Assembly: GCA_040757205.1 (NCBI GenBank)
Contig: JBFLXL010000004.1
Coordinates: 124,001 to 188,000, forward strand
Direction of reading: 5' to 3'
DNA: 64,000 bases
DNA from: Bacillota bacterium
GTDB lineage: Bacteria > Bacillota > Desulfotomaculia > Desulfotomaculales > Desulforudaceae
This document shows, in pieces, positions 1-64,000 of this stretch. Below the pieces are notes generated by a model. That model was not told the DNA's origin. It worked only from the letters and a program-made list of their open reading frames with translations, and made no database searches. Position numbers and translations under genes: made by a program. Each line of letters begins with the position of its first letter. Positions within the stretch are counted from its first letter, which is position 1.

Positions 1-423
1 GATGATCAGAACGGGGCAGCGCGAATGCTCCGAGATGGCCCGGGCCACGCTCCCGAAATAGAGCTTTTGCAGGCCCTTTCGCCCGGAGTCCCCCACGACA
101 ATGAGGTCTGCTTTCGTCTCCTTCGCCACAGTAAGGATCATTCCGGTAATGGGACCGCTCTTCTTGACGGTCGTAACAGTAACCCCGTGCTTCCGGCCAA
201 AGGCCGCAACCACATCCAGCGGCTCGCCTATAAGGGGTTGCGGTCCGGTGCCCTTTAGAGCAGCGGCTTCCGCCTCCTTTTCCACCTGGAGCAGCGGCAC
301 TTCTTCCACCACCTGCAGGGCCACGACTTCCGCGCCCTCGCGGCCGGCGATCTCCACCGCCTCTTTGGCTGCGCCCATGGACGGCGCATACCCGTCGACC
401 GCCACCAGTATCTTTTTAAACAC
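1..423 (-). CDS. Universal stress protein UspA family (3' end cut by window)
   Basis: The 141 visible codons start at a GTG preceded by GGGAGGTGAG. The N-terminus reads FKKILVAVDGYAPSMGAAKEAV, written here in part only as the hallmark KKILVAVDG strand that opens UspA folds. Near the window edge is VVGDSGRKGLQKLYFGSVA, which matches the family's G-x2-G-x9-G(S/T) nucleotide-binding loop, followed by ISEHSRCPVLII, the usual last strand. The family is typically about 140 residues, so only the stop codon should be missing. UspA proteins are small cytoplasmic nucleotide-binding proteins linked to stress survival; no specific partner is evident. The neighbours give no functional context. Confidence 0.9.
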   Translation of the reverse strand, partial: MFKKILVAVDGYAPSMGAAKEAVEIAGREGAEVVALQVVEEVPLLQVEKEAEAAALKGTGPQPLIGEPLDVVAAFGRKHGVTVTTVKKSGPITGMILTVAKETKADLIVVGDSGRKGLQKLYFGSVARAISEHSRCPVLII

Positions 424-451
424 GCTTCTCACCTCCCAAATTGTTCCTCGG

Positions 452-766
452 TCAAGGCGTACCACCCGAAGCATTGGCGCTTTGGTCAAACTTTTTGGCC
501 GGGCCCTCACCACAGAGAATTAAGATACAACTGGCTTCTTCCTCAAGGACCTGTAATCTGTCTATTGTGCGCGTGACGTTCCGGCAGGAGCCTAAGCCGG
601 CATAGGGACTCACCCCCCTGAGCTGTGATACCGAGATTATATAGTCGCCGGTGCCGGGCAGATAGAGATTTGCGGTCAAAAGACTGTTTTGGGTGACCAG
701 CGGAAGAAACGGCGGGTTCTCTGGTGATAGGGCCGGGTGATACCTCTTTGAAAACCCGACCCGCAC
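452..766 (-). CDS. Possible small protein of unknown function
   Basis: A 104-codon frame begins at GTG with a good GGAGGGGTG ribosome-binding sequence seven bases upstream and ends 28 bases before the universal stress protein, in the same direction. I do not recognise the product. It has no membrane segment, signal peptide or known motif. The middle part (about residues 28-75) has a mixed, protein-like composition. The same DNA contains a CCGGC/GCCGG hairpin near 581-600, so it could instead be a leader RNA. Coding potential is uncertain. Confidence 0.3.
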   Translation of the reverse strand: MRVGFSKRYHPALSPENPPFLPLVTQNSLLTANLYLPGTGDYIISVSQLRGVSPYAGLGSCRNVTRTIDRLQVLEEEASCILILCGEGPAKKFDQSANASGGTP

Positions 767-1056
767 CGTTCACCCCTCCAAAACGACCGCTCGCGTCCGA
801 AGCTGCGTTTTGGGATCGAACTCCGTATCCCTAGTGTTGTCAGGACAAAGGTCATTTTGCTGGTTGCTCAAGGTTTTAAAAACAACGAGGAAATCGCCTG
901 CCGATAACATGATTTCCCTATTGGGGACGCTGTACAGAAAAGCTATTTATATTTATAGGAATAATTACTGGCTTGTGGATCATAAATATGGAATTATTTG
1001 ATTCTGCATAACTAATTAATCAGGCGTCCGGTCTTAAATTTAAAGGGGGTAGTTGT
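767..1056. other. AT-rich intergenic stretch, no gene seen
   Basis: This stretch separates the minus-strand stress-protein region from the plus-strand small membrane peptide. The only open frames are short, lack ribosome-binding sites and look random. Base composition falls well below the surrounding GC content after about 930, which suits a promoter region for the plus-strand peptide, but I could not assign clear -35 and -10 boxes. Confidence 0.4.
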
Positions 1057-1212
1057 ATGCAAAAGGCTGTTATTTATACCCTGGCCAGCATTTTGCTCGG
1101 CTTCGTCAGTGCCGCTGCACTGGGTGAATACGATGACGGTGAGACCATAATTCTGGCCGCCATATTCTGGCTCCTGGCATCCATCCATTACCGTATGATA
1201 AAGCGGAATTAG
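1057..1212 (+). CDS. 51-residue membrane peptide of unknown function
   Basis: The ATG follows a strong AAAGGGGGT ribosome-binding sequence by six bases and opens a 51-codon frame. The peptide has two hydrophobic stretches: residues 4-22 (VIYTLASILLGFVSAAALG) and residues 31-44 (IILAAIFWLLASIH), joined by an acidic turn EYDDGET and ending in a basic tail RMIKRN. That layout suggests a two-pass inner-membrane peptide with a cytoplasmic C-terminus. It is the only plus-strand gene in the first 37 kb and stands alone. I do not recognise a family. The good RBS and the two clean membrane segments are the evidence that it is real. Confidence 0.6.
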   Translation: MQKAVIYTLASILLGFVSAAALGEYDDGETIILAAIFWLLASIHYRMIKRN

Positions 1213-1558
1213 CCAGAATACGAACTTGAATCCGGCAAGCAAGTAAAAACAAAAATCCAATAATCGCCAGTCTTACAGCCGCAATTTGGTCCAAATTTTG
1301 GCAAAATGAGGATGAAAATCGCTCCTTTAATGGCCAGCCAGCCCTTATTTGCTTTCTTTTAACGATTTGCCTGTGTGCCTGCCCTGAAAACCGCCACGGT
1401 TCAAGTTAATTACCCTCTAAAAACGGCGATTCAACACAACTACCAATTGCTACAAGGCAAGACGCACAGAGCCAAAAAGCGGCTGGATTCAGGCATTTTC
1501 GGGCAAAACAAAACCACCTACCGATAAAATTCTTTTTATCAATAGATGATAGATTATT
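1213..1558. other. Intergenic region downstream of tmRNA, no gene seen
   Basis: No open frame with a ribosome-binding site is present on either strand. Immediately downstream of the tmRNA 3' end, on its strand, lies an AT-rich inverted repeat (GATAAAA/TTTTATC, about 1524-1541) followed by GTTTTGTTTTG. It could help end tmRNA transcription but is not a classical GC-rich terminator. Confidence 0.4.
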
Positions 1559-1915
1559 TGGTGGAGGCGGGGGGAGTTGAACCCACCGTCCGAAAGAATG
1601 ACTACAAGAAGCGGCTACGAGCGTAGGCTGTAGTTTGGGTTTCGCTCCGTTTGGCGCCTACAGCCAGGCTCCGCTGGAGCTATCTCGATGAATTTCCCCG
1701 GGCGCCTCCGAGAATTGGCGCCGGGTGAGTCCGCTTAAATGACACCCCGCTCCCGCTCCGCGGGCTTAAGCGGGTGGGATGCTGGCTGTCTTAAGCAGCC
1801 AGAGCGTAAGATTCGTTCTTGGCGTTTATAGCCTTTGCCACCGTTTAACGGGCTGGCGACAACCCCGGCTCGCTCCCCTTGCCTTCACTTCCCCCGTCGA
1901 AACCACGTCGCCCCC
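1559..1915 (-). ncRNA. ssrA: Transfer-messenger RNA (tmRNA)
   Basis: The 5' end GGGGGCGACGUGG followed by UUCGACGGGGG and the 3' end GUUCAACUCCCCCCGCCUCCACCA are the invariant tRNA-like ends of tmRNA; the seven-base acceptor stem (GGGGGCG with CGCCUCC) pairs completely with one G-U. A short internal reading frame ends with codons for NESYALAA and a TAA at 1791-1793, the expected ALAA-type degradation tag; the resume codon lies a few codons upstream, probably within the GCA-AAG-GCT-ATA-AAC-GCC stretch. tmRNA rescues ribosomes stalled on broken mRNA and tags the peptide for ClpXP-type proteolysis. Its protein partner smpB lies just upstream. CCA is encoded. Confidence 0.96.
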
Positions 1916-1950
1916 ATATTCAGTTTATCCGCACCAGGCGGCGTACTCGC

Positions 1951-1979
1951 ATTGTAACATAACGGCCGGCAATGGTCAA
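1951..1979 (-). promoter_or_regulatory. Promoter of tmRNA (sigma-A type)
   Basis: On the minus strand TTGACC (1974-1979) and TACAAT (1951-1956) are separated by exactly 17 bases, a near-consensus housekeeping promoter. The start point would fall roughly 30 bases before the mature tmRNA 5' end at 1915, leaving a short leader for RNase P to remove. Confidence 0.85.
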
Positions 1980-2010
1980 TATTTGGGAAATGTCATATTT
2001 GGGAAATGTC
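1979..2010. repeat. Two tandem 16-bp repeats upstream of the tmRNA promoter
   Basis: The unit ATATTTGGGAAATGTC occurs twice head to tail (1979-1994 and 1995-2010), directly against the -35 box of the tmRNA promoter and ending just before the smpB stop codon. Position is that of an upstream activator or repressor site, but no regulator is known to me for this sequence. Confidence 0.8.
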
Positions 2011-2015
2011 AGATG

Positions 2016-2477
2016 TTAGGCTTTGCCGCGGGCGGCCCGGGCGATCTCGCGCTCGGCCTCCCGCTTGGCGATGTCCTCGCGTTTGTCGTACAGTTTCTTG
2101 CCCTTGGCCAGGGCGAGTTCGACCTTGGCCCGGCCGTCCTTGAAGTAGATCCGCAGGGGAATCATGGCCAGGCCCTTTTCCCGGCTTTTGCCCCAGAGCC
2201 GCATTATTTCCGCCTTGTGCATCAGGAGCTTGCGCGGGCGCTTGGGTTCGTGGTTAAACCGGTTGCCCTGCTCGTAGGGGCTGACGTGCATGTTTTCGAG
2301 CCAGAGTTCGCCGTTCTCGATCCGCGCGAAGCTGTCTTTCAGGTTGGCCTTCCCGGCGCGCAGGGACTTAACCTCGGTGCCTTTCAGGACCAGGCCGGCC
2401 TCGTAGGTCTCCAGAATGAAGTATTCGTGCCGCGCCTTGCGGTTCTGGCACACTGTTTTTTCAGGCTCCCTGGCCAC
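2016..2477 (-). CDS. smpB: SsrA-binding protein SmpB
   Basis: SmpB binds the tRNA-like domain of tmRNA and delivers it to stalled ribosomes. The 153-residue product shows the family motifs [17 protein letters not shown] near the N-terminus, [20 protein letters not shown] with the conserved GTEVKSLR loop, and the basic C-terminal tail [18 protein letters not shown] that reaches into the mRNA channel. The start is the GTG at 2475-2477, eight bases after GAGGAGGT; the same frame stays open far upstream, but that part lies antisense-like within truA and is not SmpB. It lies 23 bases after truA and directly before the tmRNA gene, so both trans-translation components are neighbours. Confidence 0.96.
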
Positions 2478-2500
2478 TGATGCACACCTCCTCTTTGGGT

Positions 2501-3490
2501 TCAGGGGTAGGTTACGGATTCGAGGCAGAGGCCGTGGGGCGGGGCGGTGGGGCCGGCGCGGGCGCGGTCGCCGGCGGCGATGATGCCGGGAAGGGCCTCC
2601 GGGTCGAGCCGCCCGAGGCCGACCTCCAGCAAGGTGCCGGTGATGATGCGGACCATGTTGTACAGGAAACCGTCGGCGGAGAACACCAGGCGCACAAGGG
2701 GCGCATGGGCCTGCTCGGCGCCGGTTTGACACGCCGGCCGCACAAGGGGCGCATGGGCCTGCTCGGCGCCGACTTGGCACACCGGGTGCGCCGGGGGCGC
2801 TTGAGTGTCGGTGCCGGGGCGCACCACCGGCGCCCCAGCCTCCACGTCGGCCCGGGTCAGCGTGCGCACCGCCGACCGGACCGGGGCACCCGTGCGCACC
2901 CGGGGGTATCCGCCCGGAGTACCCGCGCCGGGCACCCGCGCAGGGTACCCACGCGAGTGGGTCGGGTCAGGTTGGGCCGGCGGGTCCAAAGGCACGGGTC
3001 GGCCGGCGGCCTGGAAGGCGCTGAAGTCGTGTGTCCCCGTCAGGTGCCGGGCGGCCCGCCGCATGGCCCCAAGGTCCAGCACCCTGGGCACGTGCAGGCT
3101 GTACGGCCGGTGAAACGGGCAGCGGACCGGGTGGTTGTATAAAGTGTAGCTGTAGGTTTTGGCCGTCGCGCTGTAGCGGGCGTGAAAATCGGCCGGTACC
3201 TCGCGGGCTTCCACTGCGGCGATGTCGCCGGGAAGGACGCCGTTGAGGGCGGCCGGGATGCGTGCGGTGGGTATTCCCCACCCGCCGGTCACGAAGTTCA
3301 CCACCTGGCCCCGGGCATGGACGCCGGCGTCGGTGCGGCCGGCCCCGGTCACCTTGAGCGCCGCCCCGGATAGCTCGGCCAGGCAGCGCTCCAGTGTCTC
3401 CTGAATGGTCGGCAGGCCCGAGCCCGGCTGCTTCTGAAAACCATGGTAGGCCGTGCCGTCGTACGCGAGCGTCAGCCGGACGTTCGGCAC
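2501..3490 (-). CDS. truA: tRNA pseudouridine(38-40) synthase TruA, enlarged by internal repeats
   Basis: TruA isomerises U38-U40 in tRNA anticodon arms. The catalytic motif [13 protein letters not shown] (Asp near residue 52) is intact, as are [12 protein letters not shown] at the start and the C-terminal [18 protein letters not shown] and [12 protein letters not shown]. The protein is 329 residues against about 245-260 usual. The excess lies around residues 165-255: a Pro/Arg/Gly-rich stretch before SAVRTL and a region of 16-residue tandem repeats before VFSADGF. All core motifs flank these insertions, so the enzyme may still fold with surface loops. The start is a GTG 13 bases after rplQ. 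The usual neighbours ecfA, ecfT, rplM and rpsI are absent. Confidence 0.93.
2691..2786. repeat. 48-bp tandem repeat inside truA
   Basis: Two copies of a 48-bp unit start at 2691 and 2739. They share CGCACAAGGGGCGCATGGGC and what follows, with only a few changes near the end of the unit. Because 48 is a multiple of three the frame is kept, giving two 16-residue copies of a sequence containing [12 protein letters not shown] in TruA. Confidence 0.9.
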
Positions 3491-3503
3491 CTTTTGTTTC
3501 CCC

Positions 3504-3848
3504 TTACACCAGCTCCAGGATCACCATTGGGGCGGCGTCCCCGCGCCGGAACCCGACTTTTACGATCCTGGTGTAGCCGCCCGGGCGGTCCTTGTACTTT
3601 GGCCCAATGGTGGTGAAGAGCTTCCTGGCGGCCTCTTCGTCGAAAAGGTATTCGGAAACCTGGCGCCGCGCGGCGAGATCGCCCCGCTTGGCCAGGGTGA
3701 CCATTTTCTCGGCGATGCTGCGGACCTCCTTGGCCCGTGTCTCCGTGGTCTCGATCCGCCCCTCCTTGATCAGCGAGGTGACCATGTTCCGCAGCATGGC
3801 CCGGCGGTGGTCGGAGCGGAGTCCCAGTTTCCGGTAGCCCATTTGCAT
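3504..3848 (-). CDS. rplQ: 50S ribosomal protein L17
   Basis: L17 is a large-subunit protein near the exit tunnel. The 114-residue product begins [19 protein letters not shown], the strongly conserved GxRxLGRxxxHRxAxLRN entry of the family, and contains [19 protein letters not shown]. The bacterial protein is usually 113-130 residues. The start ATG has GGGAGGTAACTA upstream. It is the last ribosomal gene of the alpha operon, 16 bases after rpoA and 13 before truA. Confidence 0.98.
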
Positions 3849-3864
3849 TAGTTACCTCCCAAAA

Positions 3865-4812
3865 CTAGTCGTCGTCGTGACGCAGGTCGAGACCGAGTTC
3901 ACTCAGCTTGCGCACCACTTCTTCGAGCGACTTCTTGCCCAGGTTGCGCACCTTCATCATTTCTTCCTCGTTGCGCTGGATAAGCTCTTCCACCGTGTTG
4001 ATCCCGGCCCGTTTCAGGCAGTTGTAAGAACGTACGGAAAGATCAAGCTCCTCGATGGGCATCTCCAGAAGCTTGTTCTTTTTTTCTTCTTCTTTCTCCA
4101 CCATAATCTCGACGTTGTTAACCGATTCGGTAAGACCCACAAACAGCCGCAGGTGTTCCGTGGTGATCCGCGCGGCCAGGCTCAACGCCTCGTCCGGGCG
4201 CAGGCTGCCGTCGGTCCACACCTCCATGATCAGTTTGTCAAAGTCGGTGTCGTGGCCCACCCGCGTCTTGTCGACCGTGAAGTTCACCCTGGTCACCGGC
4301 GTAAAAATGGAATCGATGGGAATCACGCCGATGACATGCGTGCCGCGCCTGTTTCTCTCCGCCGGGATATAACCCCGTCCCCGGCCCACCGTCAACTCCA
4401 TGTACAGCCGGGCGTCCGGCTCAAGCGTGGCGATATGCAGGTCCGGGTTCAGGATTTCCACGTCCGGACTGGTAATGATATCGCCGGCGGTTACCCGGCC
4501 CTCGCCTTCCGCCTCGATGCGCATCAACTGGTCCTCGTCGCCGTAAAGCTTAAGGCGCAGGTTTTTCAGGTTTAAGATCAACTCGGTGACGTCTTCGCGC
4601 ACGCCGGGAATACTGGAAAACTCGTGCAGCACCCCGTCGATCTTGACGGCGGTCACCGCCGCGCCGGGCAGCGAGGCCAAAAGCACGCGCCGAAGCGAGT
4701 TACCCAGCGTAATACCGTAACCCCGTTCCAGAGGGTCGACGACGAACTTCCCGTACACGCCCTCCGAATCCATCTCGACGCATTCGATCTTCGGTTTTTC
4801 TATCTCCAGCAT
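3865..4812 (-). CDS. rpoA: DNA-directed RNA polymerase subunit alpha
   Basis: The 315-residue product has the full two-domain layout. The N-terminal assembly domain (about 1-230) contains [22 protein letters not shown], abbreviated here by its core [11 protein letters not shown]-like element, and the C-terminal domain (about 250-310) has [18 protein letters not shown] and [11 protein letters not shown], the helix-hairpin-helix that touches UP elements and activators. The acidic end is DLRHDDD. It assembles with beta and beta prime, whose genes lie further upstream in the same cluster. Spacing to rpsD and rplQ is short, as in the classical alpha operon. Confidence 0.98.
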
Positions 4813-4838
4813 TGCGAACCCCCTCTAAAGGTACCCAC

Positions 4839-5465
4839 TTACCTGGAGTACAGCTCGACCACCAGTTGCTCCCGCACCGGGATGTCGATGTTCTCGCGCA
4901 GGGGCAGGGCCGCCACTTTGCCCACGGCCCGTTCTTTGTCGTACTCCAGCCACGCGGGGGGATTGTTCTCGGACGCCCGGTCCAGCAGTTCCTGGATTCG
5001 AGTCCGCCCTTTGCTCCGCTCGCGGATTGCGATCACGTCGCCGACCCGCACCTGGTATGAAGGTATGTCGACCTTACGGCCGTTGACCTTGACATGGCCG
5101 TGCCTGACCACTTGGCGCGCCTCCACCCGCGACGCCCCGAGGCCCAGACGGTAGATGACGTTGTCCAGCCGCAGTTCCAGCAGGCGCAACAGGTTCTCGC
5201 CGGTCACCCCCGGCTGGCGCTCGGCCTTGTGGAAGTAGTTCCGGAACTGGGATTCCAGGACCCCGTAGATCCGCCGCACCTTTTGCTTCTCCCGCAACTG
5301 GATGCCGAACTCCGTGACCTTCCGGCGGGAAGGAGCATGTTGTCCGGGCGGCGCGGGCCGGCGGTCGACGGCACACCGGGGCGAGTAGCAGCGGTCCCCC
5401 TTCAGGTAAAGCTTGGTTCCCTCGCGGCGGCACAAGCGGCACCGCGCATCCGTGTATCTGGCCAA
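4839..5465 (-). CDS. rpsD: 30S ribosomal protein S4, zinc-binding form
   Basis: S4 nucleates 30S assembly and in many bacteria represses its operon. The 208-residue product has an N-terminal four-cysteine zinc knuckle, CRLCRREG followed by DRCYSPRC, and the S4 RNA-binding domain around residues 95-160 ([36 protein letters not shown]). The start is a TTG with GGAGGTGTCC just upstream; the next residues [12 protein letters not shown] match the family start. It lies between rpsK and rpoA with short gaps. Zinc-containing S4 is the ancestral, zinc-replete form. Confidence 0.98.
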
Positions 5466-5481
5466 AAGGACACCTCCTAAG

Positions 5482-5868
5482 TTATACGCGCCGGCGCTTC
5501 GGTGGCCGGCAACCGTTGTGTGGAATGGGTGTGACGTCTTTGATCAGGCTCACTTCCAACCCGGCGGCCTGCAGAGAGCGTATGGCGGCCTCGCGGCCCG
5601 CTCCCGGGCCTTTCACCATTACCGCCACTTCCCGCATGCCGTGCTCCATAGCTTCCCGGGCCGCCTTCTCGGCCGCCAACTGGGCAGCGAACGGAGTGCT
5701 TTTGCGGGAGCCCTTAAAACCGACGGTGCCGGCGCTGGACCAGGAGATTGCATTGCCCCGGACGTCGGAAATGGTGATGACGGTATTGTTGAAGGTGGAC
5801 TTGATGTGGGCCACACCGGTTTCGATGTTTTTACGTTCTTTCTTTTTGGCTCTTGGACGACGCGCCAT
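5482..5868 (-). CDS. rpsK: 30S ribosomal protein S11
   Basis: S11 forms part of the platform that holds the E-site and the Shine-Dalgarno helix. The 128-residue product carries the family core [46 protein letters not shown] and the signature [19 protein letters not shown] at the C-terminus. The basic start [14 protein letters not shown] is typical for Bacillota. It is 12 bases after rpsM and 16 before rpsD. Confidence 0.98.
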
Positions 5869-5880
5869 CTAGCTAACCCC

Positions 5881-6252
5881 CTACTTCTTTCTGCGGACGC
5901 CCACGGTCTTTTTGGGGCCTTTCCGCGTCCTGGCGTTGGTCCTGGTGCGCTGGCCCCACACCGGCAGGCCGCGCCGGTGCCGCAAACCGCGGTACGATCC
6001 GATTTCAATCAGTCGCTTGATGTTAAGGGACACCTCGCGCCGGAGGTCCCCTTCCACCTTGTGCTCTTTGTCAATCAGGTCCCTGAGCCGGGAGATTTCT
6101 TCCTCGGTCAGGTCGCGGACCCGGGTTTGGGGACTGACGTTGACCTGGTCCAAAAGCTGTTTGGCCGACGCACGCCCGATGCCGTAGATATAGGTCAGGG
6201 CCACTTCCACCCGTTTGTCTCTCGGCAGATCAACCCCCGATATTCTCGCCAA
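5881..6252 (-). CDS. rpsM: 30S ribosomal protein S13
   Basis: S13 sits in the head of the small subunit and contacts the P-site tRNA and the large subunit. The 123-residue product starts [25 protein letters not shown] and ends with the basic tail [16 protein letters not shown] that reaches the P site; [18 protein letters not shown] is the conserved central element. The start is TTG with AAGGAGTGAG nearby. It follows rpmJ by 13 bases in the alpha operon. Confidence 0.98.
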
Positions 6253-6265
6253 AAACCCTCACTCC

Positions 6266-6379
6266 TTATCCTTGCCTTTGTTTGTGCTTGGCGTTGGAAC
6301 AAATAATCATGATTTTGCCCTTGCGGCGGATCACCTTGCATTTCTCACAAACCGTTCTTACGGAAGGTTTGACCTTCAC
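6266..6379 (-). CDS. rpmJ: 50S ribosomal protein L36, zinc-binding form
   Basis: The 37-residue product starts at GTG with AAGGGGGC upstream and reads [20 protein letters not shown] and on to [11 protein letters not shown]. The Cys-Cys-Cys-His set (CEKC...C...H) marks the zinc-ribbon C+ form of L36. The gene is too short for most gene finders but is exactly in its conserved place between infA and rpsM. Confidence 0.97.
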
Positions 6380-6400
6380 CGTAATGCCCCCTTAAATCTT

Positions 6401-6616
6401 CTACTTATAACGGTACACGATCCGGCCCCGGGAAAGATCATATGGAGAAAGCTCGACCATTACCCGGTCTCCGGGCAGGATACGGATAAAGTTCATCCGG
6501 ATCTTTCCGGACACATGGGCCAAGACCTTATGGCCGTTGGGCAGCTCTACGCGGAACATGGCGTTCGGCAAAGGTTCGACCACCTTTCCCTCCACCTCGA
6601 TGACGTCCTGCTTCAC
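6401..6616 (-). CDS. infA: Translation initiation factor IF-1
   Basis: IF-1 blocks the A site during initiation. The 71-residue product is a single S1-like OB fold, with [40 protein letters not shown] and the closing [16 protein letters not shown] chose the GTG at 6614-6616, seven bases after AAGGAGG, because the following [13 protein letters not shown] aligns with the usual AKEDNIEM-type start. The frame stays open upstream by ten more codons without family similarity. It lies before rpmJ and after map, with a small startless frame overlapping its start codon. Confidence 0.97.
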
Positions 6617-6752
6617 TGGCAACCCTCCTTCTCCATCAAAACCCACAGCACTCTTCGGATATCGGCGTCCGTTATTTTCTCTCCGCCGGCTAACCTGCGC
6701 TCCAGTTCGGGATCCTGATCCGCGACCAGCCGGCGGCCGAGTCTTCCACCCG
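6613..6752 (-). other. Startless open frame between map and infA
   Basis: In the 136-base gap between map and infA an open frame reads [19 protein letters not shown] and continues through a predicted amphipathic stretch ([18 protein letters not shown]) to a TGA that overlaps the infA GTG. The composition looks protein-like and the stop-start overlap is what one expects of a real operon gene, yet no ATG, GTG or TTG occurs in a suitable place. It may use a rare start, be the end of a decayed gene, or be chance. Some relatives have a small KOW-domain gene here, but this sequence shows no KOW motif. Confidence 0.3.
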
Positions 6753-7499
6753 CTAAACCCGGGTCAGGATTTCCGGCTCCCCGTCGGTAATCAAGACGGT
6801 ATGTTCAAAATGAGCGGATGGCCGACCGTCCTTGGTCACCACCGTCCACCGGTTTTCCAGCGTCATCACCTCGAAACCGCCCATGTTCACCATGGGTTCC
6901 AGGGCCAGCGTCATGCCCGGCTCAAGCCGGGGGCCCCTTCCCGGAGGACCGTAGTTCGGAATCTGCGGGTCCTCGTGCATCTTGGCTCCGATGCCGTGCC
7001 CGACGTAGTCGCGGACCACCGCAAATCCGTGGTGCTCCACGTGGGTCTGCACCGCATGGGAGATATCGGTCAGCCGGTTTCCGGGCCTGGCTTGGGCGAT
7101 TCCCAGATAAAGAGCCTCTTCGGTCACCCGCAACAGCTCCAGGACCTTTGCTTCCGGCCGACCAACCGGGAAAGTCACCGCACTGTCCCCAAAATAGCCA
7201 TTAATTTCCGCCCCGATGTCAATACTGATAATGTCTCCATTTCTTAGCTTCCTTAAACCGGGAATCCCGTGCACCACCTCTTCGTTGACCGAAACGCAGA
7301 TGGTGGCCGGGAAACCGTATAGCCCTTTAAAAGCAGGCTTCGCGCCCTGCTTGCGGATGAACCGCTCCGCCACCGCGTCCAGTTCCCGGGTGGTGACGCC
7401 GGGCTCGATGTACCGGGCCAGTTCAGCGAACGCCTCGGCCACCACACGCCCCGCTTCCCGCATGTAACCGATTTCGCGGGCGGACTTGCTGGTAATCAT
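6753..7499 (-). CDS. map: Methionine aminopeptidase, type I
   Basis: Map removes the initiator methionine from nascent proteins. The 248-residue product has the pita-bread fold landmarks and the five metal ligands: D in [17 protein letters not shown] (two Asp), H in [20 protein letters not shown] in TLALEPMV and E in [12 protein letters not shown]; the active-site His is in [10 protein letters not shown]. The length is normal for the short type Ia enzyme. It lies eight bases after secY; the adk gene that normally separates the two is missing. Confidence 0.98.
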
Positions 7500-7507
7500 C
7501 TATCTGC

Positions 7508-8782
7508 TCACCCGGACTGCTTGATGAACCCCTGGTAGCTGCGCATCAGCAGGTGCGCCTCCACCTGCTTCATGGTTTCCAAAGCCACGCCGACCACGAT
7601 CAAAAGGGCGGTGCCGCCGAAGTACACGTTCGGGATCTGGGTCGCCATAAGCACGAAGTTCGGCAAGATCGCGATAAGTGCCAGGAATATGGCGCCCGCC
7701 AGGGTGATTCTGGCCATCACCTTGGAGATGTACTCGGCGGTCGGCCGGCCGGGCCGGATTCCCGGGATGAAGCCGCCGTGCTTCTTGATGTTGTCTGCCA
7801 TATCCACCGGATTCATGATAATCGCCGTGTAAAAATATGTAAAGCCGATAATCAACAGGGCGTACAGGGTGGTATGCAGGAACGACCCCCAGTGGAAGAA
7901 GTTCAAAAACCACGCCGCCACCACGTTCCCGGAGAACCACTGCAGCATCTGCTCCGGGAAGATCAGCATCGAGGAGGCGAAGATGACCGGGATGACGCCG
8001 GCCTGGTTTACTTTCAGCGGCAGGTGCGTGGTCTGACCCCCGTAGACCCGGCGTCCGATAACCCGCTTCGCGTACTGCACCGGAATCCGGCGCTGTCCCT
8101 CGTGCATGGCGACCACGGCGGCGATCACCAGGATCCCGATGATCAACAGCCCGAGCACGCTTAAGATGTTGATCGTGCCGACTTGCAGGTACTCGACCAC
8201 GCGGGCCACCCCTTCCGGAACCCGGGAGACGATGCCGGCGAAGATCAACAGCGAGATACCGTTGCCGATCCCCTTCTCGGTGATCTGCTCGCCCAGCCAC
8301 ATCAGGAACACGGTCCCGGCCGTGAGGATCAGGGCCACGAACAGGTAGTTCACCACCGTCGGCGAGATCAGGGCGCCCTTGATGACCGCCGACATGGCGA
8401 TGGCCTGCAGGAAAGCCAGGACCGCCGTACCGTAACGGATATATTGCTGGATCTTCTTGCGTCCCTCTTCGCCCTCTTTGGCCAGCCGCTCCAGTTTCGG
8501 AACAACCACGGTCAAGAGCTGCATTATGATTGAGGCGTTAATGTACGGGATGATGCCCATGGCCAACACCGAAAAATTCTTGAACGCGCCCCCGGAAATA
8601 ACGTCAAAGAAACCAAAGAGCACTCCGCTGGCGATCAGCTCGGCCATAGCTTCGGGACGCACCCCCGGCGTCGGAACATGGGCCCCGATGCGGAAAATCA
8701 GGAGCATCGCCAGGGTAAACAAAATCTTGTTCCTGAGTTCCGTAACCTTGATGGCGGCCTGCATGGTGCCTAGGAACTGCAA
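7508..8782 (-). CDS. secY: Protein translocase subunit SecY
   Basis: SecY forms the protein-conducting channel of the inner membrane. The 424-residue product has ten hydrophobic segments and the signatures RIGAHVPTPGV, GIGNGISLLIFAGIVSRVP and the cytoplasmic loop motif YAKRVIGRRVYGGQTTHLPLK. The start is a TTG that touches the rplO stop codon; GAGGTGATTTAA lies directly upstream, which favours it over the ATG seven codons further in that has no ribosome-binding site. Its partner secE is in the same cluster near 33.4-33.8 kb. Confidence 0.97.
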   Translation of the reverse strand: MQFLGTMQAAIKVTELRNKILFTLAMLLIFRIGAHVPTPGVRPEAMAELIASGVLFGFFDVISGGAFKNFSVLAMGIIPYINASIIMQLLTVVVPKLERLAKEGEEGRKKIQQYIRYGTAVLAFLQAIAMSAVIKGALISPTVVNYLFVALILTAGTVFLMWLGEQITEKGIGNGISLLIFAGIVSRVPEGVARVVEYLQVGTINILSVLGLLIIGILVIAAVVAMHEGQRRIPVQYAKRVIGRRVYGGQTTHLPLKVNQAGVIPVIFASSMLIFPEQMLQWFSGNVVAAWFLNFFHWGSFLHTTLYALLIIGFTYFYTAIIMNPVDMADNIKKHGGFIPGIRPGRPTAEYISKVMARITLAGAIFLALIAILPNFVLMATQIPNVYFGGTALLIVVGVALETMKQVEAHLLMRSYQGFIKQSG

Positions 8783-9223
8783 TTAAATCACCTCGGCCTT
8801 TCCCCCGGCGGCGGCGATCTTTTCCCGGGCCGTTCCCGAAAAGGCGTGCGCCCTCACGGTCAACGACTTTTTGATTTCGCCGGTCCCCAGAATCTTGATT
8901 CCGTCCACCCCTTTGCGGACCATCCGGTTTTCCAGCAACAGGTCGGGAGTGACCACGGTTCCGTCTTCAAACCGGTTCAGATCTTCGAGGTTGACCACGG
9001 CGATATTCTTCTTGAAGGTATTCGTAAAGCCCCGCTTCGGCATCCGGCGGGCCAAGGGCATCTGGCCCCCTTCAAAACCGCGGCGGACACCGCCGCCCGA
9101 ACGAGCGTTCTGACCCTTGTGACCACGGCCGGCCGTCTTGCCCTGACCCGTGCCGACACCCTGCCCCTTGCGGGTCGGTTTCTTGCGGGCTCCGGCCGGC
9201 GGTTTCAGTGCGCTGAGTTTCAA
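8783..9223 (-). CDS. rplO: 50S ribosomal protein L15
   Basis: L15 is an assembly protein of the large subunit with an extended glycine-rich arm. The 146-residue product starts [20 protein letters not shown] and has the [18 protein letters not shown] stretch followed by [19 protein letters not shown], all diagnostic. The stop codon abuts the secY start, so the two are translationally coupled. Confidence 0.98.
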
Positions 9224-9235
9224 GCCTGCACCCCC

Positions 9236-9427
9236 TTACGCTTCTTCAACCTTGACTAAATGCCTGATTCTGTTGACCATGCCGCGGATCTGGGGCACAT
9301 CGTTTTGTTCCACCGTCTGGTGCATCCGGGTGAGTCCCAGGGCCCGAACGGTGCGCCGCTGGGTTTCGGGCCGGCCGATCAGGCTTTTAACCAGTGTGAT
9401 TTTGAGCTTCGCTTTCTTCTCGGCCAC
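9236..9427 (-). CDS. rpmD: 50S ribosomal protein L30
   Basis: The 63-residue product has the single L30 fold: [20 protein letters not shown] then [20 protein letters not shown], ending [14 protein letters not shown]. The length matches the bacterial family (58-63). It sits three bases after rpsE and 12 before rplO, the conserved spc order. Confidence 0.97.
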
Positions 9428-9430
9428 GTC

Positions 9431-9937
9431 TTAACCCCCCGTCCTCAGTTCCTTGACGTCCTTGCCGCGGCTTTTGGCCACCTGATCCCTGGTTTTGAGC
9501 TGTTTCAAGGCCTCGATGGTGGCCCGGACCATATTGTTGGCGTTGTTGGAACCCAGCGATTTGGTCAGAATATCCCGCACGCCGGCCAGTTCAAGCACCG
9601 CGCGCACCGGGCCGCCGGCAATCACGCCGGTACCGGGGGAAGCCGGCCGCAAGAGGACCTTGCCTGCACCGTACCGTCCCAGAACCTCGTGCGTGATGGT
9701 GGTGCCGACCAGGGGCACTTGAATCAGGTTCTTCTTCCCGTCCTCGACTCCCTTGCGAATCGCTTCCGGGACTTCGGTGGCCTTGCCCAGCCCGAAACCG
9801 ACGTGCCCGGCGCCGTCCCCGACCACGACGAGGGCCGAGAAACTGAACCGGCGCCCACCCTTGACCACCTTGGCGCAGCGGTTGATGAAAACCACTTTTT
9901 CCGAGATCTCCATTTTGGAAGCGTCTATCCTGCCCAC
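9431..9937 (-). CDS. rpsE: 30S ribosomal protein S5
   Basis: S5 contributes to decoding accuracy and to mRNA unwinding at the entry site. The 168-residue product has the N-terminal double-stranded-RNA-like domain ([20 protein letters not shown], then [19 protein letters not shown]) and the C-terminal S5 domain with [20 protein letters not shown] and [20 protein letters not shown]. The [13 protein letters not shown] element is also intact. It follows rplR by 17 bases. Confidence 0.98.
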
Positions 9938-9954
9938 GTCATTCCCCCCGTCAC

Positions 9955-10323
9955 TTAAAATTCAAGACCTTTTGCCCGGGCCCCTTCGGCCAGGGCCTTT
10001 ACCCGGCCGTGGTACAGGTAACCGGCACGATCGAAAACCACTCTTTCGATCCCCAGGGACTTGGCCTTTTCGGCGAGCATCTCGCCCACCGCCCGGGCCG
10101 TTCCGGTTTTACCCCCGTCACCTTGCCGCTCCTTCAACTCCGGAAGGAGGGTGGAGGCCGCACAGAGGGTCACCCCGCGTTCGTCGTCCACAAGCTGCGC
10201 GTAGATGTGCCGTGTGCTGCGGAAGACATTCAGTCTGGGGCACCCCGCAGTGCCGGTTATTTTCTTGCGCACTCTGATTCTTCGCCGTTCGCGCTGCTCC
10301 CTGCGACTGGTTCTGTTCAGCAA
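9955..10323 (-). CDS. rplR: 50S ribosomal protein L18
   Basis: L18 binds 5S rRNA together with L5. The 122-residue product has a basic start [19 protein letters not shown] and the family core [19 protein letters not shown] and [20 protein letters not shown], ending ARAKGLEF. The length is normal. It is between rplF and rpsE with short gaps. Confidence 0.98.
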
Positions 10324-10344
10324 GAGCCGTGCCCCTCCTTATTG

Positions 10345-10890
10345 TTATCGCTTCTTCAGTCCGGCCTTACCGGCCTTCAGGCGGATCTTCTCGCCTTCGT
10401 ACCGCACGCCTTTGCCTTTGTAAGGCTCGGGGCTCCGGAAAGCCCTGATCTTGGCCGCCACCCGGCCGACTTCTTCCTTGTCGGCGCCCCGGACGACGAT
10501 GCGGGTGACCGCCGGCACCTCGATCTGAATGTCGGCGGGCGGTTCATATTCGACGGGGTGCGAATACCCCAGCGTTATCACCAGCTTCCGGCCCTGAAGC
10601 GAAGCGCGGTAACCGACCCCGACCAGCTCCAGGTTCCGCTGAAAACCCTTGGTCACCCCGTCGACCATGTTCGCCACCAGGGTGCGGGCCAAACCCAACA
10701 TCGCCGTGCCCGGCTCATCCTCGCCTGCTTTCTCGACCAGCACCCGGCCGTTTTCGACCACCAGTTTTACGGCGGCCGGAATTTCCCGCTCCAGGCTGCC
10801 CTTCGGGCCCTCGGCCCGGACGGTGTTGCCCTCGGTCGCGATCTTCACTTCCGGCGGTAGATTAATCGGCATTCTCCCGATGCGTGACAT
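10345..10890 (-). CDS. rplF: 50S ribosomal protein L6
   Basis: The 181-residue product consists of the two repeated L6 domains. It starts MSRIGRMPINLPPEVKIATE, and the second domain contains GYSHPVEYEPPADIQIEVP followed by the signature GADKEEVGRVAAKIRAFR and PEPYKGKGVRYEGE, which closes almost every bacterial L6. It supports the factor-binding region. The 159-base gap to rpsH upstream is wider than usual and holds no recognisable gene. Confidence 0.98.
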   Translation of the reverse strand: MSRIGRMPINLPPEVKIATEGNTVRAEGPKGSLEREIPAAVKLVVENGRVLVEKAGEDEPGTAMLGLARTLVANMVDGVTKGFQRNLELVGVGYRASLQGRKLVITLGYSHPVEYEPPADIQIEVPAVTRIVVRGADKEEVGRVAAKIRAFRSPEPYKGKGVRYEGEKIRLKAGKAGLKKR

Positions 10891-11049
10891 CTCTTCCAGT
10901 TCACCTCCTGATCCGGAACGCTGCTAACTTCGCCTGGCTTTGTCAGGCTAAAGCCTGTTTCAGTGCTCACGTACCAACCAGTACGCTCCGCGCCGTCCGG
11001 TCTTGAGCCGCATCAAGCCATGCTCGTTTTCGCAGTTCCGGCACTGTCG

Positions 11050-11445
11050 CTACCAGATGTAGCAGATTACCTCGCCGCCAATGCCCTCTTTCCGGGCCGT
11101 TTTGTCGGTCATGATCCCCTTGGAGGTGGACAGGATGGCAATGCCCAGCCCGCCGAGCACCCGGGGGACTTCCTCCTTGCCCGCGTACACCCGCAGGCCC
11201 GGCTTGGAAATGCGCTTCAAGCCGGTGATCACCCGTTCCTTGTTCTTGCCGTATTTCAGGTAAATTCGGATCTTACCCTGCTTACCGTCGCCCACCACCT
11301 CGAAACCCCTGATGAAGCCTTCTTCCTTGAGGATCTCGGTGAGCGCTTTCTTGATCCCCGAAGCCGGAACCTCGGTGGTCTCGTGAAAGGCGGTATTGGC
11401 GTTCCGGATACGCGTAAGGTAATCCGCAATCGGATCCGTCAACAT
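11050..11445 (-). CDS. rpsH: 30S ribosomal protein S8
   Basis: S8 binds 16S rRNA in the central domain and, in enterics, represses the spc operon. The 131-residue product starts [20 protein letters not shown] and ends with [20 protein letters not shown] and GGEVICYIW, the conserved C-terminal RNA-binding element. It follows rpsN by 17 bases. Confidence 0.98.
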
Positions 11446-11462
11446 TCACCCACTACCTCCTT

Positions 11463-11648
11463 TTACCAGCTTGCCTTGCGAACCCCGGGGATCTGTCCCC
11501 GGTAGCACAAGTTTCGGAAACAGATGCGGCATACCCCGAACTTGCGCATGTAAGCCCGTGGCCGGCCACAGAGCTTGCACCGGTTGTACTGCCGCACCCG
11601 GAAAGTCGGTGGCCGGTTGGCTTTTTCGATTAAGGACTTTTTTGCCAT
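11463..11648 (-). CDS. rpsN: 30S ribosomal protein S14, short zinc form (type Z)
   Basis: The 61-residue product is the short, zinc-dependent S14: [20 protein letters not shown] gives the CxxC-x12-CxxC knuckle, followed by [18 protein letters not shown]. It starts [20 protein letters not shown]. The zinc-free long paralogue is not in this window. It lies 13 bases after rplE. Confidence 0.98.
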
Positions 11649-11661
11649 TAGCTGCCCTCCT

Positions 11662-12204
11662 TTAATGAGGTTTCAACGGCATCCCGATGAGTTTCAGGAA
11701 TTCCCGGGCCTCTTCATCGTTCTTGGCGCTGGTGACGAAAGTGATGTCCATACCCCGCACCTTGTCGATTTTATCATAGTCGATCTCCGGGAATATCAAC
11801 TGCTCTTTCAAGCCCAGCGTGTAGTTGCCCCGGCCGTCGAAAGCCTTGGGGGAGATCCCCCGGAAGTCCCGGACCCGGGGAAGCGCGACGTTGATCAGGC
11901 GGTCCACGAAATCGTACATGCGGCCGCCCCGCAGCGTCACCTTGAGCCCGATCCGCATCCCTTCCCGGACTTTGAAGGCCGCCACCGATTTCTTGGCCCT
12001 GGTCACCACGGGCTGCTGACCCGTAATGGTCCGCAGGTCCTGTATCGCGGCATCGATGGCCTTGGCGTTCTGAATGGCCTCCCCCATGCCGATATTGATT
12101 ACGACCTTCTCCAACCGGGGGACCTCCATCACGTTACGGTACTTGAACTTATCCATCATCGCCGGAATGACTTCTTCAGTGTACTTCTGCTTCAGTGCCG
12201 ACAC
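11662..12204 (-). CDS. rplE: 50S ribosomal protein L5
   Basis: L5 binds 5S rRNA and contacts the P-site tRNA. The 180-residue product contains [20 protein letters not shown], the signature of the family, then [20 protein letters not shown] and the C-terminal [20 protein letters not shown]. Length matches Bacillota L5 (179-180). Upstream, 104 bases separate it from rplX, including a duplicated scrap of rplX. Confidence 0.98.
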
Positions 12205-12240
12205 CTCTATTTGAGCCCCCTTTGTTCCTTACGGCTACTG

Positions 12241-12272
12241 CAGCGCTTCGCCGCACTTCTTGCAAACCCTGA
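12241..12272 (-). pseudogene. Duplicated scrap of the rplX 3' end
   Basis: Thirty-two bases downstream of rplX repeat the last codons of rplX (12315-12346) with one difference, 74 bases apart; on the minus strand both copies encode VCKKCGEAL followed by one residue and a TAG. The scrap has no start codon and cannot be expressed alone. It looks like a scar of a local duplication or of recombination with another rplX allele. Confidence 0.8.
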
Positions 12273-12308
12273 TTGCGAAAACAAAGCTTCGCAAAATTCC
12301 GGCAAGAG

Positions 12309-12629
12309 CTACGTCAGCGCTTCGCCGCATTTCTTGCAAACCCTGACCCTGGTGCCGTCGTCCAGGTTGCGCCGTCCCACGCGGGTCGGTTTGTGGCACC
12401 GCGCGCACAGCAGCATTACGTTTGACGCGTCAATCGGGGCCTCTTTCTCCTGGATTCCGCCTTGCGGCAGTTTCCGGGTCGGGCGGGAATGCCGCTTGAC
12501 CACGTTGACGCCTTCGACGATCACCTTGTTCTTGTCGGGGATGGCCTCGATGATCTTGCCGCGTTTGCCGATGTCCTTGCCGGTGATGACCACCACTTTA
12601 TCCCCCCGGCGCACATTCATCCTACCCAC
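12309..12629 (-). CDS. rplX: 50S ribosomal protein L24, zinc-ribbon form
   Basis: L24 is one of the two initiators of 50S assembly. The 106-residue product has the KOW motif near the start (NVRRGDKVVVITGKDIGKRG) and GVNVVKRHSRPTRKLPQGGI, then a C-terminal zinc ribbon made of CARC and CKKC. A GTG start is taken because AGGTG lies eight bases upstream; the ATG three codons later is the alternative. An exceptional 329-base repeat-filled gap separates it from rplN upstream. Confidence 0.97.
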   Translation of the reverse strand: MGRMNVRRGDKVVVITGKDIGKRGKIIEAIPDKNKVIVEGVNVVKRHSRPTRKLPQGGIQEKEAPIDASNVMLLCARCHKPTRVGRRNLDDGTRVRVCKKCGEALT

Positions 12630-12958
12630 TGTTCACACCTCACCATCTTCTCCTACGCAACTCCTGCTCCCATCCCGAAAAAGAGGGGCCAGGCCCCTTT
12701 TTTTTCAGCAGGCCTCTTTTTTCAGGCTGACTCCTGTTATTCCGCTTCTTCCACTCCCCGGGAAAAGGGGGACAGTCCCCCTTTTTCCGCGGTCCCTATT
12801 TTCGCGCAACTCACTTGCTCCTGGTTTTCGGTTCCGTTCTTGCGGGTTTCTACAAGGGGGACAGTCCCCCTTTTTCCCGCTCTTGGCTCCTGAATTCTGA
12901 CTCCCTGGCCCCTATTCCGGCTCTTGACTCCTGAATTCTGAATTCTGAATTCTTGCCC
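12630..12958. repeat. Repeat-filled insertion between rplN and rplX
   Basis: This 329-base gap, in the middle of an otherwise tight operon, holds three palindromes: AAAGAGGGGCCAGGCCCCTTT (in part; 12678-12705), AGGGGGACAGTCCCCCT inside 12763-12786, and GGGGGACAGTCCCCC inside 12854-12875. Behind them lie simple repeats built on CTGAATTCTGA (12888-12955). No open frame with a ribosome-binding site is present. On the transcript the palindromes would form stable hairpins followed or preceded by A/U runs, so they could act as partial terminators between rplN and rplX. Confidence 0.85.
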
Positions 12959-13327
12959 CTAAAGTACCTCGGGCGCCAGGGACACGATCTTCATGAAGTC
13001 CCTTTCCCGCAGTTCCCGCGCCACCGGACCGAAGATACGGGTGCCCCGCGGGCTTTTGTCGTCCTTGATTACCACTGCGGCGTTTTCGTCAAACTTGATG
13101 TAGGAACCGTCCGGGCGGCCGATTTCCTTCTTGGTCCTGACCACCACGGCTTTCACCACATCGCCTTTTTTGACCACTCCGCCCGGGGCCGCCTCCTTGC
13201 AGGAGCAGACGATGATGTCGCCGATGGAGGCGTAGCGCCGGAAGGAACTGCCCAGAATCCGGATGCACATCAGTTTCTTGGCCCCGGTATTGTCGGCCAC
13301 GTTGAGCACCGTTTGTACCTGAATCAA
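12959..13327 (-). CDS. rplN: 50S ribosomal protein L14
   Basis: L14 forms intersubunit bridge B8. The 122-residue product has the whole conserved series: [60 protein letters not shown], and the C-terminal [20 protein letters not shown] and SLAPEVL. It follows rpsQ by 30 bases and directly precedes the repeat-filled gap. Confidence 0.98.
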
Positions 13328-13357
13328 GGTGCATAACCTCCTCTAGATCTGCGGCCA

Positions 13358-13615
13358 TTAGATCTGCGACCGCTCCAGCACCTCGGCCACCCGCCAACGC
13401 TTGTGCCGGGACAGGGGGCGCGTCTCCGCGATTTTTACTTTGTCGCCGATTCGGCACTCGTTGTTTTCGTCGTGGGCCATGAACTTGCGGGTGCGGCGCA
13501 TCGTACGCCCGTAGAGCGGGTGTTTGACCAGGGTGTCCACGGCCACTACGACCGTCTTGTCCATTTTGTCGCTCACAACCCTGCCGGTCCGCACCTTGCG
13601 GCTGTTGCGTTCCAC
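13358..13615 (-). CDS. rpsQ: 30S ribosomal protein S17
   Basis: The 85-residue product is a single OB fold with [20 protein letters not shown] near the start, [20 protein letters not shown] in the middle and [20 protein letters not shown], the family signature, before the end. It is a primary 16S rRNA binder. It lies 12 bases after rpmC. Confidence 0.98.
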
Positions 13616-13627
13616 TGTCTTTCCCCC

Positions 13628-13840
13628 TTAAGCGTGCTTGATGCCCAGTTCTCTTTCCCGCAGCACCGTCTTCACCCGGGCGATCCGTCTGCGCACCTCT
13701 TGTATTTTCATGGGGTTGTCGAGCTGTCCGGTGGCACTCTGAAACCGCAGGCGGAACAGTTCGTCCTTGGTATCGGCCAGCTTCTTGCGCAACTCCACGT
13801 CCGTCATTTCCCTGAGTTCCTTAACTTTCACCGGCCTCAC
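13628..13840 (-). CDS. rpmC: 50S ribosomal protein L29
   Basis: The 70-residue product is the two-helix hairpin of L29: [20 protein letters not shown] then [20 protein letters not shown] and [16 protein letters not shown]29 sits at the exit tunnel and forms part of the docking site for trigger factor and SRP with L23. Its first 20 bases overlap the end of rplP, so translation is probably coupled. Confidence 0.98.
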
Positions 13841-14252
13841 CCACTTCCTGGCGTTTCACGATTTTCGTTCTGCAGGGCAGTTTATGGGAAGCGAGCCGCA
13901 AAGCCTCGCGCGCCGTTTCCTCCGGGACACCGGCGATCTCAAACATGATCCGTCCCGGCTTCACCACGGCAACCCAGTATTCCGGCGACCCCTTGCCGGA
14001 ACCCATGCGGGTTTCCGCCGGCTTGGCCGTGATCGGCCGGTCCGGGAAGATGCGGATCCAGACTTTGCCGCCGCGCTTTACGTAACGGGTCATGGCAATA
14101 CGGGCCGCTTCGATCTGCCGGCTCGAAATCCAGGCGACATCAAGGGACTGCAAGCCCATGTCGCCGAACTGGATCCTGGTGCCGCCTTTGGCCTTTCCGG
14201 CTCGATCGGGCCGGTGTTGTCTTCTCCACTTAACCCTCTTGGGCGTCAGCAT
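13821..14252 (-). CDS. rplP: 50S ribosomal protein L16
   Basis: The 143-residue product starts [20 protein letters not shown] and has [40 protein letters not shown] and [20 protein letters not shown], covering both signatures of L16. It lies between the A site and 5S rRNA. It follows rpsC by two bases and overlaps rpmC. Confidence 0.98.
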
Positions 14253-14254
14253 TG

Positions 14255-14911
14255 TTACTTGCCTCCTTCACGCAGAGCCCTTTCCGGAAGTATCTCACCC
14301 CGGTAGATCCAGACCTTGACCCCGATCTTGCCGTAGGTGGTTTTCGCCTCGGAAAAACCGTAGTCAATGTCCGCCCGCAGGGTGTGGAGGGGCACCTTGC
14401 CCTCGCTGTACCACTCGGTACGGGCGATTTCCGCCCCGGCCAGCCGGCCGGCGACAGAGATCCGGATTCCCTTGGCCCCGAGCTTCATGGCCCGGCCCAC
14501 CGCCTGCTTCATGGCCCGGCGGAAGGCGATGCGCCGCTGGAGCTGCGCGGCCACGTTCTCGGCCACCAGTTGGGCGTCAAGTTCGGGCGTCTTGATCTCC
14601 ACGATGTTTATGCTGACCTGTCTCTTGGTCAGCTTCTCAAGCTCCTTGCGCAGCACCTCGACTTCGGTGCCGCCGCGTCCGATCACCACCCCCGGTTTCG
14701 CCGTGTGGACGGCGATACGCACCCGGTTGGCCGTGCGTTCAATATGAATCCGGGAAATCCCCGCGGCAAAAAGCTTACCCTTGATGTACTCTCTAACCTT
14801 GACGTCTTCCAGGAGGAGGTTGGAAAAGTCCTTCTTGCCCGCATACCACTTTGCGTCCCAGTCGCGGACGATCCCAAGCCTTAACCCTCTCGGGTCAACC
14901 TTTTGACCCAC
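14255..14911 (-). CDS. rpsC: 30S ribosomal protein S3
   Basis: The 218-residue product begins [20 protein letters not shown], includes a type II KH domain (about residues 38-106) with [20 protein letters not shown] as the GxxG loop, and ends with the S3 C-domain ([20 protein letters not shown]). It lines the mRNA entry pore with S4 and S5. The start is GTG. It lies three bases after rplV. Confidence 0.98.
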
Positions 14912-14914
14912 TAA

Positions 14915-15256
14915 TTATCCCTCCTTTCCGTCGCTGACTACTACGGTGATATGGCTGGTCCGGTGCTTGATCACGTTCGCCCGCCCGTAGGCCCGCGGCC
15001 GGAACCTTCTCAGGGAAGGCCCCTGGTCTACGTAAATCCTGGCGACAAAGAGCCGGGTCGGGTCCATATCGTTATTGTGCTCGGCGTTGGCCGCCGCCGA
15101 CTCGATCACCTTGGCCACCGCCCCGGCCGCCCGCTGCGGGGTGAACCGCAGGATGGACAACGCCTCGTCCACGCTCTTGCCCCGCACCAGGCCGACAACT
15201 TCACGCGCCTTGTCGGGGGAAAGGCGGATGTATCTGGCTATCGCTTTCGCTTCCAT
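14915..15256 (-). CDS. rplV: 50S ribosomal protein L22
   Basis: L22 has a long beta hairpin that lines the exit tunnel and influences macrolide action. The 113-residue product starts [20 protein letters not shown], has [20 protein letters not shown], and the hairpin region [20 protein letters not shown] followed by [15 protein letters not shown]. No deletions in the hairpin are apparent. It follows rpsS by 17 bases. Confidence 0.98.
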
Positions 15257-15273
15257 ATAAGAACAATACCCCC

Positions 15274-15558
15274 TTACTTCAACGCCGTGGATCTTTCGGT
15301 GTGGTGCCCGTGCCCGCGGTAGGTCCGCGTGGGCGCAAACTCACCGAGCTTGTGCCCGACCATTTCCTCGGTGACGTACACCGGCACGTGCTTTCGCCCG
15401 TCGTACACGGCGATGGTGTGGCCAATCATCTGGGGGAAGATGGTCGACCGGCGGGACCAGGTTTTCACAACCCGCTTCTGGCCCTTATCGTTCATTTCCT
15501 CGATCCGGGCCAGGAGTCTCGGACTGCAATACGGCCCTTTTTTAAGTGACCGACCCAC
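15274..15558 (-). CDS. rpsS: 30S ribosomal protein S19
   Basis: The 94-residue product starts at GTG and reads [20 protein letters not shown]; it contains [20 protein letters not shown] and [20 protein letters not shown], which include the family signature, and ends with the [18 protein letters not shown] tail. It is a head protein close to the P site. It follows rplB by 16 bases. Confidence 0.98.
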
Positions 15559-15574
15559 GTTGCTGCCCCCTTTC

Positions 15575-16402
15575 TTACTTGGTGCGCCGCTTGACTATCA
15601 GCTTGCTGCTGGCCTTCTTCTTGTTCCGGGTCCTGGCGCCCAGCGCCGGCTTGCCCCAGGGGGTAACCGGGGGGCGTCCGATCGGTGAGCGGCCCTCGCC
15701 GCCCCCGTGCGGATGGTCGACCGGGTTCATCACCACGCCCCGCACGGTCGGACGGATGCCCAGCCAGCGCGCCCGCCCGGCCTTGCCGGTGACAATGTTC
15801 TCGTGCTCCACGTTGCCCACCTGGCCGATGGTCGCCCGGCAACCCAGCGGGAAGAGCCGTACTTCACCGGAAGGCAGACGGACGTGGGCGTGGTTGCCCT
15901 CCTTGGCCATCAACTGGGCCGCTCCTCCGGCGGACCGGACCACCCGGGCCCCGTGCCCGGGATAAAGCTCGAGGTTGTGAATGAGCACCCCCGGCGGGAT
16001 GTTCCGCAAAGGCAGCGCATTGCCGACCTTGATGTCGGCCTTGGGGCCGGACATAATCTCCTGCCCAATTTTTAAACCGGCTGGGGCGACGATGTACCTC
16101 TTTTCGCCGTCGGCGTATTTGACCAGCGCGATGTTCGCCGAGCGGTTCGGATCGTACTCGATGGTCGCCACCCGGCCCGGTACGCCGTCCTTATCCCGCT
16201 TGAAGTCGATCACCCGGTACAGCCGCTTGTGCCCGCCGCCCCGGTGCCGTACCGTGACCCGGCCCTGGAAGTTCCGGCCGGCTTTCTTGCGCAGCGGCTC
16301 CACCAGGGACTTCTCCGGCTCGGTCACCGTGACTTCCCGGAAATCGGAAACAGTTACAAAACGGCGTCCGGGGGAAGTCGGTTTAAACTTTTTGGTCGCC
16401 AT
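15575..16402 (-). CDS. rplB: 50S ribosomal protein L2
   Basis: L2 is needed for subunit joining and lies near the peptidyl-transferase centre. The 275-residue product has the N-terminal OB-like and central SH3-like domains and the signature [20 protein letters not shown] with the critical His around residue 230. It ends with [20 protein letters not shown]. Length is exactly typical. It follows rplW by 17 bases. Confidence 0.98.
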
Positions 16403-16419
16403 TTACATTCCTCCCTAGA

Positions 16420-16707
16420 CTACACGCCTTCAAAGATCTCGATCTTGTCGCCCGGGCTCAAGGTCACCACGGCCTTTTTTGTCTCCGGCTTCCGGCCGAC
16501 GACGTTCCGCCGGCGCACCTGCTTGCCTTTCACCCGGATGGTGTTGACCTTGAGCACCTTGACCTTGAAGACCTCCTCCACCGCCTTCTTGATCTCGGTC
16601 TTGTTCGCCCGGGGATCGACGATGAAGGTGTACTTGTTACCCTCGGTCAACGACATCGATTTTTCCGAAATCAACGGCTTGCGCAAAATATCGTGGGCAA
16701 ACTTCAT
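16420..16707 (-). CDS. rplW: 50S ribosomal protein L23
   Basis: The 95-residue product begins [20 protein letters not shown] and continues with [40 protein letters not shown] and the C-terminal strand [17 protein letters not shown]23 forms the tunnel-exit docking site for trigger factor and SRP. Its ATG overlaps the rplD stop by four bases, showing coupled translation. Confidence 0.98.
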
Positions 16708-17330
16708 TGCGCCAGCACCTCCTCCACCCGGGCCACCGCGTCCCTGGTCATGATCAGGTGGGGATGGTCCAGCAGGTCGTACACGTTGAGCCGCCTGGCC
16801 TCCAGGAATTTTACCCCGGGAATGTTCCGGGCCGACTTCTCGACGTTCGCGTTTCTTTCGGCGGTGACCACCAGCGCGCCCTCACCGGCCTTCAAGTTGC
16901 CGAGGATGCGCGCCATCTCCTTGGTCTTCGGCCCTTCGAATTCCAGGGCGTCCAGGACCAGAATCCGGCCCGCGCCGACCTTGGTCGCCAGCGCCGACTT
17001 CAAAGCCAGCCGCTTGACTTTCTTGGGCACCCGGTAAGAATAGTCCCGGGGATGAGGACCAAACACGATTCCGCCCCCGCGCCAGATCGGTGAACGGATG
17101 GTGCCGTGACGGGCCCGGCCGGTGCCTTTCTGACGCCAGGGTTTCTTCCCGCCGCCCCGGACCTCGGACCGGGTTTTGGTGTCGTGCGTGCCCTGCCGCC
17201 GGTTGGCGAGCTGCATCACGACCACCTCGTGCAGTACGGCGTCGTTGACCGGCTGACCGAACACGGCCTCACTCAGTTCAATCTCGCCCACCTGTTGACC
17301 CTCGATATTGTAAACTGCTGCTGTGGGCAT
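16704..17330 (-). CDS. rplD: 50S ribosomal protein L4
   Basis: L4 lines the exit tunnel and regulates S10-operon expression in enterics. The 208-residue product starts [20 protein letters not shown] and has the tunnel loop [20 protein letters not shown] followed by [20 protein letters not shown], both invariant in the family. The C-terminal part contains [20 protein letters not shown]. It lies 54 bases after rplC. Confidence 0.98.
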
Positions 17331-17384
17331 AAGCTCTAATTCCCTCCTGCCTGCGCTTCCTCTTTACCCGTTTTACCCGTCAGG

Positions 17385-18017
17385 CTACTTGTCGCCTTTC
17401 ACCGCGCTTTTGACCATCACCAGGCTGCCCCGGATTCCCGGAACCGCGCCCCGCACGGCCAGGAGGTTCTTTTCCGGGTCGACCTTCACCACCTCCAGGT
17501 TTTGCACGGTCACCCGCACGCCGCCCAAGCGCCCAGGGAGTTTCCGGCCCTTGAACACGCGGGCCGGACCCTTCGCCCCCAGCGCCCCCGGCCGGCGGTG
17601 GTACTTGGAACCGTGACCCATCGGCCCCCGGTGAAAACCGTGGCGCTTGATGCCCCCGGCAAAACCCTTGCCCTTGGAGGTGCCCGTCACGTCCACGATT
17701 TCTCCGGCGTCAAAAAGGTCCGCTTTCAGCACCTGCCCGACCTCGTAGTCGGCGGCGTCCGCAACGCGGAGTTCACGCAAGAACCGGCTCGGCTTCACCC
17801 CGGCGCGGCCGAAGTGCCCTTTCAGCGGCCGGTTCACCTTCTTCGCCGGCCGCTCCCCAAAACCCAGCTGCACGGCGCTGTAACCGTCGGTTTCCGGGGT
17901 CTTTTTCTGGACCACGGTGCACGGCCCGGCCTCAATCAGCGTCACCGGCACGGCCGTTCCTTCCGCCGTGAAAAACCGGCTCATTCCCAACTTGCGCCCA
18001 AGGATTCCCTTGGCCAT
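17385..18017 (-). CDS. rplC: 50S ribosomal protein L3
   Basis: The 210-residue product starts [20 protein letters not shown] and holds the signature [20 protein letters not shown], then [20 protein letters not shown] and [20 protein letters not shown]. The W-finger region close to the peptidyl-transferase centre is the conserved part. It follows rpsJ by 23 bases and leads the L3-L4-L23-L2 block. Confidence 0.98.
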
Positions 18018-18040
18018 CAGTTACACCTCCTGCTCCGCAC

Positions 18041-18349
18041 CTATAGCTTGATCTCGATGTCCACACCGGCCGGCAAATCCAGACGCATCAAAGCGTCCAC
18101 CGTCTTGGGCGTCGGTTCGAGAATATCGATCAACCGTTTGTGGGTCCGGATTTCAAACTGCTCCCGCGAGTCTTTGTCCTTGTGCGGCGAACGGAGAATC
18201 GTGTAGATCTCCTTTTCCGTCGGCAGCGGGACAGGGCCCGCCACGTCGGCGCCCGTTCTCCGGACCGTCTCCACTATTTTCTGGGCCGACTGATCCAGCA
18301 TTTGGTGGTCAAACGCTTTTAGCCGGATCCGGATCTTCTGCCTTTGCAT
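18041..18349 (-). CDS. rpsJ: 30S ribosomal protein S10
   Basis: S10 is a head protein and, as NusE, a transcription antitermination factor with NusB. The 102-residue product reads [60 protein letters not shown] and ends [11 protein letters not shown], fully matching the family. It follows tuf by 16 bases with no separate S10 promoter visible. Confidence 0.98.
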
Positions 18350-18365
18350 GAAAGAAGCCTCCTAG

Positions 18366-19565
<1,200 letters not shown>

Positions 19566-19592
19566 CGATTTTCTTCCTCCTTAAAGACTTAC

Positions 19593-21662
19593 TTAGTACT
19601 TGCGGATCATTTTGTCCGCGATGTTCTGCGGAACCTCAGCGTAATGGTCGAACTGCATTGTATGGTTGCCCCGCCCCTGGGTGCGGGAGCGGAGTTCGGT
19701 CGCGTAGCCGAACATCTCGGCCAGCGGCACGTCGGCGCGCACAACCTGGGTTTTCCCCTGGAGTTCCATCCGGGTGATGTGGCCCCGCCGGGAATTAAGA
19801 TCACTGATGACGTCCCCGGTATAGTCTTCCGGCAAAACCACTTCCACGCGCATGACCGGCTCCAGCAACACCGGTGAAGCATTGGTGACCGCCTTTTTCA
19901 GGGCCATCGAGGCCGCGATCTTGAAGGCCGGCTCGGACGAATCCACCGGGTGGTAAGACCCGTCGACCAAGCTCACCTTGACGTCCGCCACCGGGTATCC
20001 AAAAAGTACGCCGCTGGTGAGCGCCTCGCGGACACCGGTCTCCACGGAGGGAATAAACTCTTTCGGCACCACCCCGCCGACAATCTGGTTTGAAAACTCG
20101 AAGCCTTTGCCGCGATCCAAGGGTTCAACGACAATCACCACGTGGCCGTACTGACCGCGGCCGCCGGTCTGCCGGATGAACCGGCCCTCGGCTTGGGCGA
20201 TCCCTTTGATGGTCTCCTTGTAGGCCACCTGGGGACGGCCGATATTGGCCTGGACCTTGAATTCCCGCAACAGGCGGTCCACGATGATTTCCAGGTGCAG
20301 CTCACCCATCCCGGAAATGAGGGTCTGACCGGTTTCCTCGTTCGACTGGATCTTGAAAGTGGGGTCCTCTTCGGCCAGGCGCTGCAGGGCCACGCCCATC
20401 TTGTCCTGGTCGCCCTTGGTCTTGGGCTCGATGGCGATGGCGATCACCGGTTCCGGAAAATCCATCGCTTCCAGGATGATCGGGTGCTCCTCGTCGGAGA
20501 GCGTATCACCGGTGGAGGTGAATTTCAAGCCGACCGCCCCGATAATGTCGCCGGCATAGGCCACATCGACTTCCTCGCGGTGGTTGGCGTGCATCTGCAA
20601 AAGCCGGCCGATCCGCTCTTTCTTCTGTTTGGTGGAATTGTGAACGTGGGAACCCGAATTGATGCTGCCGGAATAGACCCGGAAAAAGGTCAGCTTGCCG
20701 ACGTACGGATCCACCATCACTTTGAAGGCCAGGGCCGAAAACGGCTCATCGTCCCGGGCCGCGCGGCGGTCTTCCCGTCCGGTCCGCTGATCGATCCCCG
20801 CCACGGCGGGCACGTCGGTCGGCGCGGGCAGGTAGTCGACCACGGCGTCTAAAAGCGGCTGTACCCCCTTGTTCCGGTAGGACGAACCGCACAAGACCGG
20901 GAACTTCTTGACCGCGAGGGTGGCCTTGCGGATACCGATCTTGATGTCCTCCACGGTCAGTTCTTCTCCATTCAGGTACTTGGTCATCAAGTCCTCGTCG
21001 GTTTCGGCGGCCACCTCCAGCAATTTGTCCCGGTATTCGGCCACTACTCCCGTTAGGTCGGCCGGAATGGGGATTTCCTTCATCTTGGTGCCCAGGTCGT
21101 CCGTATAGATGAAAGCCTTCCGGGTAACGAGGTCGACCAGGCCGACGAACCGCTCTTCCACGCCCAACGGAATTTGGACGGCCACCGGGTCGGAACCGAG
21201 TTTGGCCTTGATCGACTGCATGCTTTTGAAGAAGTCGGCGCCCACCCGGTCCATCTTGTTCAGATAGACAACCCGGGGCACCCGGTACTTGTCGGCCTGG
21301 CGCCAGACCGTTTCGGACTGGGGTTCCACCCCGGCCACCGCGTCAAATACGGCGACCGCTCCGTCAAGTACCCGCAGAGAGCGCTCAACCTCGACCGTGA
21401 AGTCCACGTGCCCTGGTGTATCGATAATGTTGATCCGGTAGTCGCGCCAGTAACAGGTGGTGGCCGCGGAAGTGATCGTAATGCCGCGCTCTTGCTCCTG
21501 CACCATCCAGTCCATGGTCGCCGCACCGTCATCGACCTCGCCGATCCGGTGCACTCTACCGGTATAAAACAGGATCCGCTCGGTCGTGGTGGTCTTACCG
21601 GCGTCGATGTGGGCCATTATGCCGATGTTCCGTGTCCGCTCGAGCGGGAACACCCGGGCCAT
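19593..21662 (-). CDS. fusA: Elongation factor G
   Basis: EF-G drives translocation. The 689-residue product has the GTPase motifs [27 protein letters not shown] and [10 protein letters not shown], then domain II, the III-V part with [20 protein letters not shown] and the domain IV tip region. I took the ATG at 21660-21662, which follows GGGAGG by nine bases and gives [20 protein letters not shown], the family start; 30 further upstream codons are open but overlap the rpsG gap and lack similarity. It lies 16 bases after rpsG and 27 before tuf. Confidence 0.98.
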
Positions 21663-21678
21663 CTTCCTTGGTCCTCCC

Positions 21679-22149
<471 letters not shown>

Positions 22150-22161
22150 ATCCTTCCCCCC

Positions 22162-22536
22162 TTACTTTTTGGGCCTCTTGGCCCCGTATTTGGAACGCCC
22201 CCGGTTCCGGTTCTGGACCCCGGAGGTGTCCAGGGCCCCGCGGACAATATGGTAACGCACTCCGGGCAGGTCCTTGACCCGGCCGCCCCGGACCAGGACC
22301 ACCGAGTGCTCCTGCAAGTTATGTCCGATACCCGGAATGTAGGTGGTAACCTCATACCCATTGGTCAGACGGACGCGGGCCACTTTGCGCAGCGCCGAGT
22401 TCGGCTTCTTGGGCGTCGTAGTGTACACACGGGTGCAAACCCCACGCCTTTGCGGGCACTCTTTGAGTGCCGGCGAGGCCGACTTCTGAGCTGCGGTTTC
22501 CCGGCCCCGGCGTATCAATTGGCTGATCGTCGGCAT
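22162..22536 (-). CDS. rpsL: 30S ribosomal protein S12
   Basis: S12 monitors codon-anticodon pairing in the A site. The 124-residue product starts [20 protein letters not shown] and has [20 protein letters not shown] and [20 protein letters not shown]. The two lysines where streptomycin-resistance changes usually fall (in PKKPNS and GGRVKDLPG) are wild type. It is the first classical str-operon gene, with an L7Ae-like gene upstream. Confidence 0.98.
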
Positions 22537-22590
22537 CCTTCAATTCCACCTCCTCCGGTTTAATTATTGATGAACTATTACAAATTTATC

Positions 22591-22611
22591 CCCTTACCCG
22601 GGTGGTAAGGG
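22591..22611 (-). promoter_or_regulatory. Hairpin between the L7Ae-like gene and rpsL
   Basis: An exact eight-base inverted repeat, CCCTTACC and GGTAAGGG with a five-base loop, starts nine bases after the L7Ae-like stop codon. It is followed on the transcript by AUAAAUUUG, not a U run, so termination is unlikely. It may stabilise or process the mRNA, or bind a protein. Confidence 0.55.
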
Positions 22612-22619
22612 AATAATGG

Positions 22620-22871
22620 TTACTCCTCCGTGACCGCCGCGGTGGCACAGTTCACCGAAATCCCACAGGCACTACCCAGCTCCCGCATCGACTCGACCTG
22701 TATCAGAGGTATTCCCTTGGCCTGACACACCTGAATGACCGGGTCGATCACCCGGCGATCGGCGTTCATGGCCACGTAGACCGCCCTGGCCTGCCCTTTT
22801 TGAATCGCCTTCAAAGTCTGCCTGAACCCGACCGTTTTCTTGCGGGCCGCCGCAATTCCGGCTAGTGACAA
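22620..22871 (-). CDS. L7Ae/L30e-family RNA-binding protein (YbxF type)
   Basis: The 83-residue product has the L7Ae/L30e/Gadd45 fold: KKTVGFRQTLKAIQKGQARA, VYVAMNADRRVIDPVIQVCQ, then KGIPLIQVESMRELGSACGI and a short end. Family members bind kink-turns; B. subtilis YbxF binds K-turn RNA. The TTG at 22869-22871, eight bases after CTGGAGG, gives the usual length; the upstream GTG adds 11 unrelated residues. It sits between rpoC and rpsL as in many Bacillota and is the first gene after a strong promoter. Confidence 0.9.
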   Translation of the reverse strand: MSLAGIAAARKKTVGFRQTLKAIQKGQARAVYVAMNADRRVIDPVIQVCQAKGIPLIQVESMRELGSACGISVNCATAAVTEE

Positions 22872-22910
22872 AGCGCCAATCCTCCAGGAACTAACACCGG
22901 ACACTAGAAA

Positions 22911-22939
22911 ATGATAGCACCGGCGAAGTCTTTTGTCAA
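22911..22939 (-). promoter_or_regulatory. Strong promoter for the str-S10-spc genes
   Basis: Minus-strand TTGACA (22934-22939) and TATCAT (22911-22916) are 17 bases apart, nearly consensus for sigma-A. It lies in the gap between rpoC and the L7Ae-like gene, so it can drive the L7Ae-like gene, rpsL, rpsG, fusA, tuf and the following ribosomal genes apart from rpoBC. Confidence 0.87.
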
Positions 22940-22999
22940 CGCTGATTGACCCCTCCGCCGAAAAGCCTTTCTCCCCGCCTACCGAAGCCGCCGACCTGT

Positions 23000-25900
23000 C
23001 TAGTGGACCGGCGCTTCCTCGGCCGGGATTTCCGCCGCCTGGTCGACCTCGATACTCCGATAGCGGTTCATGCCGGTGCCGGCCGGAATCAGCTTGCCGA
23101 TGATCACGTTTTCCTTCAAACCCAAAAGCGGGTCCACCTTGCCCTTGATGGCCGCCTCGGTCAGGACCCGCGTGGTCTCCTGGAAGGAGGCCGCCGACAG
23201 GAAGGAGTCCGTGGCCAGTGAAGCCTTGGTGATGCCGAGCAGCACGGACTTGCTGGTGGCCGGACTGCCGCCGTCCGCCTCCACGCGCCGGTTCTCTTCG
23301 TCCAGGTCCAGGATGTCGACCAGGCTGCCGGGCAGGAATTCGGTGTCTCCAGGTTCTTCGACTTTTACTTTGCGCAGCATCTGGCGGATGACCACCTCGA
23401 TGTGCTTGTCGTTGATGTCCACGCCCTGCATCCGGTACACCCGCTGGACTTCCCGCAGGAGGTACTGCTGTACAGCCGTCGGGCCCTTGATCTTTAAAAG
23501 GTCGTGTGGATTGACCGAACCCTCGGACAACTCATCCCCGGCCTCGATGTAGTCCCCGTTTTGAACTTTCAGGCGGGCGCCGAACGGAATGGCGTACTGC
23601 ACGCGCTCGCCGGTCTCGCTCCGAATTTCGATCTCCCGCCGGCCCTTCACCTCGCGGACCTCGACCAGCCCGTCGATCTCGGCCACAATCGCCTGCCCCT
23701 TGGGGCGCCGGGCTTCAAAAAGCTCCTCCACGCGCGGCAGACCCTGGGTGATGTCTTCCCCGGCCACGCCGCCGGTGTGGAAGGTGCGCATGGTCAACTG
23801 GGTGCCGGGCTCACCAATGGACTGCGCGGCGATGATGCCGATCGCCTCGCCGATGTCCACGACCCGGCCGGTCGCCAGGTTGCGCCCGTAGCACTTCTTG
23901 CACACCCCGTGCCGGGTTTTGCAGATGAACACCGAGCGGAGCGCCACCTTCTTGATCCCGGCCTTCTCAATCTCTTCCGCGGCCTCCTCCAGGATTTCCC
24001 GCCCGGCGTCGACTATTACGGCCCCCGTTTCCGGGTGGACGACGGGCAACCCCGCGGTGCGGCCCACAATCCGGTCGATAAGCACCTCGATAATCTCCGT
24101 GCCGTCACGCACGTCACCGACCTCGACGTATTCGTCGGTCCCGCAGTCTATTTCCCGCACGATCACGTCCTGGGCCACATCCACCAGCCTCCGGGTCAGG
24201 TAGCCCGAGTCGGCGGTCCGCAGCGCGGTATCCGCCAGACCTTTGCGCGCGCCGTGGGTGGAGATGAAGTACTCAAGCACCGAGAGCCCCTCCCGGAAGT
24301 TCGCCTTGATCGGCAGGTCGATGATCCGTCCCGAAGGGTCGGCCATCAGGCCGCGCAGGCCGGCCAGCTGCCGGATCTGTTGGATGTTGCCCCGGGCGCC
24401 CGAGGTAGCCATCATGTATACCGGGTTGAAGCGATCCAGGGTGTTCAAAAGTTCCTGGGTGACCAGCTCCGTGGCCCGGTTCCAGATCTCGATGGTCTGG
24501 CGGTATTTCTCGTCAAAGGTGATCAGCCCGCGCCGGTACTGATCCTCAATCATTTGCACATGGCTCTCGGCCTCGCCCAGGATCTCCTTTTTGCGTTCCG
24601 GGATCACGATATCGTTCATGCCGATGGTCAGTCCGCCCTGGGTGGCGTACTTGAAACCGAGCTGCTTAATGCCGTCTAAAAGCTCGGCCGTCCGCTTATA
24701 CCCCAGGCGGCGGTAGCACCGGTCGACAATGAGGCTCAGTTCCTTTTTATCCACCAGCTTATTGATGTAGCTTATTTCCGGCGGCATCGCCTCGTTGAAC
24801 ACCAGCCGTCCCACGGTGGTCTCAAGAAGCGTGTCCTCTTTTTTCACTTTGATTAACGCGTGCAGTCCAACAGTACCGGACTCATAGGCCAGGACGGCCT
24901 CGTTGAAGTCGCGAAAAGCCTTCCCCTCACCCCGGGCCCCCGGGCGCTCAATGGTCAGGTAGTAAATCCCGAGCACCATGTCCTGGGTGGGAATGGTCAC
25001 CGGCCGGCCGTCCTTCGGGTTCAAGATATTGTAGGTGGACAGCATCAGGAGCCGGGCTTCGGTCTGGGCCTCCGCCGAAAGCGGCACATGCACCGCCATT
25101 TGGTCACCGTCGAAGTCGGCGTTGTAGGCCGTGCACACCAGCGGGTGAATCTGAATGGCCCGGCCCTCGACCAGCACCGGCTCAAAGGCCTGGATCCCCA
25201 GGCGGTGCAGGGTGGGCGCCCGGTTCAAAAGGACCGGGTGCTCCTTGATCACGTCCTCCAGCACGTCCCAGACCTCGGGCCGCACCCGCTCCACCTTGCG
25301 CTTGGCGCTTTTGATGTTGTGGGCGTAGCCGTCACCGACCAAGCGCTTCATTACAAACGGCTTGAAAAGCTCGAGCGCCATCTCCTTGGGCAGGCCGCAC
25401 TGGTGCAGCTTCAACGAGGGGCCGACCACGATCACCGAACGACCGGAGTAATCGACCCGCTTGCCCAAGAGGTTCTGCCGGAAACGCCCCTGCTTCCCTT
25501 TGAGCATGTCGCTCAAGGACTTCAGCGGGCGGTTCCCGGGCCCGGTCACCGGCCGGCCTCGCCTCCCGTTGTCGATCAGGGCGTCGACCGCCTCCTGGAG
25601 CATGCGCTTCTCGTTGCGGACGATGATGTCCGGCGCGCCCAGTTCAAGCAGGCGCTTTAACCGGTTGTTCCGGTTGATCACGCGCCGGTAGAGGTCATTC
25701 AAATCCGAGGTGGCGAAGCGCCCCCCGTCGAGTTGTACCATCGGCCTGAGTTCCGGCGGGATGACCGGGAGCACCTGCACGATCATCCAGGCCGGGCTGT
25801 TCTGGGACTTGCGGAAGGACTCGACCACTTCCAGCCGGCGGATCGCCCGGATGCGGCGCTGTCCGGTCACATCCCGGATCTCCTGCCGCAGTTCGGCGGC

Positions 25901-26461
25901 CAGATCATTGAGGTCGATTTCTTCCAGAAGGCGCAGGATCGCCTCGGCGCCCATGGTGGCCTGAAAATCCATTCCGTGCTTATCGCGGAACTCGCGGTAT
26001 TCCTGCTCGGTCAGCAGCTGTTTCTTGAACAGCGGGGTACTCCCGGGCTCGGTGACGATATAAGAAACGTAGTACAGCACTTTTTCCAGAGCGCGCGGGG
26101 ACATATCGAGCAAGAGCCCCATCCGGGACGGAATCCCTTTGAAGTACCAGATATGGGATACCGGCGCGGCCAGTCTGATGTGCCCCAACCGTTCCCGGCG
26201 CACCTTGGAACGGGTGACCTCGACGCCGCAGCGGTCGCAGACCATGCCTTTGTAGCGTACCCTTTTGTACTTGCCGCAGTAGCATTCCCAGTCCCGGGTC
26301 GGTCCAAAGATCCGCTCGCAAAACAGCCCGTCGCGTTCCGGCTTCAGAGTCCGGTAGTTGATGGTCTCCGGCTTTTTAACTTCGCCGTGGGACCAGGTGG
26401 TGATGTGGTCCCAAGATGCCAGCCCGATTCTGATCCGGTCAAAATTGGTGAGATCCAGCAC
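23000..26461 (-). CDS. rpoC: DNA-directed RNA polymerase subunit beta prime
   Basis: The 1153-residue product has the N-terminal zinc site [20 protein letters not shown], the clamp region, the catalytic [14 protein letters not shown] with its three magnesium-binding aspartates (about residue 450), the bridge and trigger helices ([40 protein letters not shown]) and the second zinc-binding cysteine group ([11 protein letters not shown]). Length is typical for Bacillota without the large lineage insertions. A 151-base repeat-bearing gap separates it from rpoB. Confidence 0.98.
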
Positions 26462-26535
26462 TAAGCTTGCTCCCTCCCGAAGTAGTCGTCGGTCGCAGTC
26501 AAGCCAAGAATCCGGTCGCCTCTACCCTGAAAATT

Positions 26536-26569
26536 CCCTCTCCCTCTGGGAGAGGGTCAGGGTGAGGGG
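26536..26569. repeat. REP-like palindrome between rpoB and rpoC
   Basis: The sequence CCCTCTCCCTCTGGGAGAGG plus GTCAGGGTGAGGGG consists of an inverted repeat (CCCTCTCCC with GGGAGAGGG, three-base loop) followed by a second G-rich arm. This sequence type is familiar as a dispersed repetitive extragenic palindrome in many proteobacteria and others. Here it sits in the rpoB-rpoC intergenic region and would form a stable hairpin in the message. Confidence 0.8.
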
Positions 26570-26612
26570 TATTTTCATCCTTGCGGTGGTGCCGCTAGAG
26601 CGGCATGATTGT

Positions 26613-29600
26613 CTACTCCCCTTCCTCTTCTCCCTCGGTGTCTTCAAAACCGCCGCCGATTTCATCGTCCTCTTCGTCTTCTTCCTCACCGATCACCAAC
26701 GGGAACAATCCGCGCAGGGGCTTTTCGAGTTCCTCTTCGTCATCCTCATCACCCTCGTCGGCCGGTACAACACCCGTGTCGTGCAAAAGACCTTCCCCGC
26801 CCTGGAGATCACCCTCTTCTTCACCCACCACCGCCTTGGTCCTCCGCTCCGGCATCCGGATGTCGAGCCCCAGTTCCTTGCCGGTTTCGGTCACGTCCTC
26901 ATCAAGCTCCTTGATTTCGATCTCGGTATTCTCCTCGGTCAGGACCTTTACGTCCAGACCCAGGCTCTGCAGTTCCTTGACCAGCACCTTGAAGGACTCG
27001 GGCACTCCGGGTTCGGGAACGTTTTCGCCTTTTACGATGGCCTCGTATGTTTTCACCCGGCCGACCACGTCGTCCGACTTCACCGTCAGGATTTCCTGCA
27101 GGGTGTAGGCGGCGCCGTAAGCCTCCAGCGCCCAAACCTCCATTTCCCCGAAGCGCTGTCCCCCGAACTGGGCCTTCCCGCCCAGCGGCTGTTGAGTCAC
27201 CAGGGAATACGGCCCGGTGGAACGGGCGTGAATCTTGTCATCGACCAGGTGGGCCAATTTGAGCATATACAGGTAACCAACGGTCACCGGATTGTCGAAT
27301 TCCTTACCGGTCCGCCCGTCACGCAGCCACACCTTGCCGTCCACCGGCAGGCCGGACTTTTCCAAAGTCTTGACGATTTCGGCCTCACTGGCGCCGCTGA
27401 ACACCGGGGTGGCGATGGTATAGCCCAGGATCTTGGCCGCCCACCCCAGGTGGGACTCGAACACTTGGCCGATGTTCATCCGGGACGGTACCCCCAGGGG
27501 ATTCAACACCACCTCGATCGGGGTGCCGTCCGGCATAAACGGCATGTCTTCCTCGGGCATGATCCGGGCGATGACTCCCTTGTTCCCGTGACGGCCGGCC
27601 ATCTTGTCGCCTTCGGAGAGTTTCCGTTTTTGGGCGACGTACACACGCACCAGCCGGTTTACTCCCGGGGGCAGCTCGTCGCCGTTTTCCCGGGAGAACA
27701 CTTTTACGTCGACCACTTTACCCGATTCGCCGTGCGGCACCCGCAACGAGGTGTCCCGAACCTCGCGGGCCTTCTCCCCGAAGATCGCCCGGAGCAGCCG
27801 TTCCTCGGCGGTAAGCTCGGTTTCACCTTTGGGCGTCACCTTGCCGACCAGGATGTCGCCGGACCGGACCTCGGCCCCGATCCGAATTACGCCCCGGTCG
27901 TCCAGGTCTTTCAAAGCCTCGTCCCCAACGTTTGGAATGTCCCGGGTGATCTCCTCCGGACCCAGTTTGGTGTCCCGGGCGTCGCACTCGTACTCCTCGA
28001 TGTGGATCGAGGTGTAGAAGTCTTCCTTAACAAGCTTTTCACTCACCAGAATCGCGTCTTCGTAGTTGTAACCTTCCCAGGGCATGAACGCGGTCAGGAC
28101 GTTCCGGCCCAGCGCCAGTTCGCCGTGGTCGGTGCACGGACCGTCCGCGATCACCTGCCCGTCGGCGATTCTTTCGCCCCGGGAGACGATCGGGCGCTGG
28201 TTGAAACAGGTGCCCTGGTTGGACCGTCCGAATTTGGCCAGGCGGTAGTGACCCACCGCCCCGGAAGCGGTACGGATCTTGATCTCGGTGGAAGTCACCC
28301 GCTCTACGACCCCGCCCGCCTCAGCGATCACCAGTACTCCGGAGTCATAGGCCGCCTTTTCTTCGATGCCGGTGCCGATGTAGGGCGCCTCGGAAATCAA
28401 AAGCGGTACGGCCTGGCGCTGCATGTTGGCCCCCATCAGGGCCCGGTTGGCATCGTCATGCTCCAGGAAGGGGATCAGGGACGTCGCGACCGAAAACACC
28501 TGTTTGGGTGACACGTCCACGTAGTCGACCCGGTCGGCGTCGACCACCATGATCTCACCTCGGTAGCGGCAGTCCACCCGGTTCGCCACGAAGCGTCCGT
28601 CCTCATCCAACTCGGCGTTCGCCTGGGCGATCACGTATTCTTCTTCTTCGTCAGCGGTCAAATATACGATCTCTTCAGTGACCCGCCGGCTTTCTTTGTT
28701 CACCTTCTGGTACGGGGTTTCCACAAACCCGAACTCGTTCACCCGCGCGTAGGTGGTCAACGACCCAATGAGACCGATGTTCGGACCTTCCGGAGTCTCG
28801 ATGGGACACACCCGGCCGTAATGGGAGTGGTGCACGTCCCGCACCTCGAACCCGGCCCGCTCCCGCGAGAGGCCTCCCGGACCCAGGGCCGAGAGCCGGC
28901 GCTTGTGGGTCAGTTCGGCCAGCGGGTTGGTCTGGTCCATGAACTGGGACAACTGGCTCGAACCGAAGAACTCCTTGATCGACGCCACCACGGGGCGGAT
29001 GTTGATCAGGGCCTGCGGGGTGATCACCTCGACGTCCTGAATGGTCATGCGCTCCCGCACCACCCGTTCCATCCGCGCCAGGCCGATCCGGAACTGGTTC
29101 TGCAAAAGCTCGCCCACCGACCGCAGCCGGCGGTTGCCCAGGTGGTCGATGTCGTCGGCCCGGCCCTCGCCCTGCACCAGCCGGATCAGGTAGCGGATGG
29201 TCGCCAGGATGTCGTCGCGGGTGAGTTCACGGATGAACTTGCGCTCCACCGGCACTTCCCGCTTCAGGTGGGGGTCGAATTCGGTCCGGCCGCTCTGCTC
29301 CCGGTCGAAACGGTAGAGCACCCCGTGCTTCAACTTCTTAAACAGCTTGTAGCGCCCGACGTCCGCCAGGTCGTACCGCTTCGGGTCGAAGAAAAGGGTT
29401 TCCAGCAGGGAACGGGCGCTGTCGGCGGTCGGCGGTTCCCCCGGCCGCAAGCGCTTGTAGATTTCAATGAGGGCGTCTTCCTCACTGTCCGTGTTGTCCT
29501 TGGTGAGGGTTTCCTGAATGCTCTTGTGCTGGTCGAAAAGGTCCAGGATGCGCGCTTTGCTCCCGAAGCCCAGGGCTTTGATCAGCACCGTGGCCGGAAT

Positions 29601-30152
29601 CTTCCGGGTCCGGTCGACCCGCACCCAGATCTGGTCCTGGATGTCGGTCTCGAACTCCAGCCACGCCCCCCGGTTCGGAATGACAGTGGCACTGTAAATC
29701 TGTTTGCCGCTGGGATCGGGTTGGATGTCGAAGTACACCCCGGGCGAGCGAACCAATTGACTGACAATGACTCTCTCGGCCCCGTTAATAATGAAGGTTC
29801 CCTTGTCGGTCATCAACGGGAAGTCGCCCATAAACACGTCTTGTTCCTTGACCTCGCCGGTCTCCCGGTTGATCAGGCGGACCTTGAGGCGCATCGAGGC
29901 GGCATAGGTGACGTCGCGGTCCTTGCATTCGGAAACGGTGTACTTGGGCTCCCCCAACTGGTAGTCCAGGAATTCCAGCACCAGGTTACCGGTGAAATCC
30001 TGGATCGGGGAGATGTCGTGGAAAACCTCGCGCAGGCCCTTGTCCAAAAACCAGTCGTAAGAACGCTTCTGAACCTCTACCAGGTCGGGAAGATCGAGGA
30101 CCTCTCGGAGTTCACCAAAAAGACGGCGCTCCCTGGGCTTGACGGCGGGCAT
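26613..30152 (-). CDS. rpoB: DNA-directed RNA polymerase subunit beta
   Basis: The 1179-residue product contains the rifampicin-binding region [20 protein letters not shown] then [20 protein letters not shown] with wild-type residues, and the C-terminal motifs [40 protein letters not shown] and [20 protein letters not shown]. The last 60 residues are strongly acidic (EEEGE-rich), which is common in Peptococcaceae. A strong promoter of its own lies upstream, besides read-through from rplL. Confidence 0.98.
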
Positions 30153-30286
30153 ACCTCAACCCCCTGAAAAATAAAATACGAAAAGCAAGGTTTTAGTGCA
30201 CCTCGCTTTATACTTGAAAAACCTATCTGGATAGTATTGCCGCTAATTTGGCGGATGATACTTGTGATCAGATGCAACGACTTTTA

Positions 30287-30315
30287 ATTTTATCACGGGA
30301 TTAAAATGGTGTCAA
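30287..30315 (-). promoter_or_regulatory. Strong promoter upstream of rpoB
   Basis: Minus-strand TTGACA (30310-30315) and TAAAAT (30287-30292) have a 17-base spacer in an AT-rich stretch. A 5' untranslated leader of roughly 130 bases to the rpoB ATG would result. It lets rpoBC be expressed independently of the ribosomal genes upstream. Confidence 0.88.
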
Positions 30316-30354
30316 GAAACAATTTGTCTGGCAAATGATGGTACAATGTACATA

Positions 30355-30397
30355 AAACGGGAACCGGAGCCCCAATCCGTCCGGAAGGGGGCTCCGG
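30355..30397 (-). terminator. Terminator-like hairpin between rplL and rpoB
   Basis: On the minus strand CCGGAGCCCC and GGGGCTCCGG pair perfectly (30364-30397, 14-base loop) 21 bases after the rplL stop codon, followed by UUCCCGUUUUAUG. The U run is weak, so this is more likely a partial terminator that lowers rpoBC expression relative to L10-L12, as in other bacteria. Confidence 0.7.
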
Positions 30398-30417
30398 GCC
30401 GCGTGACTCCGGTTTGC

Positions 30418-30798
30418 CTACTTGATTTCGATGTCGGCGCCGACCTCTTCCAGCTTCTTCTTGATGGTTTCGGCTTCTTCCTTGTTGACCTTTTCCTTAA
30501 CGGGATTCGGCGCGCCGTCGACCAGTTCCTTGGCCTCCTTCAGGCCTAAACCGGTGATTTCCCGGACCACCTTGATGACCTTGATCTTTTCGTTGCCCAC
30601 GTTCTTGAGGATGACGTCGAACTCGGTCTGCTCCTCTTCCTCGACCACCGGCGCCGCCGCAGCCGGAACCGCCGCCATCGCCGCCACGGGGGCCGCCGCA
30701 CTCACGCCGAACTCCTCTTCCATCGCCTTGACCAGTTCGGCCAGTTCCAGAACGGTAAGCCCCTTCACGATTTCGATGATTTCGTTGACTTTGGACAT
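30418..30798 (-). CDS. rplL: 50S ribosomal protein L7/L12
   Basis: The 126-residue stalk protein has an N-terminal dimerisation helix ([20 protein letters not shown]), an Ala/Pro/Val-rich hinge (about residues 33-57), and the C-terminal factor-binding domain KTEFDVIL-type followed by [20 protein letters not shown] and [20 protein letters not shown]. It recruits translational GTPases such as the EF-Tu and EF-G encoded in this window. It is the last gene of the L10-L12 unit. Confidence 0.98.
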
Positions 30799-30884
30799 GT
30801 GAGTTTATCCTCCTAAAAATCAGATTTGATGACCCGGCCACCGGGCGCCAGGCTGTTGCGGGAACGATTCTTTCCGCTCACGCG

Positions 30885-31412
30885 CTAGGCCTGTGCGGCC
30901 TTCTTTTCCCTGACGGCCTCGAGCACGTAGACCAGGTTCCGGATGTTCCCCTGCAACACGTTGGCCAAAGCGGCGATCGGCGCTTGGAAGGCGCCGGCCA
31001 CCTGGCCCAGAAGCACCGGCCGGGGAGGCAGGTCGGCCAGCTTCAGGACACTCTCGCGCGGCAACAACCGGCCCTGCATTACGCCGCCCTTGAGGTCGAA
31101 CTGCTTGTAATCCTTCTCGAACTGAACCATCATCTTGCTTAAAGCAATCTCGTCGTCGTAGCCGAAAGCCAATGCGGTGGGGCCGGTGAGCATGGGCTCC
31201 ATTTCCTCGATGCCGGCCTCGCGTGCCGCCAGGCGAGCCAAAGTGTTTTTGACCACCATCATCTGTGACCCGGTTTCGCGCACCTTGCGCCGGAGCGCGG
31301 TGATTTCGGCCACCGTCATTCCCCGGTAGTCACTCATTACGATCACCCGGGCCCGGGACATCCGTTCTTTCAAGTCGGCCACGGTTGCAACCTTGTCTTT
31401 CTTTTGCGGCAA
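30885..31412 (-). CDS. rplJ: 50S ribosomal protein L10
   Basis: L10 anchors the L12 stalk and represses its own message. The 175-residue product has RMSRARVIVMSDYRGMTVAE near the start, KNTLARLAAREAG, the TGPTALAFGYDDEIALSKMM stretch and the C-terminal helix that binds L12 dimers. The TTG at 31410-31412 follows CAGGAGGAGGTG, and LPQKKDKVATVADLKERM matches the family start; the frame is open for 21 more codons into the leader, which is not coding. Confidence 0.97.
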   Translation of the reverse strand: MPQKKDKVATVADLKERMSRARVIVMSDYRGMTVAEITALRRKVRETGSQMMVVKNTLARLAAREAGIEEMEPMLTGPTALAFGYDDEIALSKMMVQFEKDYKQFDLKGGVMQGRLLPRESVLKLADLPPRPVLLGQVAGAFQAPIAALANVLQGNIRNLVYVLEAVREKKAAQA

Positions 31413-31580
31413 ATGATACACCTCCTCCTGAAAATATAAAGGCCCCTGCAGACAACGGCGTACAGAGGCGAACAAGCCCTGTTTCCGGCCTCGGTTGGCG
31501 GTCCCGGAGGACCATTAAGCCCTTGATGGTGGTCGGGCGCCTACTGTCTACAGCCAACGGGAGCAAAACTCCGGTTCTTA
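31413..31580 (-). ncRNA. L10 leader (ribosomal-protein autoregulatory mRNA element)
   Basis: The region upstream of rplJ has the arrangement of the Bacillota L10 leader: complementary blocks AGACAGUAGGCG and CGCCGUUGUCU, and the G-rich GCCAACCGAGGCC and CCUCCGGGACC segments between. L10-L12 complex is known to bind such leaders and reduce expression of rplJ and rplL. The 3' part can fold into a terminator that overlaps the ribosome-binding region. Exact boundaries are estimated. Confidence 0.8.
31431..31469 (-). terminator. Attenuator at the 3' end of the L10 leader
   Basis: On the minus strand GCCTCTG (31463-31469) and CAGGGGC (31442-31448) pair over seven bases with a 14-base loop and are followed by CUUUAUAUUUU. 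It lies just before the rplJ ribosome-binding site and would end transcription when the alternative leader fold is not formed. Confidence 0.65.
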
Positions 31581-31600
31581 AATTGTCAAGGACTTGGGGC

Positions 31601-32305
31601 CTAGCCGATGAACTTCCGGACGTTGACCCTGACTCCCGTACCCATGGTCGAGGTGACCACGAGCCCGCGCAGGTACTGGCCCTTCGCCGCCGCCGGCTTG
31701 GCCCGGATCAGCGCGTCGATCAGAGTCTTTAAGTTTTCCTCCAGCTTCTCCACCTCGAAGGACACCTTGCCGATCGGCGCGTGAACGTTCCCGGCCTTGT
31801 CCACCCGGTACTGGATCTTCCCGGCCTTCACTTCCGCTACCGCCCGGGCGATGTCAAAGGTGACCGTACCCGTTTTCGGGTTGGGCATCAGGCCGCGGGG
31901 ACCAAGAATCCGGCCGATCTTGCCCACGGCCGACATCATGTCCGGGGTGGCGATGGTCACGTCGAACTCCATCCAACCGCCCTGGATCTTGGCCACCATC
32001 TCCTCGCCGCCCACGTAGTCGGCACCGGCCTTTTCGGCCTCCGTGACTTTCTCGCCCTTGGCGAACACCAGCACGGAGCGGGTCTTGCCCGTGCCGTGCG
32101 GCAACACCACCGCGCCGCGCACTTGCTGGTCGGCGTGCCGGGGGTCCACTCCCAGCCTGACGGCCGCCTCGACGGTTTCGTCGAACTTGGCCGGGGCCAG
32201 TTCCTTTACCAGTTCCAGCGCCTCCCGGACCTCGTAGTGCTTTTCGGAATCAACCTGTTTTGCCGCTTCGACGTATTTTTTCCCGTGTTTCGGCAACCTC
32301 GCCAA
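31601..32305 (-). CDS. rplA: 50S ribosomal protein L1
   Basis: L1 forms the mobile stalk that helps release deacylated tRNA. The 234-residue product includes [40 protein letters not shown], and the signature [20 protein letters not shown]. The C-terminal [20 protein letters not shown] is also typical. Length is normal. It follows rplK by 41 bases and lies before the L10 leader. Confidence 0.98.
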
Positions 32306-32346
32306 CCTCCTCCTGTGGTGATAACGGAGTGTCTACACTCCTCCCA

Positions 32347-32775
32347 CTAGCCTTCCACGATTTCAATGCCCATACTTCTGGCTGTACCTTCAACCATACG
32401 CACCGCGGCGTCAACGTCAGCCGCATTCAGGTCCGGCATTTTCAGCTCGGCGATTTCCCGCACCTTCGTGCGAGTGACCTTGCCGACCTTCTTGACGTGC
32501 GGTTGTCCGGAAGCAGTCTCGATGCCGGCCGCTTTTTTGAGCAGTACCGAAGCCGGCGGCGTTTTGGTCACGAAACTGAACGTCCGGTCGGCGTAAATGG
32601 TGATTTCCACCGGAATAATCAGGCCGACCTGGCCGGCCGTCCGGTCGTTGTACTCCTTCACAAAGGCCATAATATTGACCCCGTGCTGCCCGAGGGCCGG
32701 ACCCACCGGGGGTGCCGGCGTGGCCTTGCCGGCCGGGATCTGCAATTTTACCATCGCCATTACCTTTTTCGCCAT
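32347..32775 (-). CDS. rplK: 50S ribosomal protein L11
   Basis: L11 forms the GTPase-associated centre with 23S rRNA and is the thiostrepton target region. The 142-residue product has [20 protein letters not shown] and [28 protein letters not shown] and the signature [20 protein letters not shown]. It follows nusG by 58 bases. Confidence 0.98.
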
Positions 32776-32833
32776 CGCGTCACCTCCTCGCTGTCCCGGG
32801 ATGGGTCAAAACTTACCGCCAGGCGACCTTTCG

Positions 32834-33370
32834 CTAGGTGACCTTTTCAATCTGGAAGTATTCGAGCTCGATGGGGGTTTCCCGCCCGAACATCGAAATC
32901 ATCACCCGGATCTTGGCCTTCTCGTAGTTGACGTCATCCACCGTGCCCATGAAGTTCTCGAACGGCCCGACCATCACGCGCACCTTTTCCCCGGGCACCA
33001 GGTCGATGCGGATGCGCGGTTGGTCGCCTTCCATCTGGCTGATGATCTGGTCCGCTTCGGCGTCGGTCAGGGGAATGGGTTTCGAGCCGATCCCGACACT
33101 GCCCACAAAACCGGTGACTCCGGGAGTGTTGCGCACTACGCGGTAGGAGTCGTCGTTCAAAATCATCTCAACCATGACGTAGCCGGGGAAAATCTTGCGC
33201 TTGGAAATCTTGCGCTTGCCGCCCTTGACTTCGATTTCGTCCTCCACGGGCACCACGATGCGGAAGATCTTGTCTTCCATGCTCATCGACTCGATCCGCT
33301 TTTCCAGGTTGGCCTTCACCTTGTTTTCATAACCGGAATAGGTATGGACCACAAACCACTGCTTGCTCAC
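32834..33370 (-). CDS. nusG: Transcription termination/antitermination protein NusG
   Basis: NusG links RNA polymerase to Rho or the ribosome and affects pausing. The 178-residue product has the NGN domain (KQWFVVHTYSGYENKVKANL, KIFPGYVMVEMILNDDSYRV, VRNTPGVTGFVGS) and a C-terminal KOW (PGEKVRVMVGPFENFMGTVD). I chose the GTG at 33368-33370, since VSKQWFVVHTYSG matches known starts; its ribosome-binding site is poor. A second GTG at 33407-33409, closer to the secE stop, would add 13 residues. The frame is open further upstream, but that overlaps secE. Confidence 0.95.
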   Translation of the reverse strand: MSKQWFVVHTYSGYENKVKANLEKRIESMSMEDKIFRIVVPVEDEIEVKGGKRKISKRKIFPGYVMVEMILNDDSYRVVRNTPGVTGFVGSVGIGSKPIPLTDAEADQIISQMEGDQPRIRIDLVPGEKVRVMVGPFENFMGTVDDVNYEKAKIRVMISMFGRETPIELEYFQIEKVT

Positions 33371-33417
33371 GGAAATGAGGACCGGGTTATAGACCCCTTG
33401 GTCCTCCACCCCCCAGC

Positions 33418-33783
33418 CTATGTAATCAGCCGGCCTAGAATCTGGCTCAAGATGAGATCGAAAATCCACAGGAGCACGCCGACCAGAAGCACGGCCACCA
33501 GCACCACGCCCGTGTAGATGATCACCTCGCGGCGGGTGGGCCAGTGCACCTTCTTCAGCTCGTGCCACACGCCTTCGAAATAGCGCCGACTGGCCTTGAC
33601 CAGACCCTCGCGCGGTTTCTTCTTTACGGCGGGCGCTTCTTTCTTGGAGTCTTTCTTCTGGTCTTTCTTCGGGTCTTTCCGGGGGTCCCTCTTCAGCTTG
33701 AGTTCTTTCTTGGGCCCGCCCTTCGTCCCGTCGTTCTCCGCCTTGCCTGCCGGTTTGCCCTCCCGCTTTCTACTCTCCGCCAT
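33418..33783 (-). CDS. secE: Protein translocase subunit SecE, with Lys-rich N-terminal extension
   Basis: SecE clamps SecY in the membrane. The C-terminal 65 residues form the normal single-span SecE: RRYFEGVWHELKKVHWPTRR followed by the membrane segment IIYTGVVLVAVLLVGVLLWI. The first 55 residues are an extra, highly charged Lys/Asp/Glu stretch with repeats such as RDPRKDPKKDQKKDSKK. The whole is 121 residues against about 60-75 in B. subtilis-like proteins. It lies 24 bases after rpmG and before nusG. Confidence 0.95.
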   Translation of the reverse strand: MAESRKREGKPAGKAENDGTKGGPKKELKLKRDPRKDPKKDQKKDSKKEAPAVKKKPREGLVKASRRYFEGVWHELKKVHWPTRREVIIYTGVVLVAVLLVGVLLWIFDLILSQILGRLIT

Positions 33784-33807
33784 TGTTACATCCCTAGCTT
33801 CCCTAGC

Positions 33808-33957
33808 TTATTTGGTCTCTTTGTGCAACGTGTGCGACCCGCACCAGCGGCAGTATTTTTTCATCTCAATACGGTTGGGGTCGCTTTTCTTGTTCTTGGT
33901 GGTAATGTAGTTCCTGCGCTTACATTCCGTACATGCCAGCGTAACATTCACCCGCAC
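33808..33957 (-). CDS. rpmG: 50S ribosomal protein L33, zinc form
   Basis: The 49-residue product starts at GTG preceded by GGGAGGTG and reads [20 protein letters not shown], then [20 protein letters not shown]. The CxxC pairs (CTEC and CRWC) mark the zinc-binding form. It is the first gene of the secE-nusG-rplK transcription unit. The zinc-free paralogue is not seen here. Confidence 0.96.
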
Positions 33958-34014
33958 CGGAAAACACCTCCCAAAACTAAAAAAAGACCAGTCCCGGCAA
34001 AATTTACGATCTTG

Positions 34015-34043
34015 AATGTATCACAACTGCCAGGGGATGTCAA
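34015..34043 (-). promoter_or_regulatory. Promoter of the rpmG-secE-nusG-rplK unit
   Basis: Minus-strand TTGACA (34038-34043) and TACATT (34015-34020) are 17 bases apart in the gap between tuf copy 2 and rpmG. The start of transcription would be about 50 bases upstream of the L33 start codon. Confidence 0.82.
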
Positions 34044-34176
34044 GGCATAAAAGGTGGGGCAAAAAGGTAGGACGCTGCTCGCCCCTTTTTTCCCAACTTT
34101 ATCTTCAAAGCCCGGGTCAACTTTACTCGTACAGATGGGGCCCTTGATCAGGCCCCCACCCGTTCGGCCTTCTTCC

Positions 34177-35376
<1,200 letters not shown>

Positions 35377-35432
35377 AAACCCGACCTCCTTGACAGTCAT
35401 GAATTGGCTGTTACATATTTGTCCAGAGTCAA

Positions 35433-35461
35433 GGTATATTTATTCGCTAATCAAACGTGAA
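35433..35461 (-). promoter_or_regulatory. Candidate promoter of tuf copy 2
   Basis: Minus-strand TTCACG (35456-35461) and TATACC (35433-35438) have a 17-base AT-rich spacer. Each box matches consensus at four of six positions. It is the best candidate in the region upstream of tuf; a nearby TTGACT does not have a suitable -10 partner. Confidence 0.55.
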
Positions 35462-35618
35462 CTCCTGCCGAATGTCACAAAAATCCATATCACTGAAGGC
35501 ACCGCCGCCACCTACGGAACCGACTAGTCAGGAACACAGCCACATAACCACATTGCAACCCTTACCGACAGCTTTTCCGTTCACCCGTAAACCGCGATGA
35601 ACCCGCCGGCTGATCAGG

Positions 35619-36746
35619 TCAACACGTGAATGTTCGCCTGACGAAATCCTTGAACATCGGTTCAACAAACCGATACCGAGCCCTTGTTACTCTTTCGATA
35701 ATGCCCTTCTCCTCCAATTTCTTGATTGACCGAGTTACAGCATTCGCTTGCGGCTTGTCCTTGTACGGCTGCTGGTCGGCAGCAAGCTTACAAATCACGT
35801 CGCGCATCTGAGCAGAGCGGCCGAGTCCGGCCAAGATCTCGGTAAACGCTGGTTCGAGAATGGCCTGCGCCTGGTCATAAGCTTGCTGCAAGACGGGCAG
35901 CGTCAGTACGTCGCGCCCGTTCAGAGCCACAAGCTGGTATGCTTCGTTGCACAACAGCATCGTATCGTATGGATGGCCGCCCGTAAGTTCCAAGAGTTCC
36001 CTAAGAATGCTGGCGTCCGCCTGCACCTTGCGGCTGGCAAATTTCTTTTGAATGTAGGGAAGCCAAGAATCCTGCGGGACGGATGGCACCGGCAGAGGGA
36101 CGGCGAAACGGTAAAAAGCCTCCCGGCGTGAAGAAAACAGTGTCTTCATCATGCTTTCCTTTGACCCCAGGTACAGAAAACTAACCCGGGGTTGTTCCTG
36201 AAAAGCAGCTCTCATTCGTTTGAAAATGCGGTTGCCGGCCACGACGGATACGTCCTGAAATTCGTCGAACGAGACTATCACCCGTTTATTGTCTTTTTCA
36301 GCCAGTTTTTGCGGGAACTCCAGGGCTTGGTCGAGCAGCTCATCCGGACTCGCCTTTCGACTGACAAAAAGGCTGACTTCCATCTCCAAGTCCTGCAATT
36401 TCAAGCTCACCGGAATTGGACCAAACTGCCGCAATTTCTCCCGGATGGCCGCCAGCGTTTTCGGTAAGCCGGTACGGTTGGCCAAACACCCTTCCATAAT
36501 CTTTTCTGCCAGGTGCTCTTTATCCCGGATCGCAAAACAGTCAATCCAGACAGTGTAATAACCTTTTTCTTTTAGGCGCCGCAGCGCTTCCTTGGTAAGG
36601 GAAGTCTTCCCGATTCTGCGGGGGCCCGCCAGCATGATGCTGTTCCCTTCTTCCAGCCTGGACACAAGCGCATCAACAAAAGGCAGTCTTCCGATCAAGT
36701 CCTCTTCCGGTACCGGATGCCCCAGCGGAAAAAGCTTATTACTCAA
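35619..36746 (-). CDS. AAA-type ATPase with C-terminal winged helix (archaeal-ATPase-like)
   Basis: The 375-residue product resembles the STAND/AAA group known as archaeal-type ATPases (COG1672-like). Walker A is GPRRIGKTS (41-49), Walker B is VIVSFDEFQDV (about 154-164), and a sensor-like FLYLGSKES follows. The C-terminal 80 residues (MRDVICKLAADQQP through YRFVEPMFKDFVRR) look like a winged helix-turn-helix. The start is TTG. Substrate and role are unknown; members occur as stand-alone genes, often near mobile or defence loci. It stands alone here, downstream of an operator-like palindrome. Confidence 0.8.
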   Translation of the reverse strand: MSNKLFPLGHPVPEEDLIGRLPFVDALVSRLEEGNSIMLAGPRRIGKTSLTKEALRRLKEKGYYTVWIDCFAIRDKEHLAEKIMEGCLANRTGLPKTLAAIREKLRQFGPIPVSLKLQDLEMEVSLFVSRKASPDELLDQALEFPQKLAEKDNKRVIVSFDEFQDVSVVAGNRIFKRMRAAFQEQPRVSFLYLGSKESMMKTLFSSRREAFYRFAVPLPVPSVPQDSWLPYIQKKFASRKVQADASILRELLELTGGHPYDTMLLCNEAYQLVALNGRDVLTLPVLQQAYDQAQAILEPAFTEILAGLGRSAQMRDVICKLAADQQPYKDKPQANAVTRSIKKLEEKGIIERVTRARYRFVEPMFKDFVRRTFTC

Positions 36747-36759
36747 AGCCCCTCAACCT

Positions 36760-36805
36760 CATAACACTTATTTAGTATTATTATACTCCATAAAGTGTTG
36801 TTATG
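36760..36805. promoter_or_regulatory. Operator-like inverted repeat around the ATPase promoter
   Basis: CATAACACTTATT (from 36760) and its near reverse complement AAAGTGTTGTTATG (to 36805) frame an AT-rich centre with a perfect minus-strand TATAAT at 36780-36785. The element starts 14 bases upstream of the ATPase start codon. The arrangement is that of a repressor operator overlapping the promoter, possibly bound by the ATPase's own winged helix, which is inference. No clear -35 box was found. Confidence 0.6.
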
Positions 36806-37025
36806 ACACCACCTAAAACTGTATGATTCTTGCCTGCACTGCGGCAAAGAAATACAGTACATATGGAAAGCATTGAGACAGCCGTGGGCGGTGATCCGGC
36901 AGTAATGGTTTGGGGGCAGGCAGGCGTTCCGTCCGTAATGTCGAAAAGGACGATAAGGGGTGCTGCACCCCCGGCTCTTGCTGCGCCCCGGAAAAGGCAG
37001 ATGCATGCGTAAGATGCGTAATCAT
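36806..37025. other. Intergenic region, no gene seen
   Basis: This stretch, together with the operator region beside it, forms about 315 bases without a gene. It holds short open frames on both strands, none with a ribosome-binding site or recognisable motif. A plus-strand AT-to-GC transition and ATGCATGCG-type short repeats are visible near 37003-37020, just ahead of the bidirectional terminator. Confidence 0.4.
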
Positions 37026-37054
37026 AAAACCCCGGGCTGTCGGCCCGGGGTTTT
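37026..37054. terminator. Strong bidirectional terminator hairpin
   Basis: AAAACCCCGGGC and GCCCGGGGTTTT pair perfectly over 12 bases around a short loop (TGTCG region), with a T run on one side and an A run on the other. It works in principle in both directions and insulates the plus-strand ACT-like gene from the minus-strand ATPase region. Confidence 0.85.
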
Positions 37055-37095
37055 AGAAAAAAGTGGGTGTTTTTTTAGTGTTTGAGGGAGTATCC

Positions 37096-37467
37096 CTGAA
37101 ACTGGTTTTGCTGGAGGGCCACTATGTGGTGTGCCGTTTGGGAGCTGGCGCTATAGTACCGCCGCCAGGTCTGGATGAAGAAGAACTGTATTCAGTAACT
37201 ATGGCTCCCGGGGAAACATCCGTAGTCTGCCTTTCCAGGCGGGTACCACCCTGCGTTGCGGTTGAGGACGGCTGGCGGCTCCTTAGGGTAGATGGCAAAT
37301 TAGACTTTGCCCTGACGGGCATTCTGGCCTCTCTGGCCGTGCCGCTGGCGGAGAAGGGAATTAGTGCGTTCGCACTATCCACTTTTGATACGGACTACCT
37401 GCTGGTAAAGGATAGCTCTCTTGGTGACGCTCTGATAGCCTGGCGCCAGGCAGGACATACCATATAA
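37096..37467 (+). CDS. ACT-domain-like protein
   Basis: The product (about 123 residues) resembles small ACT-domain proteins of the COG3603 type. It has LKLVLLEGHYVVCRLGAGA near the start, a strand SVTMAPGETSVVCLSRRVPP and, at the C-terminus, AEKGISAFALSTFDTDYLLV, the ACT-like strand that follows a helix. Such proteins may bind amino acids. The family start matches the CTG at 37096-37098, which follows GAGGGAG by five bases; GTG codons at 37063 or 37078 in the same frame give a longer form but lack a site. It stands alone on the plus strand. Confidence 0.65.
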   Translation: MKLVLLEGHYVVCRLGAGAIVPPPGLDEEELYSVTMAPGETSVVCLSRRVPPCVAVEDGWRLLRVDGKLDFALTGILASLAVPLAEKGISAFALSTFDTDYLLVKDSSLGDALIAWRQAGHTI

Positions 37468-37688
37468 GAATATACCGGGGGATCCAAGCTATGATTGAAA
37501 GAAGATTTGACATGCTTTTATGTCAGATTTGGCGCTCCGTGTCTACCAATTCGACACATGGCCAAAATTTCGGCAAAGAATGCCGGATTCCTGCACAGCT
37601 CTAGCAGGAAGGGGAACTTGGAAAACCCTCTCCATTATGTTGAGCCGATTAAGAACACAAGATTCAGAAGCGCTTGGAGCGGTTGGGT

Positions 37689-37745
37689 ATGCTTCTTGAT
37701 ACCAGTGTTTTGATCGATCACCTGGCCAAGGTTGGCCAAGTTATG
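37689..37745 (+). pseudogene. Remnant of a VapC-type PIN toxin gene
   Basis: The ATG at 37689 opens MLLDTSVLIDHLAKVGQVML, which starts with the characteristic PIN motif DTSVLIDHL of VapC toxins (first catalytic Asp). Similarity ends after about 15 residues, and the frame then runs through the tRNA terminator into the antisense of tRNA-Met. No antitoxin gene is upstream. This is the first fragment of a lost toxin gene. Confidence 0.6.
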
Positions 37746-37749
37746 CTTC

Positions 37750-37777
37750 AAAAAACAAAACCAGCCTTGTCGGCTGG
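37750..37777 (-). terminator. Terminator of the tRNA operon
   Basis: On the minus strand CCAGCC and GGCTGG (37772-37777 and 37761-37766) form a six-base stem with a five-base loop, extended by GCCAG pairs, followed by UUUUGUUUUUUG. It lies nine bases after the tRNA-Met CCA. Confidence 0.85.
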
Positions 37778-37785
37778 CTGTACAC

Positions 37786-37862
37786 TGGTAGCGGAGGAGG
37801 GACTTGAACCCCCGACGCAGCGGGTATGAACCGCTTGCTCTACCAACCTGAGCTACTCCGCC
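37786..37862 (-). tRNA. tRNA-Met (CAT), probably elongator
   Basis: The 77-base gene starts GGCGGAGTAGCTCAGGTTGG, has anticodon CAT in an AGCGG-TTCATAC-CCGCT arm, and encodes CCA. The acceptor stem pairs G1 with U72, so it is not the initiator. A CAT anticodon could also belong to tRNA-Ile2 modified with lysidine; the body looks more like elongator Met. Confidence 0.9.
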
Positions 37863-37869
37863 TTGCATA

Positions 37870-37945
37870 TGGAGCCCATAGGCGGGATCGAACCGCCGAC
37901 CTTATCCTTACCAAGGATACGCTCTGCCTACTGAGCTATATGGGC
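37870..37945 (-). tRNA. tRNA-Thr (GGT)
   Basis: The 76-base gene starts GCCCATATAGCTCAGTAGGC and has the anticodon arm GTATCC-TTGGTAA-GGATA and TTCGATC in the T loop. The acceptor GCCCATA pairs with TATGGGC; CCA is encoded. GGT reads ACC and ACU. Confidence 0.95.
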
Positions 37946-37957
37946 CCATCTTTCAAT

Positions 37958-38035
<78 letters not shown>

Positions 38036-38128
38036 AAGTCAACGCATTAATTATATCACAAACCGGTATCCTTTACAAGGATATTCGCGCCCAGCCGCCC
38101 GGCCCCGGTGCGCCCGGTACATCTTGCC

Positions 38129-38203
38129 TGGAGCCGGCGAAGGGATTCGAACCCCCGGCCAGCTGATTACAAATCAGCTGCTCTGCCACTGAGCTACGCC
38201 GGC
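38129..38203 (-). tRNA. tRNA-Thr (TGT)
   Basis: The 75-base gene starts GCCGGCGTAGCTCAGTGGCA and has anticodon arm GCTGAT-TTGTAA-TCAGC, T loop TTCGAAT and an encoded CCA. The acceptor GCCGGCG pairs with CGCCGGC. TGT reads ACA and other ACN codons. It is the first tRNA of the operon. Confidence 0.95.
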
Positions 38204-38270
38204 CTAAAAACGCGGGACGGGGCCGGTCACAGCGGCCGGCACCGTCCGTGTTGCCTACAAGCGCACTCCT

Positions 38271-38300
38271 ATGGTAGCAAAAAGGAGCCGCAGCTGTCAA
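38271..38300 (-). promoter_or_regulatory. Promoter of the tRNA operon
   Basis: Minus-strand TTGACA (38295-38300) and TACCAT (38271-38276) have an 18-base spacer. It lies about 70 bases upstream of tRNA-Thr(TGT); a GC-rich inverted repeat (GGACGG...CCGTCC near 38215-38248) lies in the leader. Confidence 0.7.
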
Positions 38301-38367
38301 CTCCAAAAACGAGGCTGTCTCGACTATCTCACTCCAAAGGCAGGACTCCGACGTTTCAATGGGGAAG

Positions 38368-38383
38368 TATTTAAATTTAAATA
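38368..38383. promoter_or_regulatory. 16-bp perfect AT palindrome upstream of the cyclophilin gene
   Basis: TATTTAAATTTAAATA is its own reverse complement and ends 27 bases before the cyclophilin start codon. It may be a regulator site or just part of an AT-rich promoter; boxes could not be placed with confidence. Confidence 0.5.
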
Positions 38384-38410
38384 TCGCGAAGTGAGGGGGT
38401 CTGTAATCAG

Positions 38411-38950
38411 TTGAAACTTCTTTGCCTTGACCGGACCAAAAGAGTCGCCGTGTTGCCGGTGCTGGCGCTGTTCACCTTCGCCTTGCTCGCGACCGCCGGC
38501 TGCGGGGGAGCGCCGCCGCAGCCGGCCGCGCCGCAGGCCGTGATCGAAACCGAACGGGGACAAATCGTGATCGAGCTTTACGCGTCGGACGCCCCGGAGA
38601 CCGTGGCTAATTTTAAGTCGTTGGTGGAACAGGGCTTTTACGATTCCCTGACCTTCCACCGGGTCGATCCGGGCTTCGTGGTCCAGGGCGGAGATCCGAA
38701 CGGGGATGGCACCGGCGGGCCGGGATACGCCATCCGGGATGAGGACAGCAAGCGCAAACATCTGCGCGGGTCGGTCGGCATGGCCAAGAGCGGGCCGCAT
38801 ACGGCAGGCAGCCAGTTTTACATCTGCCTCAGCGACCAGCCCGGCCTCGACGGACGGTACACCGTTTTCGGGCAGGTGGTCAAGGGAATGGAAGTTGTGG
38901 ACGCCCTCCAGATCGGCGACCGCATGCTCAAGGTGCATATGGAAGAGTGA
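38411..38950 (+). CDS. Cyclophilin-type peptidyl-prolyl isomerase lipoprotein
   Basis: The 179-residue product starts at TTG with GAGGGGG upstream. A lipoprotein signal covers residues 1-31 (hydrophobic LPVLALFTFALLATAGC, lipobox ATAGC), so the protein is likely anchored outside the membrane. The cyclophilin core follows: FYDSLTFHRVDPGFVVQGGD, GSVGMAKSGPHTAGSQFYIC and the Tyr/Phe of YTVFGQVVKGMEVVDAL. The catalytic Arg and Phe-Gln residues are present (FHR and VQGGDP). It probably helps fold exported proteins. It is monocistronic on the plus strand. Confidence 0.93.
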   Translation: MKLLCLDRTKRVAVLPVLALFTFALLATAGCGGAPPQPAAPQAVIETERGQIVIELYASDAPETVANFKSLVEQGFYDSLTFHRVDPGFVVQGGDPNGDGTGGPGYAIRDEDSKRKHLRGSVGMAKSGPHTAGSQFYICLSDQPGLDGRYTVFGQVVKGMEVVDALQIGDRMLKVHMEE

Positions 38951-38953
38951 CGC

Positions 38954-38990
38954 GGGGACAATGCCGGGAGTGCGGGGACAATGCCCCGGT
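38954..38990. repeat. GGGGACAATGCC tandem pair after the cyclophilin gene
   Basis: The sequence GCGGGGACAATGCC occurs twice, 20 bases apart, immediately after the stop codon; the second copy extends to GGGGACAATGCCCCGG, a partial palindrome. It resembles the GGGGGACAGTCCCCC elements elsewhere in the window but with a different centre. Confidence 0.6.
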
Positions 38991-39074
38991 ACGCACACGA
39001 TCCCCGTCCGGCACACCAAACCAGCACCTTAATAACCTGGGTACAGTGGGTCAGCCACGAAATCAACGTATGTA

Positions 39075-39242
39075 ATGCGGGAGTTGTCCATCGAAGCCGA
39101 CGGTGCAGTAATCCCCGTTGGTGATCACGTTAATATCAAGATGCCTAATGGGATGATTATCACCATTCCGGGAAAGGGTGAACTCAAGGCGGGCTTGCTG
39201 TTGGCGGCGCGCGCTTTTGTTTCCAACTGGTCAACGGGCTAG
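39075..39242 (+). CDS. Possible 55-residue protein of unknown function
   Basis: The ATG opens a frame of 55 codons that reads MRELSIEADGAVIPVGDHVN and continues through MPNGMIITIPGKGELKAGLL and an amphipathic end to a TAG that overlaps the sigH stop in convergent fashion. The alternating hydrophobic residues suggest a small beta-rich fold. No good ribosome-binding sequence is present; an ATG four bases earlier is out of frame. I do not recognise the family. Confidence 0.4.
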   Translation: MRELSIEADGAVIPVGDHVNIKMPNGMIITIPGKGELKAGLLLAARAFVSNWSTG

Positions 39243-39889
39243 ATTTCGCGCCTTTCCAGGTATTTCTCCAGTTTGCGCTTCACCCGCTGCAGGGCGTTGT
39301 CAATCGACTTTACGTGCCGGTCCAAATCCTCGGCGATCTCCTGGTAGGACTTGCCCTCCAGGTAGGACATCAGCACCTTCCATTCCAACGAACTAAGCAG
39401 TTCGCCGATTTTTTCCTCGATATCGTCGAATTCTTCGCGGCTGATGACCAGTTCTTCGGGGTCGGTGATTTTGGAGCCGGAGATGACGTCCAGGAGGGTG
39501 CGGTCCGAGTCTTCGTCGTAGATGGGCTTGTTCAGGGATACGTAGGAATTGAGGGGGATGTGTTTTTGCCTGGTCGCCGTTTTGATCGCCGTAATGATCT
39601 GCCTGGTGATACACAGTTCGGCAAACGCCCGGAACGAGGAGAGTTTGTCCAGGCGGAAATCGCGAATCGCTTTGTATAGACCGATCATGCCCTCCTGGAT
39701 GATGTCCTCCCGGTCGGCCCCGATCAGGAAATAGGACCGGGCCTTGGCGCGCACAAAATGGCGGTATTTGTTGATAAGGAATTCCAGGGCTTCACCGTCG
39801 CCTTCCCGGGCATGTTCAACAATCTTTTCGTCTTCAAGAGCATGATAAATCTGGAGCTGGGCAGTCTCGAATTGGGGGTTGAGGCTCAA
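39239..39889 (-). CDS. sigH: RNA polymerase sigma factor SigH (sporulation / stationary phase)
   Basis: The 216-residue product is a sigma-70 family member of the SigH type. Region 2 holds the polymerase and -10 contacts (DREDIIQEGMIGLYKAIRDF, SSFRAFAELCITRQIITAIK), and region 4 holds the -35 helix (LEGKSYQEIAEDLDRHVKSI followed by DNALQRVKRKLEKYL). SigH starts sporulation in Bacillota. The start is TTG with ACGGAGGCG upstream. It lies in its usual place between yacP and the secE-nusG genes, and has a near-perfect promoter. Confidence 0.96.
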   Translation of the reverse strand: MSLNPQFETAQLQIYHALEDEKIVEHAREGDGEALEFLINKYRHFVRAKARSYFLIGADREDIIQEGMIGLYKAIRDFRLDKLSSFRAFAELCITRQIITAIKTATRQKHIPLNSYVSLNKPIYDEDSDRTLLDVISGSKITDPEELVISREEFDDIEEKIGELLSSLEWKVLMSYLEGKSYQEIAEDLDRHVKSIDNALQRVKRKLEKYLERREI

Positions 39890-39942
39890 AAACTATCGCC
39901 TCCGTGTAAGGGTGTAAAAAGGGAAAGGCACTTACGTAATGA

Positions 39943-39971
39943 ATTATACTTAAAGGCATGACGAGAGTCAA
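39943..39971 (-). promoter_or_regulatory. Near-consensus promoter of sigH
   Basis: Minus-strand TTGACT (39966-39971) and TATAAT (39943-39948) are 17 bases apart, about 55-60 bases upstream of the sigH start codon. The expression of sigH is therefore likely sigma-A driven and strong here; no AbrB-type site can be read from sequence alone. Confidence 0.88.
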
Positions 39972-39993
39972 GCCTAACCTGTCCGTACCCCGC

Positions 39994-40506
39994 CTACCCG
40001 TGCGGCTTTTTGCGGCGCCAGGCCTCCAAGGCCGCCCTGGTTCGCTCTTCCAGGCGATTTTCCAAATAGCTGTCGGCCGGCTTGTCCCGGTGGTGGATAA
40101 ACGACTCCCGCGACAACCGCCGTACCTTTTCCCAGAATTCCCCCGGCGGCACCCGGTAGGCTCCCAGGCCCAGGACCACCCGCTGTTCGACGTAGTCGGC
40201 CGTAACCACGAACACCGGCGCCGGCCACCCGGACAGTCTTCCCACCAGGCGCTCGATCACCGTATCAGCCGTCTCTCCTCCGGACGTGTAGATCACCTCC
40301 ACCGGCCCGTGCCTCTCGGTGCGCGCCACTCCTCCCGGAACGGAGTGGGCGTCGAACACCACGGTCACCCGTTGACCGGCCAGCGCCGCGAAGTTGACCA
40401 GGGTGTCGATCAGGCGGGCGCGCGCGTGTTCCAGGTCGTTCAGGTCTTTAAGCTCCGGGGAGTTGAAGATCACGTTGTAGCCGTCCACCACCAGATGGTC
40501 CTTCAT
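39994..40506 (-). CDS. NYN-domain ribonuclease (YacP/Rae1 family)
   Basis: The 170-residue product has the NYN/PIN-like acidic residues in HLVVDGYNVIF at the start, RVTVVFDAHS (second Asp), and GGETADTVIERLV and VFVVTADYVEQRVVLGLGAY. B. subtilis Rae1 (YacP) cleaves mRNA within the ribosomal A site. The ATG at 40504-40506 follows GGAGGGCCGG, and overlaps the rlmB stop by four bases, so the two are coupled. Open frame upstream of it is within rlmB. Confidence 0.9.
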   Translation of the reverse strand: MKDHLVVDGYNVIFNSPELKDLNDLEHARARLIDTLVNFAALAGQRVTVVFDAHSVPGGVARTERHGPVEVIYTSGGETADTVIERLVGRLSGWPAPVFVVTADYVEQRVVLGLGAYRVPPGEFWEKVRRLSRESFIHHRDKPADSYLENRLEERTRAALEAWRRKKPHG

Positions 40507-41261
40507 CGTGACCCGCCGGCCCTCCTCTGCCGGACGGCCTCGTAGATCAGCAGGGCGGCCGCCACCGAGGCGTTGAGGGAGCCGACGCGGCCCGACATCG
40601 GGATCCGGACCAGCGAGTCGCACTCGGCATGCACCGCCCGGCCCAAACCGGCCGACTCGCCCCCGATCACCAGGGCCAGCGGCCCCCCCAGGTCGGCGTC
40701 CCAGTAGGAAACCGGGGCCTCCGGGTCGGCCCCCACCACCCAAAGACCCTTCTGTTTGAACTCCCGGAGAGTGAGCGCGATGTTGGTGACCCGGGCGACC
40801 GGCAGGTACTCGACCGCCCCGGCCGCGGTTTTGGCCGCCGCAGGGGTGAGCGGGGCCGCCCGCCGGGACGGGACCACGGCGCCGTCCACACCGGCCGCCT
40901 CGGCGGTGCGGAGGATGGCCCCCAGGTTACGCGGGTCCTGGACCGCGTTTAAGACCACAAGGAGCGGGTTTTCCCCGGTCAGCAGCGCTTCCACCGCCAC
41001 GAAGTCCTTGACGGAAACCGTGGCCGCCACGCCCTGGTGGGCCGCACCGCCGCCGGTCAGCTGGTCCAGCAGCGGGCGTTCCACGACCTGGACCGGAATC
41101 CCGGCCGGCCCGGCCAGCTCCCGCAGTTCCCGGAACAGCCGGGGATCGGCCCCCCGGGCCACCAGGACCTTGTGCAGGGTCCGCCCGCCGCGCAGGGCCT
41201 CCCGCACCGGGTTCCGGCCGTAGATGACCGTCTGTTTTTCGGAGTCACGAGAATCGCGCAC
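40503..41261 (-). CDS. rlmB: 23S rRNA (guanosine-2'-O-)-methyltransferase RlmB
   Basis: This SPOUT enzyme methylates a guanosine (G2251 in E. coli) in the P loop of 23S rRNA. The 252-residue product has an N-terminal substrate-binding domain (YGRNPVREALRGG) and the C-terminal knot with motif 1 LNAVQDPRNLGAILRTAEAA, motif 2 LALVIGGESAGLGRAVHAEC and motif 3 RIPMSGRVGSLNASVAAALL. It lies upstream of yacP with overlapping codons, as in many Bacillota. Confidence 0.93.
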   Translation of the reverse strand: MRDSRDSEKQTVIYGRNPVREALRGGRTLHKVLVARGADPRLFRELRELAGPAGIPVQVVERPLLDQLTGGGAAHQGVAATVSVKDFVAVEALLTGENPLLVVLNAVQDPRNLGAILRTAEAAGVDGAVVPSRRAAPLTPAAAKTAAGAVEYLPVARVTNIALTLREFKQKGLWVVGADPEAPVSYWDADLGGPLALVIGGESAGLGRAVHAECDSLVRIPMSGRVGSLNASVAAALLIYEAVRQRRAGGSR

Positions 41262-41295
41262 CGCCGCCTCCTGGACAAGCCCGGTTACAGAATCA

Positions 41296-41628
41296 TCAGG
41301 CCCGGATCATCGTCAAGAGCATCTTGAAACGTTCCACCGCCCGCAACGCGTGCGGGACGTTGGCGGGCATGATCACCAACTGCCCGGCCGAGGCCTCCAG
41401 GGCTTGACCGCCGATCATGAGCGCGGCCTTGCCGTCCAGGATCTGGACCACCGCGTCAAACGGGGCGGTGTGCTCGCTCAAGCCCTGTCCGGCGTCGAAA
41501 GCGAACAGGGTGAGGGTGCCCGTCTTCTTGTCCACCAGGGTCCGGCTCACGATCGAGCCTTCCGCGTATTCCACGAGGTCTTTGAGGTTTACCGCTTTGA
41601 ACCCGCTCAAAACCAAACGCCTCCTCAA
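41296..41628 (-). CDS. Cupin-domain protein
   Basis: The 110-residue product is a single small cupin: EGSIVSRTLVDKKTGTLTLF, then GLSEHTAPFDAVVQILDGKA with a His-containing first cupin motif, and AGQLVIMPANVPHALRAVER as the second. Ligand His residues are in SEHTAPFD and VPHAL. Members may bind a metal or small ligand; the reaction is unknown. It lies between rlmB and thyX, where mrnC often is. Confidence 0.85.
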   Translation of the reverse strand: MRRRLVLSGFKAVNLKDLVEYAEGSIVSRTLVDKKTGTLTLFAFDAGQGLSEHTAPFDAVVQILDGKAALMIGGQALEASAGQLVIMPANVPHALRAVERFKMLLTMIRA

Positions 41629-41768
41629 TTCAAGAATGCACGGCCAGTCCGGTTCCCTTATTCCATTATTCTAACCCGGTTTGGATCTCGGGCCAAGATT
41701 CGGTTTTCGCACAGCAATTTCCCAAGGGGCCGCCGACGGACGTTGCCGGTTAAAAAACGGGGCCCGAA

Positions 41769-42554
41769 TCACCTGCTTCGCGCCCCGGCCTTTTGCCTGT
41801 CGGTTTCTTGCTTTGTCCCGCCCCCGCGGTATTTCTTGCGGACTTCTTTCAGTCTGCCGCAGTTGAGTTTCCCTTCCGGGCAGGGCCCGCGCAGGCATGC
41901 CGGCCCGGCCTTGGCGAAGATGGTCGGGGCGGTGGGCTTCACCAAGTCCAGCATGTGGTCGGCCAGTTCCCGGATCTCCCACTGGGCCCGCTCGCAGCAG
42001 CGCAGGGTGAAGAAGTGCAGAAGCTGCCGGGCGTTCATGGTGAACACGAACTTTGTTTCGGCGGCGTTCGGCAGGACGAAGCGGGCGTCCTCAAAGGCGT
42101 CCCGTTCCCCTCCGAGTGCTTGCGCCCAGTGATCGTACCACTCCTGGATCGTGCGCATCTGGCGCGCGAATTCCCTCCGGGCCTCGTCCCCCAAGGCGGC
42201 GATCTGCGGCGGAATTACGTAATCGAATACCCCGTCGGGGTTTTTCGCCGCCGTTTCGCCTACGTAACGCTGTGACTGCACGCTGAATGAGGCCAGGCGG
42301 TGCCGGGTGATTTGGGCGAGAAGACTGCGGGAAACACCCTCCACCGCAAAGGTGTACGAGGCATGTTCGATGACGGTGACATGCCCCATCCCCACCAGCT
42401 TTTGGATCAGCTCCCCCGAATCGCGCCCCGCTTCGGCGGCCACCAGGTCCTCATTATCCAAGCCGGAGTAGCACCGGCGCCCGGCCAGGGCGGCCAACGC
42501 TTCGGGGCCTTCAGTGTGCGCCAGCAGCGTAACATACAGTTTGCTTTCTCCCAC
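41769..42554 (-). CDS. thyX: Flavin-dependent thymidylate synthase ThyX
   Basis: ThyX makes dTMP from dUMP using FAD, NADPH and methylene-folate. The 261-residue product has the invariant RHRLASFSVQSQRY (RHR-x7-S) motif near residue 85, with LVGMGHVTVIEHASYTFAVE before it and MNARQLLHFFTLRCCERAQW after. The C-terminal tail is basic (RGGGTKQETDRQKAGARSR). No thyA is seen in the window. It lies between cysS and the cupin gene. Confidence 0.95.
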   Translation of the reverse strand: MGESKLYVTLLAHTEGPEALAALAGRRCYSGLDNEDLVAAEAGRDSGELIQKLVGMGHVTVIEHASYTFAVEGVSRSLLAQITRHRLASFSVQSQRYVGETAAKNPDGVFDYVIPPQIAALGDEARREFARQMRTIQEWYDHWAQALGGERDAFEDARFVLPNAAETKFVFTMNARQLLHFFTLRCCERAQWEIRELADHMLDLVKPTAPTIFAKAGPACLRGPCPEGKLNCGRLKEVRKKYRGGGTKQETDRQKAGARSR

Positions 42555-42631
42555 TTACAAGCCACCCTTTACCGGTCGTCGGTGGACCCACTAACGCGGG
42601 TACCCCGCAGTCAGGTGCCGGTTGGCTATCG

Positions 42632-44128
42632 TCAGTCCGGTCCCCCACGGACGACCGGCCACCGGCCACCGACCACCGACCACCGACCACTAAATTTCCA
42701 GCGGACACCCTGCGGGGTGTCCTCCAGCGCCACGCCCAACTCCCGCAGCCCGTCCCTGATCCGGTCGGCCGTGGCGAAGTCCTTGTTGCGGCGGGCGTCC
42801 CGGCGAAGCGCGATCAAAAGCTCGAGCAGCCCCTGGGACAGGTCGCCGCCCACCGTACCGGCCTCCAGGACGATGCGGCCGTTATTCTCCGGGAAAATGC
42901 CCAACACGCGGTTGAACGCGTCGAACAGGTCCCGGGCCTTTTGCAGGGTCTCCCGGTCGGGCCGTTCGTTCTGGTGCAGGTAGGTGTTCACCTCGCTCGT
43001 CAGGTCAAACAGCACGGCCTGGGCGAGCGCCGTGTTGAAGTCGTCGTCCATCGCCGCCTCGAACCGCCCCTGGAGTTCCTCCAGCACCGTTTCCAGCCGG
43101 TTCTCTCCCCCTCCGTCTCCGTCCGGGGCCGGGGCCGGCCGGTCCAAAGACTCGCGCAACAGGCCGAGACACGTCTTCAGCCGGCTGACGGCGCGGACGC
43201 CGGCCTCCATGGCTTCGGGGTCGTAGTCGAGCGGATTGCGGTAGTGGTTGGACAGGAGAAAGAGCCGCAGCGCCTCGGGCGGGTAGAGCCGGGTCAGTTC
43301 ACGCACCAGAAAGACGTTCCCGAGGGACTTGGACATTTTCTCCTCCCGGATGGTAATGAAGCCGTTATGGATCCAGTACCGCGCGAAAGGCACGCCGGTG
43401 GCGCCCTCCGACTGGGCGATTTCGTTTTCGTGGTGCGGGAAAATCAGGTCCGCCCCGCCACCGTGAATGTCAAACCCGGTCCCCAGGTATTTCGCGGCCA
43501 TGGCGGAGCACTCGATGTGCCAACCCGGCCGCCCGCGGCCCCAGGGGCTTTCCCACCAGGGTTCCCCCGGTTTGGCCGCCTTCCACAAAGCGAAATCGAG
43601 GGGGTCTTTCTTCTGCTCGCCGACCTCGACCCGGGCCCCGGCCTGTAAGTCATCGAGAGAGCGCTTGGAGAGCCGGCCGTAACCGTCGAACCTGCGCACC
43701 GCAAAGTAGACGTCTCCGCCGGCCTCATAAGCCAGCCCGCGACCGATGATCGCCTCGATCAGGGCGATGATCTCGGGGATGTGGTCCGATACCTTCGGGT
43801 GCACGTCCGCACGCCGCACATTGAGGGCGTCGGCATCGACAAAATACTCGTCCACGTATTTGGCGGCCAGGATATGGGGGTCCATCCCCTCTTCCCGGGC
43901 CCGGTTGATGATTTTGTCGTCCACGTCGGTGAAGTTCTGGACGTAAAGCACCCGGTAGCCCTTATGCAGGAAGTAGCGGCGGATGGTGTCAAACACCACC
44001 AGCGCCCGGGCGTTCCCCAGGTGAATGAAGTTATAGGTGGTGGGTCCGCAAACGTACATGCCCACCCGCCCCGGATCACGGGGACAAAACCGCTCCTTGC
44101 GGCCGGTCAGGGTGTTGAAGATCTCCAA
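42632..44128 (-). CDS. cysS: Cysteinyl-tRNA synthetase
   Basis: CysS charges tRNA-Cys. The 498-residue product has the class I HIGH motif ([20 protein letters not shown]) and KMSKS ([13 protein letters not shown]), plus the zinc-binding Cys/His residues ([21 protein letters not shown]). The TTG at 44126-44128, nine bases after AAGGAG, gives [12 protein letters not shown]; an ATG seven codons upstream is the alternative. The gene start overlaps the cysE end by 53 bases. The last 19 residues are not CysS-like: they read [15 protein letters not shown] and come from a GGTCGGTGG repeat at the 3' end. Confidence 0.96.
42643..42692. repeat. CCACCGACCA simple repeat at the cysS 3' end
   Basis: A run of the unit CGACCAC / CGGCCAC covers the cysS stop region, with ACCGGCCACCGGCCACCGAC and further copies. 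Read as CysS it encodes a [13 protein letters not shown] tail. Related sequence continues to about 42570 toward thyX. It is a known kind of low-complexity dispersed repeat in diverse bacteria. Confidence 0.75.
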
Positions 44129-44792
44129 GAGTCGTTTCTCCTTCCGCATGTGGTTCGCCTTCCAGCCGGCGGACTTTGGCCTCCAGATCCATGATCCGCT
44201 CCTGCATGGCGGTCAGGGCTTCCGCCACGGGGTCGGGCAGCTGGTCGTGCCGCAGGTCGATGTCGTCGACCCGTTGTCCGTCACGCCGCACGATCTTTCC
44301 GGGAACCCCCACCACGGTGCAGTTCGCGGGCACCGGCTTTAAGACCACCGATCCGGCCCCGATCCTGGAGTTGGCCCCGATTTCAAACGATCCCAAGACC
44401 TTGGCGCCGGCACTGATCACCACGTTGTCCCCGATGGTGGGATGCCGCTTGCCCTTTTCCTTGCCTGTACCGCCCAGGGTAACCCCCTGGTACAGGGTCA
44501 CGTTCCGGCCGATCTCGGTGGTCTCGCCGATAACCACTCCGGACCCGTGGTCGATGAAGAGCCCTTCTCCGATCCGGGCTCCCGGGTGAATTTCGATGCC
44601 CGTCAGGAACCGGGAAAGGTGGGAGAGCAACCGGGCCGCAGTGAAGCAGCGCCGCCGGTAAAGAGCGTGAGCGATACGGTGCATGCAGACGGCATGCAGC
44701 CCGGGATAGCAGGTAAGCACCTCGACCAGGTTCTTCGCGGCGGGGTCGCGTTCGAAGACCGCCCGCACGTCCTGACGCAGCGTCCGGAACAC
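44076..44792 (-). CDS. cysE: Serine O-acetyltransferase
   Basis: CysE makes O-acetylserine, the precursor of cysteine. The 238-residue product has the N-terminal helices ([20 protein letters not shown]) and the left-handed beta-helix of hexapeptide repeats: [40 protein letters not shown] and [20 protein letters not shown], with the catalytic His and Asp. The GTG at 44790-44792 follows GGGGGAGGGG by five bases. The C-terminal tail overlaps cysS, so cysteine synthesis and its use in translation are coupled. Confidence 0.95.
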
Positions 44793-44888
44793 CTGTACCC
44801 CTCCCCCGAGAATGGAATCTTGGATTAGATTCTCATCCTCGACCGCGAATCGCCGTAAGCGACTCCCCGGGCCGACGGACACGAGCCC

Positions 44889-44918
44889 ATTATAACACCG
44901 GGCCGCCGGGCAAAACAA
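44889..44918 (-). promoter_or_regulatory. Candidate promoter of cysE-cysS
   Basis: A perfect minus-strand TATAAT (44889-44894) has TTGTTT 18 bases upstream (44913-44918), overlapping the end of ispDF. It would start transcription about 90 bases before cysE. No cysteine T-box was recognised in that leader. Confidence 0.5.
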
Positions 44919-46074
44919 CTCGCCGCAGGGCGGTTACGGCGTACGCGGCGATGCCCGCGCCGGAACCGGTGAAGCCGAGCCCCTCCGTGGTGGTGGCCTT
45001 GACATTTACCACTTCCGGGGAAACGCTCAACACGCGCGCCATATTGTCCTGCATTTGGGGAATAAACGGTGAGAGGCGGGGCGCTTGGGCAACCAAGACG
45101 GCGTCCAGGTTCGCCGCCTCCAGGCCGCGTTCCCGGAGGAACACCGCCACCCGAACCAGGAGATCCAAGCTGGAGATGCCGCGGTAGGCCGGGTCGTCAT
45201 CGGGAAACCAACGGCCGATATCCCCGGCGCCGGCCGCCCCCAGCAGCGCATCCATCACCGCGTGCACCAGCACGTCGGCGTCCGAATGCCCCAAGAGGCC
45301 CCGGTCGTGGGGCACCTCCACCCCGCCCAGGATCAGCTTTCGGCCGTCAACCAACCGATGGACGTCGTACCCAAACCCGACCAGCACGGGCCCGCCTCCC
45401 AACAACGCCTCGGCAAAGGCCAAATCCTCGGGAGTCGTGATTTTGATGTTGGCGTAAGCGCCCGGGACCATCCGGGCGCGGTAGCCGACAGCCTCCGCCA
45501 GGGACGTGTCGTCGGTGCCCACGAAACCCTGCTCCCGAGCCCGGCGGTGCGCTTCGACCAGCACGTCGCGCCGGAAAGCCTGGGGCGTCTGCACCAGCCA
45601 CAGGTGTTCCCGCGGCAGAGTCAAAACCGGCCCGCCCGGCGGCGCGCTCACCTTCACGGTGTCTTTGGGCGGCACCGCCAGAGTGGCCGCTCCGTGTTCG
45701 CGGGCCGCTTCGGCCACCGCGGCGACTTGCCCGGCCGTTATGAAAGGCCGCACCCCGTCGTGCACCAACACCAACGTACACGGCCCCACGACCTGCAACC
45801 CCGCCCGGACCGAATCCTGGCGCGCCTCCCCGCCCGCAACCACCGCCGTCACCTTGGTGAAACCAAACCGGTTCACGATCTCCCGGCGGCACCATTCCTC
45901 CTCACCGGGAGCGACCACCAGGACCACACCGTCAACCGTGGGCGCGTGTTCAAAGACCTCCAGGGTGCGGCTCAAGACCGGACGGCCGGCAAGCAGCCGG
46001 TATTGCTTCTTGGGACCGTCCCCCATCCGATTGCTCCGGCCGGCCGCCACTACAATAGCCAGCGTTTCAGCCAA
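44890..46074 (-). CDS. ispDF: Bifunctional IspD/IspF (methylerythritol phosphate pathway)
   Basis: One 394-residue protein carries two enzymes of isoprenoid synthesis. The N-terminal IspD half (about 1-230) has the CTP-binding [16 protein letters not shown] and [14 protein letters not shown]. The C-terminal IspF half (about 233-390) has [20 protein letters not shown] and [20 protein letters not shown] with the zinc-binding Asp/His residues. The intermediate CDP-ME kinase IspE is not in the window. It overlaps the upstream yacL by eight bases. Confidence 0.96.
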
Positions 46075-47182
46075 CCGCGTTCACCTCGTCCAGTTCCTGC
46101 GCGGTCGTCCCGTCATGCTTCACCACCGCTTTGGGCCGGGCGAAAATCATGCGTCCGGCGGTGGTCTGCAAAACACTGGTGACCAGAACCCGAATACTGT
46201 GACCGATAAACTTCTTGCCGCCGTCAACCACAATCATTGTGCCGTCGTCCAGGTACCCGACGCCTTGACCGGACTCCTTGCCGTCCTTGATGATCTGGAT
46301 GACCATCTCCTCGCCGGGCAGCACGACCGGCTTCAAGGCGTTGGCCAACTCATTGATGTTCAAGACCCGGATGCCGTGGATTTCGGCTACCTTGTTCAAG
46401 TTGAAGTCGGTGGTGATAATCTTGGCCCCCAACTTCTTGGAGAGTTTCACTAGTTTGGCGTCCACATCGTTGGCCTCCTCCAGCCCCTTGACACTCTCGT
46501 AAATCTGCACCCGCACGTCGGACTGGCGGCGGATGTGATTGACGATATCCAGTCCCCGGCGGCCCCGGTTCCGCTTCAGGATGTCGCTGGAGTCGGCCAC
46601 ATGCTGCAACTCATCCAGGACAAACCACGGAATGATCAGGGTGCCGTCAAGAAAGCCGCTCTTGCACAAATCGGCGACCCGGCCGTCGATGATGGCCGAA
46701 GTGTCCAGCAGTTTCGCTTCCCCGCGCGCGCTCTTTTCGCCGCGCCCGAACCGGGGCAGGTTCCCGAACAAACCCACGATCTCGTCCCGCTTCTTAACCG
46801 CCACATTTATCCCGAGGTAGGCCAGGTAAATGGCCACCACAATACTCAAAACTTGGCCGAACCAGCCAAAAACATAAAGCAGTGATCTGATGAGATTGGC
46901 GATAAGAAGACCAATAATAAGGCCGAAAGAAGCAAAAAGAAGGTCCTGAGTGGGCATCTTCTGCAGGTACTCAACGGCACGCGCCAATAACAGATTGCCG
47001 AGGTCCATGAGGCGGCGGGCGGCGATGATCCCCACCAGCAAGCCCAAGGCCACCGCCAGGGCCGCGACCCCGTAGCTCAAGGGTTGGGCAAAAAGCCCAC
47101 CCTGGGCCAGATAATAGCCGATTACCCCGCCGATGCCGCCAAAGGTCAGCACCAGTCCGACAAAGGCCATTTTCGGCAACAT
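46067..47182 (-). CDS. Membrane PIN-TRAM protein (YacL family)
   Basis: The 371-residue product has four predicted membrane segments in the first 135 residues, for example VALGLLVGIIAARRL and FASFGLIIGLLIANLIRSLL. Then comes a PIN nuclease-like domain (LLDTSAIIDGRVADLCKSGF, VLDELQHVADSSD, IITTDFNLNKVAEIHGIRVL) with acidic active-site residues, and a C-terminal TRAM domain (GQGVGYLDDGTMIVVDGGKK). The family is widespread in Bacillota; its cellular RNA target is not settled. It lies downstream of carD and upstream of ispDF. Confidence 0.92.
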   Translation of the reverse strand: MLPKMAFVGLVLTFGGIGGVIGYYLAQGGLFAQPLSYGVAALAVALGLLVGIIAARRLMDLGNLLLARAVEYLQKMPTQDLLFASFGLIIGLLIANLIRSLLYVFGWFGQVLSIVVAIYLAYLGINVAVKKRDEIVGLFGNLPRFGRGEKSARGEAKLLDTSAIIDGRVADLCKSGFLDGTLIIPWFVLDELQHVADSSDILKRNRGRRGLDIVNHIRRQSDVRVQIYESVKGLEEANDVDAKLVKLSKKLGAKIITTDFNLNKVAEIHGIRVLNINELANALKPVVLPGEEMVIQIIKDGKESGQGVGYLDDGTMIVVDGGKKFIGHSIRVLVTSVLQTTAGRMIFARPKAVVKHDGTTAQELDEVNAVG

Positions 47183-47276
47183 ATGCGTACTTACACCTCC
47201 TTTCTTTACCCAGTATTCTTGACTGTCAGCCTCTATTATACATTATTATACAGTTCCGCACACCACCCTACGAAAC

Positions 47277-47302
47277 AAAAAGGCTGGCGCGTTTCCGCCA
47301 GC
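47277..47302 (-). terminator. Terminator of carD
   Basis: On the minus strand GCTGGCG (47296-47302) and CGCCAGC (47283-47289) form a seven-base stem with a six-base loop, followed by CUUUUUG. It starts only five bases after the carD stop codon, so carD is monocistronic. Confidence 0.85.
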
Positions 47303-47306
47303 GCTT

Positions 47307-47786
47307 TCAGGCAAACATCTCTTCCAACATCGATCGCGCTTTGTCTTCCTCTACTTCGGTGGCCAACACCAACTCGCTGATCAGAATCTGCCGCGCACTT
47401 TCCAACATTCTCTTCTCTCCGGAGGAAAGCCCTTTCTCGCGTTCCCTTCGGGCCAGATTCCGCACCACTTCGGCCACCTCGTAAATGTTTCCGCTTTTGA
47501 TCTTCTCGAGGTTCGCCCGGTACCTCCGGTTCCAGTTGCCGGGCATCTGTGTGCTTACATCCTTGAGGATTCCGAAGACCTTTTGGACTTCCTCGTGCCC
47601 GATCACCTGCCGCAGTCCGATGTTCGGGCCGTTCGCCGTGGGTACCATCACCTTCATATTGCCGACCGGTAAGCGGAGTACGTAGTACTGTTGCCGCTCG
47701 CCCAGGATCTCTTTCTCTTCAATCGCCTCGATTACTCCGGCTCCGTGCATGGGATAAACGACCTTGTCCCCGATTTTAAACAACAT
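47307..47786 (-). CDS. CarD-family transcription regulator
   Basis: The 159-residue product starts MLFKIGDKVVYPMHGAGVIE, the RNA-polymerase-interacting Tudor-like domain shared with Mfd, followed by the helical DNA-binding domain (VIGHEEVQKVFGILKDVSTQ, NWNRRYRANLEKIKSGNIYE and LARREREKGLSSGEKRMLES). CarD/CdnL proteins stabilise the open complex at housekeeping promoters, including those of rRNA. It has its own strong promoter and terminator. Confidence 0.93.
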   Translation of the reverse strand: MLFKIGDKVVYPMHGAGVIEAIEEKEILGERQQYYVLRLPVGNMKVMVPTANGPNIGLRQVIGHEEVQKVFGILKDVSTQMPGNWNRRYRANLEKIKSGNIYEVAEVVRNLARREREKGLSSGEKRMLESARQILISELVLATEVEEDKARSMLEEMFA

Positions 47787-47819
47787 CCCACCTCCTAAGT
47801 ACCCCTCTACCTGCTAAGT

Positions 47820-47849
47820 AGTATAACATAAACAAGATATTCCTGTCAA
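47820..47849 (-). promoter_or_regulatory. Promoter of carD
   Basis: Minus-strand TTGACA (47844-47849) and TATACT (47820-47825) are 18 bases apart, 35 to 60 bases before the carD ATG. AGGAGGTGGG lies just ahead of the start codon. Confidence 0.85.
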
Positions 47850-47967
47850 AATCGGGGCTCCGGGCGGATCAGCACTCCCGCGCTCTTCCTTTTTAACGCT
47901 CACACTATTTCCTGGCAACCAGCTTTTGGACCGCCGCTTGTCCGTATCCGAACCAGCCCGGATGGGT

Positions 47968-48002
47968 ATCTCTGACCTCCGGCCTCCGGCTTCCGACCTC
48001 TA
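47968..48002. repeat. CCTCCGGC-type repeat at the disA stop codon
   Basis: The short near-repeat CTGACCTCCGGCCTCCGGCT and TCCGACCTCT directly abuts the disA stop codon at 48003. It is of the same kind as the cysS repeat and sits between disA and carD. No function is visible. Confidence 0.55.
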
Positions 48003-49106
48003 TTATCTGTATCTTTCCTGCAACAACTGGTTCCAATAGCGGCTCAGCCCCTCCTTGATCGAGCGCGCCCTGGTTTCACCGATCCCTTCCACCTCGTCGA
48101 GCTCGTTCAGGGAGGCGTTGAGCACCTTGTTCAGGTTGGTGAACACACCTACCAGGTTCTCCACCACCGGATGGGGCAGTCGCTGAATCTTGCCCAGCAC
48201 CCGGTACCCGCGCGGCGAAACGTTCTGTTCCAGAATGCCGCTGCCGCCGGAATAGCCGAGCACCCGGGCGATGAGCGGCAAGTCGAGCAAATCCTCGCTG
48301 GGCCAGGACTCGATGATGCCCAGGACTTGCCTGGGAGACTTTTCCTCCGGGGTCACCGTGTAGTCACGGATCACCATCAGGCCCTCGTTCTCCACGTTAC
48401 TGATCAACTCGTCCAACTGCATGGTGATCAGGCGCCCCTCGGTGCCAAGCTCGCAGATGAATTTATGGATCTCCCGGACCACTTTCAACGTCATTACCGC
48501 GCGCTGGATCACCTTGGCGACCTCGAACAAGGTGACTGTGTCTTCAAACTCGGCGATGCTCAAGTTGACCAGCACCCGGTCCGCCACGGCCCGGTATTTC
48601 TCCAGGGTCTGCAGAGCCTGGTTGGCCTTGGTGAAGATGACCTCCAGGTCGCGCAAGACGTACTTCATCGGTCCCTTGTAAATGGTGATCACGCGGCGCC
48701 GCTCCGAGATGGAAATCACCAGGGCGTCGGTCTGCCGGGCCACACGCTCGGCGGTGCGGTGCCGGATTCCGGTCTCATTGGACGGAATGCCCAGGTCGGG
48801 AACCAGTTGGGTGTTTGCGGCAATGATCCGGCGGGCGTCCTTGTCCAGAATGATGGCGCCGTCCATCTTGGCCAATTCGTAGAGTTTGGCCGGCGAGAAA
48901 TCGGCGTTGACGTGAAACCCGCCCTCGGCGATTTCAAGTATCTCCGGCCGGTCGGCCACCACGATCAGCGCGCCGCTCTCCGAACGAAGGATGTGTTCCA
49001 GACCCTCGCGCAGGGGGGTTCCGGGCGCCACCGTGCGCAGCACCCTCAGCAGCGCTTCTTCGCCCCGCTCATCAACCAAACAAACTTCCCCCCTTTTCCT
49101 TGTCAC
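48003..49106 (-). CDS. disA: DNA integrity scanning protein, diadenylate cyclase DisA
   Basis: DisA makes c-di-AMP and pauses on DNA branch points. The 367-residue product has the DAC domain (about 10-145) with AKMDGAIILDKDARRIIAAN (DGA motif) and ETGIRHRTAERVARQTDALV (RHR motif), an oligomerising helical spine, and a C-terminal helix-hairpin-helix (LDEVEGIGETRARSIKEGLS). Its start overlaps the radA stop by four bases, matching the known radA-disA partnership. Confidence 0.96.
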   Translation of the reverse strand: MTRKRGEVCLVDERGEEALLRVLRTVAPGTPLREGLEHILRSESGALIVVADRPEILEIAEGGFHVNADFSPAKLYELAKMDGAIILDKDARRIIAANTQLVPDLGIPSNETGIRHRTAERVARQTDALVISISERRRVITIYKGPMKYVLRDLEVIFTKANQALQTLEKYRAVADRVLVNLSIAEFEDTVTLFEVAKVIQRAVMTLKVVREIHKFICELGTEGRLITMQLDELISNVENEGLMVIRDYTVTPEEKSPRQVLGIIESWPSEDLLDLPLIARVLGYSGGSGILEQNVSPRGYRVLGKIQRLPHPVVENLVGVFTNLNKVLNASLNELDEVEGIGETRARSIKEGLSRYWNQLLQERYR

Positions 49107-50437
49107 TTGGTCAGGACGAGATCCAGAACCTCGGCCACGCTGCCCGCTGCGAACAGACTTAAGCCCTCGCCGCCGGGCTCGTTTGAACCTCCCGCCGGCA
49201 AAACAGCGCGGTCAAAGCCGAGCTTGGCGGCCTCCCGCAGGCGTTTGCCAAGTTGGGGCACCGGGCGCAGTTCACCGGTCAGGCCGACCTCACCGACCAC
49301 CACCGTGCCGGCCGGCACCGGCCGGTCCCGGAAACTCGAAGCCAGGGCCAGGGCGATGCCCAGATCGGCGGCGGGTTCCGAGATCCTCACCCCGCCCACG
49401 GCGTTCACGTATATGTCCTGGCCGCTCAAGAGCATGCCGACCCGCTTTTCAAGGACGGCGGCCATAAGGATGACGCGGTTTGTGTCCACCCCCGCGGTCA
49501 AACGGCGGGGGTTGCCGTACCCCGTGGTGCTGACCAGGGCTTGTATCTCGACGAGCAGAGGGCGTGTTCCCTCGACGCAGGACACGACCACCGAGCCCGA
49601 AACCGGAGCGCTCCCGGAGCTCAAAAACAGCCGCGACGGATTCTCAACCTCGCAGAGCCCGGCGGAGTCCATCTCAAAAACGCCGATCTCGTTGGTGGAG
49701 CCGAACCGGTTTTTTACCCCGCGCAGGACGCGGTAGGCATAATGCCGGTCGCCCTCCAGGTACAACACCGTGTCCACCATGTGCTCCATGGTCCGGGGGC
49801 CGGCCAGCACTCCTTCCTTGGTCACGTGTCCGACCAAGAGCACCGGAATGCCGGTGCTCTTCGCCAGCCGCGTCAGGCGCACGGTGCACTCTCTGACCTG
49901 CCCCAGGCTGCCGGGAACCGCCGCCAGCCCGTCCAGGGACACCGTCTGGATGGAATCAACGACCGCGATCACGGGCTTGAGTTCAAGAATATGCTTTTCT
50001 ACCCGCTCGATATCCGTTTCCGGCGCCAGGTAAAGGGCGGGATGCACCGCCCGCAGGCGTTCGGCGCGCAACCGGACCTGCAGGGCGGACTCCTCACCCG
50101 AAACGTAGAGCACCCGTCCCACGGCGCCGGCCACGCGCACGGCCGCCTGCAAAAGCAGCGTGGACTTGCCGATTCCCGGGTCTCCGCCTAAAAGGACCAC
50201 GGACCCCGGAACGAAGCCGCCCCCGAGAACCCGGTCCACCTCGGCGATGCCGCTGGTGAGGCGAGTCTCCTCGGCGCCGGCCACTTCGGTCAACGGCCGC
50301 GGAGGCTCACCTGCCGGAGTCTTCCGGCGGGCCGCCCTGGCCCCGGTTTCCTCTTCAACAAAGGTGTGCCATTCCCCGCAACCCGGGCAACGGCCAAGCC
50401 AACGGACCGATCTGTACCCGCACTCCCGGCAGCGCAT
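49103..50437 (-). CDS. radA: DNA repair protein RadA
   Basis: RadA is a RecA-like branch-migration helicase in recombination repair. The 444-residue product has an N-terminal C4 zinc finger (CRECGYRSVRWLGRCPGCGE), Walker A GGDPGIGKSTL (about residue 85), the RadA-specific KNRFGSTNEIG (about 240), and a Lon-like C-terminal domain (ISEPAADLGIALALASSFRD). In B. subtilis RadA modulates DisA. It has a promoter of its own upstream. Confidence 0.96.
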   Translation of the reverse strand: MRCRECGYRSVRWLGRCPGCGEWHTFVEEETGARAARRKTPAGEPPRPLTEVAGAEETRLTSGIAEVDRVLGGGFVPGSVVLLGGDPGIGKSTLLLQAAVRVAGAVGRVLYVSGEESALQVRLRAERLRAVHPALYLAPETDIERVEKHILELKPVIAVVDSIQTVSLDGLAAVPGSLGQVRECTVRLTRLAKSTGIPVLLVGHVTKEGVLAGPRTMEHMVDTVLYLEGDRHYAYRVLRGVKNRFGSTNEIGVFEMDSAGLCEVENPSRLFLSSGSAPVSGSVVVSCVEGTRPLLVEIQALVSTTGYGNPRRLTAGVDTNRVILMAAVLEKRVGMLLSGQDIYVNAVGGVRISEPAADLGIALALASSFRDRPVPAGTVVVGEVGLTGELRPVPQLGKRLREAAKLGFDRAVLPAGGSNEPGGEGLSLFAAGSVAEVLDLVLTK

Positions 50438-50524
50438 CAGTCAGCCTCACTGTCAAAAACCCGGAACCGGAAGGCCATTTCGTCGATGTTCCGAGCTTTT
50501 TCCCCGCATTTGTATTTGGACGCT

Positions 50525-50553
50525 ACTATACCATTTTTTGGACTGGACCACAA
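50525..50553 (-). promoter_or_regulatory. Candidate promoter of radA-disA
   Basis: Minus-strand TTGTGG (50548-50553) and TATAGT (50525-50530) are 17 bases apart in the 170-base gap between clpC and radA. The -10 box is strong, the -35 moderate. Confidence 0.6.
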
Positions 50554-50607
50554 GTCGAAAACGGTCGTACTATGTCTAACCAGGGAGATTTCACGAATAA
50601 TCTCTCG

Positions 50608-53046
<2,439 letters not shown>

Positions 53047-53080
53047 TACTCTTTCAACACCTCCGTGGCGCGGGGGAGAT

Positions 53081-53104
53081 AAAAAGGGGGCAGGCCCCTT
53101 TTTT
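53081..53104. repeat. AAAAGGGGGCAGGCCCCTTTT palindrome upstream of clpC
   Basis: This palindrome (cited in part in the name) has arms AAAAAGGGG and CCCCTTTTT with a CAGG-like centre. It lies between mcsB and clpC, 35 bases before the clpC start codon, and resembles the copy at 12678-12705 in the spc operon. Confidence 0.8.
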
Positions 53105-53138
53105 GTACCCGCGATTTTAAAAAACTGCTCTTCCGGCC

Positions 53139-53177
53139 GGGGGACTGTCCCCTTTGGGCCTCAGGGGGACTGTCCCC
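53139..53177. repeat. Two GGGGACTGTCCCC palindromes at the mcsB 3' end
   Basis: One copy lies at 53139-53154 and a second, GGGGGACTGTCCCCC, at about 53164-53178. The second lies within mcsB: on the minus strand it encodes GGQSP and reaches the TGA stop codon. The pair is separated by TTTGGGCCTCA. Confidence 0.85.
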
Positions 53178-54321
53178 CTTCTTCCCCTTTTTCCCCTTCT
53201 TCGGGGCTGTCTCCTTCTTCGGGGCTGCCCCCTTCTTCGGGGTCCCCCCCGGAATGCGCGTTCACCAGCTTCCGGACCAGTGTGGCCCGCAATTCGTCCC
53301 ACTGGGGCGGGGACAACTCCCGTCCGCTGGTTTTCACCAGATAAGACGGCCTGGTGACGACCATCAGTTCAAGCAGCACCCGCGACGGCGGTCCCTTAAG
53401 GAGTCCCGCCGTCACCCCCAGGCGTACGTCCGAGATCAGGCGCATGGCCTCTTCCACACCCAGGGTGTGCGCGTGTTTGAGAATCCCGAGCGCCCGGCCC
53501 ACCCGGTCACGCAGGACCACCGGCATCTGTCTGACCAACTGTTGGCGGGCTGAGCGCTCCTGCTCGATCACATGCCGGGTGACCGAAGCCAGGTTGTCAA
53601 TGATTTCGGACTCCCGGTGGCCCAGGGTGACCTGGTTCGAGACCTGAAAAAGGTTGCCCACCGCGTCGGTGCCCTCGCCGAACAGACCGCGCACCGTCAG
53701 CCCCAGCCTGGAGACGGTCGTCAGCACCTCCTTGACCTGCCCGAACAGCACCAGGGCCGGGAGGTGCACCATCACCGAGGTGCGCAGCCCGGTCCCGACG
53801 TTGGTGGGACAGGCGGTCAGGTAGCCGATCCGGTCCGAAAACGCGAAATCAAGCGTCTTTTCCAGCAGGCTGTCGGCCTCGTCCGCCGTGCCCGCCGCGG
53901 CCTCAAGCTGCAGCCCGGGGAAGAGGCACTGGACGCGCAGGTGGTCTTCTTCGTTCACCATAATGCTTAACCGCTCGTCCGGAGTCAGCACCAGCCCCTT
54001 GCACTCGAAACTGCTCTCCGTGTTCTTGAGAAAACCGGGGCTGATCAAGTGCTTTTCTACCAGTATCCACCGGTCGACCGGAGACAATTCGGTCATCCGG
54101 GTCAACTCCGCGTCGCCGAAACGGGCGCGGAACTCCGCGTGGCGCACGGCCAGGTTGACCGCCTGAATCACCTGTTCGGCCTGTTCCGGAGACGACCGGT
54201 GGGGAAAAGGGTAGCCCGCCAGACTGCGGGCCAGGCGAGCCCGCGAGGAGATGACCACGTCCGTCTCGGGAGCGTCGTCATCCATCCACTGGCTGTACGG
54301 GCTCTGGAGTGTATTCCGCAT
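53161..54321 (-). CDS. mcsB: Protein arginine kinase McsB, with repeat tail
   Basis: McsB phosphorylates arginines on proteins and marks them for ClpC-ClpP. The 386-residue product has the guanidino kinase-like core: VISSRARLARSLAGYPFPHR, the NEEDHLRVQCLFPG loop, LTACPTNVGTGLRTSVMVHL with the catalytic Cys, and RGLFGEGTDAVGNLFQVSNQ. The ATG at 54319-54321 is chosen; a TTG two codons upstream is equally possible. The usual length is about 350-360; the extra C-terminus is an acidic repeat of EEGGSP/EEGDSP units ending in GGQSP, formed partly by a palindromic repeat. The partner mcsA is 25 bases upstream. Confidence 0.95.
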   Translation of the reverse strand: MRNTLQSPYSQWMDDDAPETDVVISSRARLARSLAGYPFPHRSSPEQAEQVIQAVNLAVRHAEFRARFGDAELTRMTELSPVDRWILVEKHLISPGFLKNTESSFECKGLVLTPDERLSIMVNEEDHLRVQCLFPGLQLEAAAGTADEADSLLEKTLDFAFSDRIGYLTACPTNVGTGLRTSVMVHLPALVLFGQVKEVLTTVSRLGLTVRGLFGEGTDAVGNLFQVSNQVTLGHRESEIIDNLASVTRHVIEQERSARQQLVRQMPVVLRDRVGRALGILKHAHTLGVEEAMRLISDVRLGVTAGLLKGPPSRVLLELMVVTRPSYLVKTSGRELSPPQWDELRATLVRKLVNAHSGGDPEEGGSPEEGDSPEEGEKGEEGGQSP

Positions 54322-54346
54322 GCTCAAATCTTGTTCACTCTCCCCA

Positions 54347-54850
54347 TCAGGCCAGTCTCTGCTGCAGATCCCGGATCGCGTCCCGTAACGCGGCGGCGCG
54401 TTCAAATTCCTCGTCTTCAACCGCCTCGCGCATTTGGGCCCGCAAGCGGTCCACTTCCTGGATCAGCAGATATTTGTTCCGGGAACGCTGAGGCACCTTG
54501 CCGGTATGCCGGATGGAGCCGTGGATCCGCTTCAAAAGCGGCTCCAGGCGTTCGCCGAAGTACTGGTAGCACCCACCGCAGCCCAAAAGACCGGACTGGC
54601 CGAACGCGGCGCCCGAAAGCCCGCAGGTTTCGCAGAGGAACTCCGCTTCGTCTTCCGGGACTTCCTTGACCCCGCCGGGGCCCATCAGCCCGGCCAGCAG
54701 GTTGTGCAGGTTAAGCGGCGCCCCGAGGTCGAATGCCTTCTGCGCCTCCTCGGCACAGCCCGGGCATAGGTACATCTGCCGTTTTTGGTTATTGATGACC
54801 TCGGTGTAGTGCACCGAAGCCGGTTGCTGTTTGCAGCGCTCGCAGATCAA
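54347..54850 (-). CDS. mcsA: McsA, zinc-binding activator of McsB
   Basis: The 167-residue product has the CxxC pairs expected of McsA: ICERCKQQPASVHYTEV, MYLCPGCAEEAQKAFDLG, FLCETCGLSG and LLGCGGCYQYF, then a UVR motif at the C-terminus (QMREAVEDEEFERAAALRDA). McsA activates McsB and links it to ClpC. The start is TTG with AAAGGAGATG upstream. No ctsR gene precedes it, although ctsR leads this operon in most relatives. Confidence 0.94.
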   Translation of the reverse strand: MICERCKQQPASVHYTEVINNQKRQMYLCPGCAEEAQKAFDLGAPLNLHNLLAGLMGPGGVKEVPEDEAEFLCETCGLSGAAFGQSGLLGCGGCYQYFGERLEPLLKRIHGSIRHTGKVPQRSRNKYLLIQEVDRLRAQMREAVEDEEFERAAALRDAIRDLQQRLA

Positions 54851-55144
54851 GGGGTGAATTCATCTCCTTTACTGTATTCTACCCGGGGCGGCCGGTTTCA
54901 AGCGACCCGTGCCGCTCGCGAACCGGCTCGCGGGGATGAGCCGCTTTGGCCGCGTGAGCGGCAACGTTCCAAGCGCGGCGCCTCTTTATCCGGGGCGGTG
55001 TGGTGTACTTTATCCAGGTGGTGCGGTGAAAGGGGAGTATCTTCGCTTGGAGACACCTATCATACCTTATGATCGGGCGGGGCGTCCTGCTCCTGGCCGG
55101 TTTTCCACGCGGGAAACACCGGGTCGGAGAATGGTGCGAAGAAA
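54851..55144. other. Intergenic region upstream of mcsA, no ctsR
   Basis: No CtsR-like frame is present on the minus strand. A candidate -10 TAGAAT lies 21-26 bases before mcsA, without a good -35. No direct-repeat heptads of the CtsR operator type (GGTCAAA) are seen. The region has GC-rich short inverted repeats (for example around 54908-54960). Confidence 0.45.
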
Positions 55145-55951
55145 CTAAAGCTTCGACCCCGGCGCGGCGGCGGCGGCGGCCAGATTGATCAGGTGCACGC
55201 AGCCCTGAGCACCCCCCAGCAAGGGCGCGATTTCTTTCTTTGACTTCCCGGCCAGGGCGGCGCCTTCCAGGCCCCGCGCCAGGGCGGCGGCTTCGAAACA
55301 AACCCGGTCCGGCGCCCGGAGCACCCGGCCGGCCGCCTCCTCCACCTCCAGCGCTTCGCCTTTCAGGACCAGCTTCAAGGCCATTTCGTGGAAGGAGTCG
55401 TTTATCGTCGCCCGGACGGTTTGGGTATCCCCGGAAGAATGACGGGTGACGGATTCAAAACGGTTGAACAGGTTCGGGCCTTCCCGCCGGCCCACGTACC
55501 GGCCCCAGCCCACCGATACGCGGTCCAGGTTGCTGTAGTAGCGGCAGGCGTTGAGGTAAAACGTCTTCCAGTGTTCCACGTAGTCCTCCAGAGAGGCGTA
55601 GCCGCGTTCGGCGTACAAAAATGACTCCGCCTGAATCAGGGCGCGGATATTCTCGGTGAACAGGTCGAGAGCCAGGGGCGGGTAACCGGCGAGGGCGGCC
55701 CGGAGCGCGGCCGCCCCCGCCTGGAAATAGGCCTTGACGCCTTCCAACTCGGGCACGTCCAGGCTCACCGGCGCCCGGGAATCCGGGGGCCGGTGCCACT
55801 CCCAGCGGGCGGCGCGGATTGCAAACGTATGCGGGTCAACCGTAAAACGGGCGCTCGCCTCCGTCAAGGTGCCGCACTGCACCGTTTGGACCAAGATTCC
55901 CGGGCCCGTGCGCTGCACGGTGAGATAACGCTGCCGCACGAAATCCAACAC
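55145..55951 (-). CDS. Conserved protein, DUF2889-like
   Basis: The 268-residue product is soluble and without signal peptide. It has a WHRPPD-type beta-rich start, a central LDRVSVGWGRYVGRREGPNL stretch and, at the end, GCVHLINLAAAAAAP, which resembles the GCTHLxEL motif that closes DUF2889 proteins. That assignment rests on this motif and general layout, and is tentative. Function unknown. It stands alone, upstream of mcsA on the same strand but 294 bases away. Confidence 0.6.
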   Translation of the reverse strand: MLDFVRQRYLTVQRTGPGILVQTVQCGTLTEASARFTVDPHTFAIRAARWEWHRPPDSRAPVSLDVPELEGVKAYFQAGAAALRAALAGYPPLALDLFTENIRALIQAESFLYAERGYASLEDYVEHWKTFYLNACRYYSNLDRVSVGWGRYVGRREGPNLFNRFESVTRHSSGDTQTVRATINDSFHEMALKLVLKGEALEVEEAAGRVLRAPDRVCFEAAALARGLEGAALAGKSKKEIAPLLGGAQGCVHLINLAAAAAAPGSKL

Positions 55952-55967
55952 GGCTTTCTACCCCTTC

Positions 55968-56080
55968 CTTACGTCCACCGCCCATAAACAGCAAAGGATG
56001 TCCCGTCTTGAACTCGGACGGTCCGGGCGGGCGTATGCCAGTCTTACGTCCATCGCCCATAAACAGCAAACAATGCCCCA
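55968..56080. repeat. 75-bp-spaced direct repeat (CTTACGTCCA...GCCCATAAACAG)
   Basis: The sequence CTTACGTCCACCGCCCATAA and the next 11 bases occur at 55968 and again at 56043 with a few changes (CTTACGTCCATCGCCCATAA). It lies between the DUF2889-like gene and the HAD gene. No open frame with a ribosome-binding site is present. Confidence 0.75.
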
Positions 56081-56254
56081 TTTTAGCATGCGAAACCATG
56101 TGCCTCAAGTAGAATTGTCCCCGCCCGATGTTCCCGGTCACATTTGGATAGACGGATTCTCCTGCGGCGGCTGCAGGTTCGAGTGGCGCCCAATTCGTGA
56201 GGGGTGGTCTTGCACGCGGCCGGCTGTTATAATGGGCGGGACGGGGGGGATACC

Positions 56255-56986
56255 ATGCCGTGCAAATACCTGCTTTTGGACCTGGACGGGACTCTGCTCC
56301 CGATGGACAAGGAGGTGTTTCTCAAGGGTTACCTCCGGGCGGTGGCGGCCAGAATGACACCTTTCGCGGCGCCGGAAAACTTCGTTAAATACCTGCTGGC
56401 CGCCACCCGGGCCATGATCGAGAATCTGGACCCGGAGCTGACCAACGCCGAGGTTTTCCGAAACGACTTCTTCTCCCGGTCCGGACTGCCGGAGAAAGAG
56501 ATCATGGTCGTTTTTGAACGGTTCTACAACGAGGATTTCCCCAGACTGGCCGTACTCACCGGCAACAGCCCGCTGGCCCGCGCCGTGTGCCTCGCCGCCC
56601 TTGACCAGGGGATCGAACTGGTGGTCGCCACCAACCCGATCTTCCCGCGGATCGCCATCGAGGAACGTTTGCGGTGGGCCGGGGTCGGCGACCTGCCCTT
56701 CCGGCTGGTGACGGCCTACGAGACTATGCACTTCTGCAAGCCGAGGCCCCAATACTACCAGGAGATTCTGAACCTCCTCGGAGCCGGGCCCGGTGAGTGC
56801 CTGATGGCCGGCAACGACCCGGAGGAGGATCTGGTCGCCGGTGATCTGGGCATCCGGACTTTTTTGGTGACCGATCATCTGATCGTGCGTCAGGGGAGGG
56901 AGCGCCGCCCTGATGTCACCGGGCGGCTTTCGGACCTCCTGGCCTTCATCACGCAGCGGCGGGAAGCGGCTTCCGGTCAACCGTAG
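56255..56986 (+). CDS. HAD-superfamily hydrolase
   Basis: The 243-residue product has the four HAD motifs: I LLLDLDGTLLPMD (nucleophile Asp), II VVATNP, III CKPRPQYYQEIL (Lys) and IV CLMAGNDPEEDLVAGDLG. The cap is a helical C1 insertion of about 70 residues after motif I. Substrate is unknown. The ATG follows GGGGGGATACC; an upstream in-frame GTG gives 17 more residues without similarity. A -10 TATAAT (56227-56232) lies upstream. It is a single plus-strand gene. Confidence 0.9.
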   Translation: MPCKYLLLDLDGTLLPMDKEVFLKGYLRAVAARMTPFAAPENFVKYLLAATRAMIENLDPELTNAEVFRNDFFSRSGLPEKEIMVVFERFYNEDFPRLAVLTGNSPLARAVCLAALDQGIELVVATNPIFPRIAIEERLRWAGVGDLPFRLVTAYETMHFCKPRPQYYQEILNLLGAGPGECLMAGNDPEEDLVAGDLGIRTFLVTDHLIVRQGRERRPDVTGRLSDLLAFITQRREAASGQP

Positions 56987-57101
56987 GTGCGCCGCCGTTT
57001 CCCCCGCAACTATCCTTGGGGCTTGCCATTCGCTTGGCGGCCATACTCCACCTTCTCGGAGAAGAACATCCGGGTCTCCGAAAGTTGCCGTACGCCCGCG
57101 G

Positions 57102-57557
57102 TCAGTGGCGGTGCTCCAGATCTTTGAGCTTGTTGGTGAACCAGGCGGTGTGCAGATCCTCGTCAATCAGATTATCCCAGAGCAGATCAAAAAGTTCCGG
57201 CTCGCCGACCCGTACGATGAAATCCTTATAGTCTTTCATGGCCTTCTCTTCCAGGGTGATCCCGGCTTTGAGGACCACCTTCGGGCCGAGAATCCCGGTC
57301 AGCGTACCGGCGGTCAGCCCCATCACCGGTGCGACCACCTCGCCGAGCCGTGTCGGTTCGGCATCGCGTTTGCGGATCTCGGCGGCGATGTTGTCCACGT
57401 GCTGCTGCTCGATCACGGCGATCCGGGCCAGGGCGCGTGAAAGGTAGATGTCGTCCATCTGTTTGGACTGGGCGGTATAAAGGTCAACCTGCTGCAGTTC
57501 CAGACTGTAGAAGAAATTGAGCTTCGCGAGGAGTTCTTTTCGGTTCAAGATACCCAC
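57102..57557 (-). CDS. Ferritin-like domain protein
   Basis: The 151-residue product is mostly helical. It has FFYSLELQQVDLYTAQSKQM, IAVIEQQHVDNIAAEIRKRD, the second pair GITLEEKAMKDYKDFIVRVG and LIDEDLHTAWFTNKLKDLEH. The two E-x6-Y and E-x2-H elements (ELQQ/EQQH and LEEK/DEDLH) are the di-iron ligand pattern of ferritin-like proteins. A hydrophobic segment (APVMGLTAGTLTGILGPKVV) in the middle is like the membrane-facing part of COQ7-type hydroxylases. Function unknown; perhaps oxygen or peroxide defence. Confidence 0.7.
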   Translation of the reverse strand: MGILNRKELLAKLNFFYSLELQQVDLYTAQSKQMDDIYLSRALARIAVIEQQHVDNIAAEIRKRDAEPTRLGEVVAPVMGLTAGTLTGILGPKVVLKAGITLEEKAMKDYKDFIVRVGEPELFDLLWDNLIDEDLHTAWFTNKLKDLEHRH

Positions 57558-57786
57558 CTCGGCTCTAGTCTTTGAAGAACCGGGGCAAGCTATTCCGGAA
57601 GAACGGGGTCAATGCTTTGCTTTCTTGGCGCTACGATATCAACCGGCAATTTCGCCACTGTCTATGTGGCAGAATAGAAATACAGATTTCGGCGGTCTAA
57701 AAATACAGAGCCCCATAGGGGTAAAAAATGGAGCCTTGCCAGCCTCCCAAAAACAAATACCTTCTGCGCTGTCTTGGTTTTTGCAG

Positions 57787-58137
57787 TCACTGCGGCGTGG
57801 CGTCCCCGTTTTCGGCCGTACCGCCGCCGGTACCGAGGAAGCGGCGAACACCGGTGGCCACGCGCAACACGCCCAGCACGGCCAGCGCCGCGAGCGCCCA
57901 GCCGTAATAGAATCCGGCCACGCGCACCCCTACCGGAAAGAGAGTGGCCGCCAAACCCAGGCCGAACACCCAGAGGCCCACAAACGTCGACAGACCGCGC
58001 GGGTCGGCTACGCCCTTCAGTTCGATACCCAACGACCGCACCGCGGGGTAGGCGAAGATCACCAGGTTCCCCACCGAAATGAGCACCAGACCCAGCCCCA
58101 GCAGCACAACGTCAAGGGGACCCAATGTCCAGTCCAT
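57787..58137 (-). CDS. Small membrane protein of unknown function
   Basis: The 116-residue product has three hydrophobic segments: VVLLGLGLVLISVGNLVIFA (about 9-28), STFVGLWVFGLGLAATLFPV (about 50-69) and AGFYYGWALAALAVLGVLRV (about 73-93), and a short polar C-terminus GGGTAENGDATPQ. No known motif is seen. It lies downstream of ubiD on the same strand, 194 bases away. Confidence 0.7.
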   Translation of the reverse strand: MDWTLGPLDVVLLGLGLVLISVGNLVIFAYPAVRSLGIELKGVADPRGLSTFVGLWVFGLGLAATLFPVGVRVAGFYYGWALAALAVLGVLRVATGVRRFLGTGGGTAENGDATPQ

Positions 58138-58331
58138 TACTCACTCCCCGTCCGTCGGTCAGGTAAACCTTGCTGCCGATCTATATAGTCATAGCCTTGA
58201 AGGTAATATTCCTACAACATTTGGCCTTTGCCACTTAGCCTCCGCCTCGGACGCAATGCCGTATGTCCGCGCAAACCTCTTGCCACATCCGTGTCACCAC
58301 GGGACGGCGCGCTGAGCGTATGTCCACACCC

Positions 58332-60101
58332 CTACCACACCCGCGTCAGCCCGGCGAAGTATTCCCCCCAGCGGCGGTCCACCAAGGCGACCGTGTCCGG
58401 GTCCGGCTCCACCTCCGGCGGGTAGGCCCGCTTCATCCGGGCGTCGATCACCACGGGGGCCCGGTAACACAGGTGGTGGCGCCGCACTTCGGTCCCGGCG
58501 GCGTGGATGTCGGCCGCCGGCTCGAAGCGGGTGAACACGGTCCACAGAAACTCGGTCTGGTCCCGGGCGATCTGGGCCCGGTCGGCCAGCACGACGAGCG
58601 GCCATTCGGCGAAGGCCCCGTGCGCGGCCACCCGCTGCGCCAGACCCGGCTCGTCCGCGTGCGACGCCCCGGCCGCCACCAGGCAACCCGGGCAGAACAC
58701 CGCGGCGGCCGAAACCCCCGGCGGCAGATCGCCCGCAAAAGCCGCGGGCAATGACCGGTGCGCCGCGCCCAGGCCCATCAAGACCGCCTTGCTGCCCCGG
58801 TTCAACTCCGGACCGGCGTAATCCAGGGTGTCCATGGCCAGGTTGTCCAGGACGAAGAAGTCGGTTTCCCAGTGGGTCCGGGCCAGAATGTGGGTCAAGA
58901 GCGCCCGGAAATCCTTCAAGTCGACCATGCCGTCCGTGATGATCAGGAACTTGGTCAGGGAAAGCTGGCCCTCGCCGAGAATGCGGAAGGCCGAAACCAG
59001 CGCCTCCCGGGCGTACCGCTCCTTGACCACCGCCGCGGCCAGCGGGTGGAAACCGGTCTCGCCGTAACTCCAGAGCCTGCGCACCGACGGCATGACCAGC
59101 GGGTAGAGCGGGCTCAAGACTTCGGTCAGGTACTCCCCGATGTAGTAGTCCTCCTGGCGGGGCTTGCCCACCACCGTGGCCGGGTAGACCGGCGCGCGGC
59201 GCCGGTACACCTGGTGCACGCGGAACACCGGGAAATCGTGGGCCAGCGAGTAGTACCCGTAGTGGTCTCCGAACGGCCCCTCGGGACGGCGTTCAAAGGG
59301 CGGCACCTCCCCGCAGAGCGCGAACTCGCACTCCGCGATCAGGGGGTGGCCTCCGGCCGGGTTTCGCACCGTGCGCAGTTTTTTGCCCTTCAGCAGGGAG
59401 GCGAACAGGAGTTCCGGGATGTCTTCGGGCAGCGGCGCGATCGCCGCCAGGATGAGGGCCGGCGGCCCGCCCAGGAACACGGTCACCGGCAGCGCCTCGC
59501 CCCTCTCCTCCGCCGCGTGGTAGTGAAAACCGCCGCCCTTGTGGATCTGCCAGTGCATCCCGGCGGTCGCCGGGTCGTAGCGCTGCACCCGGTACATCCC
59601 GAGGTTGTGTTTGCCGGTCTCCGGGTGTTCGGTGTACACCAGCGGCAGGGTCAAAAACGCGCCCCCATCCCCCGGCCAGCCGGTGAGCATCGGCAGCTGG
59701 TCCAGCCGGGCCGGCCGTTCGGTCACCTCGGTCACCGGCGCACGCCCCGCCCTCTTTGTGCCCACCCGGGCCAGATCGCGCAGGGTGCCGCGCGCGCCCC
59801 AGAGCCCGGACAGCCTGGGCGGCAGCATGGTCTCGGCCAGGTGCACCGCCTCCCGCACCAGCGCCGCCGGCCGGGGGCCGAACGCGACCTCGATCCGCTT
59901 CGGCGTGCCGAACATGTTGGTCAGCACCGGGTAGGGGCTTCCCTTCACCCGGCTGAAAAGCAGGGCCGGCCCGCCCGCGGCGATCACCCGCCGGTGGATT
60001 TCCGGGATTTCCAGGTGGGGGTCCACTTCGGCGCCGATCTCGACCAGTTCCCGTTCCCGCCTGAGCGCCGCCACAAATTCTTGCAAATTGTCGAGCGTCA
60101 T
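58332..60101 (-). CDS. UbiD-family decarboxylase
   Basis: UbiD enzymes use prenylated FMN to (de)carboxylate aromatic or unsaturated acids. The 589-residue product has LQEFVAALRRERELVEIGAE at the start, the substrate region WQIHKGGGFHYHAAEERGEA, and CEFALCGEVPPFERRPEGPF followed by GDHYGYYSLAHDFPVFRVHQ, with the conserved E-x-PFERRPEGPFGDHxGYY block holding catalytic acidic residues. The length is that of the longer menaquinone-type UbiD-like enzymes. No ubiX is in the window. The ATG at 60099-60101 gives the family start; a TATGAT -10 lies at 60173-60178. Confidence 0.88.
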   Translation of the reverse strand: MTLDNLQEFVAALRRERELVEIGAEVDPHLEIPEIHRRVIAAGGPALLFSRVKGSPYPVLTNMFGTPKRIEVAFGPRPAALVREAVHLAETMLPPRLSGLWGARGTLRDLARVGTKRAGRAPVTEVTERPARLDQLPMLTGWPGDGGAFLTLPLVYTEHPETGKHNLGMYRVQRYDPATAGMHWQIHKGGGFHYHAAEERGEALPVTVFLGGPPALILAAIAPLPEDIPELLFASLLKGKKLRTVRNPAGGHPLIAECEFALCGEVPPFERRPEGPFGDHYGYYSLAHDFPVFRVHQVYRRRAPVYPATVVGKPRQEDYYIGEYLTEVLSPLYPLVMPSVRRLWSYGETGFHPLAAAVVKERYAREALVSAFRILGEGQLSLTKFLIITDGMVDLKDFRALLTHILARTHWETDFFVLDNLAMDTLDYAGPELNRGSKAVLMGLGAAHRSLPAAFAGDLPPGVSAAAVFCPGCLVAAGASHADEPGLAQRVAAHGAFAEWPLVVLADRAQIARDQTEFLWTVFTRFEPAADIHAAGTEVRRHHLCYRAPVVIDARMKRAYPPEVEPDPDTVALVDRRWGEYFAGLTRVW

Positions 60102-60444
60102 TTTCCAGCCTCGCTTGGTCTCTTTACTTCGTCTGATCAGAAGCAACCGTCCGGTGAATCGTCGTTGGCACAATCATACCAGAAAGGCCACCACCAGGTA
60201 AAACACCCGGACGGACTTGACCCGGTTTGGCGGACACCCTCCAAAACGACAAGGATGGTGGATGGTAGAGATGCGGTGGTAGAGAGGCCGCAAAAGGGGT
60301 TATCCACACCCAAAGTAAGAGACGTATTGCGGCTACTTTTAAAAGAAGCCAAGCTCAAACAGCAGGCTCCCTATAGACAGCACCTATGCCGGGCGCACCA
60401 TAAAAGCCGCCGCACGTTGTGCGGCGGCCGTTCTTTTCGTTTAT
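60102..60444. other. Intergenic region between ubiD and tRNA-Asn
   Basis: The region holds a weak ubiD promoter (TTACCT and TATGAT on the minus strand, 17 bases apart) and the tRNA-Asn terminator. A short plus-strand stretch near 60260-60350 reads KGLSTPKVRDVLRLLLKEAK without start or end, faintly like the N-terminus of an IS21-type transposase; this is not convincing. Otherwise nothing is seen. Confidence 0.4.
60402..60428 (-). terminator. Terminator of tRNA-Asn
   Basis: On the minus strand GCCGCCGCAC and GTGCGGCGGC pair over ten bases with a three-base loop and are followed by UUUUAUGG. It lies 17 bases after the CCA of tRNA-Asn. Confidence 0.87.
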
Positions 60445-60519
60445 TGGCTCCGCGAGTAGGATTCGAACCTACAACCTACCGGTTAACAGCCGGTTGCTCT
60501 ACCGTTGAGCTATCGCGGA
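60445..60519 (-). tRNA. tRNA-Asn (GTT)
   Basis: The 75-base gene starts TCCGCGATAGCTCAACGGTA, has anticodon arm ACCGGC-TGTTAA-CCGGT and T arm GTAGGTTCGAATCCTAC. The acceptor TCCGCGA pairs with TCGCGGA; CCA is encoded. It is a single tRNA gene with its own terminator. Confidence 0.96.
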
Positions 60520-60648
60520 ACGGCAGCTTTCATTGTAGCACAATAGATTCCGTGGCGCAAATGGTTTTGTTGGCTTGTGCTGTTGGCTTGGTTTTGTTTG
60601 GCCACGGGCCTCGCGCGGACGTCTGCACGCTTGTATCGGCCTCGCCGC

Positions 60649-61647
60649 TCAGTTCCTCCCGGGACCGTGTCCGTAGCCGGAATCCACGGGGCGTCCCAGC
60701 CCGGCCAGCGCCTCCCGCCAGGCGGTGAACGAAGACGGCGCCCCGACCGGAGCCGCCGTCCGGCCCGGGTAGATCTCGTAGTGCCGCCGGTAAGGCTCGG
60801 GGGTCAGGTCGGGCATCACCACGTTGGCGCCGCAGGCAAGGGCGCGTTGCCTTCCTTCCGGGTGCAGGACGCTCACCGCGGTGGTGGCCGGCAGGTGCGC
60901 GCGGGGCAACGCAAGCCGCGTCACGGCTAGCACCTTCAGGGTCAGTTCCAGCGGGCCGGCGGGGGCGCCGGCCAGCGGCGTGTCCGGATGCGGGATGAAG
61001 GGGCCGATGCCGGCCATTTCAACCTCCAGGTCCCGCAGCAGGACAACGTCGGCGGCCAGGCTTTCCACCGTCTGCCCCGGCAGCCCGACCATGTTCCCGC
61101 TCCCCACCTGGTAGCCCAAATCCCGCAGCCGGGCCAGATTTTCCAGGCGCCCGGCCAGGCTGGTGCCCGGCCGCAAGCGCGCGAAGAGCGCCGGGTCGGC
61201 CGTCTCGTGCTTGAGAAGGTACCGGTCGGCACCGGCGACCCGCAGTTCGCGGTAGGCCGCCCGGGGAAGTTCGCCCAGGGAGAGGGTGACCGCGACGTCG
61301 AGTCGGTCCTTCAAACGGTGAACCAACCGCGCCAGTTCGGAGGCCCGGTAACCGGAATCCTCGCCGCTCTGGAGCACGACGGTGCGGTAACCCTCGGCCC
61401 GGGCCCCGGCGGCGGCGGCGAAGATTTCATCCGGGGTCATCCGGTACCGGAAGAGCCGGCTGTTGTCGCGCCGCAGGCCGCAATAAAGGCAGTTTTGCCG
61501 GCAGTGGTTCGAGAACTCGATGATCGCCCGCAGGTGCACCGCGTCTCCCAGGTGCTTGGCGCGCACCGCGTCGGCGGCGCGGTGGAGGGCGCCGGTTTGG
61601 GCCTCCCCGGCCGTCAACAAGGCCATTATCTCTTCCCGGTTCGGCAT
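60649..61647 (-). CDS. hydE: [FeFe]-hydrogenase maturase HydE (radical SAM)
   Basis: HydE takes part in building the 2Fe subcluster of the H-cluster. The 332-residue product has the radical SAM motif CRQNCLYCGLRRDN (CxxxCxxC) near residue 53, then RTVVLQSGEDSGYRASELAR and VGSGNMVGLPGQTVESLAAD (GG-like and SAM-binding elements), ending before VDSGYGHGPGRN. The ATG at 61645-61647 overlaps the hydF TGA by one base, so the pair is coupled; the open frame further upstream lies antisense-like within hydF. The three maturases lie together, but no hydrogenase structural gene is in the window. Confidence 0.95.
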   Translation of the reverse strand: MPNREEIMALLTAGEAQTGALHRAADAVRAKHLGDAVHLRAIIEFSNHCRQNCLYCGLRRDNSRLFRYRMTPDEIFAAAAGARAEGYRTVVLQSGEDSGYRASELARLVHRLKDRLDVAVTLSLGELPRAAYRELRVAGADRYLLKHETADPALFARLRPGTSLAGRLENLARLRDLGYQVGSGNMVGLPGQTVESLAADVVLLRDLEVEMAGIGPFIPHPDTPLAGAPAGPLELTLKVLAVTRLALPRAHLPATTAVSVLHPEGRQRALACGANVVMPDLTPEPYRRHYEIYPGRTAAPVGAPSSFTAWREALAGLGRPVDSGYGHGPGRN

Positions 61648-62930
61648 CAAACCCCGCTCTTCTGCGGCGGTGCGCGGCGCGGGACCACATCCGCGTCCGG
61701 CGCCTTCCACCCCGGCCCCAGCCGCTCCAGCACCCCCGGGAAGGGCGAGAGCGCCCGCTCCAGCACCCCCTGCACCTGCGCGATGAGCACGCCGTAGTTG
61801 ACGATGGGCACCCTGGCCGCCTGTGCCTGCATGATCCGCGAGAGCATTTCCCGGCGGTTCAGCATGCACGCCCCGCAGTGGACCACCAACCGGTAGTCCT
61901 CCAAGTTCGCGGGCAGTGGCCCGCCGCCGGACATGACGTCGAAATGCAGTTCCCCGCCCGCCGCCTGCCGCAGCCAGCGGGGAATCTTCACCCGGCCGAT
62001 GTCGTCCGCGATCGGGTGGTGCGTGCAGGCTTCGGCGACCAGGATCCGGTCTCCCGGCCGGAGCCCGCCGACCGCGGCGGCCCCCGCCGCCAGGGTCTCT
62101 AGATCACCCTTATACCGGGCGAACAGGATGGAGAAGGACGTCAGCAACACTCCGGGCGGGGTGTCGGCGATCGCGCGCCCGTACACGGAGGCGTCGGTCA
62201 CCACCAGCTTCGGCGGGTGACTCATCCGGCTCAGGGCGTGGCGGAGTTCCCGCTCCTTGACCACGACCGCCACCGCGTCGTGCTCCAGGACGTCGCGGAT
62301 CACCTGCTGCTGCGGGAGAATCAGCCTGCCCTTCGGTGCCGACTGGTCGATGGGGACGACCAGGACCACCGTGTCCCCCGGAGCCAAAAGGTCGCCGACG
62401 ATGGTGGGGAGCGTCCAGTCCCGGGGGGCGTTCCCGACAATCGACCGCTTGAGACCGTCGATGCCGTAACCGGTGCTTGCGCTCACTGAAATCCGGGGCA
62501 GGGAGGACAACTCCGGCCATTCTCCGGCCGCCCCGTCCGGGTACAGGTCGGCTTTGTTCACCACGGCGATCACGGGGAGGTTTTTCGCCCGCACGCGCGC
62601 CAGCATGTCTTGCTCACACGCGCCGAAACCCTCACCGGGGTCGACGACCAGAAGCACCAGGTCGGTCTTCTGCAAAACGTCCAGACTCTTTTCTACCCGC
62701 AGGCGGCCCAACTCACCGGTATCGTCCAGGCCCGCCGTGTCGATCAGCATCACCGGGCCGAGAGGCAAAAGTTCCATGGCCTTGGCCACCGGGTCGGTGG
62801 TGGTCCCCGGCACGTCGGCCACGATCGCCACCCGCTGCCCGGTCAGCGCGTTGATCAGGCTGGACTTCCCGGCGTTGCGCCGCCCGAAAATGGCCAGGTG
62901 CAGGCGCTGGCCGCGCGGCGTCTCGTTCAA
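61647..62930 (-). CDS. hydF: [FeFe]-hydrogenase maturase HydF (GTPase scaffold)
   Basis: HydF carries the assembled 2Fe subcluster to the hydrogenase. The 427-residue product has an N-terminal GTPase domain: HLAIFGRRNAGKSSLINALT (P loop), DVPGTTTDPVAKAM, DTAGLDDTGELG and VVNKADLYPDG. The C-terminal part has the iron-sulfur ligand pattern CTHHPIADDIG and, about 45 residues later, HCGACMLNRREM (CxH...HCxxC). Start choice is between the TTG at 62928-62930 and the GTG at 62937-62939; RGQRLHLAIFG marks the family core. Upstream the frame is open through the repeat region into hydG. Confidence 0.94.
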   Translation of the reverse strand: MNETPRGQRLHLAIFGRRNAGKSSLINALTGQRVAIVADVPGTTTDPVAKAMELLPLGPVMLIDTAGLDDTGELGRLRVEKSLDVLQKTDLVLLVVDPGEGFGACEQDMLARVRAKNLPVIAVVNKADLYPDGAAGEWPELSSLPRISVSASTGYGIDGLKRSIVGNAPRDWTLPTIVGDLLAPGDTVVLVVPIDQSAPKGRLILPQQQVIRDVLEHDAVAVVVKERELRHALSRMSHPPKLVVTDASVYGRAIADTPPGVLLTSFSILFARYKGDLETLAAGAAAVGGLRPGDRILVAEACTHHPIADDIGRVKIPRWLRQAAGGELHFDVMSGGGPLPANLEDYRLVVHCGACMLNRREMLSRIMQAQAARVPIVNYGVLIAQVQGVLERALSPFPGVLERLGPGWKAPDADVVPRRAPPQKSGV

Positions 62931-62945
62931 TCCACCCACCCCCGT

Positions 62946-63030
62946 AAAAGGGGACTGTCCCCTATTTATAATGGGCTCCAATCTAGCTCGAAAGTCAGGG
63001 AAGGTAAAATAGGGGACTGTCCCCCTTTTT
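62946..63030. repeat. Two GGGGACTGTCCCC palindromes between hydG and hydF
   Basis: One copy, AAAGGGGACTGTCCCCTA, lies at 62946-62963 and a second, TAGGGGACTGTCCCCCTTTT, at about 63010-63030. The T run of the second copy runs into the hydG TAA stop codon at 63029-63031. They take up most of the gap between hydG and hydF. Confidence 0.85.
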
Positions 63031-64000
63031 AGAATTTGAGGTCGCGTTCGCCGGCGACGGTGCGTGCCAAAAGCTCCCGCAGCCGCCCCACCCGCTTCGG
63101 CATCTCGGCCCCGTACCGGGCCACGTACTCGCCGATGATCCGCTCGCCCGCCTCCCTGGTCCGGGGCGCGGCGTAGTCCAACAGGTACTCCTGAAAGGTG
63201 AGCACCGCGTTCGGGATGCAAAAGTGTCTTACCAGGCCCTTTTTGGCGAAGTTCATAAAGTGGCAGCCGGTGCGTGCCGCCCGGTAGCAGGACGTGCAGA
63301 ACGACGGGAGGTACCCGTCCCGGCACAACTCGTGGACGAAATCGTCCAGGGAGCGGGTGTCGGCCAGTTGGAACTGCTGCCGTTCCAAAACCTGCTCCTC
63401 GGCCGCGGTGTAACCGCCCACCGCGATCCGGGACCCGGCGTCGGTCTGCGAGATTCCCAGCGCCATGACCTCCCGCCGCAGCCGGGGGTTTTCCCGGCAG
63501 GTCAGGATCAGGCCGGTGTACGGTACGGCGCAGCGCAGCACGGCCACCACTTTCTTGAAGTCCTCGTCCCCGACCAGGTAGGGGGAACTGGTGGCAAACG
63601 GCGTGTTCCACGCCGGCTCCAGCCGCGGAAACGAGATGGTGTGGGGGCCGACCCCGAATTCCCGCTCAAGGTCCAGGGCGTGGAAAATCAGGCCCAGCAC
63701 CTCGAACCGCCAGTCGTAGAGCCCAAAGAGCGCCCCGATGGCCACGTCGTCCACCCCGGCCTCCTGGGCCCGGTGCTGGGAAAACAGGCGCCAGCGGTAG
63801 GAGCCTTTCAGCGTCCCGGCGGGATGCAGCCGCCGGTAGGTTTCGTGGTGATAGGTTTCCTGAAACACCTGGTAGGTGCCGATGCCGACCTCTTTCAGGC
63901 GGCGGAACTCCGCGACGGAAAGCGGCGGGGCGTTCACGTTCACCCGCCTGATCTCCCCCCGCCCATCCTTGGTAGCGTAAATCCTCTCGATGGAACGGCA
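63029..64000 (-). CDS. hydG: [FeFe]-hydrogenase maturase HydG (5' end outside window)
   Basis: HydG cleaves tyrosine to make the CO and cyanide ligands of the H-cluster. The 323 visible codons, about two-thirds of a usual 470-residue HydG, lack the N-terminal radical SAM CxxxCxxC, which lies beyond the window edge. Visible features are RVNVNAPPLSVAEFRRLKEV, GIGTYQVFQETYHHETYRRL, the ALFGLYDWRFEVLGLIFHAL stretch and the C-terminal CTSCYRAARTGCHFMNFAKK with C...C ligands of the second iron-sulfur cluster. Transcription order is hydG, hydF, hydE. Confidence 0.95.
   Translation of the reverse strand, partial: CRSIERIYATKDGRGEIRRVNVNAPPLSVAEFRRLKEVGIGTYQVFQETYHHETYRRLHPAGTLKGSYRWRLFSQHRAQEAGVDDVAIGALFGLYDWRFEVLGLIFHALDLEREFGVGPHTISFPRLEPAWNTPFATSSPYLVGDEDFKKVVAVLRCAVPYTGLILTCRENPRLRREVMALGISQTDAGSRIAVGGYTAAEEQVLERQQFQLADTRSLDDFVHELCRDGYLPSFCTSCYRAARTGCHFMNFAKKGLVRHFCIPNAVLTFQEYLLDYAAPRTREAGERIIGEYVARYGAEMPKRVGRLRELLARTVAGERDLKF

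Follow-up and report, generated by a model that had tools for sequence, protein, structure and literature searches.

Short mobile repeats of the REP/TIR kind very probably fill the rplN-rplX gap in the spc operon of a deep-subsurface bacterium

Short palindromic repeats associated with Y1 (IS200-like) transposases have been described in several forms. TIR repeats accompany TIRYT genes and form the so-called 'TIRtrons' (PMC3733652, 2013); the published flank or terminal-repeat consensus of TIRYT genes is GGGGWSAS (PMC3733652; PMC6006769). Most TIRYTs with GGGG[AT][CG]A[CG] flanks belong to subclass 2.1 of the TnpA-Y1 enzymes (PMC6006769, 2018). Classical GTAG-tagged REPs, BIMEs and REPINs are associated with RAYT (REP-associated tyrosine transposase; PMC2817692, 2010; PMC3116915, 2011), and the roles attributed to REPs include mRNA stabilisation and effects on translation (PMC6006769).

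The window analyzed here, a 64-kb stretch of genome G000, includes part of the spc operon on its minus strand. Open reading frame ends place rplN (uL14, a match in 57 of 60 relatives) at 12959..13327 and rplX (uL24), downstream of it, at 12309..12629. The intergenic gap between them (12630..12958, minus strand) is 329 bp long. Across 30 genomes (G000 and 29 relatives) the distance from rplN to rplX is mostly 12-60 bp, with extremes of 1 and 450 bp. Long gaps among the relatives are those of G002 (294 bp), G001 (121 bp), G026 (120 bp) and G037 (450 bp). In the last, a distant relative, the gap (L057) is full of ACGTGAGA/CCCACGAC-type short tandem repeats together with a GGGGGACAGG motif; it is an independent repeat invasion at the same rplN-rplX place.

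Inside the gap of G000 lie a pair of GGGGGACAGTCCCCC palindromes, a single GGGGCCAGGCCCC palindrome and one heptad (GAATTCA) array. The first-pass annotation had described an unusually wide, palindrome-rich insertion with a repeat block parting rplN from rplX, and its account of the gap width, of the palindromes and block, and of inserted repeated DNA is upheld. Two families are distinguished: P1, defined by the 13-mer GGGGACAGTCCCC, and the sister palindrome family P2, AAGGGGCCWGGCCCC, which includes the GGGGCCAGGCCCC type. Since GGGGACAGTCCCC is palindromic about one asymmetric centre base, its copies can be oriented. Copy A of P1 (AAGGGGGACAGTCCCCCTTTTTCC, 12854..12877, plus strand) has its centre A on the plus strand, i.e., antisense to the operon. 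Copy B (12765..12788, plus strand), 89 bp from copy A, is an identical 24-mer. Copy C, of family P2 (AAAAAGAGGGGCCAGGCCCCTTTTTTTT, 12677..12705, strand not assigned), carries AGAGGGGCCAGGCCCCTTTTTTTT at 12682-12705. The heptad array (about 12889..12951, minus strand; sense units GAATTCA/GGAGTCA, with a CTGAATTCTGA block) lies just past the rplN stop codon; the heptad pattern AATTCAGAATTCAG has 16 matches in the G000 genome. Such arrays past the rplN stop are common to three genomes of the family (G000, G002 and G007; L035).

Comparison within the genus gives the history of the gap. In G002 the homologous sequence between the three hairpins is recognisable, with a decayed core, GGAGGATTGCCCCCC on the sense strand, at the place of copy A, GGGGACGCCACCCC at that of copy B and GGGGACTTGACCCC at that of copy C. 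The shared hairpin places indicate that the insertion is older than the split of G000 and G002. The gap of G001 is without copies A and B and keeps the rplX-proximal hairpin alone, with GGGGACTCGGCCCC at the place of copy C; the insertion in its G000 form is therefore not required in G001. A different palindrome, AAAAAGTGTCAGACACCTTTTT, framed by A/T tracts, is found in this gap (L033) near rplN, where the missing copies would sit. Elsewhere in the family, G007 has heptads only, and the gaps of G004 and G006 are 40-42 bp. As judged from these alignments, the repeats appear to have entered the spc gap in an ancestor of the genus and to be decaying there now.

P1 is a dispersed family. The genome-wide search that the first-pass annotation had proposed, with a lack of other copies as grounds for giving up its claim, finds 112 exact copies of GGGGACAGTCCCC in the 2.03-Mb genome of G000 (reversed control, 0). 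In a 224-kb sample of this genome no 12-mer is commoner than P1, and in the window 18 matches with up to two mismatches are found against 4.4 expected, a number reached by 0 of 100 shuffles. G001 (73% complete) holds 27 copies and G002 15; other genomes of the same family have 0-11 and the rest of the order 0-3, so within the order P1 is concentrated in one genus. For P2 the counts are about 18 sites in G000 and 41 in G002, with hardly any beyond the genus; the two families are thus inversely abundant in these sister species. A literature search for GGGGACAGTCCCC returned nothing, and a search for GGGGACAG together with RAYT returned unrelated papers only.

P1 copies stand either singly, between A and T tracts, or in regularly spaced doublets. 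Among 100 copies listed, 24 neighbour pairs lie within 30 bp, all spaced 22-26 bp, where random intergenic placement expects 0.95; by centre base, 10 of these close pairs are inverted and 14 direct. The window carries one such doublet at 53140..53177 (minus strand, two copies 25 bp apart in equal orientation), which is absent at the aligned G002 site, and two further copies 62 bp apart at 62950..63024 (minus strand), of which the copy at 63012 starts 4 nt past a stop codon. Genome-wide placement was judged from the 224-kb sample and 30 loci. Sampled copies are intergenic in 25 of 33 cases (intergenic DNA makes up 16% of the sample, by a crude gene finder) and lie inside predicted genes in the other 8. 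Of the intergenic copies, 23 of 25 stand between co-directional genes. In 7 of these 23 the repeat lies 4-8 nt past the stop codon, and in several the A tract gives part of TAA. No recurrent unpaired GTAG or GTGG tag is found at P1 ends, because GGGGAC itself belongs to the stem; next to the repeat come A/T tracts or GGGCC-type spacers.

Mobility is suggested by the alignment of P1 flanks to G002, by which 15 clusters or sites were located in syntenic stretches of mostly 84-90% identity. Several of these sites are empty in G002, e.g., those of the L023 and L025 doublets; others have a different copy number or a hairpin with another core. Locus L110 (G000:C3:165001-185000) has in-gene copies at 897, 5457, 12006 and 17295, and two of them go with length differences from G002 of 54 and 39 bp, both multiples of three. 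In-frame P1 insertions thus seem to be tolerated in genes, to judge from the L110 alignment. Presence at some orthologous sites and absence at others is what a mobile repeat would show.

The core GGGGACAG fits GGGGWSAS letter for letter. G000 contains one Y1 transposase gene (C8:333-1007; PF01797, with REP_Tyr_transpos below its cut-off), which is flanked by GGGGACACC-type repeats (GGGGACACCATACTGAATTA), not by P1. A third GGGGAC-headed repeat, AATTAAGGGGACACCATACTGAATTA, surrounds this RAYT-like gene in L031 (G000:C8:1-2465) as inverted tandem copies (240-320 and 1050-1210); units related to AATTAAGGGGACACCATACTGAATTA adjoin P1 in L107. Relatives of the G000 RAYT elsewhere in the order (66-77% identity) have a similar flank, while a second clade is flanked by GGGGACAGGCTACTTTTT and a third by GGGGACGGTTCTTG. 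GGGGAC-headed repeats GGGGACACCATACT and GGGGACAGGCTACTTTTT flank related RAYTs in the order. The G002 RAYT is situated between prmC and prfA (names from our reading of the flanks) and has three P2 copies close by (P 4e-5). The corresponding site of G000 (L230; C2, about 94000-96500) has no RAYT; its gap of about 528 bp holds an unrelated small reading frame that by eye resembles an AbrB-type protein. No cognate RAYT of P1 could be named in G000: since the sole Y1 gene has other flanks and the prmC-prfA site is without a RAYT, the cognate enzyme is missing, lost or unassembled (the assembly is 97.5% complete).

The association was also followed outside the order. Scanning GTDB genomes for AAAAAGGGGGACAGTCCCC gave 38 places in many phyla, and six examined genomes have more than 50 P1 copies plus at least one Y1 gene. 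Exact P1 copies stand on both sides of a Y1/RAYT gene in four unrelated bacteria rich in P1: a Planctomycetota genome (Poisson P 4e-8), Pseudoduganella lurida (8e-6), Ornithinibacillus halotolerans (1e-7) and Metabacillus niabensis (2e-8). No P1 was found beside the RAYT loci examined in Aminicenantes G117 (bin112, 129 copies) or Myxococcales G126 (bin5, 163 copies), and the P1-rich Conexibacter G122 gave no Y1 match. In a tree of 29 RAYTs the P1-flanked ones fall in several clades (one long branch, that of Planctomycetota, is unsure); the palindrome is therefore no marker of one enzyme clade.

Dispersed copies, empty orthologous sites, RAYT flanking and the GGGGWSAS match together lead to the reading that the DNA inserted in the spc operon is of the REP/TIR type, and it is very probable that short non-autonomous mobile repeats of this kind fill the rplN-rplX gap. 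A TIRYT/RAYT-type enzyme would recognise the hairpin into which the GGGGAC-headed single strand folds, cut it, and then move or copy the repeat to new sites. These would be tolerated mostly in intergenic DNA, often right past a stop codon. The rplN-rplX gap probably received one P2 copy and two P1 copies, or their forerunners, while G000 and G002 were still one lineage; since then its hairpins would have decayed, acquired another core or disappeared by deletion.

Several other explanations of the gap were weighed. The window comes from a 26-contig assembly, and repeats are prone to mis-assembly; an artefact or a collapsed repeat in a metagenome bin is nevertheless next to impossible, for the inter-repeat sequence aligns to the homologous 294-bp gap of the single-contig congener G002, by which this explanation is refuted in the main. 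That the gap encodes a structured regulatory RNA, such as a ribosomal-protein leader, is highly improbable as well. An L20 leader match at 12731-12794 scores 22.6 bits, below the gathering score of 42.8; the gap yields no Rfam hit at or above the gathering score of its family, the L20 match covers the dispersed repeat, and two genomes of the same genus differ in structure here. Rfam hits to plant MIR529 and PrrB/RsmZ also fall short of threshold and were rejected, as they span the two P1 copies, which are able to pair. The whole-gap fold z-score of -2.4 was discounted likewise, because of this pairing between copies A and B. A DNA uptake signal was dropped as an explanation of P1, since the copies are far too few compared with known signals and the RAYT link would be left unexplained.

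Functions in transcription or at mRNA ends require closer comparison. The first-pass annotation had suggested that each palindrome can form a hairpin with a U run, and so could reduce expression downstream; partial terminators or attenuators of this kind would lower rplX and the later genes and set spc stoichiometry. The three palindromes are indeed predicted to fold into stable hairpins (-12 to -27 kcal/mol) with some U after each, and G002 keeps hairpin-like sequences, with changed loops, at the three places. However, the sense strand past the stem reads UUGUAGAA in copy A and UUUUCCCG in copy B; these are poor U-tracts, short of a GC hairpin directly followed by at least 5-6 U. Copy C, the most terminator-like in sense, comes nearest with five U and one C after the stem. 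The gap has no promoter-like site on either strand that could rescue the essential downstream genes, and G001 is without two of the hairpins. Genome-wide, the 8 nt after the stem are slightly poorer in T in sense than in antisense (3.36 vs 3.76 in 45 co-directional copies, P 0.047 uncorrected), and terminator-like sites are about as many in the region as in its shuffles (18 vs 16.6). Copy positions were also checked against gene ends: they fall mostly in co-directional gaps and sometimes inside genes, seldom at convergent ends. Termination or attenuation is thus quite unlikely, and of the alternatives that the elements do not terminate or that they set stoichiometry, the former fits best and the latter is unsupported. 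Protection of mRNA ends or tuning of translation, as for E. coli REPs, with the palindromes kept for the upstream transcript or for ribosomes near stops, is rather unlikely: about one third of the sampled co-directional copies do lie close past a stop, and REP effects on mRNA stability and translation are in the literature (PMC6006769), but the first hairpin of the spc gap is about 80 nt from the rplN stop, G001 is without two of the three, and the G002 copies are decayed or altered. Given the imperfect sense U-tracts and the lack of a promoter-like site, RNA polymerase most likely reads through the spc-gap hairpins, whose polar or mRNA-end-protecting effect would be mild at most.

The repeats in the spc gap are probably passengers rather than a control switch, and an apparent regulatory oddity of a core ribosomal operon becomes repeat biology. 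Even the spc operon can carry REP/TIR-type insertions across species splits. In these genomes, terminator finders and gene callers can be led astray by P1, as it also occurs within coding regions. A more speculative and rather doubtful extension is that GGGGAC-headed palindromes represent a further REP superfamily across phyla, moved by TIRYT-type enzymes; within the genus the hairpin cores (P1, P2 and GGGGACTYGACCCC) would be swapped in place at the same sites across sister species, as if the sites, those of the spc gap among them, were kept filled by template-driven replacement or by selection for some hairpin, whatever its core.

The high-copy GGGGACAG family, tied to RAYT/TIRYT in several phyla, joins a class described mainly from GTAG repeats. 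With TIRtrons (PMC3733652) it shares, besides the consensus, copies flanking Y1 transposase genes and moderately abundant dispersed families that are single, dimeric or grouped. It differs in being a short near-perfect palindrome of about 110 copies in a genome without a same-flanked transposase, and GGGGAC is absent from the main text of PMC3733652. The likeness to subclass 2.1 TnpA-Y1 (PMC6006769) is one of flanks; Pfam searches of four RAYTs gave neither an HTH nor a DnaA_C domain, so these are at most putative members of that subclass. Intrinsic (bidirectional) terminators have the same layout of A-tract, GC hairpin and T-tract, yet P1 is one recurrent core, and its placement and its poor sense U-tracts in the spc gap set it apart. 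Like GTAG REPs, BIMEs and REPINs (PMC2817692; PMC3116915), P1 is a high-copy extragenic palindrome with singlets, regularly spaced doublets and a RAYT association; unlike them, it lacks the unpaired GTAG/GTGG, its doublet spacing is very short, and many doublets are direct, not just inverted. The P1 family and its seat in an essential operon are new instances of an ordinary kind, with no new principle.
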